Assembly: GCA_900473915.1 (NCBI GenBank)
Contig: UCNG01000001.1
Location: 101,136-165,135 of the forward strand
DNA: 64,000 nt
Direction of reading: 5' to 3'
Origin: Hyphomicrobiales bacterium
Lineage (GTDB): Bacteria > Pseudomonadota > Alphaproteobacteria > Rhizobiales > Rhizobiaceae
A program made the translations under genes and the position numbers. The notes under the pieces were generated by a model. The model was given only the letters and a program-made list of their open reading frames with translations, was not told the origin of the DNA and searched no databases. Within the stretch, counting starts at the first letter, position 1, and each line of letters opens with the position of its first letter. Of this stretch, positions 1-64,000 are shown piece after piece.

Positions 1-325
1 AGCCCGCCTTGCCGGAAGCGATGACATAGAGCACCGCTGCAGCAGCGATTGCGCCCAGAACCTGTGCAACCCAGTACGGGATAAGGTCCTTTGCCGGAAG
101 CCTGCCGCCAATGACGAGGCCCAGCGAGACGGCGGGATTGAAATGGCCGCCGGAAATACCGCCAACGGCATAAGCCATGGTCAGGACCGTCAGACCGAAG
201 GCGAAGGCAACGCCGAGAAAGCCGATGCCCAGTTCAGGAAAGGCTGCGGCGAGGACGGCGCTGCCGCAACCCCCGAATACAAGCCAGAATGTTCCGAAAA
301 ATTCAGCCGACAATTTGTTCAGCAT
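1..325 (-). CDS. aqpZ: Aquaporin Z, 3' part cut by window edge
   Basis: Inner-membrane water channel of the MIP family. Only the first 108 residues are inside the window; the C-terminal half lies beyond position 1. The visible part starts [19 protein letters not shown], a typical AqpZ first helix, followed by a second hydrophobic helix. The first pore signature is seen as GGHFNPAVS with NPA at residues 63-65 and a histidine two residues before the Asn. The start ATG is at 323-325; no other start fits the family. Its promoter must lie in 326-500, which holds no gene on this strand. Closely resembles the Brucella AqpZ sequence as I remember it. Identity is confident; function in osmotic adaptation is known for the family. 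Confidence 0.95.
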
Positions 326-625
326 GGAAATCCCCAGGGTTGGTGTAGTGAAACTGCCGCATGCGAATCATTTAGCAAGAAGCATATAATCACCTTTTTC
401 TTTCGGCAATCATGTTTAACTTGATCGAAGGTGTCTGTTTCCTGTGGATTTATCCCCTCATCTCAGTAAACAGGGAGGCTATTCTTCTTATATTCGAACT
501 TGCTTTTATATCTCTTCTAATTCGGGTTCAGGCGGACATTCAACGTCGCCCGACCGGAGTTTTTAAAGCCGTCGAACCCGTCTGGCTATATTGCGGAAAG
601 GGGGCGCGGCACGTTATAAGCACAG
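326..625. other. Intergenic region between aqpZ and a small lipoprotein gene
   Basis: About 300 bases with no convincing coding frame. It must contain the divergent promoters of aqpZ (leftward) and of the small lipoprotein gene (rightward). The first 200 bases are AT-rich relative to the rest of the window. A longer open frame running from 412 lacks coding character, and I reject it. Confidence 0.5.
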
Positions 626-700
626 ATGTCGAACGGGCGACGCTCTCCATCGCAGAAGCGATTGGCGGGTGGTTCGCGGGGCAGATTGGAGTTGTCAGCC

Positions 701-973
701 TTGAACACTCATCGTGGGACGAAAACGCAAAGGCTCGTTTCAGGAGCGGTCAAGGTCGTTCCCATTGTTGCAGCTCTGTCGGGCTGCACGGCGACGGCAT
801 GGACGGAAAAGGTGAAGATCGACAGCACGCCAATGCCGACCGAGTGCGCGGGCTGGCAGAAGATCGATCTCAAACAGCGCACCACATTGGTTCTGCTGCG
901 TGAAGACCCGCGCCTCGTGGTCGAAATCGACTCACATAATCTCAAGGGCCGCAACCTCGGCTGCTGGCAGTAA
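701..973 (+). CDS. Small predicted lipoprotein resembling phage Rz1-type proteins
   Basis: A 90-aa protein of unknown function. The frame is open from an ATG at 626, but I favour the TTG at 701. GGAG at 688-691 is well placed before that TTG, and the resulting N-terminus (basic n-region, then AVKVVPIVAAL, then LSGC) is a good lipoprotein signal with the lipidated Cys near residue 29. The mature part has paired cysteines: CAGW near its start and a C-terminal HNLKGRNLGCW ending. This CxGW...HN-x-x-G...GCW layout recalls small outer-membrane lysis lipoproteins of rhizobial phages, from memory of that family. No other phage genes are nearby, so it may be a domesticated remnant or an unrelated small envelope protein. 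Confidence 0.6.
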   Translation: MNTHRGTKTQRLVSGAVKVVPIVAALSGCTATAWTEKVKIDSTPMPTECAGWQKIDLKQRTTLVLLREDPRLVVEIDSHNLKGRNLGCWQ

Positions 974-982
974 CCTGCCACT

Positions 983-1609
983 TCAGGTCGGGGAAGCCAG
1001 TCGCACATCGATTTTCTCGACGGTGCCGCGCAGCGCTGGCAGCATGGTTTCGAAGTCGATATAAGCACCTGGTTTCAAGATTGTTTCCCCGGGCGCCAGA
1101 CGGCGTTCGCGTTTGCTGCCGTCGCTATAGGTAATCATGACGATCAGCGGCGGCGCGGCGCGTTCTTCGGATGTAGTGTTCCGGATGCGTCCGCCGACAT
1201 TCAGAATATCGCCCTTATCATGCACGCCGACGCTGGTTTTGAGATTGGTCAGTTGAAGCGCCGAAACGAGTGGCAGGATCGATTGTCCGCCGGAAGCGGG
1301 CTTGTCGGCAAGCAGCGTATATCCCCCTGCGATCCAGAAAGCCGTGGTCGCGCAAAGAGCGACGAAAACCCAATATCCGAATCCGGGCCAATCGCTGGCC
1401 GGACCGGTTTCCGACAGGAATTTGCGTGAAGCGAGCGGCTTTTGCGAAATGACGGAGGAGAAGAATTTTGGGCGAGGCGAAACCGGGAGAATGGTTTCGA
1501 ATTCGGCGTCCTCGACCGCCCCCTCATCAGAAACAAACCATGCCGCCGGAATTTTTCCACGCGAAGACGCACGCGATATCTGCGCTGTCGATGGGTGTTT
1601 CGCCATCAT
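983..1609 (-). CDS. Conserved single-pass membrane protein of unknown function, divergent from ftsE
   Basis: A 208-aa protein with a hydrophilic N-terminal half, one transmembrane segment (GYWVFVALCATTAFWIAGGY, around residues 80-100) and an exported or periplasmic C-terminal domain with a beta-rich look containing RLAPGE and ending FETMLPALRGTVEKIDV. I chose the ATG at 1607-1609, preceded by AGGAAG at a good distance, over longer in-frame starts up to 1738. In other Rhizobiales this divergent position next to ftsE is often occupied by a protein with an MJ0042 zinc ribbon followed by the same kind of TM and C-terminal domain. Here no CxxC pair is present, so if homologous it has lost the ribbon. 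Function unknown. Confidence 0.75.
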   Translation of the reverse strand: MMAKHPSTAQISRASSRGKIPAAWFVSDEGAVEDAEFETILPVSPRPKFFSSVISQKPLASRKFLSETGPASDWPGFGYWVFVALCATTAFWIAGGYTLLADKPASGGQSILPLVSALQLTNLKTSVGVHDKGDILNVGGRIRNTTSEERAAPPLIVMITYSDGSKRERRLAPGETILKPGAYIDFETMLPALRGTVEKIDVRLASPT

Positions 1610-1730
1610 GACGTCATCTTCCTTTGCGTTTTTCGCTCCTTCGGCCGATGCCACACACTGGCTCATAATGGTTAATGCTTTCTGGCTACAGCTGCGGGCC
1701 CTTACTTTTTTCGAGTACATGGGTCGGGAT

Positions 1731-1749
1731 TTAACCAAACATTAACCAT
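1731..1749. promoter_or_regulatory. CtrA-like box TTAA-N7-TTAACCAT upstream of ftsE
   Basis: The sequence TTAACCAAACATTAACCAT contains two TTAACC half-sites with exactly seven bases between the TTAA cores, the alphaproteobacterial CtrA consensus. It lies about 80 bases before the ftsE start and 120 bases before the divergent gene. CtrA control of division genes is established in Caulobacter and Brucella; control at this site is inferred. Confidence 0.7.
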
Positions 1750-1825
1750 AGGGGATAAAGGTCGATCTGATATCGATGTCATCCGTGCGCCTGTCAGCGT
1801 ACGGGCAATTTAAGAGAAACAGCCG

Positions 1826-2485
1826 GTGATACGTTTTGAGAATGTCGGCCTGCGATATGGAATGGGTCCTGAGATCCTGCGCGATGTCAGTCTCCATATT
1901 CCGCCGCGTTCATTCCAGTTCCTGACCGGCCCTTCCGGGGCGGGAAAGACTTCGCTTATGCGCCTTCTCTTCATGGCGCTGAAGCCGACGCGCGGTCTTA
2001 TCAATATTTTTGGCAAGGACGTTGCGCGGCTCAATCATGCGGAAATCCCGCTTATGCGCCGCCGCATCGGTATCGTGTTTCAGGATTTTCGCCTGCTCGA
2101 CCATATGACCACATACGAGAATGTGGCGCTTCCGCTGCGCGTGCGCGGAAAGGAAGAGGCGACCTATCGTCATGAGGTGGAAGAGCTTTTGCACTGGGTA
2201 GGGCTGGGCGATCGCATGAATGTCTTGCCGCCGGTTCTTTCGGGCGGTGAAAAGCAGCGCGCCGCAATCGCGCGGGCGCTGATCGATCAGCCGGAACTGC
2301 TTCTCGCCGACGAGCCGACCGGCAATGTCGATCCGCCGCTTGCAAAGCGTCTCTTACGTCTTTTCACCGAGCTGAACCGCTCGGGAACGGCTGTCATCAT
2401 CGCGACCCACGATCTGTCCCTGATGGATCAGGTCGATGCGCGGCGCATGATCCTCGAACATGGGCGGCTCGACATCTATGATTGA
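1826..2485 (+). CDS. ftsE: Cell division ATP-binding protein FtsE
   Basis: Cytoplasmic ATPase of the FtsEX complex. FtsEX resembles an ABC transporter but transmits a signal that activates peptidoglycan hydrolases at the septum. All ABC motifs are visible: Walker A GPSGAGKT (35-42), Q-loop VFQDF (85-88), signature LSGGEKQ (138-144), Walker B LLLADEP (158-164) and the H-loop THDLS. Length 219 aa is normal for FtsE. The start is GTG at 1826, giving MIRFENVGLRYG; the Shine-Dalgarno sequence is weak. It overlaps ftsX, so the two are translationally coupled. A CtrA-like box lies upstream. Identification is secure. Confidence 0.97.
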   Translation: MIRFENVGLRYGMGPEILRDVSLHIPPRSFQFLTGPSGAGKTSLMRLLFMALKPTRGLINIFGKDVARLNHAEIPLMRRRIGIVFQDFRLLDHMTTYENVALPLRVRGKEEATYRHEVEELLHWVGLGDRMNVLPPVLSGGEKQRAAIARALIDQPELLLADEPTGNVDPPLAKRLLRLFTELNRSGTAVIIATHDLSLMDQVDARRMILEHGRLDIYD

Positions 2486-3503
2486 TGCAAAGAACGCCTT
2501 GCAACGCAAGCTGGAGGATGTCCGGGTCCGTTTCGAGGACCTCAAGGACATGCTGCTCGTTCGTATCGGCAAGCGCCGGAAACGCCAGGGACCGAGCCCC
2601 ATCGTTCCCGACGGCAGTGTGACCGGCACGGCACTCGTCATCGTGATCGCCATCATGACCTTTCTGGCATGTCTGACGATGGGCGGCGTGACGCTTGTTC
2701 GCGCCTCGGCGGCTGCATGGCAGAGCCAGATCGCACGCGAGGCCACGATCCAGATCCGGCCAGTCGACGGACAGGACATGGAAAAGGCGCTGGCTGAGGC
2801 AAGCGAGATCGCGCGGGGTTTTGCCGGCGTGAAGGGCACCAGCATTATCGACAAGGCGGCCACCGCGCGGCTGCTCGAACCATGGCTCGGCAGCGGCCTC
2901 AATGTCGATGAATTGCCCGTGCCGCGGCTGGTCGTAGTGACGATTGATGAGCCTGCCCCGCCTGATTTCGAAACCATGCGGGCTGAAATCACACGCGCCA
3001 TTCCGGCTGCGACTTTCGACGATCATCGCACCTGGGTCGACAGGCTGGTCTCCATGGCACATACGACGGTGTTCGTGGGTACAGGGGTTCTGTCGCTTGT
3101 GATCGCGGCGACCGTTCTGACCGTAATCTTTGCCACACGCGGGGCGATGTCCGGCAATGGCCACATTATCGAGGTGCTGCACTTCATCGGCGCCGAATCA
3201 AAATTCGTGGCGCGCGAGTTTGAATGGCATTTCTTCCGCACGGCGCTTAAGGGAGCATTGTGCGGAGGAGCAGCGGCGATGCTGGTTTTCCTGATCTTTT
3301 CCTGGTGGGCGTCGAGCCACATGGCGACGCCTGAAGGTGATCAGGCGGCTGCCATGTTCGGTAATTTCGCTATCGGGCGGGACGGCTATATCGGGGCGGG
3401 CATCATTATCATTCTGGTGAGTTTTCTCACCATGCTGACCAGCCGGCTGACGGTAATCCGCCAGCTCGCTACCATGGACGGCCCGGGGGTGCGCTCCGAA
3501 TGA
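2478..3503 (+). CDS. ftsX: Cell division protein FtsX
   Basis: Integral-membrane partner of FtsE. A hydrophilic cytoplasmic N-terminus is followed by a first transmembrane segment (VTGTALVIVIAIMTFLACL), a periplasmic domain of about 110 residues, and three further helices, the last near IGAGIIIILVSFLTML. That is the four-helix FtsX layout, and the periplasmic domain is where it would contact an amidase activator. I chose ATG 2478, giving MIDAKNALQR and an 8-base overlap with ftsE, over ATG 2460. The M23 endopeptidase at 61595 is one candidate partner, but that is only conjecture. The end overlaps an ATG at 3500 (ATGA). Confidence 0.95.
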   Translation: MIDAKNALQRKLEDVRVRFEDLKDMLLVRIGKRRKRQGPSPIVPDGSVTGTALVIVIAIMTFLACLTMGGVTLVRASAAAWQSQIAREATIQIRPVDGQDMEKALAEASEIARGFAGVKGTSIIDKAATARLLEPWLGSGLNVDELPVPRLVVVTIDEPAPPDFETMRAEITRAIPAATFDDHRTWVDRLVSMAHTTVFVGTGVLSLVIAATVLTVIFATRGAMSGNGHIIEVLHFIGAESKFVAREFEWHFFRTALKGALCGGAAAMLVFLIFSWWASSHMATPEGDQAAAMFGNFAIGRDGYIGAGIIIILVSFLTMLTSRLTVIRQLATMDGPGVRSE

Positions 3504-3769
3504 GAACCTTCTCCGATACAGGCGCTTTCAAGGCGAGATTTTCGACCGCTTCTCCGACTTCTCGCCGCAATGCCGGCTATGATGGAAGAAGAGATGGTGC
3601 GCGAATCCCGCAAGTGCTATCGGGTGGGCGACGGTCGCATGATGATGCAGTGGCACAGAAGCAGGCAGCAAACGGATTTTCCACGGGAGATGTGGTCTGG
3701 CGGCGCAGCCGGAACCGCGTTTCCCTGCAATCTTTTGCACTTGCGTCCGGTAATTTCCTATGGTCTGTC

Positions 3770-4408
3770 ATGATGCGCATGTTCAGACGTTTTCAGCCGG
3801 TTTCCATCGTTCTCTTTGCTATCCTTCTGGCGTTCCTCGTCGGCTTCGTCGTGTTTGGTGAAAAGGTTACCAGCATGCAGCCGCCAGCCATTGACGAGCC
3901 CGCCGATGCGATCATCGTTCTGACCGGCGGCCAGTCCAGAATTCAGGCTGCCGTCAATCTCCTGAAGGACGAGCGAGGAAAGCGGCTCCTGATCAGCGGC
4001 GTTCATCCGGCGACCAATGAAAAGGCGCTGCAGCGTGCGACCCATGCCGATCAGAGCCTGTTTGACTGCTGCGTCGATCTCGACCGATCGGCGCTCAACA
4101 CCATCGGTAATGCCACCGAAAGCGAACGCTGGATTCGCACGAACAACTATCGCCGCGTCATCCTGGTCACCAACAACTATCATATTCCACGCAGCACGCT
4201 GGAAATGTCCTATCGCATGAAGGATGTCGAGTTCATTCCCTATCCGGTCGTGAACGGAGAACGCCACGAGCATAGCTGGATTGCCGAAGGCGACACATTG
4301 CGCGTGCTCTTCATCGAATATGTGAAGTATCTGGGCGCCGCAGTCCGTGTGGGCGCAAGCGGGTTGCTTGGAACGCAGCCTGGGCAAAGCGCGACGGCGG
4401 AAACCTGA
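3770..4408 (+). CDS. YdcF family (DUF218) membrane-anchored protein
   Basis: A 212-aa protein with an N-terminal membrane anchor (VSIVLFAILLAFLVGFVVF) and a DUF218 domain: ADAIIVLTGG, then RLLISGVHP, TIGNATESERW and VILVTNNYHIPRS. DUF218/YdcF/SanA proteins are linked to envelope integrity, and some members to ElyC-type lipid II carrier metabolism. The frame stays open back to an ATG at 3500 that overlaps the ftsX stop, but the extra 90 residues are low in hydrophobic order and unlike the family, so I place the start at 3770 (or 3773/3779). No clear ribosome binding site precedes 3770. The 266 bases between ftsX and this start hold no recognisable gene. Confidence 0.85.
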   Translation: MMRMFRRFQPVSIVLFAILLAFLVGFVVFGEKVTSMQPPAIDEPADAIIVLTGGQSRIQAAVNLLKDERGKRLLISGVHPATNEKALQRATHADQSLFDCCVDLDRSALNTIGNATESERWIRTNNYRRVILVTNNYHIPRSTLEMSYRMKDVEFIPYPVVNGERHEHSWIAEGDTLRVLFIEYVKYLGAAVRVGASGLLGTQPGQSATAET

Positions 4409-4434
4409 TCTCTCAATCGGATTACGATTTCCTG

Positions 4435-4560
4435 ATGGAAATAGCCGATCTTCCTGATATATCGGTGCCGTCACTTTCCGAAGAAAGTCCAGAATTCGTG
4501 CGTGATCGTTCGCCGGAAGCCGGAAACGAAAATGCTTTAGCCAGGGTCTCCGCCGACTGA
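4435..4560 (+). CDS. Possible 41-aa ORF coupled to plsC-like gene
   Basis: A short frame starting ATG at 4435 (MEIADLPDISVP, acidic, ending ARVSAD) whose TGA shares its final A with the ATG of the acyltransferase gene (TGATG). Such a junction is typical of translational coupling. No clear ribosome binding site precedes it and I recognise no family, so it may be chance. Confidence 0.25.
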   Translation: MEIADLPDISVPSLSEESPEFVRDRSPEAGNENALARVSAD

Positions 4561-5342
4561 TGCTTCTCTACCTGCGCTCAATCTTGTTCAATGCGGCGTT
4601 TTATATCTGCACAATCGTTCAGATGATCGTCTATACGCCCTTTTATTTCCTGTTGCCCCGCAAGAAGGCCTGGATCGTGCCGAAGCTGTGGGCGCGGGTC
4701 AATCTCTGGCTCCAGAAGCATATTGCCGGAACCGACTGTGTGGTCGAGGGATTGGAGAACATTCCTGAAGGCGCTTATATCTGCGCGCCAAAGCACCAGT
4801 CGGCCTGGGATACCTACGCTTTCCTGCCCTATCTCGATGATCCCGTGCTGATCCTGAAACGGGAATTGATGCTCATTCCGCTTTTCGGCTGGTATATCGC
4901 CAAGATGAAGATGATTCCGGTGGATCGCGGGTCCCGGGTCAAGGCGCTGCACTCCATCACCAAGGGAGCGGAAAGGGCGATTGCGGACGGTCGCCAGATT
5001 CTCATTTACCCCGAGGGAACGCGCCGTGCGCCGGGCGCTCCGCCGCAGTACAAATATGGCATTGTCCATCTCTATGAAGCGCTCAATCTGCCGGTGGTGC
5101 CAATAGCACATAATGCCGGCCTTTACTGGCCGCGCCGCAAGTTTCTGCGTTATCCGGGAACCATTCGCGCTCGTATTCTGCCGCCCATTCCGCCGGGCCT
5201 GCCGAAAGAGGAATTCCTCAAGCGGCTGATCGAAACGACCGAGACGGCTTGCGATGAATTTCTGGTCGCGGCCAGCCGCGATCCCAACCCGCCCCCGATG
5301 CCGCCGACCGCCGTTCAAAGACTGAACGAGCTCGGTGCCTAA
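4560..5342 (+). CDS. plsC: 1-acyl-sn-glycerol-3-phosphate acyltransferase (PlsC family)
   Basis: Membrane-bound enzyme predicted to acylate lysophosphatidic acid at position 2, giving phosphatidic acid for phospholipid synthesis. The 260-aa protein has an N-terminal hydrophobic segment (residues 5-32), the catalytic HX4D box HQSAWD (79-84), and the glycerol-phosphate-binding box YPEGTR (150-155). The size and both boxes fit the family. Members of this family can also be lyso-ornithine-lipid acyltransferases (OlsA-like), which the sequence alone does not exclude. It follows the YdcF gene in the same direction. The region 5343-5480 downstream holds the ppa promoter. Confidence 0.88.
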   Translation: MLLYLRSILFNAAFYICTIVQMIVYTPFYFLLPRKKAWIVPKLWARVNLWLQKHIAGTDCVVEGLENIPEGAYICAPKHQSAWDTYAFLPYLDDPVLILKRELMLIPLFGWYIAKMKMIPVDRGSRVKALHSITKGAERAIADGRQILIYPEGTRRAPGAPPQYKYGIVHLYEALNLPVVPIAHNAGLYWPRRKFLRYPGTIRARILPPIPPGLPKEEFLKRLIETTETACDEFLVAASRDPNPPPMPPTAVQRLNELGA

Positions 5343-5480
5343 CCCTCACAGCATGTTAACGGCCTGATCACGTTCAATTGCATTGCGAGAACGACAATTC
5401 ACCGCGTTTTCTTCAACTTTCGTTTTTCTTGCACACAATCTTGAAACCCGTTATCAGGGCCCGACACGAAAGGACACATC

Positions 5481-6011
5481 ATGAATATTGATGCCATCTC
5501 CATCGGCTCCAATCCTCCTGAAGACGTCAACGTCATCATTGAAGTGCCTGTCGGCGGCCAGCCGATCAAGTACGAGATGGACAAGAAGGCCGGCGCCCTC
5601 ATTGTCGACCGCTTCCTCTACACGCCAATGACCTATCCGGGCAATTACGGCTTCGTGCCGCATACGCTTTCGGAAGATGGCGACCCGATCGACGTTCTCG
5701 TCTGCAACACCCGTCCGCTGGTTCCCGGCTGCGTGATCAACGTGCGCCCGATCGGCGTTCTGGTCATGGAAGACAATTCCGGCAAGGACGAGAAGATCAT
5801 CGCCGTTCCGTCGCCGCACTTGACGCGCCGCTACGAAAAGATTCACGACTATACCGATATGCCGGAGATCACTCTGAAGCAGATCGCGCACTTCTTTGAA
5901 CACTACAAGGATCTGGAACCCGGCAAGTGGGTCAAGATCGGCGACTGGGGCGATGAAGATTACGCTCGCAAGTTCATCGTCGAAGCTATCGAACGCGCCA
6001 AGGGCAAGTAA
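5481..6011 (+). CDS. ppa: Inorganic pyrophosphatase
   Basis: Soluble family I pyrophosphatase that hydrolyses pyrophosphate to two phosphates, pulling biosynthetic reactions forward. Length 176 aa is standard for the bacterial hexameric enzyme. The metal-binding signature DGDPIDVL is at residues 66-73, with [10 protein letters not shown] just before it and the lysine/arginine-rich active-site strands following. AAAGGA lies eight bases before the ATG. It is a single-gene unit closed by the strong hairpin at 6037-6070. Identification is secure. Confidence 0.97.
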
Positions 6012-6036
6012 GCGATAGCTATCCGCTCTATTGAAA

Positions 6037-6070
6037 ACAAAAGCGCCCGGCAATGTCCGGGCGCTTTTGT
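6037..6070. terminator. Bidirectional intrinsic terminator between ppa and yggT
   Basis: ACAAAAGCGCCCGG (6037-6050), loop CAATGT, then the exact complement (6057-6070). The A-run and T-run at either end let it serve both convergent genes. Confidence 0.92.
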
Positions 6071-6093
6071 TTTAAGGCTTGCTTATGATGCGC

Positions 6094-6384
6094 TTACAGG
6101 AAAAGCGGCAGCAGCGTCGTCCACATGAACTGGCGGATGAAGAAGATAATCAAAAGCAGGATGATCGGCGAAATATCGATGCCGCCGAGATTGGGCAGAA
6201 GATTGCGGATCGGGCGCAGGACAGGCTCTGTCACCTTGTAGAGAAACTCGCCAATCGACGCCACGAAACGGTTGCCGGAATTGACGACATTGAACGCATA
6301 GAGCCATGAGAAGATGGCACTCGCAATAATGATATAGGTGTAGATATCGAGCGCCAAATCAATGGTGCGGAACAATGCGATCAT
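6094..6384 (-). CDS. YggT family membrane protein
   Basis: A 96-aa inner-membrane protein with the YggT layout: a first helix ([17 protein letters not shown]), the conserved short hydrophilic link carrying [13 protein letters not shown], and a second helix ([15 protein letters not shown]). YggT proteins often sit near division or osmotic-adaptation genes, but their molecular role is not settled. The start at 6384 follows AAGGAGG at ideal spacing; a longer frame to 6426 lacks this signal. It is convergent with ppa. Confidence 0.92.
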
Positions 6385-6495
6385 GGAGGGCCTCCTTGCC
6401 AATTGGCCGAGATGTAGCGGTTGCATCGGTCAAGAACAAGGGCTGAGCATTGGAGCGCAGGAATTTTGAGAAGCGTTCTGCCCGCTTCCAGCCGC

Positions 6496-7065
6496 TTAAA
6501 TAATCGAATTCTGGTTGATATTGCGGTGAATGAGATCGTTGACATGCTCCAGCCAGTGATCGCGTACCCGCATATTGCGCAGATGCTGAAGTGTGTTGAC
6601 GACATAATCCACATTGGCGCCTGAATCACCTCGGGCGGACGCGACGATTGCCGCCGCGTTCTCGGCAGACAGCGATCCGGCATATTGGATGTGGCGGCGG
6701 TCCGCGACATAGGTGACCGCATCGACACTGCGCCCGTCGGCAAGACGCAGACGGAGATGCTTCTCGTGATAAACGTGGTTCGACATTTCACGTTCGCGCA
6801 GATAGGTCATGACTTCGCCGGTCATGTCGCCGGGCACGCGAAAAGCGATACCGAGGCAGGAGCCGCCGGCGTCCAGCCCGAGGACCAGTCCCGGTTGATC
6901 GGGAGTTCCACGATGAACATGCGAATAGATGCATAGACTGCGCCTGTAGCCGTAAAGACGCGCGCGTACGGTCTCCACATGCGCAAAACCCGGTCGCCAC
7001 ATCAGCGATCCATATCCGAAAACCCAGAAATCGTTCATTCGCCTGTCATTGAAAGCTGTGGTCAT
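6496..7065 (-). CDS. Gamma-glutamylcyclotransferase, ChaC type
   Basis: Cytoplasmic enzyme expected to act on glutathione or gamma-glutamyl peptides, releasing 5-oxoproline. The fold signature VFGYGSLMW is at residues 15-23, and the catalytic glutamate is in YLREREM (about 91-93). The 189-aa length fits the ChaC family. Start choice is uncertain: ATG at 7065, 7077 and 7041 are all in frame and none has a strong ribosome binding site. The open frame to 7338 overlaps the divergent DUF2125 gene and is unlikely to be translated. The name ChaC comes from a supposed cation-transport role; the glutathione activity is the established one. Confidence 0.85.
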   Translation of the reverse strand: MTTAFNDRRMNDFWVFGYGSLMWRPGFAHVETVRARLYGYRRSLCIYSHVHRGTPDQPGLVLGLDAGGSCLGIAFRVPGDMTGEVMTYLREREMSNHVYHEKHLRLRLADGRSVDAVTYVADRRHIQYAGSLSAENAAAIVASARGDSGANVDYVVNTLQHLRNMRVRDHWLEHVNDLIHRNINQNSII

Positions 7066-7276
7066 GAGGGTATCCATATTGTTTAGTGAACGCCGATTTC
7101 CACCGGTAATCAACGGATATCCTTTGTTTTTTCTTCTTCGCCACTTCAAAAGGCACATTCCTGCCATAATATGGCCAACAGTCGGGAGGAGCAAAATAGG
7201 GCGGGTTTGGGTATCGATCTGAATCCTGCGGCGAGGCTCTTCGAAACAACTGTTTGATTCATGCAAGGCTTTTGAA

Positions 7277-8299
7277 ATGGCGCATAGTGGAATGAACGCA
7301 CCAAAGGCCAGAAAGCGTCCCATCGCGCTCCTCGTCATTCTGGTCGTCCTGATCGCCGGCTATACGGCGGGGTGGTTCTATATCGCAAACAGGCTTGAAG
7401 CGCGCGCCAGGGCCGACATGGCCAAGCTTGCCGCCCAAGGTGTGGGCGTGAAATGCGAAGACCTGCGCATGGGCGGTTATCCGCTGCGCGTCAATGTCAT
7501 CTGTGACAGCATTTCCTGGCAGCGCCCTTCCGAAGGCATGTCGTTTCGCGCCGGGCGGTTCACGTCCGGGTCGCCGGTCTATGCTCCGCGTTCTCTGTCA
7601 AATGACCTGACGGGACCTGCCTTCATCGAATTTCCGGGGCTGGAGCCGCTTGAGGTCAATTGGAGCAGGTTTACTTCCAACACCCGGCTGGCGCGTCCAT
7701 TCCCGACCGAAATCGAACTGGCTGCGCGTGAGGTCACGGTTGGCCTTCGCACCGAAACCACGAAGACGGAGCCTCTCAGCACGCTCGAACAGATGGATTT
7801 CCGCATGAGCGAGGCGGAGGATGGCGCCTTGAAGATCAATGGACGGTTCGCTGGATTGAAGCTTGCCAAGGCGGCGATTGGCAATACCGCCAGTCCTGAA
7901 ATTGATGGTGTGGCCGATATTGACGTATCCGATGCGGCCACGCTGCTCGCGAGGAGCGATACGCCTTTTCACCAGCGGTTGCGCGGCCATTCCGGCACGG
8001 TCAATCAGGCGTTCCTGTCCATGCCCAATGGAGCCATGGTTTCTGTTGCGGGACCGTTTTCGGTCGATGCGGACGGGCTGATCGAAGCCGATGTCAAGCT
8101 TACGCTGGTCAATCCGCAATCACTGGCGCAGGCGGGACAGACAGCATTCCCCGAACAGGGCGGCAATATCGCGACGGTTCTGTTTGCTCTCTCGGCCATG
8201 CCCAAGGACGAAAACGGCAATCCCGTGATGGAGATCGCCGTGCGCAAGGGCAAGGTCAGTGCCGGATTTATTCCTCTCGGAAGGTTGCCGGCGCTTTAA
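7277..8299 (+). CDS. DUF2125 domain-containing membrane-anchored protein
   Basis: A 340-aa protein found mainly in alphaproteobacteria; function unknown. One N-terminal transmembrane anchor (IALLVILVVLIAGYTAGWFYI) is followed by a long predicted periplasmic region rich in beta strands, with GVGVKCEDLRMGGYPLR directly after the anchor, typical of DUF2125. The start may be ATG 7277 or ATG 7292 (MNAPKARKRP); neither has a strong ribosome binding site. It ends 40 bases before the convergent tyrC-like gene. Confidence 0.85.
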   Translation: MAHSGMNAPKARKRPIALLVILVVLIAGYTAGWFYIANRLEARARADMAKLAAQGVGVKCEDLRMGGYPLRVNVICDSISWQRPSEGMSFRAGRFTSGSPVYAPRSLSNDLTGPAFIEFPGLEPLEVNWSRFTSNTRLARPFPTEIELAAREVTVGLRTETTKTEPLSTLEQMDFRMSEAEDGALKINGRFAGLKLAKAAIGNTASPEIDGVADIDVSDAATLLARSDTPFHQRLRGHSGTVNQAFLSMPNGAMVSVAGPFSVDADGLIEADVKLTLVNPQSLAQAGQTAFPEQGGNIATVLFALSAMPKDENGNPVMEIAVRKGKVSAGFIPLGRLPAL

Positions 8300-8339
8300 G
8301 GGAATAAGGGAGTAAGGCAGTAGGGCAGTATGTGCCGCC

Positions 8340-9266
8340 CTATGTGCGCGTCGCGGCCTGACGTCCGAAATCCGGTGCATCCACTTCCTGACCCGCATCG
8401 ATGATGCCGCGCCGCACGGCGCGCGTGCGCGTGAAAAGGTCGAACAGCGCTTCACCGTCGCCCCAGCGGATCGAGCGCTGCAGCGAGGCAAGGTCTTCCG
8501 AAAAGCGCCCGAGCATTTCGAGGATGGCATCCTTGTTGTGCAGGCATACGTCGCGCCACATCGTCGGGTCGGATGCGGCCAGACGCGTGAAATCACGGAA
8601 ACCGGAAGCGGAATATTTGATGACTTCCGACTTCGTCACCTGTTCCAGATCGCTGGCCGTGCCGACAATGTTGTAGGCGATGATGTGCGGCAGATGCGAG
8701 ACGATGGCCAGCACCAGGTCATGGTGCTGCGGGTCCATGCGATCAAGCCGCGAGCCGCAGGCGATCCAGAAGTCGCTCAGCTTTTCCAGTGCCGCTTCAT
8801 CCGTGTCGGGCAGCGGCGTCAGGATGCACCAACGATTGGTGAAGAGCTCTGCGAAGCCCGCGTCCGGACCGGAATATTCCGTGCCTGCCAGCGGGTGGCC
8901 GGGAATGAAATGCACGTTGCCGGGCAGTTCCGGCTGCATCTGCGCAATCACGGAAGCCTTGGTGGAGCCAACGTCGGTGACGATGGCGCCGGGTTTGAGA
9001 TTTGCCGCGATCTGGCGCGCGACAGTGCCTGACGAGCCGACCGGCACAGACACGATGACGAGATCGGCATCCTTGACGGCCTCGGCGCTGTCCGTGGTGT
9101 AGCTGTCGCCAAGCCCCAGTTCTTCGGCGCGCTTCAGTGTTTCGCTGCTGCGCGTGGCGATGGCGATGTGATTGGCAAGCTTCTCACGCCGAATGACGCG
9201 CGCCAGCGAGGAACCGATAAGGCCGATGCCGACCAGGGCGATCTTGTTGAAATGGACCGTGGACAT
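8340..9266 (-). CDS. tyrC: Prephenate/arogenate dehydrogenase family protein
   Basis: NAD(P)-dependent dehydrogenase of tyrosine biosynthesis, converting prephenate to 4-hydroxyphenylpyruvate and/or arogenate to tyrosine. The nucleotide-binding GIGLIGSS is at residues 13-20; downstream are DLVIVSVPVG, TDVGSTKASV and the active-site stretch PGHPLAGTEYSG. Length 308 aa fits the monofunctional, ACT-free alphaproteobacterial type. Its start lies four bases after the hisC stop, so the two form an operon. Whether prephenate or arogenate is preferred cannot be read from sequence; the symbol follows common Brucella usage. Confidence 0.92.
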   Translation of the reverse strand: MSTVHFNKIALVGIGLIGSSLARVIRREKLANHIAIATRSSETLKRAEELGLGDSYTTDSAEAVKDADLVIVSVPVGSSGTVARQIAANLKPGAIVTDVGSTKASVIAQMQPELPGNVHFIPGHPLAGTEYSGPDAGFAELFTNRWCILTPLPDTDEAALEKLSDFWIACGSRLDRMDPQHHDLVLAIVSHLPHIIAYNIVGTASDLEQVTKSEVIKYSASGFRDFTRLAASDPTMWRDVCLHNKDAILEMLGRFSEDLASLQRSIRWGDGEALFDLFTRTRAVRRGIIDAGQEVDAPDFGRQAATRT

Positions 9267-9270
9267 TGTT

Positions 9271-10377
9271 CTACTTCAAAAATTCGGTCAGGGCGGCGAC
9301 GACGCCACGATTGGCTTCTTCCGGTCCAACCGTCATGCGCAATGCATTGGGGAAGCCGTAACCGCCGACGCGACGCAGGATATAACCACGTCTGGAAAGC
9401 CATTCGTCGGCCTTGTCCGCCGAATGCACGGCATCATCGGGGAAATGGATCAGCAGGAAATTCGTGACCGAAGGCGTTACCCGCAGTCCAAGCTTGGTGA
9501 ATTCCTCGGTCAGCCAGCCAAGCCATTTGTCATTGTAGGTAATCGATTTCTCGACATGGGCGCGATCGCGGATCGCGGCCGCACCGGCGGCAATGGCGGC
9601 AGAATTCATGTTGAATGGCCCGCGGATGCGATTGACGGCATCGATGACGTGCAAGGGCGCATACATCCAGCCGATGCGCAGGCCCGGCAGCCCATGGATT
9701 TTCGAGAAGGTGCGTGTCATGACCACGTTCTCGTTGGAAGAAACGAGCTCGAGGCCGGATTCATAGTCGTTGCGGCGTACATATTCTGCATAGGCCGCGT
9801 CGAGAACCAGAAGCACGTGCTTGGGCAATCCGGCATGAAGGCGACGAACCTCCTCGAAAGGCAGATAGGTGCCCGTCGGATTGGCCGGATTGGCGATGAA
9901 GACGATCTTGGTGCGCGGCGAGAGGCCAGCCAGAATGGCGTCCACATCAATACGCTCGTTCTTTTCCTTGACCGTGACCGGCGTTGCGCCAGTGCCGAGC
10001 GTCTGGATCTTGTAGACGGCAAAACCATGCTCGGTGATGATGGTTTCGTCGCCCGGGGCAAGATAGGTCTGGCAGATCAGGCCGAGCAGCTCATCGGAGC
10101 CGTTGCCGCACAGGATATTCGCTACGTTGAGCGCCTGTGTTTCGGCAATCGCCTGACGCAGCGCGAGCGCCTGCCCGTCGGGATAAAGCTCCAGCCTTTC
10201 GCCCGCGTGTCGATAGGCGTCGATAGCATGCGGGCTCGGACCGATCGGCGTTTCGTTGGAGGAGAGCTTATAGACCTTGGCAACGCCTTCCACATGTTCC
10301 TTGCCGGGCACGTAGGCTGCGATGTCGAGCAGGCCTGCCTTGGGCTGGGGACGGGTAAGGTTCTGCATATCGGTCAT
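9271..10377 (-). CDS. hisC: Histidinol-phosphate aminotransferase
   Basis: PLP enzyme converting imidazole-acetol phosphate and glutamate to histidinol phosphate; many alphaproteobacterial HisC proteins also transaminate aromatic keto acids. Visible landmarks are the start of the fold [13 protein letters not shown], the PLP-binding NPANPTGT (163-170) and DAAYAEY (193-199), and the Schiff-base lysine K226 in [11 protein letters not shown] chose ATG 10377, giving 368 aa with GGAG nine bases upstream, over a longer frame to 10443. Placement directly upstream of the tyrC-like gene suggests a joint role in tyrosine/phenylalanine synthesis, a common Rhizobiales pairing. Confidence 0.94.
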
Positions 10378-10521
10378 GATTTTGGCTCCGCCAAAAGGTC
10401 GATGTTGAAGGTATGATGGGGCATATCCCGCCATTGCGTCCAAGTCGAGAAAAACCTTGTCCGGTGACAGGTATGGATCGCCGCAACTGTACGTTTTTGC
10501 GGGCGTTGATGCGTAAATGTG

Positions 10522-11301
10522 CTAGTTTTTATGTTCCGGTGTGTGCAGTCGCGCCGGGACTTTCCGCAATCCCCCGACAGGTGTTCCCTGCGGTGCGAGA
10601 ACCGGAACGAATACACGGCGCGACGAGCGCTGGGCGACAGGCAGTCCCTGATAGAGCCGCTTCTGCGCTTCCACCACAAGAACGCCTGAAAAGACCGGCC
10701 ACATTCGCCGTCCCATGCCTTCCAGCGCAAGGCAGGGCCGCATCATCCAACGGCGCGTGGCGGGCGGAAAATGCAGGGCGTCACTCACCGTGCTGACGGT
10801 GAAATTCGCCTCGCGCAACAAGGTGGAGAGCTGGGTGCGGCTGTAAGGACGCCCGCTGCCGAAAGGCGTATGCTCGAAGCGTGCCCACAGGCCGCGCCGG
10901 TTCGGCACCACGATGACGAGCCGCCCATTGGGGGCAAGGACACGCCACATCTCTTTCAGCGTTTCCGTCGGGTTTTCCGCATATTCCAGAGCGTGCACCA
11001 TCAGTACGCGATCGATCGAGGAATCGGGCAGCGGCAGTTCCTCATCGAAAACGAGCGCCGTTGCCGTTTTTTCAGCCGAAGGCCAGGCAACGGCTCCCTG
11101 GCCTGCCGGCATGAAGGCGAATGTTCGTTCGGTATCGGCGCTGAACCGGTCGAGATAGGGCAGGCTGTAGCCCATGCCGACAAGCCGCTCTCCCGGCACA
11201 TGACCCCACAGCCCGGCCAATGCCATACGGATCGCGCGCTCTGCGAGATGGCCGAGGGTCGTGTCGTAAAATGATCGCAGTTCGATGATGTCCGGATGCA
11301 T
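10522..11301 (-). CDS. Class I SAM-dependent methyltransferase
   Basis: A 259-aa protein with a methyltransferase-type Rossmann core. The motif near VFDEELPLPDSSIDRVLMVHALEY and the following LKEMWRVLAPNGRLVIVVPNRRG match the post-motif I region of the Methyltransf_11 group; the classical glycine-rich motif I is degenerate (VGMGYSLPYLDRF). Substrate unknown. I place the start at 11301 (MHPDIIELRSFY), which matches relatives as I recall them; ATG 11310 is also in frame. It is divergent from hpt. Confidence 0.8.
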   Translation of the reverse strand: MHPDIIELRSFYDTTLGHLAERAIRMALAGLWGHVPGERLVGMGYSLPYLDRFSADTERTFAFMPAGQGAVAWPSAEKTATALVFDEELPLPDSSIDRVLMVHALEYAENPTETLKEMWRVLAPNGRLVIVVPNRRGLWARFEHTPFGSGRPYSRTQLSTLLREANFTVSTVSDALHFPPATRRWMMRPCLALEGMGRRMWPVFSGVLVVEAQKRLYQGLPVAQRSSRRVFVPVLAPQGTPVGGLRKVPARLHTPEHKN

Positions 11302-11465
11302 GGATGCCACGCTATATGAATTCTCGACGCTGGGAAATGGAGAAGCCGGAGCATCTTCATGTGATGGGGTGCAATTTCTTCAAACCATGCTATAGAGCGT
11401 GCCTTTCCGGCACCTTTGACAGGGCCGAAGTCTGCGCGAAAGCGAACGATCAGGAGAAGCAGCAG

Positions 11466-12002
11466 ATGCCCGAAGTCGGTGGCAAGTCAATCGAAGTGCT
11501 CTTTAGCCCGGACGAGATTGCCGATCGCAATCTCGATCTCGCCAAGGCCATTGCCGAACGCAAGTTCCACAATCTGCTGACGATTTCGATCCTGAAAGGC
11601 TCCTTCATTTTTGCGGCCGATCTTATCCGCGCCATGCATGATGCCGGTGTGGAGCCCGATGTGGAATTCATTACGGTTTCAAGCTATGGCAAGGGGACGA
11701 CCAGCACGGAAGTTCGCTTGCTGCGTGATATCGACAGCGATGTGCGCGACCGTGATGTGCTGCTGATCGACGATATTCTGGAATCCGGCAAGACATTGAA
11801 ATTCGTGCGCGAACTCATGCTGGAGCGTGGGGCGCGCAGTGTTTCCATCGCTGTTCTTCTCGACAAGAGTGTGCGTCGCAAGGTCGATCTTGATGCCGAT
11901 TTCGTGGCTTTCGAATGCCCGGACTATTTTGTCGTCGGTTATGGCATGGATGTCGGACACGCCTTCCGCCAGCTGCCCTATGTTGGCCGTGTAATGGAGT
12001 AA
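11466..12002 (+). CDS. hpt: Hypoxanthine phosphoribosyltransferase
   Basis: Purine salvage enzyme joining hypoxanthine (and usually guanine) to PRPP. The 178-aa protein has the flexible-loop motif SSYGKGT (72-78) and the PRPP signature VLLIDDILESGKT (98-110). The start at 11466 follows AGGAG ten bases upstream; the frame to 11304 is open but noncoding in character and overlaps the divergent methyltransferase start. It ends convergently with the TIGR02302 gene. Confidence 0.94.
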   Translation: MPEVGGKSIEVLFSPDEIADRNLDLAKAIAERKFHNLLTISILKGSFIFAADLIRAMHDAGVEPDVEFITVSSYGKGTTSTEVRLLRDIDSDVRDRDVLLIDDILESGKTLKFVRELMLERGARSVSIAVLLDKSVRRKVDLDADFVAFECPDYFVVGYGMDVGHAFRQLPYVGRVME

Positions 12003-12028
12003 CCCCGTCCGGCGTCTGTGGTATCAGA

Positions 12029-14662
12029 TCAATCGAATTTCAGCAGGCGCTGCAGATATTCCTTTTCCATCTGCGGCGTCAGCGCATTGCCGAGCTTGCG
12101 GCGGATTTCGTCGAGAATTTCCCGCGCACGCTGAATATCGATCTCGCCCGGAATTTTGACGTCGTCGTTAAGACTCTCCCCGGTACCCTGCTGACGGCCA
12201 AGCGGATCACGGCCCTTGCTGCCGTTGGCTCCGCTTTGCCCCTGGCCTTGCTGGCCCATGGCCTGCTGCATTTTCTGCATCATGTCGCGCCCGCCGCGCC
12301 GCAGCGCATCGAGCGCATTGCCCTGCTGATCGCTTGCTTCCGCGCCTTCGCTGCGGCCAAGCGCATCCGTGGCATTGCCCATTGATTTTCCGGCGTCCGA
12401 AAAATCCTTGCCGGGTTCCAGCCCCATGCCCTTCAGATCGTCCATCAGCTTCTGCAAATCGGATTGGAGGTCCTTCTGCTGCTGTTGCAGCTTGCGCATG
12501 GCTTCCGTCATATCAGGCGGAACATCGCCCTTTCCGCTCTGGTTTTGTCCGTTTTCGGCTTCACCGCCCATGGAGCCGTCATCGCCGGGGAACATGTTGT
12601 CGCCGAATTCGCCTTCGCCATCGCTGCCGCCGAACTGGCGCTGCATCTTCTGATCGAGATCGAAGGTCTCGTTCATGGTCTGCTGCTGGCGTCGCATCAG
12701 CTCGCCGAGCTTGTTCATCTGCTGCTGCATCTGGCCTTGTTGGCCCTGCTGACCTTGTCCCTGACCCTGTTGTGCCTGTCCCGTCTGCAGATTGTCCATC
12801 AGGTTCTGCAATTGCGACAACAATTGTTCGGCCTGATCCCGCGAGCCCTGCCGTGCCAGATTCTCGATCTGGTCCATCATGCGCTGCAGGTCCTTTTCGG
12901 TCAGCATCCGCGCATTGGGGTCGGGGGCGGCGCGGCGTGCGTTCGGATTTTGCTGCTGGCGCTGCGCAAATTCCCGCAGGAAATCCTGCATGGCCTTGCG
13001 CAGTTCGGCGGTCAGCTTCTCGATTTCTTCTTGCGAAGCCCCGTTCTGAAGAGCGTTTTTCAGGGCCTCCTGGGCCTGTCGCAGACGCCTCTCGGCGGCG
13101 GAAAGATTGCCATTTTCGATGCCGAGCGCGACCTGCCACATATAGTCAGCCGCATCGCGCAGGGCATCATCGCTGTTGGCCAGACGAAGGCGGGTGCGGA
13201 TCGTCACCAGGCCCAGATAATGGGCCGCATTCTTGATGGTTTCTTCCGGACGTAGCGTAATTGCCGACAGCATGTCGAGCACATGCTCACGTTGCGTCGC
13301 ATCAAGCGCGAGAATCCGGCGCTGCTCCGCGATGGCGCGAGCGAGCGGGTTGCTGAAAGGCCGCTCTGGCAATGTGATGACCTTGGTTTCACTGCGGCCC
13401 GTTTGTCCTGCGGCATCGGTCACAACCAGCGTGAGCGCAACCTTTTCGCCTGCCCATGGATGTGCGGTCAGGTCCTTTGACGTCGTGGCGTCGCTCACGC
13501 CGCGGCGCGGCAGCGCCAGCGACAGTTCCGGCGCATCGTAAAGCGGTGCGGCTTCCTCGTCCTCGTCATCGTTGAGCGGAATAATCTCACCTTCGGCCTT
13601 TACCGGCGCATAATCGTCATCGATCTGGTAGGAGAGCTGCAAAGTGCCATTCAGCGCGTGCCCCGGTTCTTTCGTGAAGCGGATTGTCGGCGGATTATCC
13701 GGGGTGACAGAAAACTTCCAGCGGGCATCGGTGCCGGAAAGCGCCAGGGTTTCATCCTGCTGCAAATCGTAGCGGAAATTGCGGCTTCCATCGACGAGAG
13801 CCTGTTCTCCAGGTTGTTTCTGGTCTTCCTCGGCATTTATCGGCTGCACGTCACGGCGCTCGCCCTTTGCATCGGTGGCAGTCAGGCGTTCAGAACCGCC
13901 GCCGATCACACGGACCGAGAGAATGCTGCCTTGCGGCACGTTGATTGGGGCCTGCTCACGATCATCCGTGACGGTCAGGAAGACCGGCGCGCGCCCGGTA
14001 TAGCGTGGCGGCGTCACCCATGCATCAATGCGCGCAACGGCTGTGCCATCGCCGGGGCGGATGTGAAACGCATCGGCAATGCGCCCGCTGTTGGGGCTGA
14101 GGCTGTAGGCAAAGGCGGTTACGAAAAGCAGGGCAACCAGCGCGCGAATGCCGAACGGGTCATGTTCGGGAACACGGGTATAAGGCAGACCGGATTGCAG
14201 ATTTTTCAACCGGTCCGCCATGCGGCGCTGGTGTTCCCGCCACAGGGCGACAGCGAACGGATCGTGTTCTCCGGTTGCCATGTGGCCTGTCTGGACGGCA
14301 AGCGGTTCGTGAACAAGGCCGTTGATCGCTTCGATGCGGCCTGTAACGTCACTTTCCGTCGGGGGGCTAAACCGAAACGGCAGGCAGAGCGCAATGAGAC
14401 CGGCAAGGCCGAACAGCGCCAGCACGCCGATATGCAGCCATCGCGGCATCATGCCGAACAGGCCGAACCAGCTCAGGCTGGCAAACAGGCCGACAAGAAG
14501 AATCAGCGGCAGGATAAGAGGCCAGAAACGTTCGAAGCCGATAGAGAGACATGCACGCAGACGCAAACGGCGCAGGGCGGCACCTTCCCCGGAAAAGAGC
14601 CGCAGGACAGCATCCCGCGCGGCGCGCGACCTGTCTTTCCTGTCGTTGCTACGATCCTTCAT
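12029..14662 (-). CDS. TIGR02302/DUF4175 family large membrane protein
   Basis: An 877-aa alphaproteobacterial protein of unknown function. Two close N-terminal transmembrane helices (FWPLILPLILLVGLFASL and LHIGVLALFGLAGLIALCL) and a third near LVALLFVTAFAYSL precede a large, probably periplasmic or surface part. Beyond residue 450 it becomes helical and charged, and near 580-680 it is extremely rich in Gln, Gly and Met (repeats of QGQ, QQMN, MQ), followed by a Gly/Asp-rich linker and a short helical C-terminus with IQRAREILDEIRRKL. It follows lysA on the same strand after a 98-base gap containing a 12-bp hairpin. The family is conserved, so it is probably important, but nothing in the sequence reveals its activity. 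Confidence 0.88.
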   Translation of the reverse strand: MKDRSNDRKDRSRAARDAVLRLFSGEGAALRRLRLRACLSIGFERFWPLILPLILLVGLFASLSWFGLFGMMPRWLHIGVLALFGLAGLIALCLPFRFSPPTESDVTGRIEAINGLVHEPLAVQTGHMATGEHDPFAVALWREHQRRMADRLKNLQSGLPYTRVPEHDPFGIRALVALLFVTAFAYSLSPNSGRIADAFHIRPGDGTAVARIDAWVTPPRYTGRAPVFLTVTDDREQAPINVPQGSILSVRVIGGGSERLTATDAKGERRDVQPINAEEDQKQPGEQALVDGSRNFRYDLQQDETLALSGTDARWKFSVTPDNPPTIRFTKEPGHALNGTLQLSYQIDDDYAPVKAEGEIIPLNDDEDEEAAPLYDAPELSLALPRRGVSDATTSKDLTAHPWAGEKVALTLVVTDAAGQTGRSETKVITLPERPFSNPLARAIAEQRRILALDATQREHVLDMLSAITLRPEETIKNAAHYLGLVTIRTRLRLANSDDALRDAADYMWQVALGIENGNLSAAERRLRQAQEALKNALQNGASQEEIEKLTAELRKAMQDFLREFAQRQQQNPNARRAAPDPNARMLTEKDLQRMMDQIENLARQGSRDQAEQLLSQLQNLMDNLQTGQAQQGQGQGQQGQQGQMQQQMNKLGELMRRQQQTMNETFDLDQKMQRQFGGSDGEGEFGDNMFPGDDGSMGGEAENGQNQSGKGDVPPDMTEAMRKLQQQQKDLQSDLQKLMDDLKGMGLEPGKDFSDAGKSMGNATDALGRSEGAEASDQQGNALDALRRGGRDMMQKMQQAMGQQGQGQSGANGSKGRDPLGRQQGTGESLNDDVKIPGEIDIQRAREILDEIRRKLGNALTPQMEKEYLQRLLKFD

Positions 14663-14713
14663 CTGGGCTTTCTGGCGTGTATCGCGTTTTCATCTGGCAA
14701 CAGGATAACACGC

Positions 14714-14743
14714 ATCATGGCAAAGGCGAGGCTTTGCCATGAT
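14714..14743. repeat. Perfect 12-bp inverted repeat between lysA and the TIGR02302 gene
   Basis: ATCATGGCAAAG (14714-14725), six-base loop, then the exact complement (14732-14743). No T-run follows on either strand, so it is a hairpin without clear terminator character. It may stabilise or attenuate the lysA transcript. Confidence 0.7.
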
Positions 14744-14760
14744 AATTGTACGGGTGGAAT

Positions 14761-16026
14761 TTATAACCACTCCGGCACGGAATCGAGCGCCAGCAATTCC
14801 TCATAGGTGCGGCGCGGCCGAACCACATGATAGCGGTCGCCATCGACCAGCACTTCGGGAATGAGCAGGCGACTGTTATAGGTGCTGGAGAGCACGGCCC
14901 CATAAGCGCCGGTAGTGCAAACGGCGATCAGGTCGCTCGGAGCAGGCTTTGCCACTTCCCGGTCAAGCCCCAGATAATCGCCTGTCTCGCATACCGGGCC
15001 GACGAAATCGGCTCGGATACGCGGGGCGTCATCCTTCGGCAGAACGACCGGCTTGATGTCGTGGAAGGCATCATAAAGCGTCGGGCGGATGAGATCGTTC
15101 ATCGCGGCGTCCACGATGACGAAATTCTTGGCGTCGCCTTCCTTCACGAAGATCACTTCCGTCACCAGAAGTCCGGCATTGCCAACAATCAGGCGGCCCG
15201 GTTCGAACACGGTCTTGAGGCCCAGCGGCTTGATATGCTTGGCGACGATTTCAGCATAGGCAACAGGCAGGGGCGGCGGCGTATTGTCGGTACGGTAAGG
15301 AATGCCGAGACCGCCGCCAACATCGACGTGGCGGATATTGTGGCCGTCGGCCTGCAATTCCTTGACCAGTTCCGCCATCAGCGCGAAAGCATTGTCGAAC
15401 GGTTCGAGGTCGATGATCTGGCTGCCGATATGCATGTCGATGCCGACCACGTCGAGGCCGGGCAGGCTTGCCGCGCGGGCATAGGCCTCGCGCGCCTTGA
15501 CGCGGGGAATGCCGAACTTATTTTCGGATTTGCCGGTGGAAATCTTGGCATGGGTCTTCGCGTCCACATCGGGATTGATGCGCAGCGATACGGATGCGAC
15601 CTTGCCTGCCTTGACCGCACGGGCGGAAAGGATTTCCAGTTCCGGCTCGGATTCGACGTTGAAGCAGTAAATGCCCGCTTCCAGCGCAAAATCCATCTCG
15701 TGCGGGGTCTTGCCGACGCCGGAAAAGACGATTTTGCCGGCCGGGATGCCCGCCGCAAGCGCCCGGCGAATCTCGCCTTCCGAAACGGTGTCGGCACCGG
15801 CGCCAAGCTTTGCCAGCGTTTTCAGCACGGCCAGGTTGGAATTGGCCTTCAACGCGTAGGTCACCAGCGTTTCCATGCCAGCGAAGGCTTCGCTGAACAC
15901 GCGGAAATGGCGCTCAATGGTCGCGCGGGAATAGACGTAAAAAGGCGTGCCGACGGCCTGTGCGATTTCAGGCAGGCTGACATTTTCGGCGTGAAGGACG
16001 CCGTTGCGATATTCGAAATGGTTCAC
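14761..16026 (-). CDS. lysA: Diaminopimelate decarboxylase
   Basis: PLP enzyme that decarboxylates meso-diaminopimelate to L-lysine, the last step of lysine synthesis. The Schiff-base lysine is K60 in TYALKANSN; other fold type III landmarks are MHIGSQI near residue 200, the glycine loop DVGGGLGIPY near 240, and PVCETGDYLG near 347, which supplies the active-site Cys from the partner subunit. Length 421 aa is normal. It lies 23 bases downstream of lptM and forms an operon with it and probably argH. Confidence 0.96.
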   Translation of the reverse strand: MNHFEYRNGVLHAENVSLPEIAQAVGTPFYVYSRATIERHFRVFSEAFAGMETLVTYALKANSNLAVLKTLAKLGAGADTVSEGEIRRALAAGIPAGKIVFSGVGKTPHEMDFALEAGIYCFNVESEPELEILSARAVKAGKVASVSLRINPDVDAKTHAKISTGKSENKFGIPRVKAREAYARAASLPGLDVVGIDMHIGSQIIDLEPFDNAFALMAELVKELQADGHNIRHVDVGGGLGIPYRTDNTPPPLPVAYAEIVAKHIKPLGLKTVFEPGRLIVGNAGLLVTEVIFVKEGDAKNFVIVDAAMNDLIRPTLYDAFHDIKPVVLPKDDAPRIRADFVGPVCETGDYLGLDREVAKPAPSDLIAVCTTGAYGAVLSSTYNSRLLIPEVLVDGDRYHVVRPRRTYEELLALDSVPEWL

Positions 16027-16049
16027 GGAAAAGGTCCTGCAGCAGAAAC

Positions 16050-16232
16050 TTATAACAGCTTGTCGAGGATGATCGGCTTGTCTTCCTTCGGCTTAGGCTT
16101 GGTGTGACCTTGTTCGTCCGTCACGACGGCGGATGGCGGCAGCTCCAGCGGGCCTTTGCGACCGCAAGCAGCGAGCGTGGCCGCGAGTGCGGCGATCAGA
16201 AGCACGGAAGAAATGGCGGAGCGGCCTGTCAT
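16050..16232 (-). CDS. lptM: LPS translocon maturation chaperone LptM (YifL-like lipoprotein)
   Basis: A 60-aa lipoprotein. The signal peptide ends in the lipobox LAAC, and the mature protein begins CGRKGPLELPP, the hallmark of the YifL/LptM family. In E. coli LptM promotes correct disulfide formation in LptD, the outer-membrane LPS translocator. The remaining tail is Lys/Pro-rich. Position between argH and lysA is common for this family. Confidence 0.9.
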   Translation of the reverse strand: MTGRSAISSVLLIAALAATLAACGRKGPLELPPSAVVTDEQGHTKPKPKEDKPIILDKLL

Positions 16233-16341
16233 CAGCTTTGGTTCCCGGAATATGTCTGTACGCTAGGTCTAGCGCATAATATCTGAAAGTGAAATCACCC
16301 CTTTGCGAGATGATTCCACATGACATCATGTTAATTGGCCA

Positions 16342-18497
<2,156 letters not shown>

Positions 18498-18501
<4 letters not shown>

Positions 18502-18980
18502 ACAGTAAACCCGGCGCGTTTCAACCGCACGATGGCAAGATCGAGTGCGGATAGAAAAGCCGAGCGATCTTTAGGTGAAAATGGTGCGGGGCCGCTGGTG
18601 ATTTCTCCGGCGGAACGCAGACTATCCATCAGATTGCGCGTCGCCAGCGTATTCCCGATGGTGCTTTGTGTGTGCACACGCCCATTGGGTGCGATCACCG
18701 AGGCGCCTTTTTCGAGTGAGCGGCTGGCCAAAGGAATGTCGGCAGTAATCACGATGATGCCGGGACGGGCGTTCCCCGCGATCCAGTCGTCAGCGGCATC
18801 AAGCTTGTCCGATACGATAACCCGTTCCACACGCTCCGCATCCCGTGGAATGGCAATGAAACTGTTGGCCACCAGCATGACTGGCAGATTGTGCCGTTCT
18901 GCGACGCGATAGATTTCAGCTTTCACCGGGCAGGCGTCGGCATCGACGAGAATGCGGATTGTTTCGGGTTCACTGTTCAT
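18498..18980 (-). CDS. YaiI/YqxD family (DUF188) protein
   Basis: A 160-aa protein with the DUF188 layout: [12 protein letters not shown] at the start, [16 protein letters not shown] in the middle and an acidic/helical end. The conserved aspartates suggest a PIN-like nuclease fold, but activity is not established. The start ATG at 18980 fits the family. It converges with tlpA, overlapping its last four bases. Confidence 0.93.
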
Positions 18981-19096
18981 GCCGCTTCATAAAATGCGGG
19001 CAGCTGTTTGGCAAATTCAACGCTGCGATCAGTATTATGCGATAGGCGTTCGTTGCAAACCGGTATAAGGCGAGCCGCGAAAGTGAGAGTTCCGCC

Positions 19097-19957
19097 ATGG
19101 CCGCCCGTTTCTTCCCCATCATGTTTGTCCTGCTTTGGGCCACAGGGTTCATCGGCGCGGGGCTTTCCATGCCTTATGCGGAACCGTTCACTTTCATGGC
19201 GGTGCGTTTTTCCATCGCAGCCGCCATCATGGCGCTTTGGGCGCTGGCAAGCCGGAGCATCTGGCCGAAAGGCAATGTGCTGCTTCATGCGGCGATTGCC
19301 GGCTGTCTCATCCACGGCGTTTATCTGTCCGCCTTGTTCTGGGCCGTTCACCACGGCCTGCCTGCCGGAATGTCCGGCCTTGTTGCCGGTCTTCAGCCGA
19401 TGCTGACCACGCTGATCGCGGCTATTCTGCTCAGAGAACGGGCGAGCGGAGGCCAGTGGGCCGGGCTGCTGATCGGCTTTTGCGGTGTCGCCATGGTGGT
19501 GTGGCCGAAATTTTCGGCGGGCAGCGGTGTCGACCCGAAAAGCCTTGCGGCGGCTTTCGTGGCTGTGGTGGCTATCAGCACCGGCACTGTCTGGCAGAAG
19601 CGGTTCGGCACGGCTGGCGATCTCAAGGCGGGAACGGCGGTGCAATATATTGCCGCCGCCACTTTGACCGCTCTCTGTGCCTTCGCCTTCGAAACACGCG
19701 TGATGATCTGGTTGCCATCGCTGATTTTTGCGCTGGTCTGGCTGACGCTTGCCATTTCCATCGGCGCCATTCTGGCGCTTCTCGTCATGATCCGCGAAGG
19801 TGCCATGTCGAAAGTCGCATCGCTGTTTTATCTGGTCCCGGGAACGGCTGCGATCATGGCCTATCTGATTTTCGGCGAGACACTGTCGGCCATCCAGATT
19901 GCAGGCATGGTGGTGACGACGCTTGGCGTCGCGCTGACGACGTTGCGCCGGGCATGA
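19097..19957 (+). CDS. EamA/DMT superfamily transporter
   Basis: A 286-aa integral membrane protein with ten predicted helices arranged as two EamA repeats, beginning MAARFFPIMFVLLWATGFIG and ending GMVVTTLGVALTTLRRA. Members export metabolites or amino acids; the substrate cannot be told here. It is divergent from the YaiI gene and ends 9 bases before the convergent YihY-type gene. Confidence 0.9.
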   Translation: MAARFFPIMFVLLWATGFIGAGLSMPYAEPFTFMAVRFSIAAAIMALWALASRSIWPKGNVLLHAAIAGCLIHGVYLSALFWAVHHGLPAGMSGLVAGLQPMLTTLIAAILLRERASGGQWAGLLIGFCGVAMVVWPKFSAGSGVDPKSLAAAFVAVVAISTGTVWQKRFGTAGDLKAGTAVQYIAAATLTALCAFAFETRVMIWLPSLIFALVWLTLAISIGAILALLVMIREGAMSKVASLFYLVPGTAAIMAYLIFGETLSAIQIAGMVVTTLGVALTTLRRA

Positions 19958-19966
19958 TCGCGAAAC

Positions 19967-20827
19967 TTATGAGTTGAGTTCTGGCTGCTGTTCGCGCTTG
20001 CGGAAAATCATGATGGCGGCGTTTATTTCCGCACCGATGATGAAAATTGCCGACAGCATGTAGAGGAAAACGATTGCCACCATGATCGAGGCCAGACCTG
20101 CATAGGTTGTCACATAAGTGGCGAAGGTTTCGAGATATTTGGCAAAAGCCATCGCGGCAGCAAGCCAGGCGATGAGCGTGAGCAAAATACCGGGCAGAAT
20201 GTCACCCAGACTGCGGCGTCCGGCAGGAAGCCAGATATGCACCATGAACAGTGCCAGAACCAGAACCGCCACGGCCACCGTATAGCGCCAGAAGGAAATC
20301 GTGCCCGTGAACGGCGCTACATCGGGAAACCATTGTTCGGCAAGCCGCACGGCAAGCGGGGCCAGAACCAGCAGAAAGCTGATCGCCATCAGGCTCAGCG
20401 TGCCGACGAGAACGAAGCCCAGGCTTTGCAGGCGGCAGAAAATGATCGAGCGCTGGTCGGTGACGCGATAGGCGCGGTTGAGCGCGATACGCAGCGCTTC
20501 GACACCGTTGGAAGCAAAATAGGCGGCCGCGATGACGCTGAGGGTCAGAAGTCCGCTACGCTGCACGGTCAGCACGTTCATCACCTCATTGGCGATGGGG
20601 GCCGCGATGTTCGATGGCCACATATCGAAAATGACATGCACCGCCGTATCGGCGAATTCCTTCGTGCCGAGAAAACTCGCAAGCGTTGTGGCGAAGATCA
20701 GGAACGGAAACAGTGCCATCAGGCCGGAAAGCGCGATATGGCTGGCGAAAGCCCATCCGTCGTCCGAACTGAAATGACCGATGACGTCGTAGGTAATCTG
20801 ACGGAGAAAACGTTTGATTTTTCGCAT
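19967..20827 (-). CDS. YihY/BrkB family inner-membrane protein
   Basis: A 286-aa protein with six predicted helices. The family signatures ASHIALSGLMALFPFLIF and YFASNGVEALRIALNRAY are clear. Once called virulence factor BrkB or RNase BN, the family is now regarded as membrane proteins of uncertain role. A hydrophilic C-terminus (FRKREQQPELNS) follows the last helix. It converges with the EamA gene and is divergent from the SDR gene. Confidence 0.92.
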   Translation of the reverse strand: MRKIKRFLRQITYDVIGHFSSDDGWAFASHIALSGLMALFPFLIFATTLASFLGTKEFADTAVHVIFDMWPSNIAAPIANEVMNVLTVQRSGLLTLSVIAAAYFASNGVEALRIALNRAYRVTDQRSIIFCRLQSLGFVLVGTLSLMAISFLLVLAPLAVRLAEQWFPDVAPFTGTISFWRYTVAVAVLVLALFMVHIWLPAGRRSLGDILPGILLTLIAWLAAAMAFAKYLETFATYVTTYAGLASIMVAIVFLYMLSAIFIIGAEINAAIMIFRKREQQPELNS

Positions 20828-20968
20828 CCGCAGATCTGTCTCCGAAGCATTGGCCTGTGTTTCAAGGCCTTAAATCTAGCATCGGTCTGCGGATTGCAAG
20901 GGCAGACCCCGTTTTAAACCGCTTCCGAATCAAGCAAGCTTGGCGAAACGGCAGTGGGAAACAGATAG

Positions 20969-21823
20969 ATGACCTCGGCAAAAACCGGTCAGGAGCGACA
21001 GCGCAGTATCATCATCACCGGCTGCTCCTCCGGTATTGGCGCCTATTGTGCCGAAGCGCTTCACGGTCGGGGCTGGCGTGTATTTGCAACCGCCCGCAAG
21101 GATGCGGATATTGCGGCGCTCAGGGCAAAGGGAATTGAGGCGCATTATCTCGACTATACGGAGCCCCAGTCGATTGCTGCTCTTGCCGATGAAGTGTTGC
21201 GTCAGACTGACGGCAAGCTCGATGCCTTGTTCAACAATGGCGCTTATGCCCAGCCGGGCGCGATAGAGGACTTGCCGGTCGAAGCCTTGCGCCAGCAGTT
21301 CGAGGCCAATTTCTTTGGCTGGCATGATCTCACCCGGCGCGTGGTTCCGGTCATGCGCCGACAAGGTCATGGGCGGATCGTGCACTGCTCGTCGATCCTG
21401 GGGCTGGTGCCGATGAAATGGCGCGGGGCTTATGTGGCGTCCAAATTCGCGCTTGAAGGGCTGATGCTTGCGCAGCGCATGGAGCTGGAAGGTTCCGGTG
21501 TCGATGTGTCGCTGATTGAGCCCGGTCCGATTGCCTCGCGTTTTACCTATAATGCTGCGAGCCACGCCAAGGCCAATATCGATATGGAAGCGTCGGTTCA
21601 TCGCGAACTTTATCAGCGCCAGATGGCGAAACTGGAAAGCGGCGGCACAAAATCCAAGAACAAGCTTGGACCGGAAGCCGTCTATGCTGTACTGCTTCAT
21701 GCATTGGAGGCGCCGCGTCCTCGTCCGCATTATGTGGTGACGAGACCGGCGAAACTTGGGTCACTGGCGCGGCGCCTGATGCCTGCGCGCTGGCTCTACC
21801 GGATGCTGTCCGACCAGTCATGA
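20969..21823 (+). CDS. Short-chain dehydrogenase/reductase
   Basis: A 284-aa classical SDR: cofactor motif TGCSSGIG (17-24), NNGAYA near 89-94, catalytic Ser in VHCSSILG (about 141) and the YxxxK pair Y155/K159 in GAYVASK. A C-terminal extension with PARWLYRM suggests membrane association, as in SDRs acting on lipids. Arg in ATARK after the second strand favours NADPH. Substrate unknown. It probably heads an operon with the next two genes. Confidence 0.9.
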   Translation: MTSAKTGQERQRSIIITGCSSGIGAYCAEALHGRGWRVFATARKDADIAALRAKGIEAHYLDYTEPQSIAALADEVLRQTDGKLDALFNNGAYAQPGAIEDLPVEALRQQFEANFFGWHDLTRRVVPVMRRQGHGRIVHCSSILGLVPMKWRGAYVASKFALEGLMLAQRMELEGSGVDVSLIEPGPIASRFTYNAASHAKANIDMEASVHRELYQRQMAKLESGGTKSKNKLGPEAVYAVLLHALEAPRPRPHYVVTRPAKLGSLARRLMPARWLYRMLSDQS

Positions 21824-21856
21824 GGTCAGGAACAGTGCGCATGGGAAGGAAGTAAA

Positions 21857-22060
21857 ATGGACGTTCTGTTCAAGGGCGCGGCAATGGTGGCCATGTTTGC
21901 CGTGGCTGTCGTTCTGATTATCGGCCTGCGCAACATGATGCGTGGCGGTGACGGCAATTTTTCCAACAAGATGATGCAGCTGCGCGTTTTCCTGCAGTTC
22001 ATCGCCGTGCTCCTGATCGTTGGGGCGATCTATTACGCGCGTGTGAAAAACGGTCAGTAG
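21857..22060 (+). CDS. Twin transmembrane helix small protein (HIG1 domain)
   Basis: A 67-aa protein with two helices (AMVAMFAVAVVLIIGL and LRVFLQFIAVLLIVGAIYY) joined by a short basic/polar turn, RNMMRGGDGNFSNKMMQ. This matches the HIG_1_N family, whose mitochondrial members associate with cytochrome oxidase supercomplexes; a respiratory role here is inferred. It lies three bases before the adenosyltransferase start, so the two are co-translated. Confidence 0.92.
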   Translation: MDVLFKGAAMVAMFAVAVVLIIGLRNMMRGGDGNFSNKMMQLRVFLQFIAVLLIVGAIYYARVKNGQ

Positions 22061-22062
22061 GT

Positions 22063-22653
22063 ATGGTCAAGCTCAACAAGATCTATACCCGCACAGGCGA
22101 CAAGGGCACGACCGGACTTGCCAGCGGGCCGCGGCGGCTGAAGTCGGATCTGCGTGTCGAAGCCTATGGCACGGTGGACGAAACCAATGCCTGCATCGGC
22201 ATGGCGCGTCTTCACACTGGCGGCGACGATAATCCCCATGCGCTGATCGATGCGATGCTGGGCCGTATCCAGAACGATCTTTTCGACCTGGGAGCCGATC
22301 TTTCCACGCCGGATGACGGCAAGCCGCTCGCTTACGAACCGCTGCGCATCGTCGCATCGCAGGTCGCGCGTGTGGAAGCCGATATCGACCTCCTCAATGC
22401 CGATTTGCAGCCGCTGCGCTCGTTCATTCTTCCCGGCGGTTCGCCTGCGTCGGCAGCGCTGCATCTTGCGCGCACGGTTTCACGCCGGGCCGAGCGGCTG
22501 ATGGTTGCGCTTGCCCGCGTCGAGGGAGAGGTGGTTTCGGCAGAAGCCCTGCAATATATCAATCGCCTTTCCGATTTCTTGTTCGTGGCATCGCGAACCG
22601 TCAACGATAATGGCGCGCAGGACGTGCTCTGGGTGCCCGGCGCCAACCGCTGA
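22063..22653 (+). CDS. PduO-type cob(I)alamin adenosyltransferase
   Basis: Adds the 5'-deoxyadenosyl group of ATP to cob(I)alamin or cobyrinate diamide, making coenzyme B12. The ATP-binding N-terminus KIYTRTGDKGTTGL is clear, with YGTVDETNA following and the C-terminal SRRAERLMVAL and LNRLSDFLF-type helix (here INRLSDFLFVASR). Length 196 aa is typical. It converges with queE, leaving no gap. Confidence 0.93.
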   Translation: MVKLNKIYTRTGDKGTTGLASGPRRLKSDLRVEAYGTVDETNACIGMARLHTGGDDNPHALIDAMLGRIQNDLFDLGADLSTPDDGKPLAYEPLRIVASQVARVEADIDLLNADLQPLRSFILPGGSPASAALHLARTVSRRAERLMVALARVEGEVVSAEALQYINRLSDFLFVASRTVNDNGAQDVLWVPGANR

Positions 22654-23376
22654 TCAGACACCGCGTCTGTTGCCCCAGATCAGCACGTGAAGCTGGGGCA
22701 GGACATGCGTTTCGTACCAGCCATCCGCAATCACCTTTTCCACCAGCCATTCCATCCGCCGCATGATACCGTCGATGTCGATTGCGGCATCATGCGCTTC
22801 GGGCGGCGGCGGGGTGTGATTGCCGGGCTGGATATAGACCGGCAATCGCGGGTATCGGCTGGCTACGTCTTTGGCGAAGGCATAATCCTCATCATCGAAA
22901 ATCACGAATTTCAGCACTGTTCGCGGCGCTGTACCTGCAACCTCGACACAAGCCGCCAGCGCATCGAAATCAGTGCTCATGCCGCTTGAGGGCGGCTTCG
23001 GACTCAGTACCAGCGTATCGAGCGCGGAAAACCAGCCCTGTGCAACCGAGCCTTGGGTTTCGAGCGCGAAACGATAGCCCTCGGTTTTGCCATGCTCGAT
23101 CAACGGCCCCAGGGGTTGAATGGCCGGATTGCCACCAGAAAGTGACACCGTTAGAGGCCTTTTTTGGGAAAGTGTCGTCACTTCATCCCAAATTGCCTCG
23201 ACGCTCATCGCTTTCCATTCGTGGCGAAAGCGGCTTTCGACGGCATGCAGACTGTCGCACCAGGAGCAACGGTAATCGCAGCCCCCGGTTCGCACGAAAA
23301 CCGTCGGTTCACCGATCAGCACGCCTTCGCCCTGGATCGTGGGCCCGAAAATTTCCGCGATTCGTATGTGTGTCAC
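22654..23376 (-). CDS. queE: 7-carboxy-7-deazaguanine synthase QueE
   Basis: Radical SAM enzyme that contracts 6-carboxytetrahydropterin to 7-carboxy-7-deazaguanine, the second dedicated step towards queuosine. The cluster ligands CDYRCSWC are C33, C37 and C40, the short CX3CX2C form normal in this family; GPTIQGEG precedes it. I chose GTG 23376, which overlaps the queD stop as GTGA; the longer start at 23394 would overlap by 22 bases. Order queC-queD-queE on one transcript makes a pathway unit. Confidence 0.94.
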
Positions 23377-23729
23377 GGTCTGTACTCGGCCCATGTCTTG
23401 GGCGTTTCACTGACCCGCACGGCGGAAATTTCCGGCCAGCGTGCATGGCACCATTCGAAAAAATGCCGGGCCAGTGTTTCAGCCGTGCTTTGGTTGTGGC
23501 CCAGAACATTATTGAGATGGCGATGGTCAAAACAATCATCGATATAGCGCTTGAACGGCGCCAGCTCATGATAATCACGGACAAAACCGTGCTGGTTCAG
23601 GTCGGGCGCGGAAAGCTCGACTTCCACGATATAGTTGTGGCCGTGCAGCCGGGCGCATTGATGATCGGTTGGCAGGCCGGTCAGCTGATGCGAGGCGGAA
23701 AAGTGAAATTCCTTGGTGATACGAAACAT
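23373..23729 (-). CDS. queD: 6-carboxytetrahydropterin synthase QueD
   Basis: Zinc enzyme that turns dihydroneopterin triphosphate into 6-carboxy-5,6,7,8-tetrahydropterin, the first dedicated queuosine step. The fold of the PTPS family is seen: FHFSASHQL with zinc ligand H14, then the catalytic Cys25 and the LHGHNY pair H29/H31. Length 118 aa is standard. Its ATG shares one base with the queC stop (TGATG), and its stop overlaps the queE start. Confidence 0.94.
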
Positions 23730-24427
23730 CAGACGTTCCTCCGTGCTATGGTATCGCGCCAGAAATCCGGGTCCTCATAGAGCGTCGGGTCTTCGATACC
23801 GGCAAGATGGAAGGCCTCGCGCCGTTCGACGCAGGTGCCGCAGCGTCCGCAATGATGTTCGCCGCCCTTGTAGCAGGACCATGTCGCCGCAAAGGGCGTG
23901 CCATATTTTGCGCCGTCGATAACGATGGCGGCTTTCGATGCATGCACATAGGGTGCGAGCAGCTTTATGTCCGCATAGCCATCCAGTGCGTGGTTCTGCA
24001 TGGTCTGGAAGGCATCGATAAATCCGGGGCGGCAGTCAGGATAGATGAAGTGGTCGCCGCCATGGACGGCAAGCGCTACCGCTTCGGCCTTTTGCGCCGC
24101 CGCGACGCCGAATGCGATCGCCAGCATGATCGCATTGCGGTTCGGGACGACGGTGATCTTCATCGTTTCTTCGGCATAGTGTCCGTCAGGCACATCGACA
24201 TCGTCGGTAAGGGCCGAGCCGGTCAGACTTGCGCCGATATTGGTGATATCGATGATCTGGTGGCGGACGCCCAGCCTTTCGGCACAGGCTCTGGCCGAAT
24301 CCAGTTCCTTCTTGTGGCGCTGGCCATAGTCGAAGGAGAGCAGGGCGGTAAGCTGATGTTCGGTTGCTATTCTGTAAGCAAGCGAAACGGAATCGAGTCC
24401 GCCGGAGCAGACGACGAGCGTTTTCAT
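23729..24427 (-). CDS. queC: 7-cyano-7-deazaguanine synthase QueC
   Basis: ATP-dependent enzyme converting 7-carboxy-7-deazaguanine and ammonia to preQ0. The PP-loop SGGLDS is at residues 8-13, and a C-terminal zinc site of four cysteines is visible in SCYKGGEHHCGRCGTC. Length 232 aa is normal. It is first in the queCDE operon, whose leader carries a class I preQ1 riboswitch overlapping the ribosome binding site. The genes for QueF, Tgt and QueA are not in the window. Confidence 0.96.
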   Translation of the reverse strand: MKTLVVCSGGLDSVSLAYRIATEHQLTALLSFDYGQRHKKELDSARACAERLGVRHQIIDITNIGASLTGSALTDDVDVPDGHYAEETMKITVVPNRNAIMLAIAFGVAAAQKAEAVALAVHGGDHFIYPDCRPGFIDAFQTMQNHALDGYADIKLLAPYVHASKAAIVIDGAKYGTPFAATWSCYKGGEHHCGRCGTCVERREAFHLAGIEDPTLYEDPDFWRDTIARRNV

Positions 24428-24436
24428 AAGTCAGGG

Positions 24437-24470
24437 TTCCTTGTTTTGACCGGGTAGGCTGCGACCGGAT
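24437..24470 (-). promoter_or_regulatory. Class I preQ1 riboswitch in the queCDE leader
   Basis: Read on the minus strand the core is CCGGUCGCAGCCUACCCGG followed by UCAAAACAAGGAA. Stem P1 is CCGG/CCGG; the base before the second arm is the C that would pair with preQ1. The loop UCGCAG, the ACCC element and the tail AAAACAAGG match the preQ1-I aptamer pattern closely, notably the Thermoanaerobacter form. AAGGA is the queC Shine-Dalgarno, ten bases from the ATG, and the loop CCU can pair with its AGG, so ligand binding should block translation. Confidence 0.85.
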
Positions 24471-24603
24471 TGCGGAGCGTTACCTAAAGCATGGCGCGCT
24501 GCTTGTAAACGACATGAAAAAGGGAGGCGTCGGGTTGCGCAGTTTCGGAATGATGTCCTGTCAGAATAAATTGATTTTAATCGATATAGCGGCTCATGCC
24601 TGA

Positions 24604-24619
24604 TTGACGTGCACGTCAA
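24604..24619. promoter_or_regulatory. 16-bp perfect palindrome upstream of etfBA (possible operator)
   Basis: TTGACGTGCACGTCAA is self-complementary and lies 160 bases before etfB and about 175 bases before queC. It looks like a dimer-binding operator. It resembles ACGT-centred sites of MerR-type LiuR regulators of branched-chain amino acid and fatty acid catabolism, from memory; that link is speculative. A weaker inverted repeat CATGTC-N7-GACATG follows at 24700-24718. Confidence 0.5.
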
Positions 24620-24778
24620 CCGTCTTTAGGTTTCGTGCCGGTTCCCGGCGGATAGGCAGCGCATTTGCGTCATCATCCAAGTTGCGCCGGTGCCGCTTTC
24701 ATGTCGGATTTTGACATGCGGGTGGGAGTTCACGGCGGCATAGTCGTGCTGCAAGAGTCATTGAAGAGGTAATCGCGG

Positions 24779-25525
24779 ATGAAAGTCCTTGTCGCAGTGA
24801 AACGGGTTGTCGATTACAACGTTAAGATCCGTGTAAAGGGAGACGGTTCGGGGGTTGAGCTTTCGAACGTGAAGATGTCGATGAACCCTTTTGACGAGAT
24901 CGCGGTTGAAGAGGCGATCCGTCTGAAAGAAGCGGGCAAGGTGACGGAAATCGTCGCGGTTTCGGTAGGCCCGGCACAGGCGCAGGAAACGCTGCGCACC
25001 GCACTTGCCATGGGCGCGGATCGCGCGATCCTGGTCAAGACCGACGAGACGGTCGAGCCGCTCGGCGTCGCCAAGGTTTTGAAGGGCGTGGTCGAGGCGG
25101 AAAAGCCGGATCTCGTCTTCCTCGGCAAGCAGGCCATCGATGACGATTCCAACCAGACCGGCCAGATGCTGTCGGCATTGCTTGGCTGGAGCCAGGCGAC
25201 GTTTGCTTCCAAGGTGGAGCTTGCCGACGGTTCGGCCAAGGTGACGCGTGAAGTCGACGGCGGTCTCCAGACCATCGACGTGAAGCTTCCGGCGATCGTC
25301 ACGGTTGATCTGCGTTTGAACCAGCCGCGCTATGCGTCGCTGCCAAACATCATGAAGGCCAAGAAGAAGCCGCTCGATGAAAAGTCGCCTGCCGATTTCG
25401 GCGCTGATATTGCACCGCGTTTGAAGGTTCTGAAGACCGAAGAGCCGGGCGGCCGCAAGGCTGGCGTGAAGGTCGGTTCCGTCGCAGAACTGGTCGAGAA
25501 GCTGAAGGCTGACGGCGTACTTTAA
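24779..25525 (+). CDS. etfB: Electron transfer flavoprotein, beta subunit
   Basis: Small subunit of the FAD/AMP-containing ETF heterodimer that takes electrons from acyl-CoA and other dehydrogenases and passes them to ETF-ubiquinone oxidoreductase. The 248-aa protein starts [20 protein letters not shown] and contains the family pattern [11 protein letters not shown] and the recognition-loop region after [10 protein letters not shown], with the signature [22 protein letters not shown] near 180-200. It lies 23 bases before etfA. Confidence 0.96.
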
Positions 25526-25548
25526 AGAAATCGGAAGGGACAAGACAA

Positions 25549-26478
25549 ATGGCTATTCTTCTTATTGCCGAACATGACAATGCAACCCTTTCCGACCAGA
25601 CGGCCAAGGCGCTGACGGCAGCGGCCCAGATCGGCGGCGATGTCGATATTCTGGTGGCTGGCAAGGGTGCAAAGGCTGCTGCCGATGCGGCGGCAAAGCT
25701 CAAAGGCGTGCGCAAGGTTCTGCTGGCCGAAAGCGATGCGCTGCAAAATCAGCTGGCGGAGCCGATGGCAGCGCTGATCGTGGAACAGGCTGGCAATTAC
25801 GACACGATCATCGCCCCGGCGACGACCTCGGCCAAGAATATCCTGCCGCGCGTGGCAGCGCTTCTCGATGTGATGCAGTTGTCGGAAATCATGGAAGTGG
25901 TGTCGGCTGACACGTTCAAGCGTCCGATCTATGCGGGTAATGCGATCCAGACGGTGCAGTCCACGGATGCCAAGAAGGTGATCACGGTACGCACCGCTTC
26001 CTTCTCCGCAACAGGCGAGGGCGGTTCGGCTGCGGTTGAAAGCGTCAATGCAGCTGCCGATCCGGCACTGTCGAGCTTCGTTGGCAATGCGCTCTCGGAT
26101 TCGGATCGTCCGGAACTGACCTCGGCCAAGATCATCATTTCCGGCGGTCGTGCACTCGGTTCGGCGGAAAAGTTCCAGGAAGTGATCCTGCCGGTTGCCG
26201 ACAAGCTGGGTGCTGCGGTCGGCGCAAGCCGTGCGGCCGTTGATGCGGGCTATGCACCCAACGACTGGCAGGTTGGCCAGACGGGCAAGGTGGTTGCACC
26301 GGACCTTTACATCGCTGTCGGCATCTCGGGTGCGATCCAGCATCTGGCCGGCATGAAGGACAGCCGCGTCATCGTCGCCATCAACAAGGACGAGGAAGCG
26401 CCGATCTTCCAGGTCGCCGATTACGGCCTCGTCGGCGATCTCTTTACCGTGCTGCCGGAACTGCAAAAAGCACTTTGA
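25549..26478 (+). CDS. etfA: Electron transfer flavoprotein, alpha subunit
   Basis: FAD-binding subunit of ETF, 309 aa. Domain I starts [11 protein letters not shown]; the C-terminal FAD domain shows [23 protein letters not shown]-type sequence and ends [16 protein letters not shown], the signature of the alpha subunit. It is followed directly by a 13-bp hairpin terminator, so etfBA is a two-gene unit; the 3-hydroxyacyl-CoA dehydrogenase beyond the repeats is transcribed separately or by read-through. Confidence 0.96.
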
Positions 26479-26484
26479 TCGATC

Positions 26485-26515
26485 AGAAAGCGGCGGGCAG
26501 GTCCCGCCGCTTTCT
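26485..26515 (+). terminator. Intrinsic terminator of etfBA
   Basis: AGAAAGCGGCGGG (26485-26497), five-base loop, exact complement (26503-26515), then a T-rich tail (ATTTTG). Confidence 0.9.
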
Positions 26516-26602
26516 ATTTTGGGGCCCTCATAGACGGAAGTGCTGTTTTTGCCTTTCCGTGAATGAGGGCTGTATCTGTCTTGGACAGAATTGGTATACT
26601 CA

Positions 26603-26767
26603 AGCATTTCCAGCAAAAGTGCGAAGCAGCTTTGCGTCGGATAATGCGTAGAGACAGAGCATTTCCAGCAAAAGTGCGAAGCGGTTTTGCGTTGGATAAT
26701 GCGTAGAGACAGAGCATTTCCAGCAAAAGTGCGAAGCGGTTTTGCGTTGGATAATGCGCAAAAACAA
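26603..26767. repeat. Three 55-bp tandem copies of a Rhizobiales intergenic element
   Basis: Copies begin at 26603, 26658 and 26713, each reading AGCATTTCCAGCAAAAGTGC then GAAGCGGTTTTGCG and GGATAATGCG. The first copy differs at several positions; copies two and three are identical over most of their length. The last copy is followed by AAAAACAAAAGTTAGAGCATATGCTC. Single copies of this motif are familiar from Rhizobiales intergenic regions; tandem amplification is unusual. Confidence 0.85.
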
Positions 26768-26832
26768 AAGTTAGAGCATATGCTCTCGGCGTCGGCTCCG
26801 TTGCGGGGCGGCTGAATGAAGGAGTTGTGATC

Positions 26833-27708
26833 GTGGCAATCAAGACGGTAGGGGTGGTCGGCGCGGGGCAGATGGGCAGCGGGATTGCTCACGTATGCGC
26901 GCTGGCCGGGTTCGATGTGCTTCTTCATGATGCAGCAGCGGACCGGCTGGAAAAGGGCATTGCCACCATCAATGGCAACATGGCGCGCCAGGTTGCGTCG
27001 GGCAAATTGCTGGAAGATCAGCGCGCAGCCGCGATGAAGCTCATTCGTCCGGCAAACTCCATGGAGGATCTGGCAGGCGTCGATCTGGCTATCGAAGCAG
27101 CAACCGAAGACGAAACCGTCAAGCGCAAGATTTTCGCGCAGCTTTGTTCGGTTCTGAACCCGGAAGCGATCCTTGCGACCAATACGTCATCGATCTCGAT
27201 CACGCGCCTTGCATCCACAACGGATCGCCCGGAGCGTTTCATCGGTATTCATTTCATGAATCCTGTTCCGGTGATGAAGCTTGTCGAACTGGTGCGAGGC
27301 ATTGCCACGGACGAGGAAACCTTCCGCAAGTCGAACGATTTCGTGACCGCGCTTGGCAAGACGATAACCGTTGCCGAAGATTTTCCGGCCTTTATCGTCA
27401 ACCGTATCCTGTTGCCGATGATCAACGAGGCCATCTACACGCTTTATGAAGGCGTTGGCAGCGTCGAGGCCATCGATACGGCCATGAAGCTTGGCGCCAA
27501 TCATCCGATGGGGCCGTTGCAGCTTGCCGACTTCATTGGTCTGGATACCTGTCTCTCCATCATGCAGGTTCTGCACGACGGGCTGGCGGATTCCAAGTAT
27601 CGCCCATGCCCGCTTCTGGTCAAATATGTCGAAGCTGGCTGGCTGGGTCGCAAGGCGGGCCGAGGCTTTTACGATTATCGCGGCGAGCATCCGGTCCCGA
27701 CGCGGTAA
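26833..27708 (+). CDS. 3-hydroxybutyryl-CoA dehydrogenase
   Basis: NAD-dependent 3-hydroxyacyl-CoA dehydrogenase, 291 aa, probably acting on short-chain substrates in butanoate or fatty-acid turnover. The dinucleotide motif GAGQMG is at residues 10-15; the C-terminal domain signature is around DFPAFIVNRILLPMINEA, and the catalytic His/Glu are in FIGIHFMNPVPVM. I chose GTG 26833 (MAIKTVGVVG), eight bases after AAGGAG, over GTG 26827, which is too close. Its electrons fit the neighbouring etfBA theme, although this enzyme uses NAD. Confidence 0.94.
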   Translation: MAIKTVGVVGAGQMGSGIAHVCALAGFDVLLHDAAADRLEKGIATINGNMARQVASGKLLEDQRAAAMKLIRPANSMEDLAGVDLAIEAATEDETVKRKIFAQLCSVLNPEAILATNTSSISITRLASTTDRPERFIGIHFMNPVPVMKLVELVRGIATDEETFRKSNDFVTALGKTITVAEDFPAFIVNRILLPMINEAIYTLYEGVGSVEAIDTAMKLGANHPMGPLQLADFIGLDTCLSIMQVLHDGLADSKYRPCPLLVKYVEAGWLGRKAGRGFYDYRGEHPVPTR

Positions 27709-27730
27709 GTCGCTCCTTCTTCTGCGCATG

Positions 27731-27756
27731 AAAGGCCGGATCGAACCGGCCTTTTT
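27731..27756 (+). terminator. Intrinsic terminator after the dehydrogenase gene
   Basis: AAAGGCCGG, loop ATCGAA, CCGGCCTTT then TT. A strong GC stem with a T-run, 23 bases after the stop. Confidence 0.9.
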
Positions 27757-27807
27757 CAATTGTGGCGACAATTCGCGGGCTGTGGAAAAGCTTGAACATC
27801 CTTACCA

Positions 27808-27826
27808 TTAACTTACCCTTAACCAT
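27808..27826. promoter_or_regulatory. CtrA-like box TTAA-N7-TTAACCAT ahead of a small ORF
   Basis: TTAACTTACCCTTAACCAT has exactly seven bases between TTAA cores, like the box before ftsE. It stands after the terminator of the preceding gene and 141 bases before a 42-aa ORF, so it probably controls that unit. A second, looser pair (TTAA-N8-TTAA) follows in 27857-27872. Confidence 0.65.
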
Positions 27827-27966
27827 ATGAGTTCAGGGCTTATTCATCTTTGATTGTTAAAGTTTTCATTAAGATGTTCGGAAATGAAAAACGTTTTATC
27901 GTCCCGGTTGGACGAGCATGACGGGCATCCATTCCGAATAGCGTGTTTTTGACGAAGGTTAAGACG

Positions 27967-28095
27967 ATGAGCATTCTTGTTCAGTTGCGTGACAGCGTTA
28001 ATGTCATCCGTGAGTTCGTCGCACCGAGCTATAGGCCCGAGCGCCATTATATGCGCGGACCAGGTCCTGCTTGCGCTGCGCGTACGCACCATTGA
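27967..28095 (+). CDS. Candidate 42-aa small protein, possibly CtrA-regulated
   Basis: The frame starts MSILVQLRDSVNVIREFVAP and ends ACAARTHH. GAAGG lies eight bases before the ATG. The unit has its own upstream CtrA-like box (27808) and its own downstream intrinsic terminator (28148), both on this strand, and it is isolated from the preceding gene by another terminator. I recognise no family. The N-terminal 20 residues could form an amphipathic helix. It might instead be a leader peptide or the visible part of a regulatory RNA. Confidence 0.45.
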   Translation: MSILVQLRDSVNVIREFVAPSYRPERHYMRGPGPACAARTHH

Positions 28096-28147
28096 TATGA
28101 GTGCCTGAGCTTCCGTTTGCCCGGCGAGCGGATCGGCATTGAAAAAG

Positions 28148-28179
28148 TAAAGCCAGAACGGTTGTCCGCTCTGGCTTTT
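28148..28179 (+). terminator. Intrinsic terminator between the small ORF and cysK
   Basis: AAAGCCAGAACGG, loop TTGT, then CCGCTCTGGCTTT with one mismatch, followed by TGTTTTTGG. The T-run is on the plus strand, but the A-run on the other side lets it also close cysK. Confidence 0.85.
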
Positions 28180-28206
28180 GTTTTTGGCCCTCACGAGGCA
28201 GATGGA

Positions 28207-29193
28207 TTATTCCAGGCCTTCGAACAATGCTGTTGAAAGATAGCGTTCGGCAAAGGATGGAATGATGATGACGATGTTCTTGCCAGCATTTTCGGGACGC
28301 TTGCCGATTTCGACAGCGGCGGTCAGTGCAGCGCCGGAAGAAATGCCGACCGGAATGCCTTCAATGCGGGCAAGCAGGCGCGCATTGGCAAAAGCATCTT
28401 CGTTGGAAACCTGAACGACTTCGTCATAGACGCCGGTATCGAGAGTCTTGGGGGCAAAGCCTGCGCCGATGCCCTGAATCTTGTGCGGACCGGGTGTGCC
28501 GCCGGAGAGAACGGGTGAATCTTTCGGTTCCACCGCGATCACCTTGAAAGACGGCTTACGCCCCTTGATGACCTGCCCCACACCGGTGATCGTTCCACCG
28601 GTGCCAATGCCGGAGATCAGGATATCGGCTTCGCCATTGGTGTCGTTCCAGATTTCTTCAGCCGTCGTCAGGCGATGAATTTCAGGATTGGCGGGATTCT
28701 CGAACTGCTGCGGGATGATCGCGTTCGGGTTGCCTTCGGCAATGGCTTCCGCCTCTGCGATGGCGCCCTTCATGCCCTTTGCTCCTTCGGTCAGCACCAG
28801 TTCGGCGCCAAGAAGCTTGAGGAGTTTGCGGCGCTCTACCGACATGGTTTCCGGCATGGTGAGGATGAGGCGATAGCCCTTGGCCGCAGCGGCAAAGGCA
28901 AGCGCGATGCCGGTATTGCCGGAAGTGGGTTCAACGAAAACCGTCTTGCCCGGCACGGCCCTGCCGTCGCGTTCAAGCGCTTCGATCAGCGCCAGGCCGA
29001 TGCGGTCCTTCACGCTGGCCAGAGGGTTGAAGAACTCCAGCTTGGCCAGAAGGTTCGCTTTCACGCCCTTTTCCTCGGCAAACTTGTCGATGCGCACCAG
29101 AGGCGTATTGCCGATCGTGTCGAGAATGGAATCGTAAATGCGGCCACGGCCTGCGGTTTTGCCAGCTTGCGGTTCGTTCAGGGGCTTGTTCAT
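28207..29193 (-). CDS. cysK: Cysteine synthase A (O-acetylserine sulfhydrylase)
   Basis: PLP enzyme making L-cysteine from O-acetylserine and sulfide. The Schiff-base lysine is K62 in ASVKDRIG, the substrate loop TSGNTG is at 90-95, and [10 protein letters not shown] binds the PLP phosphate near residue 190. Length 328 aa is slightly over average because of a 20-residue N-terminal extension ([20 protein letters not shown]). CysM-type specificity is less likely but not excluded. Confidence 0.94.
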
Positions 29194-29435
29194 GGCGTGA
29201 TCTCCCTTTTTGTCACGCGAAGTTTAAGAGGAAACTGCGCAAAAGCATAGTTGGGCATGTGCGCTCGATTGGGCAAGTTTGGAAATTTATTCTGTATAAT
29301 TGTGAAAATTAGGAGTAAATTCCATCGTAATTGGAAGGACGCGTATTAGCCTTGAATGAAGCTCGATTGATCCGCGTCAATGCGCCCGGACAGGCAGGCG
29401 CGCATCATCGGACATCAGGCAACAGGAGAGTACGC

Positions 29436-29885
29436 ATGTACACGAACATATTGATCGCGACAGATGGATCGGAACTTGCCGAAAAAGGTGTCGATCAGGG
29501 CGTGGCGCTGGCGAAGGAAACAGGAGCGAAGGTAACCTTCGTCTCCGTGACCGAGCTGTTGCCTTCCTATGGCATTGTCGTTGCAGCCGAATGGGCGTCC
29601 AGCCCGGCGGCGTTTCAGGAATATCGTGAGGCTATCACCAAGGCGGCCACGGAAATCCTGACGAAGGCCAAAGCCAAGGCAACGGAGATCGGTGTCAGTG
29701 CCGAAGCGGTTCATATCGAGAATCAATCACCGGCGCAGGGCATTGTGGAGGCGGCCAATGCCAGGAATGCCGATCTGATCGTCATTGCATCGCATGGCCG
29801 TCGCGGTGTGAACAAGCTGCTGCTCGGAAGTCAGGCGGCGGAGGTCCTGTCGCTCAGCACGGTGCCGGTCTTGGTCATAAAGTAA
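29436..29885 (+). CDS. Universal stress protein, UspA family
   Basis: A 149-aa single-domain Usp: it begins MYTNILIATDGSELAEKGV and ends with the nucleotide-loop region IASHGRRGVNKLLLGSQAAEVL and PVLVIK. That loop suggests an ATP-binding type. The ATG at 29436 follows GGAG; the open frame back to 29331 is not needed. It is divergent from cysK, with an AT-rich stretch between them that includes TATAAT at about 29296. Its precise physiological role cannot be inferred. Confidence 0.93.
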   Translation: MYTNILIATDGSELAEKGVDQGVALAKETGAKVTFVSVTELLPSYGIVVAAEWASSPAAFQEYREAITKAATEILTKAKAKATEIGVSAEAVHIENQSPAQGIVEAANARNADLIVIASHGRRGVNKLLLGSQAAEVLSLSTVPVLVIK

Positions 29886-31310
<1,425 letters not shown>

Positions 31311-31323
31311 TTCATTATGCGAC

Positions 31324-31355
31324 GGAAAGCAGCGACCGGTTTATTGCTGCTTTCC
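31324..31355. terminator. Hairpin between convergent PLP-enzyme and pentapeptide genes
   Basis: GGAAAGCAGC (31324-31333), 12-base loop, exact complement (31346-31355). It may end both convergent transcripts. Confidence 0.7.
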
Positions 31356-31359
31356 TCGG

Positions 31360-31737
31360 CTAGTCTAAGGAACGCGCGTTTTCATACGCTTCGAACAGAG
31401 AGGAGACGAGAACGCCGTTTATCCGCATACCCGTCACGTCAGCATCGGTTATATTCGTATGTGCCAAAGTCACGCCGCTTATAGCCAAGCCACTCATGTT
31501 GGCATTCGTAATTGTCGCACCGGTCATATTGATATTATGAAGGCGCGCCCCTGCGAGATTGACATCGTCAAAATCAGCGCCGCTCAAATTGGTATCGATG
31601 AACTTTGACTTGGTCAAAACCGCAAAAAACTTTGAACCGGACAAATCCACGCCATCGAAATTCGAGCCCGACATATCCGCACGTTCATAATGCGCATTTT
31701 GCAACTGTGGTCCCTCAAAGGGGTGAGTGTCATCCAT
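31360..31737 (-). CDS. Pentapeptide-repeat protein
   Basis: A 125-aa protein made almost wholly of A(D/N)LxX-type pentapeptide repeats from about residue 17 to 100 (for example ADMSG, SNFDG, VDLSG, TNLSG, ADFDD, VNLAG, ARLHN, INMTG), which fold as a right-handed quadrilateral beta helix. No signal peptide or extra domain is present. Some members mimic DNA and protect gyrase (Qnr, MfpA), but this one is too short to infer that. Function unknown. Confidence 0.9.
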   Translation of the reverse strand: MDDTHPFEGPQLQNAHYERADMSGSNFDGVDLSGSKFFAVLTKSKFIDTNLSGADFDDVNLAGARLHNINMTGATITNANMSGLAISGVTLAHTNITDADVTGMRINGVLVSSLFEAYENARSLD

Positions 31738-31941
31738 GGTGGGAGTTCCTCCTGCGTATGTATCTCAGAAGTGTTAAATGGCACCATCGTTGTCGATTTG
31801 GAAAGAATAAGCAAACCAATGTTGCCAGAGCGTCCTCTGACAATCTTCTCGATCCCCATTGCTGAAACCAGTCGGAAACATCTTCCGGATAGTGCGCTCA
31901 GGCTCGTTAGGGAGAACGATTTCCAATAATTGTCTTTAAAA

Positions 31942-32026
31942 TGGTGCGGGTGGTCGGAATCGAACCGACACTCCTTTCGGAACCGGATTTTGAGTCCGGC
32001 GCGTCTACCAGTTCCACCACACCCGC
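31942..32026 (-). tRNA. tRNA-Leu (anticodon CAA)
   Basis: Class II tRNA of 85 nt including an encoded CCA. On the minus strand the acceptor stem GCGGGTG pairs with CACCCGC, followed by the discriminator A and CCA. The D-arm GGAACTGGTAGACGC, the anticodon loop CTCAAAA between CCGGA and TCCGG, a long variable arm (TTCCGAAAGGAGT) and the T-arm GTCGGTTCGATTCCGAC are all intact. It reads UUG codons. Confidence 0.98.
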
Positions 32027-32215
32027 ACATTGCTGCCGAAGCAGTTCGATATGGTCCAAAGGGACAGCGGGTTGGGATATACCGGCTAAACGAAACGAGG
32101 TCAATTGCTCAAAAGTGCAGCTTGCACCGCTCTTCGAAAAAGAAAGCTGGCGGATAAGAAGTAATGGCTTGTGCTCTACTCTACCGCTCTTGTCGCAGTT
32201 GCGAGCAGCCCCATT

Positions 32216-32230
32216 CCTGACAGTGTCAGG
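32216..32230. repeat. 15-base palindrome CCTGACA-G-TGTCAGG
   Basis: A perfect inverted repeat in the intergenic region between the tRNA and the 33-aa gene. It could be a small operator or nothing; no other evidence. Confidence 0.35.
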
Positions 32231-32280
32231 CGCAACAGGCCTTATGTGATCGGCGCGGCTTCGAGACAGTCAGCTGTTAT

Positions 32281-32382
32281 TTATCTGCGTAGGCTCGCCT
32301 CAACAAGGTTCCAGAAGACCAGCAAGGCAATGAAGCCCAGCAGGACATAATCCAGCGTGCTGACATAGTGAAAATATTCCAT
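32281..32382 (-). CDS. Unannotated 33-aa single-pass membrane protein
   Basis: Below usual gene-calling length. The frame starts MEYFHYVSTLDYVLLGF and ends EASLRR with TAA. AAGGAG is seven bases before the ATG, one of the best ribosome binding sites in the window. The middle (YVLLGFIALLVFWNLV) is a strong transmembrane helix; the C-terminus SLRR is basic, so the N-terminus would face out. I do not recognise a family. It sits between a tRNA gene and the EptA-type gene, on the same strand as the latter. The stretches 32027-32280 and 32383-32602 around it hold no other recognisable gene. Confidence 0.65.
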   Translation of the reverse strand: MEYFHYVSTLDYVLLGFIALLVFWNLVEASLRR

Positions 32383-32602
32383 GGCGCATCTCCTTCCCCG
32401 GGAGGGCGCGACAGCGTTTGAGCCAGACGGAAGCTTATAATTTTATCCGGGCTGCGAGCACTTGTTCAAAGTGCCGGATTGCACCGGTGCGGACCTCCTC
32501 TTCCGCCTGTCCATGCGCTCTCCCAAAACAAAGTGTATCACGCTTTGCCGTATGGCTCAAATCCTTGGTCTGGCTGGCATAATTGACAATATTCGTGAGC
32601 TT

Positions 32603-34237
32603 CTAATTCGACGCCGCGACATTGGCTTTCCGGCAATCGGCAAAGCGGTCGAGCGTCTGATCATAGGCTGACGTCTTCACGCCCATCATGCCCAGAACCG
32701 TGTGGAACAGGTTGTCGTGCGACGATGGGGCAGCGGCATTCTGTTTGACGCAGGCGGCGTCCAGTCGCGTGGCAGCGGCATAGTCCGGGGAGAACCACGC
32801 GACGAAGGGAATATGGGTCTGAACGTCAGGCGCAATGAAATAGGGCGCAGCGTGCAGATAAAGGCCGTCTTCGCCCAGCGATTCGCCATGATCGGACATA
32901 TAGATCATGGCTGGAGCAAAACGGTCTCCACTGGCTTTCAGGATATTGATGATCTCCGACAATATGTGATCGGTATAGAGGATCGAATTGTCGTAGGCGT
33001 TGACGATCTCGTCCGTCGTGCAGTCTGAAAATTCGCTCGTGCGGCATTCCGGTTTGAACCTGGCGAATTCCGGCGGATAGCGGCGATAATAGGATGGCCC
33101 GTGACTGCCGGTCATATGAAGGACAATTGTCGCATTGCCGTTCACGTCCTTCAGGTGATCACGCAGCCGGTCGACCAGAATCTGGTCGAGGCATTCACCG
33201 CCTTCGCAATAGCGCGCATCGTTGGAGTTCTGAAGGTCGACCGTCGGTATGCGGTCCGACACGCCCTTGCTGCCGGTATTGTTTTCATACCACGCAACCT
33301 TCACACCGGCATGATTGAGGACGTCCATCAGATTTTCCGAGCTATGGAATTTGGCACTCGAATATTCCTCGCGCGGAAAAGGCGAGAACATGCATGGCAC
33401 GGATACAGAAGTATCCGTCCCGCAGCTTGTCGTGTTCGGGAATGTGACAATATCCTGCTGCTTGAGTTCAGGATTGGTTTCGCGTGGATAGCCGTAGAGG
33501 CTGAAATTCTTGGCGCGGGCGGTTTCACCCACCACAACGACGGTCAGCAGTTTTTTGCCGGATGCGATTGGCGGCAGCGCCTGTTTGGCGTCAAGGCCCA
33601 GTGGCTGCATCACGATCTGTCTGTCGTTCAGATCATGCGCAATATATTGCACCGTGCTCTTGATCGGCGTTCCGGGCATCAGCCGTTCCATTATGTCGGA
33701 GCGATGCTCGCGATACATTGATGAGAAGCTGCCGTAATCAGAGCCGATCAGCGCGATGGCGCCGACCAGGCAGGCGAGGATTGAAATGGTATTGACCATA
33801 AGCTTCTGCAGCAACGGGCGATGTTTTACACGCACCCAGATGATGAGAAGCGAGGGAATGACGGCATAAAGCAGCATATGCAGCAGAAAGCCCGTCGTTA
33901 TCAGATGACCCGACTCGGCTTTTGTCGTCGTAAACGTTGCCTCGACCACATTCCGGTCGATGATCGTACCGAAAGTATCCGTAAAATAGGACCCGCCGGC
34001 GGCAACCCATACGGCGAAAATGAGAACCGGCTTGATGACATATTTCGCCGAAAAGGCCATCAGTACGGCTATATGGATGAGAAGGATGGCTGCTGCCGCA
34101 ACGACAAGCTTTAGCGGGTGGTCGGAAAAATAGGCGATCAGCCGGTGCCAGAAAGACGTGTTGGTAAAGGCGAGAAGATAAATCGCGGTCAGGACACAAA
34201 GCGTACCGCTGGCGATGGTCGGACGTGGAAATCGCAT
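32603..34237 (-). CDS. eptA: Phosphoethanolamine--lipid A transferase (EptA type)
   Basis: Inner-membrane enzyme with a periplasmic sulfatase-like catalytic domain that moves phosphoethanolamine from phosphatidylethanolamine to lipid A or core, lowering negative charge and giving polymyxin resistance. Five N-terminal helices fill residues 8-170. The catalytic domain begins VVVVGETARAKNFSLYGY (metal ligand E238), has the nucleophile T274 in SCGTDTSVSVPCMF, and SDHGESLGE downstream. Paired cysteines are present as in EptA. Start at ATG 34237 (MRFPRPTI), eight bases after GAAGG. Brucella calls its relevant relative LptA; not to be confused with the LPS transporter. Confidence 0.9.
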   Translation of the reverse strand: MRFPRPTIASGTLCVLTAIYLLAFTNTSFWHRLIAYFSDHPLKLVVAAAAILLIHIAVLMAFSAKYVIKPVLIFAVWVAAGGSYFTDTFGTIIDRNVVEATFTTTKAESGHLITTGFLLHMLLYAVIPSLLIIWVRVKHRPLLQKLMVNTISILACLVGAIALIGSDYGSFSSMYREHRSDIMERLMPGTPIKSTVQYIAHDLNDRQIVMQPLGLDAKQALPPIASGKKLLTVVVVGETARAKNFSLYGYPRETNPELKQQDIVTFPNTTSCGTDTSVSVPCMFSPFPREEYSSAKFHSSENLMDVLNHAGVKVAWYENNTGSKGVSDRIPTVDLQNSNDARYCEGGECLDQILVDRLRDHLKDVNGNATIVLHMTGSHGPSYYRRYPPEFARFKPECRTSEFSDCTTDEIVNAYDNSILYTDHILSEIINILKASGDRFAPAMIYMSDHGESLGEDGLYLHAAPYFIAPDVQTHIPFVAWFSPDYAAATRLDAACVKQNAAAPSSHDNLFHTVLGMMGVKTSAYDQTLDRFADCRKANVAASN

Positions 34238-34375
34238 TCCTGAACCTTCAAAATCCCAAAGTCTGGAAGATGAAGCTTTGCAGGGCTTGCGCAAAACTGC
34301 AATCGCAACATTCTTTCCCGGATCGGAGATTCAGGACAGTGATTTTTGGGCTTTTTTAAGGTTGCTTGAAAGGCC

Positions 34376-35662
34376 TTACTTTCTCTCGGTGAAACTGCGG
34401 ATGCGATTGCGTACGATCCGGGCCAGGTTGCGTGTCCGCTGATAGAGATGAATCTGGGATGCGGCCTGACGGACCAGTTTGTCCGCAGATGGGTTCAACC
34501 CGATGACAAGTGTCTCGATGGTCTCGCGGGCAGCGAACAGCCGCGTCATGACCGGATGATCCGGAACGGCGCAGGAATCGGTACGGTTGATGTTCGGATC
34601 GTTCAGATGATTCTTCACGACCTCGATCATCAAAAGCACGCCAGGCGACCAGGCGTTCAGGCTTTCGTCATAGGCCGTCTTCCAGGTCCACGCTTCACCT
34701 GAAACCGTAAAGACGATGAGAATGGCAATGACCCGGCCATCAAGTTCAAGCGTGTGCACCCGCACGCAGTCGCGCTCGGCAAGATTGTTGACCGCTTCGC
34801 GCGCAAAGGCGGCGCGAAACCGGTCGACCGCCATGGCTGTCCCGCGCTTGCCTTTCCAGCCGCTTGCCTCCAGCGTCAGGAAATGTTCGAAGGCGTGGCG
34901 CACTTCGTCGGGCGTGCGGGCGACGCGATAGGCAAGTTCGCCCTTTTCCGCCAGCCTGCGCCACAGACGATTATAGTCCCGGCGATGGTGGGCATTGATT
35001 GCCTCTTTGATATAGGCGTCGCCGTCCAGATCGCTTTCGAGAAAGGGACGCTCCTTCTGTTCTATGGCGACCAAAGGCAATTGCCGCCCCACCGCGACCG
35101 AACGGATCAGCCGTGCCGCCGGGCCATCGGCCCGCATCTCCGGCAGGACGAGCACGTCCGGCAATCTGAGATGCTTGCGGGCGAGAATATCGAACAGGTC
35201 TTCCAATACGCCGACAGGATCGTCGTGATCGATCAGCGGCGTGCCCTGCGGGCCAAACGGCGTCGACCAGGCGCGGATTACCGGCGTCGAAAGTGGGAGG
35301 CCGGGGCGCTCGATCGTATAGGGCATGACGAAGCGCAGGCGGCTGCGGATTTCGTTTTCGTCGCGCATGACCATGAAGCGAACTTCGCGATCTTCAAGGC
35401 GCGGCATGGCAGGCGCCAGAAACCGCGCATTGAAGAAAATGTTCGGCTCGACGGTGCGGTTGCTCAAATGATCGAGTTCATCGCGCAATTCGAAGCCCGC
35501 CGCCGCGCCATAGATCGCCAGCTTGCGCGGTATATCGCGAGTGTGAAGGCTCTCCTCCAGCTTCTTGACGGCTTCATGCCCCATACCGCTCTCGGCAAGT
35601 TCCGAAACAATATGGGCTGCATTTCCGCCTGCCGATTCTTCAAGCAAAGGTTTCGCGGCCAT
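34376..35662 (-). CDS. GNAT/BioF2-like acyltransferase domain protein
   Basis: A 428-aa protein of the BioF2-like/CelD-like GNAT group (Acetyltransf_6), usually linked to exopolysaccharide or cell-surface modification. The recognisable core lies at about residues 250-390, with FEHFLTLEASGWKGKRGTA, DGRVIAILIVFTVSGEAWTWKTAYDE and SPGVLLMIEVVKN. The ATG at 35662 shares one base with the TAA of the flippase gene (TAATG), so the two are translationally coupled; a longer frame beyond it overlaps the flippase and is not used. Its probable partner is therefore an envelope or surface polymer made with the flippase. Substrate unknown. Confidence 0.82.
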   Translation of the reverse strand: MAAKPLLEESAGGNAAHIVSELAESGMGHEAVKKLEESLHTRDIPRKLAIYGAAAGFELRDELDHLSNRTVEPNIFFNARFLAPAMPRLEDREVRFMVMRDENEIRSRLRFVMPYTIERPGLPLSTPVIRAWSTPFGPQGTPLIDHDDPVGVLEDLFDILARKHLRLPDVLVLPEMRADGPAARLIRSVAVGRQLPLVAIEQKERPFLESDLDGDAYIKEAINAHHRRDYNRLWRRLAEKGELAYRVARTPDEVRHAFEHFLTLEASGWKGKRGTAMAVDRFRAAFAREAVNNLAERDCVRVHTLELDGRVIAILIVFTVSGEAWTWKTAYDESLNAWSPGVLLMIEVVKNHLNDPNINRTDSCAVPDHPVMTRLFAARETIETLVIGLNPSADKLVRQAASQIHLYQRTRNLARIVRNRIRSFTERK

Positions 35663-37083
35663 TACAAAGTCCCCTCCGAGGTCTTGGTACGGTCTCGTGG
35701 AATGAGAATGAACATGGTTATGTGCAAGGTGCGCGATACGGCCGCCGAGAGGAGTACCGCTTCCATCAGCATGGCGATGGCCGTGGAGACGGCGGCGCCC
35801 GTCAGGCCGAACTGCGGTATCAGCACCAGATTGAGAATGACGTTGACGGCAAGTGTCGCGGCATAGAGGAGCGCGCAGATGTTCTGCTTGCCCGACATAT
35901 TGAGAAGGCTTTCCGCCGGGCCGACGCTGGCGCGCGCGATTACCCCGATGATAAGAATGAAGAGAAGCGGATAGCCGGCTGTGAAGGCCGGACCGAAAAG
36001 CCGCAGCAACGGATAGCCGGTCAGCAGGATGACGGCACCGAGGAACAGCGTCGGCCAGAATGTCCAGCGGACGGAAGCCTCGGCAAAGCTTGCAAATTCG
36101 GCGCGGTCGCCGCTGTGCAACAGATCGGAATAACGCTGGGCGACACTTGCCTTCACAGCGAAATAGACAAAATGAGCAAGCGCCATGATCTTCGTTGCTG
36201 CAAAATAGATCGCCACATGCTCGGGGTCGAGCGCATGGCCGACCATCAGAACATCGACATTGATGAGCAGGAAGAAAAAGCCTTCCACGAGGAAAATCGG
36301 CAACGCAACCTTTATCCATTCGCCAAGGCGCTGGTCGCGCGTTGCGGCGGGAATGTCTTTTTCCAGTGAGCGGTCGACCGTTAGAAACTGCCCGACCGTC
36401 GTAAGCCAGGTCGCGGCAATCGATACTGCCAGCGCAACAGTTGCCGTGGAGGGCAATCCCGCTTCATGCGCGATGATCATGAACAGGAGAACCAGAAGCG
36501 GGCGGACGATATAGCTTGGCGTCAGCGCCATCATTACCCAGGTGCGCGAGCGCGCAATGCCGTCCAGCATGTTGCCGAGCGCAATCATCGGCAGGCAGAT
36601 GAAGCCGAGGATGAACGGCACCAGATAATAGCTCGCCACATCGTCGCTGAGCAGAAGCAGCAGGCCAGCGCCCAGAAGCGCGATGAGAGTGGCTGCCGCG
36701 AAAGCGAATATGCGCCCGGTCAGGATAATGCCGCGCACGAGACCGAATGCCTGGCGCTGCACATATTCCGGCACGAAGCGGATGATGGTCGTGTGCAGCC
36801 CGAAACAGGCCAGATCGCCGATGATGATCATGGTGAGCCAGACGAGGACGAAAACGCCGTATTGGAATTCACCCATCCAGCGGGCCAGAATAACCTGAGA
36901 CAGAAGGGCGATAGCCGCACTTGCCACGCGCACGGAAAAAGCGACGAGAGACGAGCGCTGCGCGCTGGCTTGCGGTCCACCATCCGCAAGCACGGCATCC
37001 AGCCGCTCCGTCACGGGACGAAGCCTGGCCGCGATCCTGCCCGGTAGAAACCGGCTCGCCGTTTCAGCTGCCGAAAGCCGCAC
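35662..37083 (-). CDS. Wzx/MviN-like polysaccharide flippase
   Basis: A 473-aa integral membrane protein with about 12-14 helices, of the polysaccharide-transport (PST/MATE-like) superfamily that flips undecaprenyl-linked oligosaccharides. The N-terminal 40 residues are hydrophilic; then SLVAFSVRVASAAIALLSQVILARWMG resembles the first Wzx helix pair, with ARWMGEFQYGVFVL typical. It ends at a one-base overlap with the GNAT gene. No glycosyltransferase lies in the window, so the polymer is unknown. The start is ATG 37083; upstream, 37084-37363 holds no gene. Confidence 0.85.
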   Translation of the reverse strand: MRLSAAETASRFLPGRIAARLRPVTERLDAVLADGGPQASAQRSSLVAFSVRVASAAIALLSQVILARWMGEFQYGVFVLVWLTMIIIGDLACFGLHTTIIRFVPEYVQRQAFGLVRGIILTGRIFAFAAATLIALLGAGLLLLLSDDVASYYLVPFILGFICLPMIALGNMLDGIARSRTWVMMALTPSYIVRPLLVLLFMIIAHEAGLPSTATVALAVSIAATWLTTVGQFLTVDRSLEKDIPAATRDQRLGEWIKVALPIFLVEGFFFLLINVDVLMVGHALDPEHVAIYFAATKIMALAHFVYFAVKASVAQRYSDLLHSGDRAEFASFAEASVRWTFWPTLFLGAVILLTGYPLLRLFGPAFTAGYPLLFILIIGVIARASVGPAESLLNMSGKQNICALLYAATLAVNVILNLVLIPQFGLTGAAVSTAIAMLMEAVLLSAAVSRTLHITMFILIPRDRTKTSEGTL

Positions 37084-37363
37084 TATCTGCCAACCCTGTC
37101 TTTGCAGGCCTCTTCGGGCCTGTTTATTTTATACCGGGCAACCCGGCTTTTCGCATCCGCGCTTTGTTGCCCGTCCGCACGGAAACCTTAGGCAAGAGTT
37201 CTTTATAAAGAGGAAAAGAAAAAGTCTAATCTTCCCAAGGTCGCGCGACATCAAGGAATGGTGAGTATTTTCTAAACGACATCTATATTTGTATCGTCTA
37301 AAATAAAGCGAACATAAAGATGACGGTTTCACCTGTCAGCGCAGGTCGCTGGCTGAAACGACA
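37084..37363. other. Intergenic region between flippase and secA terminator
   Basis: Contains a hairpin CAGGCC-tcttcg-GGCCTG at 37105-37122 followed on the plus strand by TTTATTTT, like an intrinsic terminator pointing away from secA and into the antisense of the flippase leader. The rest is AT-rich and must contain the flippase promoter. No gene seen. Confidence 0.5.
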
Positions 37364-37390
37364 AACCCCGGCAAATGGCTTGCCGGGGTT
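37364..37390 (-). terminator. Probable terminator of secA
   Basis: AACCCCGGCAA, loop ATGGC, exact complement. On the minus strand it is followed by TGTCGTTTC, a weak T tract. Confidence 0.7.
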
Positions 37391-37425
37391 CGTTCGACTA
37401 AGACGATGATCGAGCCTGGCTCACA

Positions 37426-40146
<2,721 letters not shown>

Positions 40147-40453
40147 CACTGGTCCTTTCCTGTCCGTTCAGCCGGAAGCGCTTCCGGCAATGTCGAATGC
40201 TTTATTCACGCGTATTGAAACAATTGCAAGAAAACTGCACTGCGAAAGCTGCCAGATACGGCGCTTTTCCGGCGCAATTCCCCCGCCCCTTACTGGACGT
40301 AAAGCCGAAGGACAGATAAGAGGGGCTTCGGGCGATGTCAACGTTGCTCTAAAGGCTCGAAATCCTTTCCTTTGTCGTAATATTGGAGGTATCCGGGCCA
40401 AATTCTGCCGCATTCATCGGGCCGGTAAGCGGTCACGAAGGAGAGAATTCCAT
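40147..40453. other. Divergent promoter region between secA and the parvulin gene
   Basis: About 300 bases with no convincing gene. Plus-strand frames running in from secA (from 40064) are open but look noncoding. It must carry both promoters. Confidence 0.6.
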
Positions 40454-41434
40454 ATGAAAGCCATTTTGAAAGCCCCTTATCGCAAGGCTCTCGCAGTCGT
40501 CGGCATGTCTCTGGCGGCCTCGGTGGCGCTGGCAGGCTACACAGGCGCCGCATTCGCTCAGGATGCCGGAAAGCCTGCTGCTGCACCGGCTGCTGCTCTC
40601 GCAGAAAAGGAAGATCCGTCCAAGGTTCTGGCGACCGTCAACGGCAAGGACATCACCGTTGGTGAAGTTGACCAGGCTGCCGGCGATCTCGATCCGCAGT
40701 TTTCGCGCCTTCCTGCCGAGCAGCGCCGTCTGGCTGCGCTCGCTGCCCTGATCGACATCAAGGCAATGGCTGGTGAAGCGGAAAAGGAAAAGCTCGATCA
40801 GTCTTCGGAATTCAAGAATCGCATGGAATTCCTGCGCGAACGCGCACTCCATAACGAATATTTCAAGGATGCCGTTGTCGACAAGATCAGCGATGACGAT
40901 GTGCGTGCCCGCTACGACAAGGAAATCGCGGCCATGCCACCGCAGGTGGAAGTGCGTGCCCGTCACATCCTCGTGAAGACCAAGGAAGAAGCCGAGGCCA
41001 TCATCAAGAAGCTTGCAGGCGGCGCCAAGTTCGAGGAGCTCGCCAAGGAAAGCTCGACCGACGGCACTGCAGCCAATGGCGGCGATCTCGGTTACTTTGC
41101 CGAAGGCCAGATGGTTCCGGAATTTGAAAAGGCCGCTTTTGCATTGAAGCCGGGCGAATACACCAAGGAGCCGGTCCAGACCCAGTTCGGCTTTCACGTG
41201 ATCCAGCTCGAAGATCGTCGCACAAAGCAGCCTCCGGCATTCGATCAGGTCAAGGACCAGATCCGTTCGATCATCATGCGCGAGCGTTATGTCGAAACCG
41301 TCAAGAAACTGCGTGACGGCATGAAGATCGACTACAAGGACCCGGCTGTCGAGAAAGCCATGAAGGACGCCGCCGCTGCCCAGGAAGGCGCGGACCAGGG
41401 TGATGCGCCGGAAGAGGCTGCTCCGCAGCAGTAA
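40454..41434 (+). CDS. Periplasmic parvulin-type peptidyl-prolyl isomerase
   Basis: A 326-aa exported foldase. The signal peptide (basic MKAILKAPYRK, then a hydrophobic run) ends at AFAQD. The middle contains a SurA-N-like helical region, and the parvulin domain lies near residues 180-280: VEVRARHILVKTKEEAE, then FEELAKESSTDGTAANGGDLGYF, and QTQFGFHVIQLED. The tail is Ala/Pro/Glu-rich. Similar to Brucella PpiC/SurA-type proteins beside secA; its clients are probably outer-membrane proteins. Start follows GAAGGAGAG. It ends in a strong terminator. Confidence 0.93.
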   Translation: MKAILKAPYRKALAVVGMSLAASVALAGYTGAAFAQDAGKPAAAPAAALAEKEDPSKVLATVNGKDITVGEVDQAAGDLDPQFSRLPAEQRRLAALAALIDIKAMAGEAEKEKLDQSSEFKNRMEFLRERALHNEYFKDAVVDKISDDDVRARYDKEIAAMPPQVEVRARHILVKTKEEAEAIIKKLAGGAKFEELAKESSTDGTAANGGDLGYFAEGQMVPEFEKAAFALKPGEYTKEPVQTQFGFHVIQLEDRRTKQPPAFDQVKDQIRSIIMRERYVETVKKLRDGMKIDYKDPAVEKAMKDAAAAQEGADQGDAPEEAAPQQ

Positions 41435-41452
41435 GTTTCGCTTCAAAGCATC

Positions 41453-41480
41453 AACGCCCCGGCTTGCCGGGGCGTTTTTT
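41453..41480 (+). terminator. Intrinsic terminator of the parvulin gene
   Basis: AACGCCCCGGC, loop TT, exact complement, then TTTT. Confidence 0.93.
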
Positions 41481-41566
41481 ATTTCGATCCTGCGTTTCCC
41501 GCTTGATTTTGGGCTGCAAACCTTTCCAATGCGGCAACACCAAACCGAATATCCTTCGAGGCACCT

Positions 41567-42808
41567 ATGTCCGCGTCTGTTTCTCCGCTCGCTCCAAAAC
41601 ATTACCCCGCAATGCCGGTCGTCCATGGCGTCCGTATTGCCACCGCTGCCGCCGGTATCAAATACAAGGGACGAACGGATGTGATGCTGATGGTGTTCGA
41701 CCGCCCGGCTGAGGCTGCAGGCGTTTTTACCCGTTCGCTTTGCCCGTCGGCGCCTGTCGATTTCTGCCGCCGCAATCTCGTGCACGGAAAGGCGCGTGCG
41801 GTGGTGGTCAATTCCGGCAACGCCAATGCCTTCACCGGCGTCAAGGGTCGCCAGGCCACGGAAGCAACGGCTGAAGCCGCCGCCAAGGCCGTCGGCTGCG
41901 CCACGACTGATGTCTTTCTCGCTTCAACCGGCGTGATCGGCGAACCGCTTGATGCGACTAAGTTCGCGCATCTGCTCGGCGACATGAACAAGGATGCGGT
42001 TGAAGATTTCTGGACCGAAGCCGCCAAGGCGATCATGACCACCGATACCTATCCCAAGGTCGCGACCGAAACGGTGCTGCTCGGTCAGGTGCCTGTCACG
42101 ATCAACGGTATCGCCAAGGGTGCAGGCATGATTGCGCCGGATATGGCGACGATGCTTTCCTTTGTCGTCACCGACGCGCCGATCAAGGCTGACGTGTTGC
42201 AGAGCCTGCTCTCCAAGGGCGTGGGCTCAACGTTCAACGCGGTGACGGTGGATAGCGACACATCCACGTCGGATACGCTGATGCTGTTTGCCACCGGTAC
42301 GGCGGCGGAACGCGGTGCGCCGGAAATTACCGATCCCGCCGACAAGCGCCTTGGCGAATTCAAGAAGGCGCTGGGGCGTCTCCTGAAGTCGCTGGCGTTG
42401 CAGGTCGTGCGCGACGGCGAGGGCGCGCGCAAGATGGTGGAAGTCGAAGTGACGGGGGCGAAGTCTGCAGCTTCCGCCAAGAAGATCGCGCTTTCCATCG
42501 CCAATTCGCCGCTGGTCAAGACGGCCGTTGCCGGTGAAGACGCCAATTGGGGCCGCGTGGTCATGGCTGTCGGCAAGGCCGGCGAGCCTGCCGACCGCGA
42601 CCTGCTGGCGATCTGGTTCGGCGATATTCGCGTTGCGTATCAGGGCGAGCGCGATCCGGCTTATTCGGAAGAAGCGACGTCTGCCTATATGCAGGGCGAG
42701 GATATTCGCATCCGTGTCGATCTGGGGTTGGGCAAGGGCAAGGCAACCGTCTGGACCTGCGATCTCACCAAGGAATATGTAGCGATCAACGGCGATTACA
42801 GAAGCTAG
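41567..42808 (+). CDS. argJ: Bifunctional ornithine acetyltransferase/N-acetylglutamate synthase
   Basis: Enzyme of the cyclic arginine pathway; it moves the acetyl group from N-acetylornithine to glutamate. The precursor cleaves itself before T195 in [11 protein letters not shown], giving alpha and beta chains, and that Thr is the nucleophile. [12 protein letters not shown] near residue 80 and the C-terminal signature [15 protein letters not shown] are clear. Length 413 aa. With argH in the window, two arginine-pathway genes are far apart, as is normal in Rhizobiales. Confidence 0.96.
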
Positions 42809-42951
42809 GCTCGCGATATTCGGGTTCCAGCGGCCAGCAAATAGCACTCTTTTGTGCTTCCGGTGCTCAAAGAGCACTATTTTCGGCACGCTGTCTTCCC
42901 GAATCTCATCGAGCCTGAGCGCTCAATCCGTCATCGTTTGAGGAGTTTATT

Positions 42952-43707
42952 GTGCCAAGTCTTGCCATCGTTCGCCAACTGGAAGCCGTCGGCTTTCGCG
43001 CCTGGCCCGCGACGTCCGTCCACTATGACGGTACATGGGCGATACGCATGACCGCTGCGCATCCATCCCGGCGTCTCAACTCGATCAATCCGCTCGATCC
43101 CGGCGATACGCGCGATATTCCAACGCGCGTGGAACTGGCGGCGCAGCGTTTTCGTGCCTATGGCCGCGTTCCCTGTTTCCGGCTTTCCCCGCTCGCGCCG
43201 CGCGAGCTTGAGGATTATCTGGAAGGGCTTGGCTGGAAGCGCCGCGATGAAACCATCGTGATGACCGCGAAACTGGAAAAACTCGATCTGTCGGGTGCTA
43301 TCGACCAGATCCCCTTGAAGGATATAGGGCGCTTCGTGGATGCCTCGCTTTCCATCCATGAAAGGCCGCAGGAGATGCGGCCCGGATTTTCCGAACTCCT
43401 CAACAGCGTCCGCCCGAACAAGGGCATGTTCGTTCTGGAGACGGGCGGACGCGCTGTGTCCAACCTGCTTTGCGTACAGGACGGCGCAATGGCGGGTCTG
43501 TTCGATGTCGGAACCCGGCCTGACGCAAGGCGCAAGGGCTACGGGCATGCGATTGTCGGTTCTGCGCTCAAATGGGCGGCCAAGCTCGGCGCAAAGACGG
43601 CATGGCTGCAAATCGAGGCAGACAATGTGGCCGGGCTTGCGCTCTATGAGAGCTTCGGCTTTCAGGAAGCCTATCGCTATGCCTATCGGGAGAGCAACGA
43701 GAAATGA
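42952..43707 (+). CDS. GNAT family N-acetyltransferase
   Basis: A 251-aa protein with an acyl-CoA binding region near residues 180-215 (DVGTRPDARRKGYGHAIVG, then AKTAWLQIEADNVAGLALYESFGF), the classical A/B motifs of GNAT enzymes. The N-terminal 100 residues are a separate, less conserved domain. The GTG start at 42952 is well placed after GAGGAG. Its end overlaps mutT by four bases (ATGA), so the two are coupled. Substrate unknown. Confidence 0.88.
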   Translation: MPSLAIVRQLEAVGFRAWPATSVHYDGTWAIRMTAAHPSRRLNSINPLDPGDTRDIPTRVELAAQRFRAYGRVPCFRLSPLAPRELEDYLEGLGWKRRDETIVMTAKLEKLDLSGAIDQIPLKDIGRFVDASLSIHERPQEMRPGFSELLNSVRPNKGMFVLETGGRAVSNLLCVQDGAMAGLFDVGTRPDARRKGYGHAIVGSALKWAAKLGAKTAWLQIEADNVAGLALYESFGFQEAYRYAYRESNEK

Positions 43708-44120
43708 CCGAGGTGAAGGGACGCCGCATTCTGTTGGTCGCGGCTTGCGCGCTGGTCGATTCGGATGGCCGGGTTCTGCTGACCCAGCGCCCGGAAGGCA
43801 AGCAGCTTGCCGGGCTGTGGGAATTTCCCGGCGGCAAGGTGGAGCCGGGCGAGACGCCCGAAGAAACGCTGATCCGCGAATTGCAGGAAGAAATCGGCAT
43901 TGTCACAAAAGCGGCCTGCCTCGCGCCGCTGACATTTGCCAGCCACACCTATGATGACTTCCATCTGCTCATGCCGCTCTATGTCTGCCGCCGTTACGAA
44001 GGCATTGCGAGAGGGCTCGAAGGGCAGGCGCTGAAATGGGTTCGCCCGAAGGATATGCGCGACTATCCGATGCCGCCAGCCGACGAACCATTAATCCCGT
44101 TTTTGCTCGATCTTCTGTAG
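43704..44120 (+). CDS. mutT: Nudix hydrolase MutT (8-oxo-dGTP diphosphatase type)
   Basis: A 138-aa hydrolase with a complete Nudix box from G43 to G65 (GGKVEPGETPEET then LIRELQEEIG), the MutT-like QRPEGKQLAGLWEFPGG before it, and KWVRPKDMRDYPMPPAD at the end. It likely removes 8-oxo-dGTP from the nucleotide pool, preventing mutations. Overlaps the upstream GNAT gene. Confidence 0.9.
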   Translation: MTEVKGRRILLVAACALVDSDGRVLLTQRPEGKQLAGLWEFPGGKVEPGETPEETLIRELQEEIGIVTKAACLAPLTFASHTYDDFHLLMPLYVCRRYEGIARGLEGQALKWVRPKDMRDYPMPPADEPLIPFLLDLL

Positions 44121-44241
44121 GGGAGCCTGTCCACAACTGTGGAAAAAGGTTGGCAATTTCTTACGATTCCGCTGGCCGGTTAATCTATGATTCACTCCGC
44201 TGAGGCATTCTCGTTCAAGAGCTGCCCCGGAGTCTTGAAGC

Positions 44242-44592
44242 ATGAGTTTCGACAACAATTATTTCAGTGCCGACCACAACGAATATACGGCCAAGCCGCT
44301 AACCAAGGCTGGTCGTGGAATCCTGCGCGTTGTGCTGTTGTTCGGCTCTGCCGTTGTCGCTCTGGCTCTCATTATCGTGCCGGTTCTCAACGATCAGGCA
44401 AACAAGGTTGCGGCCCAATCAGTGCTTCCAGCCGGGGTCGACCGTACCATGACCGGTTCGATCAAGCGCAATGTCGACACCCAGCCGCATGCAGCAGGCC
44501 AGACCTATACGGTGCGCAAGAGCGTGCTTCAGCCAAGCCCCAATTCCGTCTGCATCATTGAGGCTGACGGCAGTCATCGCGGCGATTGCTAA
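44242..44592 (+). CDS. Hypothetical single-pass membrane protein
   Basis: A 116-aa protein. A hydrophilic N-terminus (MSFDNNYFSADHNEYTAKPL) is followed by a helix at about residues 28-46 (ILRVVLLFGSAVVALALIIVPVL), then a polar, probably periplasmic part ending SVCIIEADGSHRGDC with two cysteines 13 residues apart that could form a disulfide. The ribosome binding site is weak. Not recognised; conserved among relatives as far as I recall. Confidence 0.75.
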   Translation: MSFDNNYFSADHNEYTAKPLTKAGRGILRVVLLFGSAVVALALIIVPVLNDQANKVAAQSVLPAGVDRTMTGSIKRNVDTQPHAAGQTYTVRKSVLQPSPNSVCIIEADGSHRGDC

Positions 44593-44601
44593 TTTTCTTT
44601 C

Positions 44602-44646
44602 GCATGTCTTTCTTCCAAAACCGGTTCCCACCTTTGGGAGACATGC
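44602..44646. repeat. Rhizobiales intergenic palindrome, copy A
   Basis: GCATGTCT ... AGACATGC arms flank a core AAACCGGTTCCCACC with CCAAA/TTTGG inside. Located between two convergent genes. See the similar copy at 48982-49024. Confidence 0.75.
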
Positions 44647-44647
44647 C

Positions 44648-45541
44648 TTATTTTTCTTCCGCCTTTTTGAGCGCTTCCGCCAGCGACGCCTTTGCGGAGC
44701 CGGGCTTCAATGGCTTCTGCTGCGATTCATGCGGCGCCCAGCCCGATAGCCAGATGATCGAGAACGTGGCGCGGATACGCCCGTCCGGGTCGGAGAAGCG
44801 TTCGGCGTAGATTTCTGCGGCGCGCACGAAAAGCCGTTTCGAAACCGGCTTCCGGGAACGGTCGCGCAGGATGTTCTGCATGCCCATGGCGCGCAGATCG
44901 GCCATCAGGTTGAACAGCGAATCGTAGCGCACAGTGATGTTGTCGACGTCCGTTACGGGCAGGGCGAAGCCTGCACGCTGCAGCAGGCCGCCCACATCAC
45001 GCACATCGGGAAACGGGAAGATGCGGGGTGAGGCGCCGCCCGTCAGTTCGATTTCGGCCTGAAGAAGGCTTTCGCGGAGTTCTCCCAGCGTTCCGCTGCC
45101 GCTCAAGGCTGCCAGAAAAAGCCCGTCCGGTTTCAGTGCGCGGGCGATCTGCACCATGGTCCCCGGCGTATCGTTTGTCGCGTGCAGCGCCATCAGCGAC
45201 ACGACAAGATCGACGCTGCCGGGCTTCAGCGGAAGTATCTCCTCATCGCCGACAATAGCCGGGAATGGACCTTGCAAAAAATCCCTGTCGCGTTCGATGC
45301 GGACAATCATGTCCGCCTTGCCCGACTGCGCAATGGCCGCAGCCGCCGCGCCGGTATGGCCAGCGAGATCGACGGCGACGGGAAAACGGCGCTCCACCGC
45401 GTCAAGGCGGTCGCCAAGATCATCGGCAATGCGCTGCAACAGGAAATCCGCGCCGGGTTCGGCGCGCGCAAAGGCGCGGCGGCGAAACGAGAGCAGGAGA
45501 TCGCGATCGAAGATCGCGCTATCATCGGTCGGCGCAGGCAT
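44648..45541 (-). CDS. SAM-dependent methyltransferase (NDUFAF5/BioC-like)
   Basis: A 297-aa enzyme with a Methyltransf_11-like core: VAVDLAGHTGAAAA replaces motif I, DEEILPLKPGSVDLVVSLMALHATNDTP is motif II/post I, and ARALKPDGLFLAALSG is motif III. NDUFAF5 relatives hydroxylate an Arg of a complex I subunit; that is a possibility, not a claim. Start at ATG 45541 (MPAPTDDSAIFDRDLLLSF), typical of this family. It is divergent from comF. Confidence 0.85.
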   Translation of the reverse strand: MPAPTDDSAIFDRDLLLSFRRRAFARAEPGADFLLQRIADDLGDRLDAVERRFPVAVDLAGHTGAAAAAIAQSGKADMIVRIERDRDFLQGPFPAIVGDEEILPLKPGSVDLVVSLMALHATNDTPGTMVQIARALKPDGLFLAALSGSGTLGELRESLLQAEIELTGGASPRIFPFPDVRDVGGLLQRAGFALPVTDVDNITVRYDSLFNLMADLRAMGMQNILRDRSRKPVSKRLFVRAAEIYAERFSDPDGRIRATFSIIWLSGWAPHESQQKPLKPGSAKASLAEALKKAEEK

Positions 45542-45618
45542 GGAATCCGTCTTCTCTTTCGAGCAAGGTTCAGTACAATCGTTGCGGGGATAGATGCATT
45601 CGAACGGGGGCGAATGCA

Positions 45619-46407
45619 ATGGCAGATAACGATAGAACGCATCAAACCTTTTTGCGCAATGCGGGCGAAAAGCTTCGGCGGCTGGCCGGAGCAGCCGTTC
45701 GCTCGTCGGCTGACATGTTGTTTCCGCCGACATGCATCGGCTGCCGCATGCATGTGTCCGAGCCGGGAACGCTATGTTCCAAGTGTTGGCCGGAACTGCG
45801 CTTTATAGAAAAGCCCTATTGTCCCGTGCTTGGCATACCGTTCAGTCATGATTTCGGGGAGAATTTCATGAGTGCGGAGGCGATTGCCGATCCGCCGCCT
45901 TTCCAACGCCTTCGCTCGGCTGTCCTGCATCGTGGAGCGGCACAGCGCATGGCGGTTTCGCTCAAGTTTCACGACCGGACCGATCTGGCACCGTGGATGG
46001 CACGCTGGATGCAGCGTGCGGGGCGCGAATTGCTGGATGAATGCGATGTGATCCTGCCGGTGCCTTTGCATCGCTGGCGATTCTGGCAGCGCCGTTTCAA
46101 CCAGTCGGCGGAACTTGCCCGCGCGCTCGCGAAACTGGAGCGGAAACCTTTTGCACCGCAAGGCGTGAAGCGTGTGCGCCGGACCGAGCAGCAGATCGGC
46201 CTTGGCATCAAGGAGCGAAAGCGCAATGTGGACGGCGCTTTCCGTGTACCGCAGGAACATGAGATTCATGTTCGCGGGCGCCGGGTTTTGCTGATCGATG
46301 ACGTCTACACCACCGGCGCGACGGTCAAGGCGGTGACACGCGCCTTGCTGCGTGGCGGTGCGAGAAGCGTTGATGTGCTGACTTTCAGCCGTGTTCTGCC
46401 CGATTAA
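45619..46407 (+). CDS. ComF family protein
   Basis: A 262-aa protein with an N-terminal zinc module (PPTCIGCR then CSKCW near residues 38-57) and a C-terminal phosphoribosyltransferase-like domain with PRPP motif VLLIDDVYTTGAT. ComF proteins assist DNA uptake in competent bacteria; here a phosphoribosyl transfer or stress role is equally possible. The first 34 residues are extra. Start ATG 45619. First of a run with grxC, the nitrilase and the DUF1178 gene, a common Rhizobiales block. Confidence 0.9.
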   Translation: MADNDRTHQTFLRNAGEKLRRLAGAAVRSSADMLFPPTCIGCRMHVSEPGTLCSKCWPELRFIEKPYCPVLGIPFSHDFGENFMSAEAIADPPPFQRLRSAVLHRGAAQRMAVSLKFHDRTDLAPWMARWMQRAGRELLDECDVILPVPLHRWRFWQRRFNQSAELARALAKLERKPFAPQGVKRVRRTEQQIGLGIKERKRNVDGAFRVPQEHEIHVRGRRVLLIDDVYTTGATVKAVTRALLRGGARSVDVLTFSRVLPD

Positions 46408-46494
46408 GCCTCGCAACACAGGCACGTGAAAAGCTTCGGGACTTCCAGATAGCAGCTTTGCCGCTTATATAGGGGGCAAAGAATGGAGTTTTTC

Positions 46495-46761
46495 ATGGTT
46501 GACGTTACCATCTACACGCGCCCCGGTTGCCCTTATTGCACCAGGGCCAAGGAATTGCTGACCCGCAAGGGCGTGGAGTTCAATGAAATCAATGCCGGAG
46601 CAACTCCGGAATTGCGTGCTGAAATGCAGCAGCGTTCGGGCCGCAATACTTTCCCGCAGATTTTCGTCGGGTCCGTTCATGTTGGCGGTTGCGACGATCT
46701 TCACGCGCTGGAAGATCAGGGGAAACTCGATGGCCTGCTCAAGACTGGTCAACTGAACTGA
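46495..46761 (+). CDS. grxC: Glutaredoxin 3
   Basis: Small (88 aa) glutathione-dependent disulfide reductase. Active site CPYC is at residues 12-15 (PGCPYCTRAK); TFPQIFVGSVHVGGCDDL carries the cis-Pro and GSH-binding glycines. I use ATG 46495 (MVDVTIYTR), preceded by GGAG; ATG 46483 is also in frame. It reduces ribonucleotide reductase and mixed disulfides. Confidence 0.96.
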   Translation: MVDVTIYTRPGCPYCTRAKELLTRKGVEFNEINAGATPELRAEMQQRSGRNTFPQIFVGSVHVGGCDDLHALEDQGKLDGLLKTGQLN

Positions 46762-46778
46762 GGTTGTAGGAAAAACCG

Positions 46779-47633
46779 ATGAGCACATTTCGCGCTGCCG
46801 CAATACAGATGCGTTCGGGTACCGACGTTGTCCGCAACGTCGAAACCCTCGAAAAATTCGTGGCCGAGGCGGCAGCGAAGGGCGCGGCCTATGTGCAGAC
46901 GCCGGAAATGACCGGCGCGATGATGCGTGATCGGATTGCCTTCAAGGCGAGCCTTCGCGATGAAGCAAACGACCTTGTTTTCAGGGCGGCTTCGGCATTG
47001 GCGGCGAAGCATGGCATCTTCCTGCACATCGGTTCGACGGCCATTGATGCCGGGGACGGCAAGATCGCCAATCGCGCCGGAATTTTCACGCCTGCCGGCG
47101 AAAAGCTCGTCACCTATGACAAGATCCATATGTTCGACGTCGATCTGGATAATGGCGAAAGCTGGCGCGAATCAGCGACCTATGAGCCAGGCAGGAATAC
47201 CGTTCTCGCAGAACTGCCTTTTGCAAATATTGGCATGGCGATCTGCTACGATATCCGTTTTCCGCAATTGTTCCGCGCGCAGGCGCTGGCGGGCGCCAAT
47301 GTGATCACCGGTCCGGCTGCCTTCACGAAACAGACTGGCGAAGCCCACTGGCATATTTTGCAGCGTGCGCGCGCCATCGAGAATGGTGCATTCCTGATTT
47401 CTGCTGCGCAGGGCGGTCTGCATGAGGATGGACGCGAAACCTATGGCCATTCGATCATCGTGTCGCCATGGGGCAAAATTCTTGCGGAAGCCGACCATAA
47501 CGAGCCCGGTGTGATCCTGGCCGACATCGACGTGACGGAAAGCGCGGCCGCACGCGCCAAGATACCGAACCTGAAGAATGCGCGGGAATTTGACGTCAGC
47601 ATCGTTTCCGCGAAACAGAAAGAGGATGTGTAA
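46779..47633 (+). CDS. Carbon-nitrogen hydrolase (nitrilase family)
   Basis: A 284-aa nitrilase-superfamily amidase. The catalytic triad is E43 (PEMTGAM), K115 (YDKIHMFDVD) and C156 (AICYDIRFP). The pattern fits the Nit1/Nit2-type omega-amidase or deaminated-glutathione amidase subgroup; its place behind glutaredoxin and before a DUF1178 gene supports glutathione repair. Exact substrate inferred. Confidence 0.92.
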   Translation: MSTFRAAAIQMRSGTDVVRNVETLEKFVAEAAAKGAAYVQTPEMTGAMMRDRIAFKASLRDEANDLVFRAASALAAKHGIFLHIGSTAIDAGDGKIANRAGIFTPAGEKLVTYDKIHMFDVDLDNGESWRESATYEPGRNTVLAELPFANIGMAICYDIRFPQLFRAQALAGANVITGPAAFTKQTGEAHWHILQRARAIENGAFLISAAQGGLHEDGRETYGHSIIVSPWGKILAEADHNEPGVILADIDVTESAAARAKIPNLKNAREFDVSIVSAKQKEDV

Positions 47634-47638
47634 ATTCC

Positions 47639-48064
47639 ATGATCCGCTTTTCGCTCCATTGCGATCAGGGCCATGAATTCGAGGGCTGGTTTCGCGACAA
47701 TGCCGATTTCGACCGTCAGTCGGGAATGAAGCTCGTCGCGTGCCCGGTATGCGATTCGCAAGCTGTCCAGAAATCGTTGATGGCGCCGGCTGTTTCGACA
47801 AGCCGCAGCAAGGAAAAGATTGCCATGGCGTTGGGTGACAAGCAAAAGCAGATATTGGACGAGATGCGGGAATTGAGCCGCAAGGTTCGCGAGAATGCGG
47901 ATTATGTCGGCGATAAATTTGCTGAGGAAGCCCGGAAGATCCATTTCGGCGAAACCGAAACACGTGGCATCTACGGCGAAGCATCGCGCGAAGATGTGCA
48001 TTCGCTGCTTGAAGACGGTGTCGACGTTCTGCCGCTGCCGGTATTCCCGGAAGACAAGAACTGA
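47639..48064 (+). CDS. DUF1178 family protein
   Basis: A 141-aa protein. The N-terminus is zinc-ribbon-like (MIRFSLHCDQGHEFEGWF then CPVC near residue 40), followed by a charged helix with QKQILDEMRELSRKVREN and KFAEEARKIHFGETETRGIYGEAS, the DUF1178 core. Function unknown. It lies 5 bases after the nitrilase gene in a conserved block. Confidence 0.92.
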   Translation: MIRFSLHCDQGHEFEGWFRDNADFDRQSGMKLVACPVCDSQAVQKSLMAPAVSTSRSKEKIAMALGDKQKQILDEMRELSRKVRENADYVGDKFAEEARKIHFGETETRGIYGEASREDVHSLLEDGVDVLPLPVFPEDKN

Positions 48065-48086
48065 TTGCCGCACGGAGACGAGGCGC

Positions 48087-48968
48087 ATGAAACTGATGGA
48101 TTCGGCGCCTTTTTTGCTGATCGCAACCGGCACCTTGCTGGGGCTCATTCTGCCGCTTGGCAAGATCGCGGCGCAGGCGGGTATTCCGCCCGCGATCTGG
48201 ACCTTCCTGTTCTCGGCAAGTGCCGGAATTATTCTGTTCGCCGTTCTTCGTTTGCAGCGAAAGAAGATCGGCTTTTCAGGCGGGCGGCTGCGTTATTATA
48301 TCTGCACCGCCTTCATCTCCTATGCCCTGCCCAACCTGCTCATTCTTTCCGCCATTCCGCGCCTTGGCGCGGGTTTTACCGGCATCATGTATACGCTGTC
48401 GCCGGTTATCACACTCGTTCTGTCGATGGGGTTTGGCCTGCGGCGTCCCAATGCGCTGGGGATCGGCGGTATAGCCATGGGCTTTATCGGCGCGGTGATG
48501 GTGGCGATGACGCGCGGTGAAGTGGGAAAGCCAGCCGATCCCCTGTGGATCGCTGCGGCATTGCTCATTCCGGTATTTCTGGCGATGGGAAACGTCTATC
48601 GCACGCTCGACTGGCCGAAAAACTCCGATCCGACCGAGCTTGCAGCGGGAAGTCATCTCGCATCGGCATTGATGCTTTTCGCGGGAATAATTCTGTTTAC
48701 TGGCCAGTTTCCGATTGAATCGCTTGCATTCGCCCCGTGGGCTGCTTTGGCCCAGTCGATAGCATCGGCGGGCATGTTCGCCCTGTTCTTCCGGCTGCAG
48801 GCGGTCGGCGGTCCGGTTTATCTTAGCCAGATCGGCTATGTCGCGGCGGCACTGGGGCTTATTTCCGGAACCCTGTTCCTGGGCGAACACTATCCGCCGC
48901 TGACCTGGATCGGCGCGCTGGTCATTTGCGCAGGCGTTGCCATGACAACGCGCGCGCAAAGAGGCTGA
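48087..48968 (+). CDS. EamA/DMT superfamily transporter
   Basis: A 293-aa membrane protein with ten helices in two EamA repeats (GTLLGLILPLGKIA and LGAGFTGIMYTLSPVITL, then VCAGVAMTT-type end). The likely start is ATG 48087, or ATG 48096; an open frame from 47895 overlaps the DUF1178 gene and is rejected. Substrate not predictable. Confidence 0.88.
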   Translation: MKLMDSAPFLLIATGTLLGLILPLGKIAAQAGIPPAIWTFLFSASAGIILFAVLRLQRKKIGFSGGRLRYYICTAFISYALPNLLILSAIPRLGAGFTGIMYTLSPVITLVLSMGFGLRRPNALGIGGIAMGFIGAVMVAMTRGEVGKPADPLWIAAALLIPVFLAMGNVYRTLDWPKNSDPTELAAGSHLASALMLFAGIILFTGQFPIESLAFAPWAALAQSIASAGMFALFFRLQAVGGPVYLSQIGYVAAALGLISGTLFLGEHYPPLTWIGALVICAGVAMTTRAQRG

Positions 48969-48981
48969 GAGCTCGTTTTAC

Positions 48982-49024
48982 GCACATCTTGTCCGAAAAC
49001 CGTTTCACACTTTTCGGGATGTGC
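48982..49024. repeat. Rhizobiales intergenic palindrome, copy B
   Basis: GCACATC ... GATGTGC arms around CCGAAAA and TTTTCGG, core AACCGTTTCACAC. Same design as 44602-44646 and again between convergent genes, where it could end both transcripts. Confidence 0.75.
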
Positions 49025-49029
49025 TCTGA

Positions 49030-49776
49030 TCAGGCCGGACGTTCGGCCAGAACCATGTAGTTCACATCGGTATCGCGGGAGCGGCTCCAGCTATCGGCCA
49101 GCGGATTATAGGTCACGCCAAGCTTGTCGATGAGCCGCAGGCCGCCTTTCGCAAGAGCTGTTTCCAGCTCTTCCGGGCGCACCAGTTTCTCATATTGGTG
49201 CGTGCCGCGCGGCAGCCAGCGCAGCACATATTCCGCGCCGATAATGGCGAGGCCATAGGCTTTCAGCGTGCGGTTGATGGTGGCGACGAACATCAACCCG
49301 CCGGGCTTTACCATTTCGCTGGTTGCCGACATGAACAGGTCGACATCGGAAACATGCTCGACCACTTCCATGTTCAGTACTACATCGAATTTTTCCCCGG
49401 CTTCAGCCAGCGCTTCCGCGGTCGTGGCGCGGTAGTCGACTTCGACGCCGCTTTGTGCCGCGTGGATTTTCGCTACCTCAATGTTCGTGGTGGAGGCATC
49501 CGCTCCGATCACGGTGGCGCCGAGCCGCGCCATCGGCTCGCAGAGAAGCCCGCCGCCGCAGCCGATATCGAGCAGGCGCAGGCCCTCGAAGGGGCGCGGC
49601 GTATTGGGATCGCGATTGAACTTGGCGCAGATCTTTTCCTTGATATAGGCAAGCCGCGTCGGGTTGAACTTATGCAAGGGGCGAAACTTGCCCTGCGGAT
49701 TCCACCATTCCGCAGCAATGCGCGAAAAATGCTCGATTTCCGAAGCGTCGATGGTGGTGCGGGCTGTCTCGGTCAT
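49030..49776 (-). CDS. ubiG: Ubiquinone biosynthesis O-methyltransferase
   Basis: Methylates both hydroxyls of the ring during ubiquinone synthesis. The 248-aa protein shows [12 protein letters not shown] near its start, motif [21 protein letters not shown], and [13 protein letters not shown]; the [15 protein letters not shown] end is typical UbiG. Start at ATG 49776 ([13 protein letters not shown]). Divergent from lysC. Confidence 0.95.
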
Positions 49777-49994
49777 TTCATTCTCCAGCGGCGGAAGCGT
49801 GCAGGTCCTGCTCTCAAGGTAGTACTCCAAAGTCAAGGAACAAATCAATTTCGCTCTCGAGCGGCCCGATACGAATCACGGCCTTGCGGAACTACCGTAT
49901 TTTAGCTATGTGACCCCGGGTTTGCCTGTCGCAACAATATAAGGTTTGGGCGGGTAAGAGTGTAATTTTTCTAAACAGCGGGACGTAACCTTAA

Positions 49995-51266
49995 ATGGCG
50001 CGCATCGTGATGAAATTCGGCGGCACCTCGGTGGCCGATCTGGAACGCATCTATAATGTGGCGCGCCACGTCAAACGCGAGGTCGAGGCGGGCAATCAGG
50101 TTGCCGTCGTCGTTTCGGCCATGTCCGGCAAGACCAACGAGCTGGTCGGCTGGGTGCAGAATATGCCGAAAGTCTGCGGCGCGAGCTCGCCGTTCTATGA
50201 TGCCCGCGAATATGACACCATCGTCGCTTCCGGCGAGCAGGTGACGAGCGGCCTTCTGGCGATTGCGCTTCAGTCCATCGGCGTCGATGCGCGTTCGTGG
50301 CAGGGCTGGCAGATTCCGATCAAGACCGACAACGCCCATGGCGCGGCCCGTATTCAGGAGATTGACGGCTCGGAAATCATCCGCCGCATGGAAATGGGCC
50401 AGGTTGCCGTCGTCGCCGGATTCCAGGGTATCGGCCCCGACAATCGTGTTGCAACGCTCGGGCGCGGCGGTTCGGATACGTCGGCTGTCGCCATTGCTGC
50501 CGGCGTGAAGGCCGATCGCTGCGATATTTATACGGATGTCGATGGCGTCTACACCACAGACCCGCGTGTGGAGCCGAAGGCAAAGCGTCTTTCGAAGATT
50601 TCCTTCGAGGAAATGCTGGAAATGGCCTCGCTTGGCGCCAAGGTTCTACAGGTGCGCTCGGTCGAACTGGCCATGGTGCACAAGGTGCGCACCTTCGTGC
50701 GCTCGAGCTTTACGGACCCAGATGCGCCGGGCATGGGTGATCCGATCAATCCGCCCGGAACCCTTATTTGCGACGAGGATGAAATCGTGGAACAGCAGGT
50801 CGTCACAGGTATCGCCTTTGCGAAGGATGAAGCTCAGATTTCGCTGCGGCGCGTGGCCGACCGGCCGGGCGTTTCGGCAGCCATTTTCGGGCCGCTCGCC
50901 GAAGAGTACATCAATGTCGACATGATCGTGCAGAACGTGTCGGAAGATGGCTCCAAGACCGACATGACCTTCACCATCCCGACGGGCGACATCGACAAGG
51001 CGCTGAAGGTGCTGGACAAGGTCAAGGGCGAGATCGGCTTTGACAATATCCAGTCGGAAACCGGCCTTGCCAAGATTTCCGTCATCGGCATCGGCATGCG
51101 CAGCCATGCAGGCGTTGCCGCCACCGCCTTCAAGGCGCTGGCCGAGAAAGGCATCAATATCCGCGCGATCACGACGTCTGAAATCAAGATTTCGATCCTG
51201 ATCGACGGTCCTTATGCAGAATTGGCCGTGCGCACGCTGCACGCGGTCTATGGTCTCGACAAGTAA
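49995..51266 (+). CDS. lysC: Aspartate kinase
   Basis: First enzyme of the aspartate family pathway (Lys, Thr, Met, DAP); phosphorylates aspartate. The kinase signature KFGGTSV is at 7-13, VSAMSGKTNELV follows, and two ACT domains near residues 265-420 (DRPGVSAAIFGPLAE and IGIGMRSHAGVA) mediate feedback control by Lys/Thr. Length 423 aa. With lysA in the window both ends of the lysine pathway are present. Closed by a hairpin at 51294. Confidence 0.97.
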   Translation: MARIVMKFGGTSVADLERIYNVARHVKREVEAGNQVAVVVSAMSGKTNELVGWVQNMPKVCGASSPFYDAREYDTIVASGEQVTSGLLAIALQSIGVDARSWQGWQIPIKTDNAHGAARIQEIDGSEIIRRMEMGQVAVVAGFQGIGPDNRVATLGRGGSDTSAVAIAAGVKADRCDIYTDVDGVYTTDPRVEPKAKRLSKISFEEMLEMASLGAKVLQVRSVELAMVHKVRTFVRSSFTDPDAPGMGDPINPPGTLICDEDEIVEQQVVTGIAFAKDEAQISLRRVADRPGVSAAIFGPLAEEYINVDMIVQNVSEDGSKTDMTFTIPTGDIDKALKVLDKVKGEIGFDNIQSETGLAKISVIGIGMRSHAGVAATAFKALAEKGINIRAITTSEIKISILIDGPYAELAVRTLHAVYGLDK

Positions 51267-51293
51267 TCAGCCGGTTCACATTCGGTTCTTAAA

Positions 51294-51329
51294 GCAGTGC
51301 CGCGTAGCCGAAGGGTTGCGCGGCACTGC
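51294..51329 (+). terminator. Hairpin after lysC
   Basis: GCAGTGCCGCG (51294-51304), loop of 14, exact complement (51319-51329), followed by AACATTTT. Confidence 0.7.
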
Positions 51330-51472
51330 AACATTTTGCGAGGCGCGACTATTTGTTCTGGACGTGGGTGTCAAAAATGCTCACAAAGGAATTGGCGTAA
51401 CGCTTCGCTGGCGGGTAATGGGAATCGGCTGGCGAGTGCATGCCAGCAATCTGAAAGGAGCCCCCGACGATC

Positions 51473-53743
51473 ATGCGTGAGCTGACAACCGGTCCCCGCG
51501 TACTGCTCAAGCGGTTGCGCGAATTGATGGCGGAGCCGCTGGAACCGCAGGCGCGCCTCGACCGGATCGTTCGTGAAATCGCGCAGAACATGGTCGCGGA
51601 AGTCTGCTCCTTCTATATATTGCGCGCCGATGGCGTTCTCGAACTCTATGCGACCGAAGGCCTTAATCCGCAGGCTGTTCACTTGGCGCAACTCCGCCTC
51701 GGCCAGGGTCTGGTCGGCACGATTGCCGCAAGTGCCCGTCCGCTCAACCTGACCGATGCGCAAAGCCACCCGGCCTTCGCCTATCTGCCGGAAACGGGCG
51801 AAGAAGCCTATAATTCCTTCCTTGGCGTTCCCGTCCTGCGCGCTGGCCGCACTTTGGGCGTTCTTGTCGTGCAGAACAAGACCAAGCGTGCCTATCGGGA
51901 AGACGAGGTCGAAGCACTTGAAACCACCGCCATGGTTCTTGCCGAAATCATTGCCTCCGGTGACGGGCTGCGTCTGGCCCGTCCGGGCATAGAGCTTGAT
52001 CTCGGTCGTCCGATGAGCGTGACAGGCCAGGCTTTCAATGAGGGGATTGGTCTCGGCCACGTGGTTCTGCACGAACCGCGCATCGTCGTCACCAATCTTT
52101 TCAACGAGGACAGCCAGGCCGAACTCAACCGGCTGGACGAGGCGCTCGGTTCCTTGCGCATATCCATCGATGACATGCTGTCGCGCCGCGATGTGGCCGT
52201 GGAAGGTGAACATCGCGAAGTGCTGGAAGCCTATCGCATGTTTGCCCATGATCGCGGTTGGGTCCGGCGGCTGGAAGAAGCCATTCGCAACGGGCTGACC
52301 GCCGAGGCTGCAGTCGAAAAAGTACAAAGCGACACACGCGCGCGCATGGTGCATCTGACCGATCCCTATATGCGCGAACGCCTGTCGGATTTTGACGACC
52401 TCGCAAACCGCCTGCTGCGCCAGTTGATGGGGCGCGACATCAAGACCATCGCCGAATCGTTGCTCAAGGATGCGATCATTGTCGCTCGTTCCATGGGGGC
52501 AGCCGAACTTCTGGATTATCCGCGCGAGCGCTTGCGCGGGGTTGTTCTGGAAGATGGCGCGGCCACGAGCCATGTGGTGATCGTCGCCCGCGCCATGGGC
52601 ATTCCGGTGGTCGGTCAGGCCAAGGGCATCGTCTCCATGGCTGAAAACAACGATGCGGCCATTGTCGACGGCGACGAAGGCATCATGCATCTGCGCCCGC
52701 AGGCCGATCTGGAGACGGCTTATGCCGAAAAGGTTCGCTTCCGGGCGCGGCGGCAGGCCCATTACCGCGAATTGCGGGACAAGCCATCCGTTACCAGGGA
52801 CGGCGTCGGCATCTCGCTCCTGATGAATGCGGGGCTGCTCGTCGATCTGCCGCAATTGTCGGCGTCGGGTGCGGCGGGTATCGGCCTGTTCCGCACCGAG
52901 CTTCAGTTCATGGTGGCTTCCACTTTCCCGCGAGCCGAGCAGCAGGAACGCCTCTATCGCTCCGTCATCGAGGCGGCAGGCGACAAGCCGGTGACTTTCC
53001 GCACGCTGGATATCGGCGGAGACAAGGTTCTTCCCTATTTCAGTTCGACCGTGCAGGAAGAAAATCCGGCGCTCGGCTGGCGCGCCATTCGCCTGACACT
53101 TGATCGTCCCGGCCTGCTGCGCACCCAGATCAGGGCGCTTTTGAAGGCGGCGGGCGGCCGCGAGCTGAAAATCCTGCTGCCGATGATCACGGAAGTAAGC
53201 GAGGTGAAGGCCGCGCGCGAGATTATCGATCGTGAAGTCCGTCACCTGTCGCGCTTTGCTCATCAGTTGCCGATGTGCCTGAAGCTTGGAGCGATGGTCG
53301 AGGTGCCGTCGCTGCTCTGGCAGCTTGAGGAATTGGTGTCGCTCGTCGATTTCATTTCCGTCGGCTCGAACGATCTGTTCCAGTTCCTGATGGCGACGGA
53401 TCGCGGCAACTCGCTGATGTCTGGCCGCTTCGACCAGCTTTCGCCCGCATTCCTGCGGGCGCTGCGCCACATCGTCGAGACCGGCAACCGCCATGGCAAG
53501 CCGGTAACCCTGTGCGGTGAAATGGCCAGCAGGCCGCTTCCCGCCATGGCGCTGGTCGGTATCGGGTTTAGGTCGATTTCGATGTCGGCGGCGGCGATCG
53601 GGCCGGTCAAGGCCATGCTCGATGCGCTGGATGCGGGCAAGCTCACCGCTTTGCTCGCGGAAGAACTGGACAAGCCCAACAGCGCGCATTCGCTGCGTGA
53701 ACTGCTGATGAGATTTGCCGAAGACAACGATATTCCGTTATAG
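51473..53743 (+). CDS. ptsP: PEP-protein phosphotransferase PtsP (enzyme I-Ntr)
   Basis: First component of the nitrogen PTS, passing phosphate from PEP to NPr and then EIIA-Ntr. The 756-aa protein has an N-terminal GAF domain (residues 20-160), then the HPr-binding region, the phospho-His domain with H367 in GAATSHVVIVARAMG, and the C-terminal PEP-binding TIM barrel, with the catalytic C681 in VTLCGEMA. The GAF domain may sense glutamine. AAGGAG lies 12 bases before the ATG, a little far. Confidence 0.96.
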   Translation: MRELTTGPRVLLKRLRELMAEPLEPQARLDRIVREIAQNMVAEVCSFYILRADGVLELYATEGLNPQAVHLAQLRLGQGLVGTIAASARPLNLTDAQSHPAFAYLPETGEEAYNSFLGVPVLRAGRTLGVLVVQNKTKRAYREDEVEALETTAMVLAEIIASGDGLRLARPGIELDLGRPMSVTGQAFNEGIGLGHVVLHEPRIVVTNLFNEDSQAELNRLDEALGSLRISIDDMLSRRDVAVEGEHREVLEAYRMFAHDRGWVRRLEEAIRNGLTAEAAVEKVQSDTRARMVHLTDPYMRERLSDFDDLANRLLRQLMGRDIKTIAESLLKDAIIVARSMGAAELLDYPRERLRGVVLEDGAATSHVVIVARAMGIPVVGQAKGIVSMAENNDAAIVDGDEGIMHLRPQADLETAYAEKVRFRARRQAHYRELRDKPSVTRDGVGISLLMNAGLLVDLPQLSASGAAGIGLFRTELQFMVASTFPRAEQQERLYRSVIEAAGDKPVTFRTLDIGGDKVLPYFSSTVQEENPALGWRAIRLTLDRPGLLRTQIRALLKAAGGRELKILLPMITEVSEVKAAREIIDREVRHLSRFAHQLPMCLKLGAMVEVPSLLWQLEELVSLVDFISVGSNDLFQFLMATDRGNSLMSGRFDQLSPAFLRALRHIVETGNRHGKPVTLCGEMASRPLPAMALVGIGFRSISMSAAAIGPVKAMLDALDAGKLTALLAEELDKPNSAHSLRELLMRFAEDNDIPL

Positions 53744-53840
53744 CGAAGCAGATTGATCTGACTGAACGGTCGCGGTGCAGGATTTGCGCGGCGTCCGGTT
53801 TTGCATTCCTGCACGCCGCTTACACTATTTAGGACATGAT

Positions 53841-54914
53841 ATGATCGCATTGCCGCAGGATCGGATGGACCAGCTCTTAAAGCGGTTCTCGATGATCGAA
53901 AGCGAGATGGCCAACAATCCGGATTCGGAAACCTATGTGAAGCTTGCATCGGAATATTCCGAATTGCAGGAGGTGGTTGGCAAAATTCGCGAACTGACCG
54001 ACGCCCGCCGGGAAGCGGTCGATCTGGCGGCGATGCGCGACGATGCGACCACGGATGCAGAGATGCGCGCGCTGGCGCTGGAAGAGTTGCCGGAAGTCGA
54101 AAAGCGCATCGAGGCATTGGAGCAGGAAGTCCAGATTCTGCTGCTGCCCAAGGATGCCGCCGACGAGAAGAATGCGATCCTCGAAATTCGTGCCGGTACC
54201 GGCGGTCTGGAAGCCGCGCTCTTCGCTGGCGACCTGTTCCGCATGTATGAGCGCTATGCCGCCGAAAAGGGCTGGCGGGTCGAGCTGGTCTCGGCCAGCG
54301 AAGGCGATGCCGGTGGCTACAAGGAAATCATCGCTACTGTTTCGGGCAAGGGCGTGTTCTCCAAGCTCAAGTTCGAATCAGGCGTGCACCGCGTACAGCG
54401 CGTGCCTGAAACGGAAGCTGGCGGGCGCATCCATACCTCAGCCGCGACGGTCGCGGTTTTGCCGGAAGCAGAAGACATCGATATCGAAATCCGCAACGAG
54501 GATATCCGTATCGATACGATGCGTGCATCAGGTGCGGGCGGCCAGCACGTCAACACGACCGACTCGGCAGTGCGCATTACGCATATTCCGACCGGCATCA
54601 TGGTGGTGCAGGCTGAAAAATCGCAGCACCAGAACCGCGCTCGCGCCATGCAGATATTGCGCGCACGCCTTTATGACATGGAGCGCCAGAAGGCCGAAAC
54701 CGAACGGTCGGAATCGCGGCGCAGCCAGGTCGGTTCGGGCGATCGCTCCGAGCGTATCCGCACCTATAATTTCCCGCAGGGCCGCGTTACCGATCACCGC
54801 ATCAACCTGACGCTCTACAAGCTCGACAGGGTCATGGAAGGCGATCTGGATGAACTGGTCGATGCGCTGATTTCCGATCACCAGACTGCACTTCTTACCG
54901 AACTGGGCCAGTAA
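53841..54914 (+). CDS. prfA: Peptide chain release factor 1
   Basis: Reads UAA/UAG stop codons and hydrolyses the peptidyl-tRNA. The GGQ motif is at 233-235 in SGAGGQHVN; a PxT-type codon-reading tripeptide lies in [10 protein letters not shown], about residue 192. Length 357 aa. Start at ATG 53841 after AGGA. One base separates it from prmC, whose product methylates the GGQ glutamine, a classic operon. Confidence 0.97.
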
Positions 54915-54915
54915 G

Positions 54916-55794
54916 GTGAGGGAGATTCGCCTCGACCGGCTGATGGCCGATGCCCGGACAAGGCTTCGTGCGGCGGACCTCGACACACCGGACATCGACG
55001 CGCGGCTTCTGGTCGAGTGGGCGACGGGCAAGACGCGGCTCGATCTGATATCCGCGCCTGAGCAACTGGTGGATGCCGCTGCCATTGCAACGCTTTCTGA
55101 TGCGCTGGATCGGCGCGCAAAGGGCGAGCCCGTTCATCGGATCATGGGCGTGCGCGAGTTTTTCGGCCTGCCTTTCCGGCTTTCCGCTGAGACGCTGGAA
55201 CCGCGTCCCGATACGGAAGCGCTGGTGGAGCTGGTCATTCCGGCACTGGAAGTGTTTGCGGAGCAGCAGGGTACGCTTGAGCTCCTCGACATGGGAACCG
55301 GAACGGGCGCGATCATCATCTCGCTTCTGCACCGCTTCGAGCGCGCGCATGGCGTCGCTCTCGATATGGCGGAAGGCGCGCTGGCAATGGCGCGAATCAA
55401 TGCTGTTGCCAATGGGGTGGGCGACCGATTTGCCGCGCTTAAAAGCGACTGGTTCCAGAATGTGAGCGGGCGGTTTCATCTTATCGTCTCAAATCCGCCC
55501 TATATTCCGCATGACGACATTGCGGGGCTGTCGCGTGAAGTGCGTGAACATGATCCGCTTGCAGCGCTCGATGGCGGCGCCGACGGATTGAATTTTTACC
55601 GGGCCCTTGCACAGAAGGCGGCAGATCACCTATATAAGGAAGGAATGGTTGCCGTAGAGATCGGCGCCGGACAATTCCAGGATGTTGAAGCGCTGTTCGA
55701 AAGCGCAGGTTTTTCACTCGCAGGACATGCAAGTGATCTTGGCGGCCACAGAAGGGCCATGCTTTTCGAGCACAAATCGCTTACGCAATTTTGA
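54916..55794 (+). CDS. prmC: Peptide chain release factor N5-glutamine methyltransferase
   Basis: Methylates the Gln of GGQ in RF1/RF2. The 292-aa enzyme has motif I LLDMGTGTGAIIIS (about 122) and the catalytic NPPY at 193-196. Start is GTG 54916, one base after the prfA stop. The N-terminal helical domain (MREIRLDRLMADARTRLRAADL) recognises the release factor. Confidence 0.96.
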   Translation: MREIRLDRLMADARTRLRAADLDTPDIDARLLVEWATGKTRLDLISAPEQLVDAAAIATLSDALDRRAKGEPVHRIMGVREFFGLPFRLSAETLEPRPDTEALVELVIPALEVFAEQQGTLELLDMGTGTGAIIISLLHRFERAHGVALDMAEGALAMARINAVANGVGDRFAALKSDWFQNVSGRFHLIVSNPPYIPHDDIAGLSREVREHDPLAALDGGADGLNFYRALAQKAADHLYKEGMVAVEIGAGQFQDVEALFESAGFSLAGHASDLGGHRRAMLFEHKSLTQF

Positions 55795-56182
55795 TGCGGC
55801 CAACCGCTAAAAAACACTTGGAATTTGCGGCGAAGCCGTTTAGTTTCCGGCCACCGTATACAGCCAGAATGGTTTTGCCCGCTGATGGGCGGTGGCGGAA
55901 ATGCTCCATGACGATTTTTGGTCATGCTCCCTGGAGGGTTCTTTGGGGATGGCTTGTGCGGAAGTACACGACTTTCAAGCATAATCTCGAAGAGCAAAGC
56001 TTTTCGGAATGGTTATGCATTAATGCAACCGCGGAGTTTCGGTGACTTTCAAAAGGCGCACCTAACTCAGGAGCAGTCGATTTGTGGGAAGTTTTTAGGG
56101 CGTACTTCCTCCATGGCTCGATAGCGTGAAACCGGCAGCTTTTTTGGCTGTGGAGTTTCTACGCCCTTTAATCTGAAAAGAG
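55795..56182. other. Intergenic region before DUF4167 gene
   Basis: About 390 bases with no credible gene. Short frames at 55791 and 55918 look noncoding. A loose inverted repeat (CAGC-TTTTTTG-GCTG) sits at about 56132-56147. It should contain the promoter and a long leader for the DUF4167 gene. Confidence 0.5.
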
Positions 56183-56974
56183 ATGAATATGAGGCCAGCA
56201 CAGCAGAACAGGCGCATGCGCGGACGGGGGAATAACAATAACAACAACAACCGCAAGGGCCCCAATCCTCTGTCGCGCAACTATGAAAGCAATGGCCCGG
56301 ATGTGAAAATCCGCGGCAATGCGCAACATATTGCAGAAAAATACTCGGCACTTGCCCGCGACGCACAGGCATCTGGCGATCGCGTGATGGCAGAAAACTA
56401 TCTTCAGCACGCTGAACATTACAATCGCATCATCATGGCTGCCATGGCGCAGAATCCGGTGCCGTTCCAGCGCGAAGAAACCTTCGACGATGACGGCGCG
56501 GATGATGAGGAAGCAGGTTTCACGCCTGCCGCCGTGCAGCAGCCCGTCAACGGTTCCGGCCCGCAGCCGGTTATCGAAGGCACGCCAGCCGAAGTTGTCT
56601 ACGGTGAAGAGAGCGGCGAACCGGTAAAGTCCGGCGAAGGTCGCCAGCAGCCGCGTGAACGCGACAATCGCGACCGTCGTCTCGGTCGTGGTCGCCGTCC
56701 GCAGCGTGAGCGCTTCAACGCCGACGAACGTTCCGATGAACAATCGCAGGAAAAGCAGGCTCAGCCAGCGGCTGAAGAGGCACCGGCTCCGGTTGAAGTT
56801 GTTGCCGAGCAGGCAGCGCCCGCTGTCGCCGAGGCCGCTCCTGCTGCCGATGCAGCACCCGCAGAAGAAGCAGCACCGCGCCGCGCCACGCGCCGCCCGG
56901 GCCGTCCGCGCCGTGCCGCAAAGGATAGCGGTGACGAAACGCCGGTAACGGAAACGGCGAATTCCGACGCTTGA
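56183..56974 (+). CDS. DUF4167 domain-containing protein
   Basis: A 263-aa protein. The N-terminus is Arg/Asn-rich (MNMRPAQQNRRMRGRG then a run of Asn), followed by the DUF4167 core NPLSRNYESNGPDVKIRGNAQHIAEKY and LARDAQASGDRVMAENY. The second half is acidic/Ala/Pro-rich, probably disordered, with a basic C-terminus (RRATRRPGRPRRAAK). The basic ends suggest nucleic-acid binding. Function unknown; widespread in Rhizobiales. Start may be 56183 or 56189. Confidence 0.92.
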   Translation: MNMRPAQQNRRMRGRGNNNNNNNRKGPNPLSRNYESNGPDVKIRGNAQHIAEKYSALARDAQASGDRVMAENYLQHAEHYNRIIMAAMAQNPVPFQREETFDDDGADDEEAGFTPAAVQQPVNGSGPQPVIEGTPAEVVYGEESGEPVKSGEGRQQPRERDNRDRRLGRGRRPQRERFNADERSDEQSQEKQAQPAAEEAPAPVEVVAEQAAPAVAEAAPAADAAPAEEAAPRRATRRPGRPRRAAKDSGDETPVTETANSDA

Positions 56975-56995
56975 TTGCTTCTTCGGATTGAATTC

Positions 56996-57023
56996 AAAAT
57001 GGCGCGGTTTCCGCGCCATTTTT
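56996..57023 (+). terminator. Intrinsic terminator of the DUF4167 gene
   Basis: AAAATGGCGCGG, loop TTT, exact complement, then T-run (TTTTATTT). Confidence 0.92.
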
Positions 57024-57049
57024 ATTTGGTTAGCCAAGTGCCTGTAACC

Positions 57050-57078
57050 CTTGCCGAAACCCAGGCCTCGTCCCATAT
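57050..57078 (+). promoter_or_regulatory. RpoH (sigma-32-type) promoter of clpB
   Basis: CTTGCC (57050-57055), a 16-base spacer, then CCCATAT (57072-57078). This fits the alphaproteobacterial heat-shock sigma consensus, and it stands about 95 bases before clpB. Confidence 0.75.
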
Positions 57079-57171
57079 GCTGTCTTGGAAAGAAGCCCGC
57101 CCATTTGCGGGGGCTTCGTCACCATACATCTTCTGGTGCCGCATGACGGGCCGGAAGGCAAAGGAGACATC

Positions 57172-59793
<2,622 letters not shown>

Positions 59794-59796
59794 ACG

Positions 59797-59902
59797 TTAG
59801 AGCATAATCCGACCGGAGTGAAACGAGGATCGATAAGATTATGCGTGAAATAGAAGAAGTCAGAGCGCCGATCTGATTCATTCAGATCGAAACGCGCTCT
59901 AA
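59797..59902. repeat. Composite palindromic intergenic element, about 105 bp
   Basis: The outer arms GCATAATC (59802-59809) and GATTATGC (59837-59844) form one hairpin. AGAGCG-cc-GATCTGA / TCAGATC-gaaac-GCTCT (59862-59900) forms another. Length and composition recall the Bru-RS palindromic repeats described in Brucella; that assignment is from memory. Possible IS target or mRNA stabiliser. Confidence 0.7.
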
Positions 59903-60034
59903 TGAGTTGAATGCCATGGCGTCGCAACCGGACAGGTTGCGGCGCCTTTTTCATATAAGCCCTGACAAGTTTTCCGGTTTTCAGCCGATCTCGGCCATTT
60001 TCATGTCCAGTTCATCTGGCATCTGCTTTATCAG

Positions 60035-60053
60035 CTAATCAGTTATTAACCAT
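60035..60053. promoter_or_regulatory. Imperfect CtrA-like box before the L,D-transpeptidase
   Basis: CTAA-N7-TTAACCAT: the right half-site is perfect, the left differs from TTAA by one base. It lies 44 bases before the likely start. Confidence 0.45.
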
Positions 60054-60096
60054 ATTCGCGGCATCCATGATCTCTCGATCACCCAGGGCATTCTTC

Positions 60097-61557
60097 ATGG
60101 CGCATTACACACGCACGCTTCATTTCGCTTTGCTTGCCAGCCTGGCGGCAACCGCCGTCGATGGTCCTGCCCGCGCCAACGACAGCAGTTCTGCAACGGT
60201 TGCCGAGCGCCCGGTACAGCTTGCGCAGCTTTATGATCCGGGTGAGGAAATCTATCACGATCGCCGCGTGCGGGTGTTCATCGACCAGTATGGCCGCCGC
60301 GTTACCATGGATCGTCGCGGGCGTATCCTCAGTGTCGAGGACGCCAACAATTATGATCCGAACGCCTATGACCGCCGGGTTCGCCGCGCGCCGCGGCCGG
60401 ATGACAACTGGACGCTCGATGGCCCGGTCGATGGCGGTGCGCCCTATGATGGTTTCGGCAATGTGCCCGAAGATCCGAACTATTATCCAGATGCTCCGGC
60501 AGCACCGCAATATCGCGGCAACCGGGATGGACAGGTACAGCGTTCCGAACTGCCACCGGCGGGCGATCAGTATCCGGACAATACCAATTCAGCCAGTGTC
60601 GACCCCGGCTATGACGGCCAGCAGGATTACGGGCAGCCCGGTTATGAGCAGCCGCGCGGCGTGCCCAATCCGAGCGATATGGCTCCTGCCATCGAAATGC
60701 CGAAAGGGCAGGGTGCAAAAGCAAAGATTGCAGCCTATCAGGTGCTTCTCGACCGCGCCGGCGCATCGCCCGGTGTTATCGACGGTCGTTCAGGCAGCAA
60801 TGTCGACAAGGCAGCAGCTGCCTATGGCGAGCTGACCGGCAAGTCGATCAATCCGACGGATGAAGCGGCTGTCAATGCGGAGCTTGAAGCCACGGGCGGT
60901 CCGGCCTTCACCGATTACACCATCACCAACGAAGATGTCGGGCGGCAATATGTTGCCTCGATCCCGGAAGATTACGCTCACAAGGCGCAGCTTCCCGCGA
61001 TGGCCTATACATCGGTCACCGAAATGCTGGGTGAGAAGTTTCATATAGACGAGGCCTATCTGAAAGAGATCAATCCCGGCGTGAACTTCAACCAGCCCGG
61101 CTCGGTTGTGAAGGTTCCCAATCTCGGCAAGCCGGTTCGAACCAAAGTGGCCCGCATCATTGCCGATAAGGGACGCAAGCAGGTTCGCGGTTACGATGAA
61201 TCGGGCAAGCTTGTCGTTGCCTATCCCTCGACCATCGGCTCGTCGGACAACCCGTCACCGTCCGGCACGGTTCAGGTCGAGCGTATCGCGATCAACCCCA
61301 ATTACACCTACAATCCGAAGATCAACTTCAAACAGGGCAACAACGACAAGGTTCTGACCATTCCGCCCGGCCCGAACGGTCCCGTCGGCACGGTCTGGAT
61401 CGCGCTTTCCAAGCCGACCTACGGCATTCACGGCACGCCCGAGCCGTCGAGAATCGGCAAGACGTCGAGCCATGGCTGCGTGCGATTGACCAATTGGGAT
61501 GCGGAAGAACTGGCAAAGCTGGTGAAGGCTGGCGTCACGGTAGAGTTTACCGAATAA
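60097..61557 (+). CDS. L,D-transpeptidase (YkuD domain)
   Basis: Exported enzyme expected to make 3-3 peptidoglycan crosslinks or attach proteins to peptidoglycan. The 486-aa precursor has a signal peptide ending near PARA, a Pro/Tyr/Gln/Asp-rich middle, and a YkuD domain whose active site is SSHGCVRL with C461; GIHGTPEP precedes it. The start may be 60097 (MAHYTRT) or 60067. In Brucella/Agrobacterium such enzymes link outer-membrane proteins to the wall. Confidence 0.92.
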   Translation: MAHYTRTLHFALLASLAATAVDGPARANDSSSATVAERPVQLAQLYDPGEEIYHDRRVRVFIDQYGRRVTMDRRGRILSVEDANNYDPNAYDRRVRRAPRPDDNWTLDGPVDGGAPYDGFGNVPEDPNYYPDAPAAPQYRGNRDGQVQRSELPPAGDQYPDNTNSASVDPGYDGQQDYGQPGYEQPRGVPNPSDMAPAIEMPKGQGAKAKIAAYQVLLDRAGASPGVIDGRSGSNVDKAAAAYGELTGKSINPTDEAAVNAELEATGGPAFTDYTITNEDVGRQYVASIPEDYAHKAQLPAMAYTSVTEMLGEKFHIDEAYLKEINPGVNFNQPGSVVKVPNLGKPVRTKVARIIADKGRKQVRGYDESGKLVVAYPSTIGSSDNPSPSGTVQVERIAINPNYTYNPKINFKQGNNDKVLTIPPGPNGPVGTVWIALSKPTYGIHGTPEPSRIGKTSSHGCVRLTNWDAEELAKLVKAGVTVEFTE

Positions 61558-61568
61558 GTTTGCAGAAA

Positions 61569-61591
61569 AAGCCGGGCACCCATCCCGGCTT
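61569..61591. terminator. Terminator between the L,D-transpeptidase and M23 genes
   Basis: AAGCCGGG, loop CACCCAT, CCCGGCTT. The A-run on the plus strand gives a T-run for the minus-strand M23 gene, and a weaker tail serves the other. Confidence 0.8.
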
Positions 61592-61594
61592 CTA

Positions 61595-63550
61595 TCAGCT
61601 CTTCGTCGTTCCGTTCGAAGCCAGCTTGGTGCCGTTGTCATCGCTGTTCAAAAGCGCATCAATGCGGTCACGTTCCTGCTTGAAGGCTTCGAGTTCCTTG
61701 CCGGAAAGCGCCTTGTTGTCCGGCAGGCGAATGCGCAGCGGATCGACCTTGGTGTCGTTGACAATCAGTTCGTAGTGAAGATGGGGTCCGGTCGAAAGGC
61801 CGGTCGATCCCACATAGCCGATCACTTGTCCCTGCCGCACGCGTGCGCCGGCCGTGACGCCGCGGGCAATCGCGTTCTGATGGCTGTAGCTGCTCACATA
61901 GCCATTGGCATGGCGAATGAGGGTCTGGTTGCCGTAGCCATTGGTCCAGCCTGCCTTTTCCACAACACCATTGCCGGAAGCAATGATGGGCGTGCCCCGC
62001 GGTGCGGCCCAGTCCACGCCGGTATGCATGCGGCTATAGCCAAGAATCGGATGGCGGCGCATGCCGAATGGCGAGCGGAAGACACCATTGGGAACGGGAT
62101 TGCGCAGCAGGAACTGCTTCGCGCTCTTGCCGTCGCCATTGAAGTAATCGACGCTGCCGTCCGGGGCCTGATAGCGATAGAATTTGCGGGTCGTTCCGCC
62201 AAAATTCGCCGCCACGTAGAGGAGTTGCGAATCGGCTTCGGGCTTATCCGGATCGTCCGGCAGCGAGAAGAATGCGTCGAGCTGGTCGCTCGGAGACAGG
62301 CGTGATTGCAGGTCGACATCGCTTGCAAGCATCTTGATAAGCTGCTCCCGCATCGTTTCCGACATGCCGTAGGCGAGTGCCGCCCGGCTGATCCCGTCAT
62401 AGACACTGGGCAGGTTGCCACGAATTGCCGTTGGCAATGCGTTGCCATCGAAAGCCGCCTGTAGGAGCGGGGTCTGTTCCGGTTCGTCCGACGGTATATA
62501 TTGACCGCGGTCGTTGAGGGCGACTGTCACCAGATGGGTGGTGCGGTTATAGATGCTCGCGCGCACGATCCGATCCACGCCGTCGCGGGTTTCTGTGCCG
62601 ACCCGCAGAACGCTGCCTTCCTTCAACCGAGGCGAGTTCATCAGCTTGGCGAGTGAGTCGGCCATGTTCCCGGCATCGTCGCCCGTATAGCCTGCATCTT
62701 CGAGCGCCTGCGTAATTTCGGTGGTCTGGCGGAAAGGAATCAGTTCTTCTGAAAACCCTTCGCTGACAGTATCTTCATCGCCGCGCTGTGCGACACTGAC
62801 ATTTTCCTGCGTAATCTTCACACCAAGCGCGGGGCCGAGCGCGAAGGGAGAGTCCGAGCCGCCAAAACGGGCGGGGTCGACATAATGAAGCGAGGCGACC
62901 TGCACGTCGCCGTCCGTCAGGAGGCCGCCGGTATCGCGCACGACCTTTTCGACCTCATCGACGGTAAGGTCGCTGGAAGCGTCGAAAGTCGTGCTGTTCA
63001 TCGGGAAGTCAACGACATGCAGGCTGACTTCGCTTTCGACCTTTGCGCCGTAGATCTGGCCAGCATCGGCGGGTTGTGGAGCCGCCGGCCCTTCCGAGAA
63101 TACGGTCAGCGCGTCGAAGGCCGGATATTTGCGGTTGGTCGGATGATCGACGGCAAGGGCCATGCGCACAAATTCGAACGGTCGGGTCCGTATAACCTCG
63201 CGCTCGCCCACTTTCTGCATCGTGGAAAGATCGAAACGGCGCCGGTCGCGCGGCTTTTGCTGGGAGACGGTGCTGACCAGACGCCCGCCCTTGGTAACGT
63301 CAACGTCGTCGGCTACACCCGGCATGTCGTTTCGGGCAAGAATTTCAGGCGGGGTGGCCAATTGTTCACGGCCATCCAGAGCGGCAAACAATGCCACACC
63401 GATCAGCATGCATGACGTCACGCCAGTCAGGAAGGTTCCGGCAAGCCAGCGGGCAGAAACCTCACGACGATCCGGAGGCCGTCGCCGTCCGCCTACGCTG
63501 AGCGGGGGCTCGTCACCCGGATCGAGATTGTTCGGCCCCATCTCTTTCAT
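61595..63550 (-). CDS. M23 family peptidoglycan endopeptidase
   Basis: A 651-aa protein: a basic cytoplasmic start, one membrane anchor (FLTGVTSCMLIGVALFAAL, near residue 40-58), a long periplasmic part, and an LytM/M23 domain near residues 500-610. Zinc ligands are in MHTGVDWAAPRG and HLHYEL, and GMRRHPILGYSRMHTG is typical. It cleaves peptide crosslinks during growth or division; homologues with intact ligands are active enzymes. Start ATG 63550 (MKEMGPNN). Confidence 0.93.
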   Translation of the reverse strand: MKEMGPNNLDPGDEPPLSVGGRRRPPDRREVSARWLAGTFLTGVTSCMLIGVALFAALDGREQLATPPEILARNDMPGVADDVDVTKGGRLVSTVSQQKPRDRRRFDLSTMQKVGEREVIRTRPFEFVRMALAVDHPTNRKYPAFDALTVFSEGPAAPQPADAGQIYGAKVESEVSLHVVDFPMNSTTFDASSDLTVDEVEKVVRDTGGLLTDGDVQVASLHYVDPARFGGSDSPFALGPALGVKITQENVSVAQRGDEDTVSEGFSEELIPFRQTTEITQALEDAGYTGDDAGNMADSLAKLMNSPRLKEGSVLRVGTETRDGVDRIVRASIYNRTTHLVTVALNDRGQYIPSDEPEQTPLLQAAFDGNALPTAIRGNLPSVYDGISRAALAYGMSETMREQLIKMLASDVDLQSRLSPSDQLDAFFSLPDDPDKPEADSQLLYVAANFGGTTRKFYRYQAPDGSVDYFNGDGKSAKQFLLRNPVPNGVFRSPFGMRRHPILGYSRMHTGVDWAAPRGTPIIASGNGVVEKAGWTNGYGNQTLIRHANGYVSSYSHQNAIARGVTAGARVRQGQVIGYVGSTGLSTGPHLHYELIVNDTKVDPLRIRLPDNKALSGKELEAFKQERDRIDALLNSDDNGTKLASNGTTKS

Positions 63551-63930
63551 ACCGCTGTAGCCGGTCCTTCTTTACAACTGACAGCACAAAACGTGCTTGA
63601 AATCGTTTGTCGGAAAGGCGGAGAAGCCGCCAATCCGGTATTAAGGTGTCTTCCATTTGTCGGAAGGCTCCCAAACGGGTCCCAAAAGGGTATGTGAGTT
63701 TTGCCTGCCGGAGAAACGTAAGTCAACGACAAGCCTGCCGGACCACGATATCCACAATCGCCCGCAAGGCGTGTGGATTGCCGGTTATCAAATTCCGGCA
63801 GAAGCTATTCAGGCAATAAGGCCGGTTTAAGGCCCTCCCAATGCTGGAGGGGCGATGAGGGGCCTATAATATAAGACGTATACGTGGAAATCCGGCAGCT
63901 TGTGGAAAGCTGTCAAAAAAACATCAAAAA
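63551..63930. other. Long intergenic region upstream of the terminal promoter
   Basis: About 380 bases without a convincing gene. It holds a hairpin CCCTCCCA-atgc-TGGAGGG around 63834-63853. The A-tracts at 63914-63930 belong to the terminal promoter's upstream region. Confidence 0.6.
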
Positions 63931-63945
63931 ACTTCTGCGGTGCTG

Positions 63946-63975
63946 TTGACAGATAGGAGAGGTCCCCCCTATATA
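63946..63975 (+). promoter_or_regulatory. Strong sigma-70 promoter, probably of an rRNA operon beyond the window
   Basis: TTGACA (63946-63951), an 18-base spacer, TATATA (63970-63975), then the GC-rich discriminator CGCCTCC. A-tracts AAAAAAA and AAAAAA at 63914-63931 resemble an UP element. Such promoters with a GC discriminator are typical of rRNA and some tRNA operons in Rhizobiales. Confidence 0.7.
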
Positions 63976-64000
63976 CGCCTCCACAACGAGGGCGGCGGCG

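What the first reader, a model, noticed from the sequence alone, without database searches (positions are those of the whole stretch)
27808..28179. Isolated CtrA-box / 42-aa ORF / terminator unit, an unannotated small gene
Between two unrelated genes lies a complete-looking transcription unit: a perfect TTAA-N7-TTAACCAT box, a 42-codon ORF with its own ribosome binding site, and a strong downstream terminator. The preceding gene has its own terminator, so read-through is unlikely. If real this is a cell-cycle-controlled small protein or RNA. The ORF, box and terminator are seen directly; CtrA control and translation are inference.
Basis: partly seen in the sequence, partly recalled or inferred. 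Interest (0 to 1): 0.7.

Follow-up and report, generated by a model that had tools for sequence, protein, structure and literature searches.

The report
New CtrA-box small-protein gene family
A tiny gene of 42 codons between two ordinary genes of a Brucella-type bacterium looks genuinely protein-coding, carries a conserved site of the type read by a cell-cycle regulator, and belongs to a bacterial small-protein family that matched none of the catalogues searched.

Summary
The ORF is 27967-28095 (+), 42 aa. The CtrA-type box 27808-27826 is exact; TTAA-N7-TTAAC occurs twice in the window against 0.06 expected, the other before an ftsE-like gene. The hairpin at 28149-28178 is shared with convergent cysK and pairs better on that strand. 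The ORF codes: found in 35 of 35 Brucella-genus genomes (frame broken in 2), 63 synonymous changes where 29 are expected, dN/dS at most 0.15 in 9 pairs. The box's TTAA positions are 98% conserved against 82% for the spacer, at fixed distance from a near-invariant 34-bp element. The protein belongs to a family (64 of 397 genomes of the order) sharing the core YxPExHYMRGxGP; no Pfam, NCBIfam, PHROG or PDB match beyond weak single ones. Relatives sit in operons with SoeABC-like molybdoenzymes, sulfatase maturases or transporters; the Brucella-type genomes tested lack the SoeA-like enzyme. I read it as a trans-acting small accessory or regulatory protein, its Brucella gene tied to CtrA. CtrA binding, translation and the partner are unproven.

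The parts
27734..27756 (+). intrinsic terminator of the preceding gene hbd (stem GGCCGG/CCGGCC, then T5)
   Evidence: sequence; fold -18.6 kcal/mol, z -4.0; not listed by the consensus scan
27781..27789 (+). TGTGGAAAA, a 9-mer upstream of the box; one base from a reversed DnaA box (box recalled, weak lead)
   Evidence: kept in most, not all, of the Brucella-genus sequences printed
27801..27822 (+). 11-bp direct repeat CTTACCATTAA / CTTACCCTTAA that overlaps the box
27808..27826 (+). CtrA-type box TTAA-N7-TTAACCAT
   Evidence: exact; TTAA-N7-TTAA exact in 30 of 36 Brucella-genus sequences and one mismatch in 6, at a fixed place
27843..27876 (+). near-invariant 34-bp element TTCATCTTTnATnGTTAAAGTTTTCATTAAGATG, function unknown (core promoter, second operator or 5' end of the RNA)
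   Evidence: mean column identity 0.966 in 36 sequences; one match, at this locus, in each of 4 of 4 genomes scanned with up to 3 mismatches
27954..27958 (+). ribosome-binding-site-like GAAGG, 8 nt before the ATG
   Evidence: sequence; a purine-rich stretch precedes the ATG in the relatives printed
27967..28095 (+). 42-aa ORF, stop included
28030..28071 (+). codons of the family core YRPERHYMRGPGPA (residues 22-35)
   Evidence: alignments A1, A2; column counts
28149..28178 (.). hairpin with T tracts on both sides: bidirectional terminator shared with the convergent cysK-like gene
   Evidence: hairpin plus T tract behind the ORF in 35 of 38 sequences

Best explanation
This is a protein-coding gene of 42 codons with its own promoter. 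Shown here: the frame is under purifying selection, the CtrA-type box and a 34-bp element behind it are conserved at fixed spacing, and the protein belongs to a family whose members share the core YxPExHYMRGxGP behind a variable segment that is mostly amphipathic and often basic. Inferred: CtrA binds the box and times transcription; the N-terminal helix lies on the inner face of the membrane; the near-invariant core docks on a partner protein; the small protein acts in trans as an accessory or regulatory subunit. In some other lineages the partner is probably encoded in the same operon (SoeABC-like molybdoenzyme, sulfatase with its maturase, TRAP or tripartite transporter). In Brucella the gene stands alone and the partner is unknown; the SoeA-like enzyme was not found there.
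For: ORF in 35 of 35 Brucella-genus genomes at E 1e-6 or better. Among 34 distinct ORF DNAs (36 sequences: 33 genomes with open frames, the window, L083 and L086; the two broken frames left out) the variable columns by codon position are 18/12/40 of 42; 63 of 110 distinct changes are synonymous against a null mean of 29.4 and maximum of 44 in 5000 draws; dN/dS to the window is 0 to 0.15 in 9 of 10 pairs computed, the tenth (L083) being saturated at synonymous sites. The open antisense frame has a stop within the ORF stretch in 8 of 34. Box TTAA columns 0.979 identical, spacer 0.817, box-to-element stretch 0.736, element 0.966; the distance from element to ATG varies from 75 to 178 nt while the box-element spacing does not. 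17 members of the same subfamily, of Mesorhizobium type, carry TTAA-N7-TTCAC (one base off) ending 71-77 nt before their ATG. Family: 64 of 397 genomes of the order. Neighbours within 1.5 kb on the same strand as the small gene, among 147 members: SoeA/SoeC-like 22 of 22, sulfatase maturase 7 of 7, sulfatase 4 of 4, TRAP 3 of 3, TctA 3 of 3. Stop and start codons of the small gene and the SoeA-like gene overlap in 3 of 3 junctions read, ATGA twice and TAATG once. The segment before the core is amphipathic: mean z 1.32, z above 1 in 46 of 66, mean charge +2.1.
Against: No transcript, peptide or CtrA-binding data were available. 2 of 35 genomes carry a broken frame, so the protein is dispensable in some or those assemblies err. 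For L081, a close relative of the window protein, the segment has net charge 0. CtrA control is not a family trait: 8 or 9 of 9 box positions were matched in 26 of 148 upstream regions, 24 of them in the window's own subfamily, the others L110 and L239 (in one of the 24, L083, the best match is on the other strand). The neighbour genes counted were chosen after looking at neighbours, and no random-place control was run; the only control is distance. The SoeA-like enzyme (E 1e-60 or better) was not found in 9 of 9 Brucellaceae-type genomes, 2 of 2 Bradyrhizobium and 2 of 2 Nitratireductor that have the small protein; in 2 of 2 Phyllobacterium it is present but not adjacent. No single partner explains the contexts: 19 members stand divergent to an ettA-like gene and 15 behind a DUF6894 gene. 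The structure job failed.
Confidence: 0.55

Rival explanations
1. The small protein is real, but the box is not a working CtrA site: another regulator reads the box and the 34-bp element, or CtrA binds without timing the gene.
For: The 34-bp element is nearly as conserved as the box's TTAA columns (0.966 against 0.979), was found only at this locus in 4 of 4 genomes, and is of unknown function. Six of 36 boxes carry a mismatch.
Against: TTAA columns are conserved above their own spacer (0.979 against 0.817) in the spacing recalled for CtrA; the other exact site of the window lies before an ftsE-like gene, a plausible CtrA target (recalled).
Confidence: 0.25
2. A dual-function transcript: the conserved 5' element is the business end of a small regulatory RNA that also carries the ORF.
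For: If transcription starts just behind the box, the 34-bp element would be the 5' end of the RNA; it is more conserved than the stretch that follows. A hairpin with T tract follows the ORF in 35 of 38 sequences.
Against: No Rfam family other than a tRNA reached its gathering score in the window. In 13 folded sequences (window and 12 relatives) I see no common pairing of the element by eye; its mean pairing probability is 0.42-0.65. Across subfamilies the ORF, not the element, is what is shared.
Confidence: 0.15
3. A leader peptide or arrest peptide that regulates the next gene by attenuation.
For: In some relatives the small gene directly precedes a SoeA-like or maturase gene, and overlaps its start in 3 of 3 SoeA-like junctions read; the GPGP core loosely recalls stalling motifs (recalled).
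Against: In the window the next gene is convergent and a hairpin lies between. In other relatives the small gene is downstream of its operon neighbours (one SoeC-like, 3 TctA-like, 4 sulfatase-like), where it cannot be their leader.
Confidence: 0.04
4. A chance ORF, or the shadow of the antisense ORF on the cysK strand.
For: Short ORFs are common: 85 ORFs of at least 25 aa overlap 24500-31500.
Against: Codon statistics favour the sense frame (63 synonymous against 29.4 expected), the antisense frame has stops in 8 of 34, and homologues exist at unrelated genomic places.
Confidence: 0.02

Closest known systems
CtrA-controlled genes of Brucella and Sinorhizobium (Brucella CtrA ChIP-seq as summarised in the review PMC10787603; S. 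meliloti regulon PMC4433202; passages of both seen)
   Same: box of the recalled CtrA type before an independent unit; Brucella CtrA is reported to bind promoters of dozens of envelope and division genes (PMC10787603)
   Different: no binding data seen for this site; the gene is a small ORF that I found in no paper
GspR (SmelC775), a small RNA of S. meliloti that represses ctrA (PMC5928217, passages seen)
   Same: short unit linked to the CtrA circuit
   Different: [quoted passage not shown] here the conserved thing is a protein. The two sequences were not compared.
Small accessory subunits such as CydX of cytochrome bd oxidase, required in Brucella abortus (Sun et al. 2012, seen only as cited in PMC10117765)
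   Same: a few dozen residues, encoded with a membrane redox complex in part of the family
   Different: no sequence relation shown; the window copy is not in such an operon, and its segment before the core looks amphipathic rather than membrane-spanning
DUF1127 small arginine-rich proteins of Alphaproteobacteria (recalled)
   Same: size and basic character
   Different: DUF1127 is not among the Pfam matches at E up to 1 of the 24 members scanned

Membership tests
CtrA regulon | TTAA-N7-TTAA(C) box upstream (consensus recalled) | tested here: met
   exact at 27808-27826
CtrA regulon | box conserved among relatives beyond its surroundings | tested here: met
   0.979 against 0.817 and 0.736 in 36 sequences; 30 exact, 6 with one mismatch
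CtrA regulon | CtrA binds the site and the transcript depends on CtrA | not testable with these tools
   the ChIP-seq paper did not appear in my searches; only a review passage was seen
Protein-coding small gene | purifying selection in one frame | tested here: met
   63 synonymous against 29.4 expected, codon positions 18/12/40
Protein-coding small gene | open in all close relatives | tested here: not met
   open in 33 of 35 genomes; L291 and L295 are broken
Protein-coding small gene | translation detected | not testable with these tools
   no ribosome-profiling or peptide data held
Known Pfam/NCBIfam/PHROG families | profile match | tested here: not met
   window protein 0 matches at E up to 10 in Pfam and NCBIfam; 24 members: single weak matches only, best E 0.03
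YxPExHYMRGxGP family (named here) | core motif | tested here: met
   A1 and A2 alignments; members were picked with a pattern that demands part of the core
YxPExHYMRGxGP family (named here) | same-strand neighbour among SoeABC-like, sulfatase/maturase or transporter genes | tested here: not met
   43 of 147 members lie within 1.5 kb of such a gene, a SulP gene or a cysK; the window copy counts only through convergent cysK, and no SoeA-like gene was found in 9 of 9 Brucellaceae-type genomes. It does not define the family.
GspR small RNA | lies between homologues of SMc03844 and SMc03845 | tested here: not met
   neighbours here are hbd and cysK; sequences not compared (for the paper)
Leader/arrest peptides | regulated gene directly downstream on the same strand | tested here: not met
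   next gene is convergent, hairpin between
Small membrane-complex subunits (CydX type) | membrane association and a defined partner complex | tested here: inconclusive
   amphipathic segment in 46 of 66 subfamily representatives; partner unknown

The most novel reading that the evidence does not exclude
An undescribed Alphaproteobacterial family of small proteins uses one near-invariant core (YxPExHYMRGxGP) to dock on a common, unidentified hub or class of membrane redox/transport complexes handling sulfur oxyanions; each lineage has put its copy under a different local control, and the Brucella/Ochrobactrum lineage has wired its copy to the CtrA cell-cycle circuit through a box plus a 34-bp element found only at this locus in the genomes scanned.
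Probability: 0.3. Interest if true: 0.78.

Novelty: new variant of a known kind. Interest (0 to 1): 0.6.

Why it matters
It adds a conserved protein, absent from the family libraries searched, to the possible output of the master cell-cycle regulator of a genus that includes important pathogens, and it exposes a larger family of small proteins that annotation seems to overlook or call hypothetical. Because copies sit inside operons in harmless rhizobia, the partner question is directly testable there. If the core binds one conserved hub, it would be a new kind of small-protein docking signal.

Tried and rejected
The Rfam scan of the window found only a tRNA at gathering threshold. GspR was considered and set aside. 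A SoeA-accessory role for the Brucella copy was tested and not supported: no SoeA-like gene at E 1e-60 in 9 of 9 Brucellaceae-type genomes. A common RNA structure of the 5' element was looked for by eye in 13 folded sequences and not seen. A regulon for the 34-bp element was looked for in 4 genomes: only its own copy was found. An iron link through mbfA upstream on the same strand (9 of 147 members within 1.5 kb) was judged lineage synteny. A CtrA box in other subfamilies was looked for and, apart from L110 and L239, not found. A paper search for 'MRGPGPA' inside words found 0 papers; 'RGPGP' has 0 occurrences in the main texts of PMC5082802 and PMC10117765 and was not searched for in PMC4842269; supplementary files were not open to me. 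The shared word GTTCACC before copies of Brucella, Mesorhizobium and Bradyrhizobium type was noticed afterwards and is left as an unproven lead.

Rows dropped: loci without the core pattern (at least L087, L088, L133, L246) left the family list; the 147 members count one copy per locus, although L191 and L192 hold two; L291 and L295 were left out of the codon test; 2 of 68 subfamily representatives had too short a segment for the amphipathicity count. The genome searches score only part of their first-look candidates, so genome counts are lower bounds.

Full report
What was claimed and what is there. All three are in the sequence. The ORF runs from 27967 to 28095. The upstream neighbour is a 3-hydroxyacyl-CoA dehydrogenase (Pfam 3HCDH) with its own terminator. 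The downstream neighbour is a cysK-like gene on the other strand (label from its sequence, recalled). The window is Brucella/Ochrobactrum-like: its hbd protein is 94% identical to that of Brucella pituitosa. TTAA-N7-TTAAC occurs twice in the window against 0.06 expected; the second copy is before an ftsE-like ATPase gene (label recalled). The hairpin behind the ORF is fully paired, with one G.U, on the cysK strand and has one A.C mismatch on the ORF strand, so it can serve both genes and is better fitted to the other one.

Is the ORF a gene? Yes, by conservation. Of 80 loci fetched with hbd, four carry the ORF in the same place (L001, L002, L006, L009, E 7.5e-19 or better; the other tblastn matches are chance-like, E 0.046 or worse). 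A genus-wide search found it in 35 of 35 genomes. Two of these, L291 and L295, have a broken frame. With those two left out and the window and two more distant relatives added, 36 sequences gave 34 distinct ORF DNAs; variable columns by codon position are 18, 12 and 40 of 42. Of 110 distinct changes from the window sequence, 63 are synonymous and 47 are not; random placement gives 29.4 synonymous on average and never more than 44 in 5000 draws. dN/dS to the window is 0 to 0.15 in 9 of 10 pairs; the tenth is saturated. The open antisense frame has a stop in 8 of 34. The sense frame is therefore the coding one.

The promoter. In 36 Brucella-genus sequences (35 genomes and the window) the box has a fixed place relative to a 34-bp element, 27843-27876. 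TTAA-N7-TTAA is exact in 30 and has one mismatch in 6. Mean column identity is 0.979 for the eight TTAA positions, 0.817 for the spacer, 0.736 for the stretch between box and element, 0.966 for the element, and 0.821 and 0.806 for the flanks before the box and after the element. The element was found once, at this locus, in each of 4 genomes scanned with up to 3 mismatches. The leader between element start and ATG varies from 75 to 178 nt. This is what a promoter with two protein-binding or polymerase-binding parts and a free leader looks like; which part is which is not known. In the same subfamily, 17 members of Mesorhizobium type carry TTAA-N7-TTCAC, one base off the consensus, ending 71-77 nt before the ATG. 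Of 148 upstream regions scored, 26 match 8 or 9 of the 9 box positions; 24 of these are in the window's subfamily. A hairpin with T tract follows the ORF in 35 of 38 sequences; in 18 of the 35, the window included, the ORF strand has one mismatch.

The family. With the window protein as query, 63 of 397 genomes of the order matched at E 0.001 or better; with a profile of 24 members, 64 of 397, up to four matches in one genome. The class sample gave 16 of 385. The phylum sample gave 18 of 299, all of them genomes already drawn in the order or class samples. In 50 named genomes, 25 have it at E 1e-4: Brucella, Falsochrobactrum, Phyllobacterium, Mesorhizobium, Nitratireductor, Aliihoeflea, Jiella, Fulvimarina, Bradyrhizobium, Rhodoplanes, two MAGs named only to class or family, and the assembly titled Bacillus subtilis SK6B4, which carries Brucellaceae-like sequence; the 25 without it include all the Rhizobium, Agrobacterium, Neorhizobium and Shinella genomes in that call. 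Plasmid records hold a few more, four of five without a listed gene under the match, though that gene table is incomplete (regions seen). Pattern filtering left 149 places. The core is Y-x-P-E-x-H-Y-M-R-G-x-G-P; the pattern used for picking enforces part of it, but the following G (62 of 66), P (62 of 66) and a basic residue five positions after that P (K or R, 50 of 63) were not enforced. The segment before the core is amphipathic (z above 1) in 46 of 66 representatives, mean charge +2.1. No match was found in Pfam, NCBIfam, PHROGs or the PDB beyond isolated weak ones.

Where relatives live. The genes counted here were chosen after looking at neighbours, and no random-place control was run. 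Within 1.5 kb of 147 members (68 subfamilies), 22 (9 subfamilies) lie with a molybdopterin oxidoreductase or its anchor on the same strand. In the three 16-kb loci read, stop and start codons of the small gene and that enzyme overlap (ATGA twice, TAATG once); a protein with a 4Fe-4S-type cysteine pattern (my reading) follows in one of them, and an anchor-like protein in all three. The anchor of another member, L228, matches Pfam DmsC. The enzyme's best NCBIfam profile is thiosulfate reductase PhsA, far below that model's cut-off. I call it SoeABC-like from recalled size and gene order. The LysR regulator before it, present with 20 members, resembles the selenium-associated LysR and YeiE models below their cut-offs; YeiE is linked to sulfite resistance in Salmonella (PMC12880088, title and start of abstract in a search listing). 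Seven members precede an anaerobic sulfatase maturase (L111's matches TIGR03942 above its cut-off), four follow a sulfatase-like gene and one a SulP-like permease (both below cut-offs, partial ORFs), three lie by a TRAP fused permease (L115's above cut-off) and three follow a TctA-like permease (label mine; 0 NCBIfam families for L208), all on the same strand; fifteen follow a DUF6894 gene (Pfam match for L134) and nineteen stand divergent to an ettA-like gene (label mine). In 41 loci of about 12-16 kb, TRAP permeases lie within 1.5 kb in 7, at 1.5-4.5 kb in 1 and further away in 0; four of the seven are one syntenic group by my reading.

What it means for the window. The theme of sulfur-oxyanion enzymes and membrane transport fits part of the family but cannot be carried over: none of 9 Brucellaceae-type genomes has the SoeA-like enzyme at E 1e-60, nor do 2 of 2 Bradyrhizobium and 2 of 2 Nitratireductor with the small protein, and cysK in Brucella is convergent. 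Members also sit at the ends of operons, in front of them and alone, so the family is not a set of leader peptides. The reading that fits best is a trans-acting small protein with a membrane-leaning N-terminus and a docking core, used with different partners or one common hub. CtrA control in the Brucella lineage is the best reading of the box, not a shown fact.

Limits. No expression, binding or peptide data were at hand; supplementary files could not be opened; the structure job failed. The literature statement is limited: one full-text search for the motif string (0 papers), passages of three small-ORF or start-site papers and one whole section of one of them.

Noticed in passing
window 26603-26758: 2.8 copies of a 55-bp tandem repeat (97% match) between an etfA-like gene (label recalled) and hbd.
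   Followed up: no
window 1731-1749: A second exact TTAA-N7-TTAACCAT box upstream of an ftsE-like ATPase ORF (label recalled).
   Followed up: partly
L191 and L192: Two copies of the small-protein gene about 2.2 kb apart on the same strand in two large genomes.
   Followed up: no
L231, L232, L236, L239, L240, L242, L244: Variant in which the core is followed by a C-terminal hydrophobic segment; in six of the seven the script found no ATG, GTG or TTG far enough before the core.
   Followed up: no
L126-L132: Shorter relatives in the class sample that keep YxPExxYMRG but lose the following GP; two end right after MRG.
   Followed up: partly
L006: A genome record titled Bacillus subtilis SK6B4 carries Brucellaceae-like sequence, perhaps a mislabelled or contaminated assembly.
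   Followed up: no
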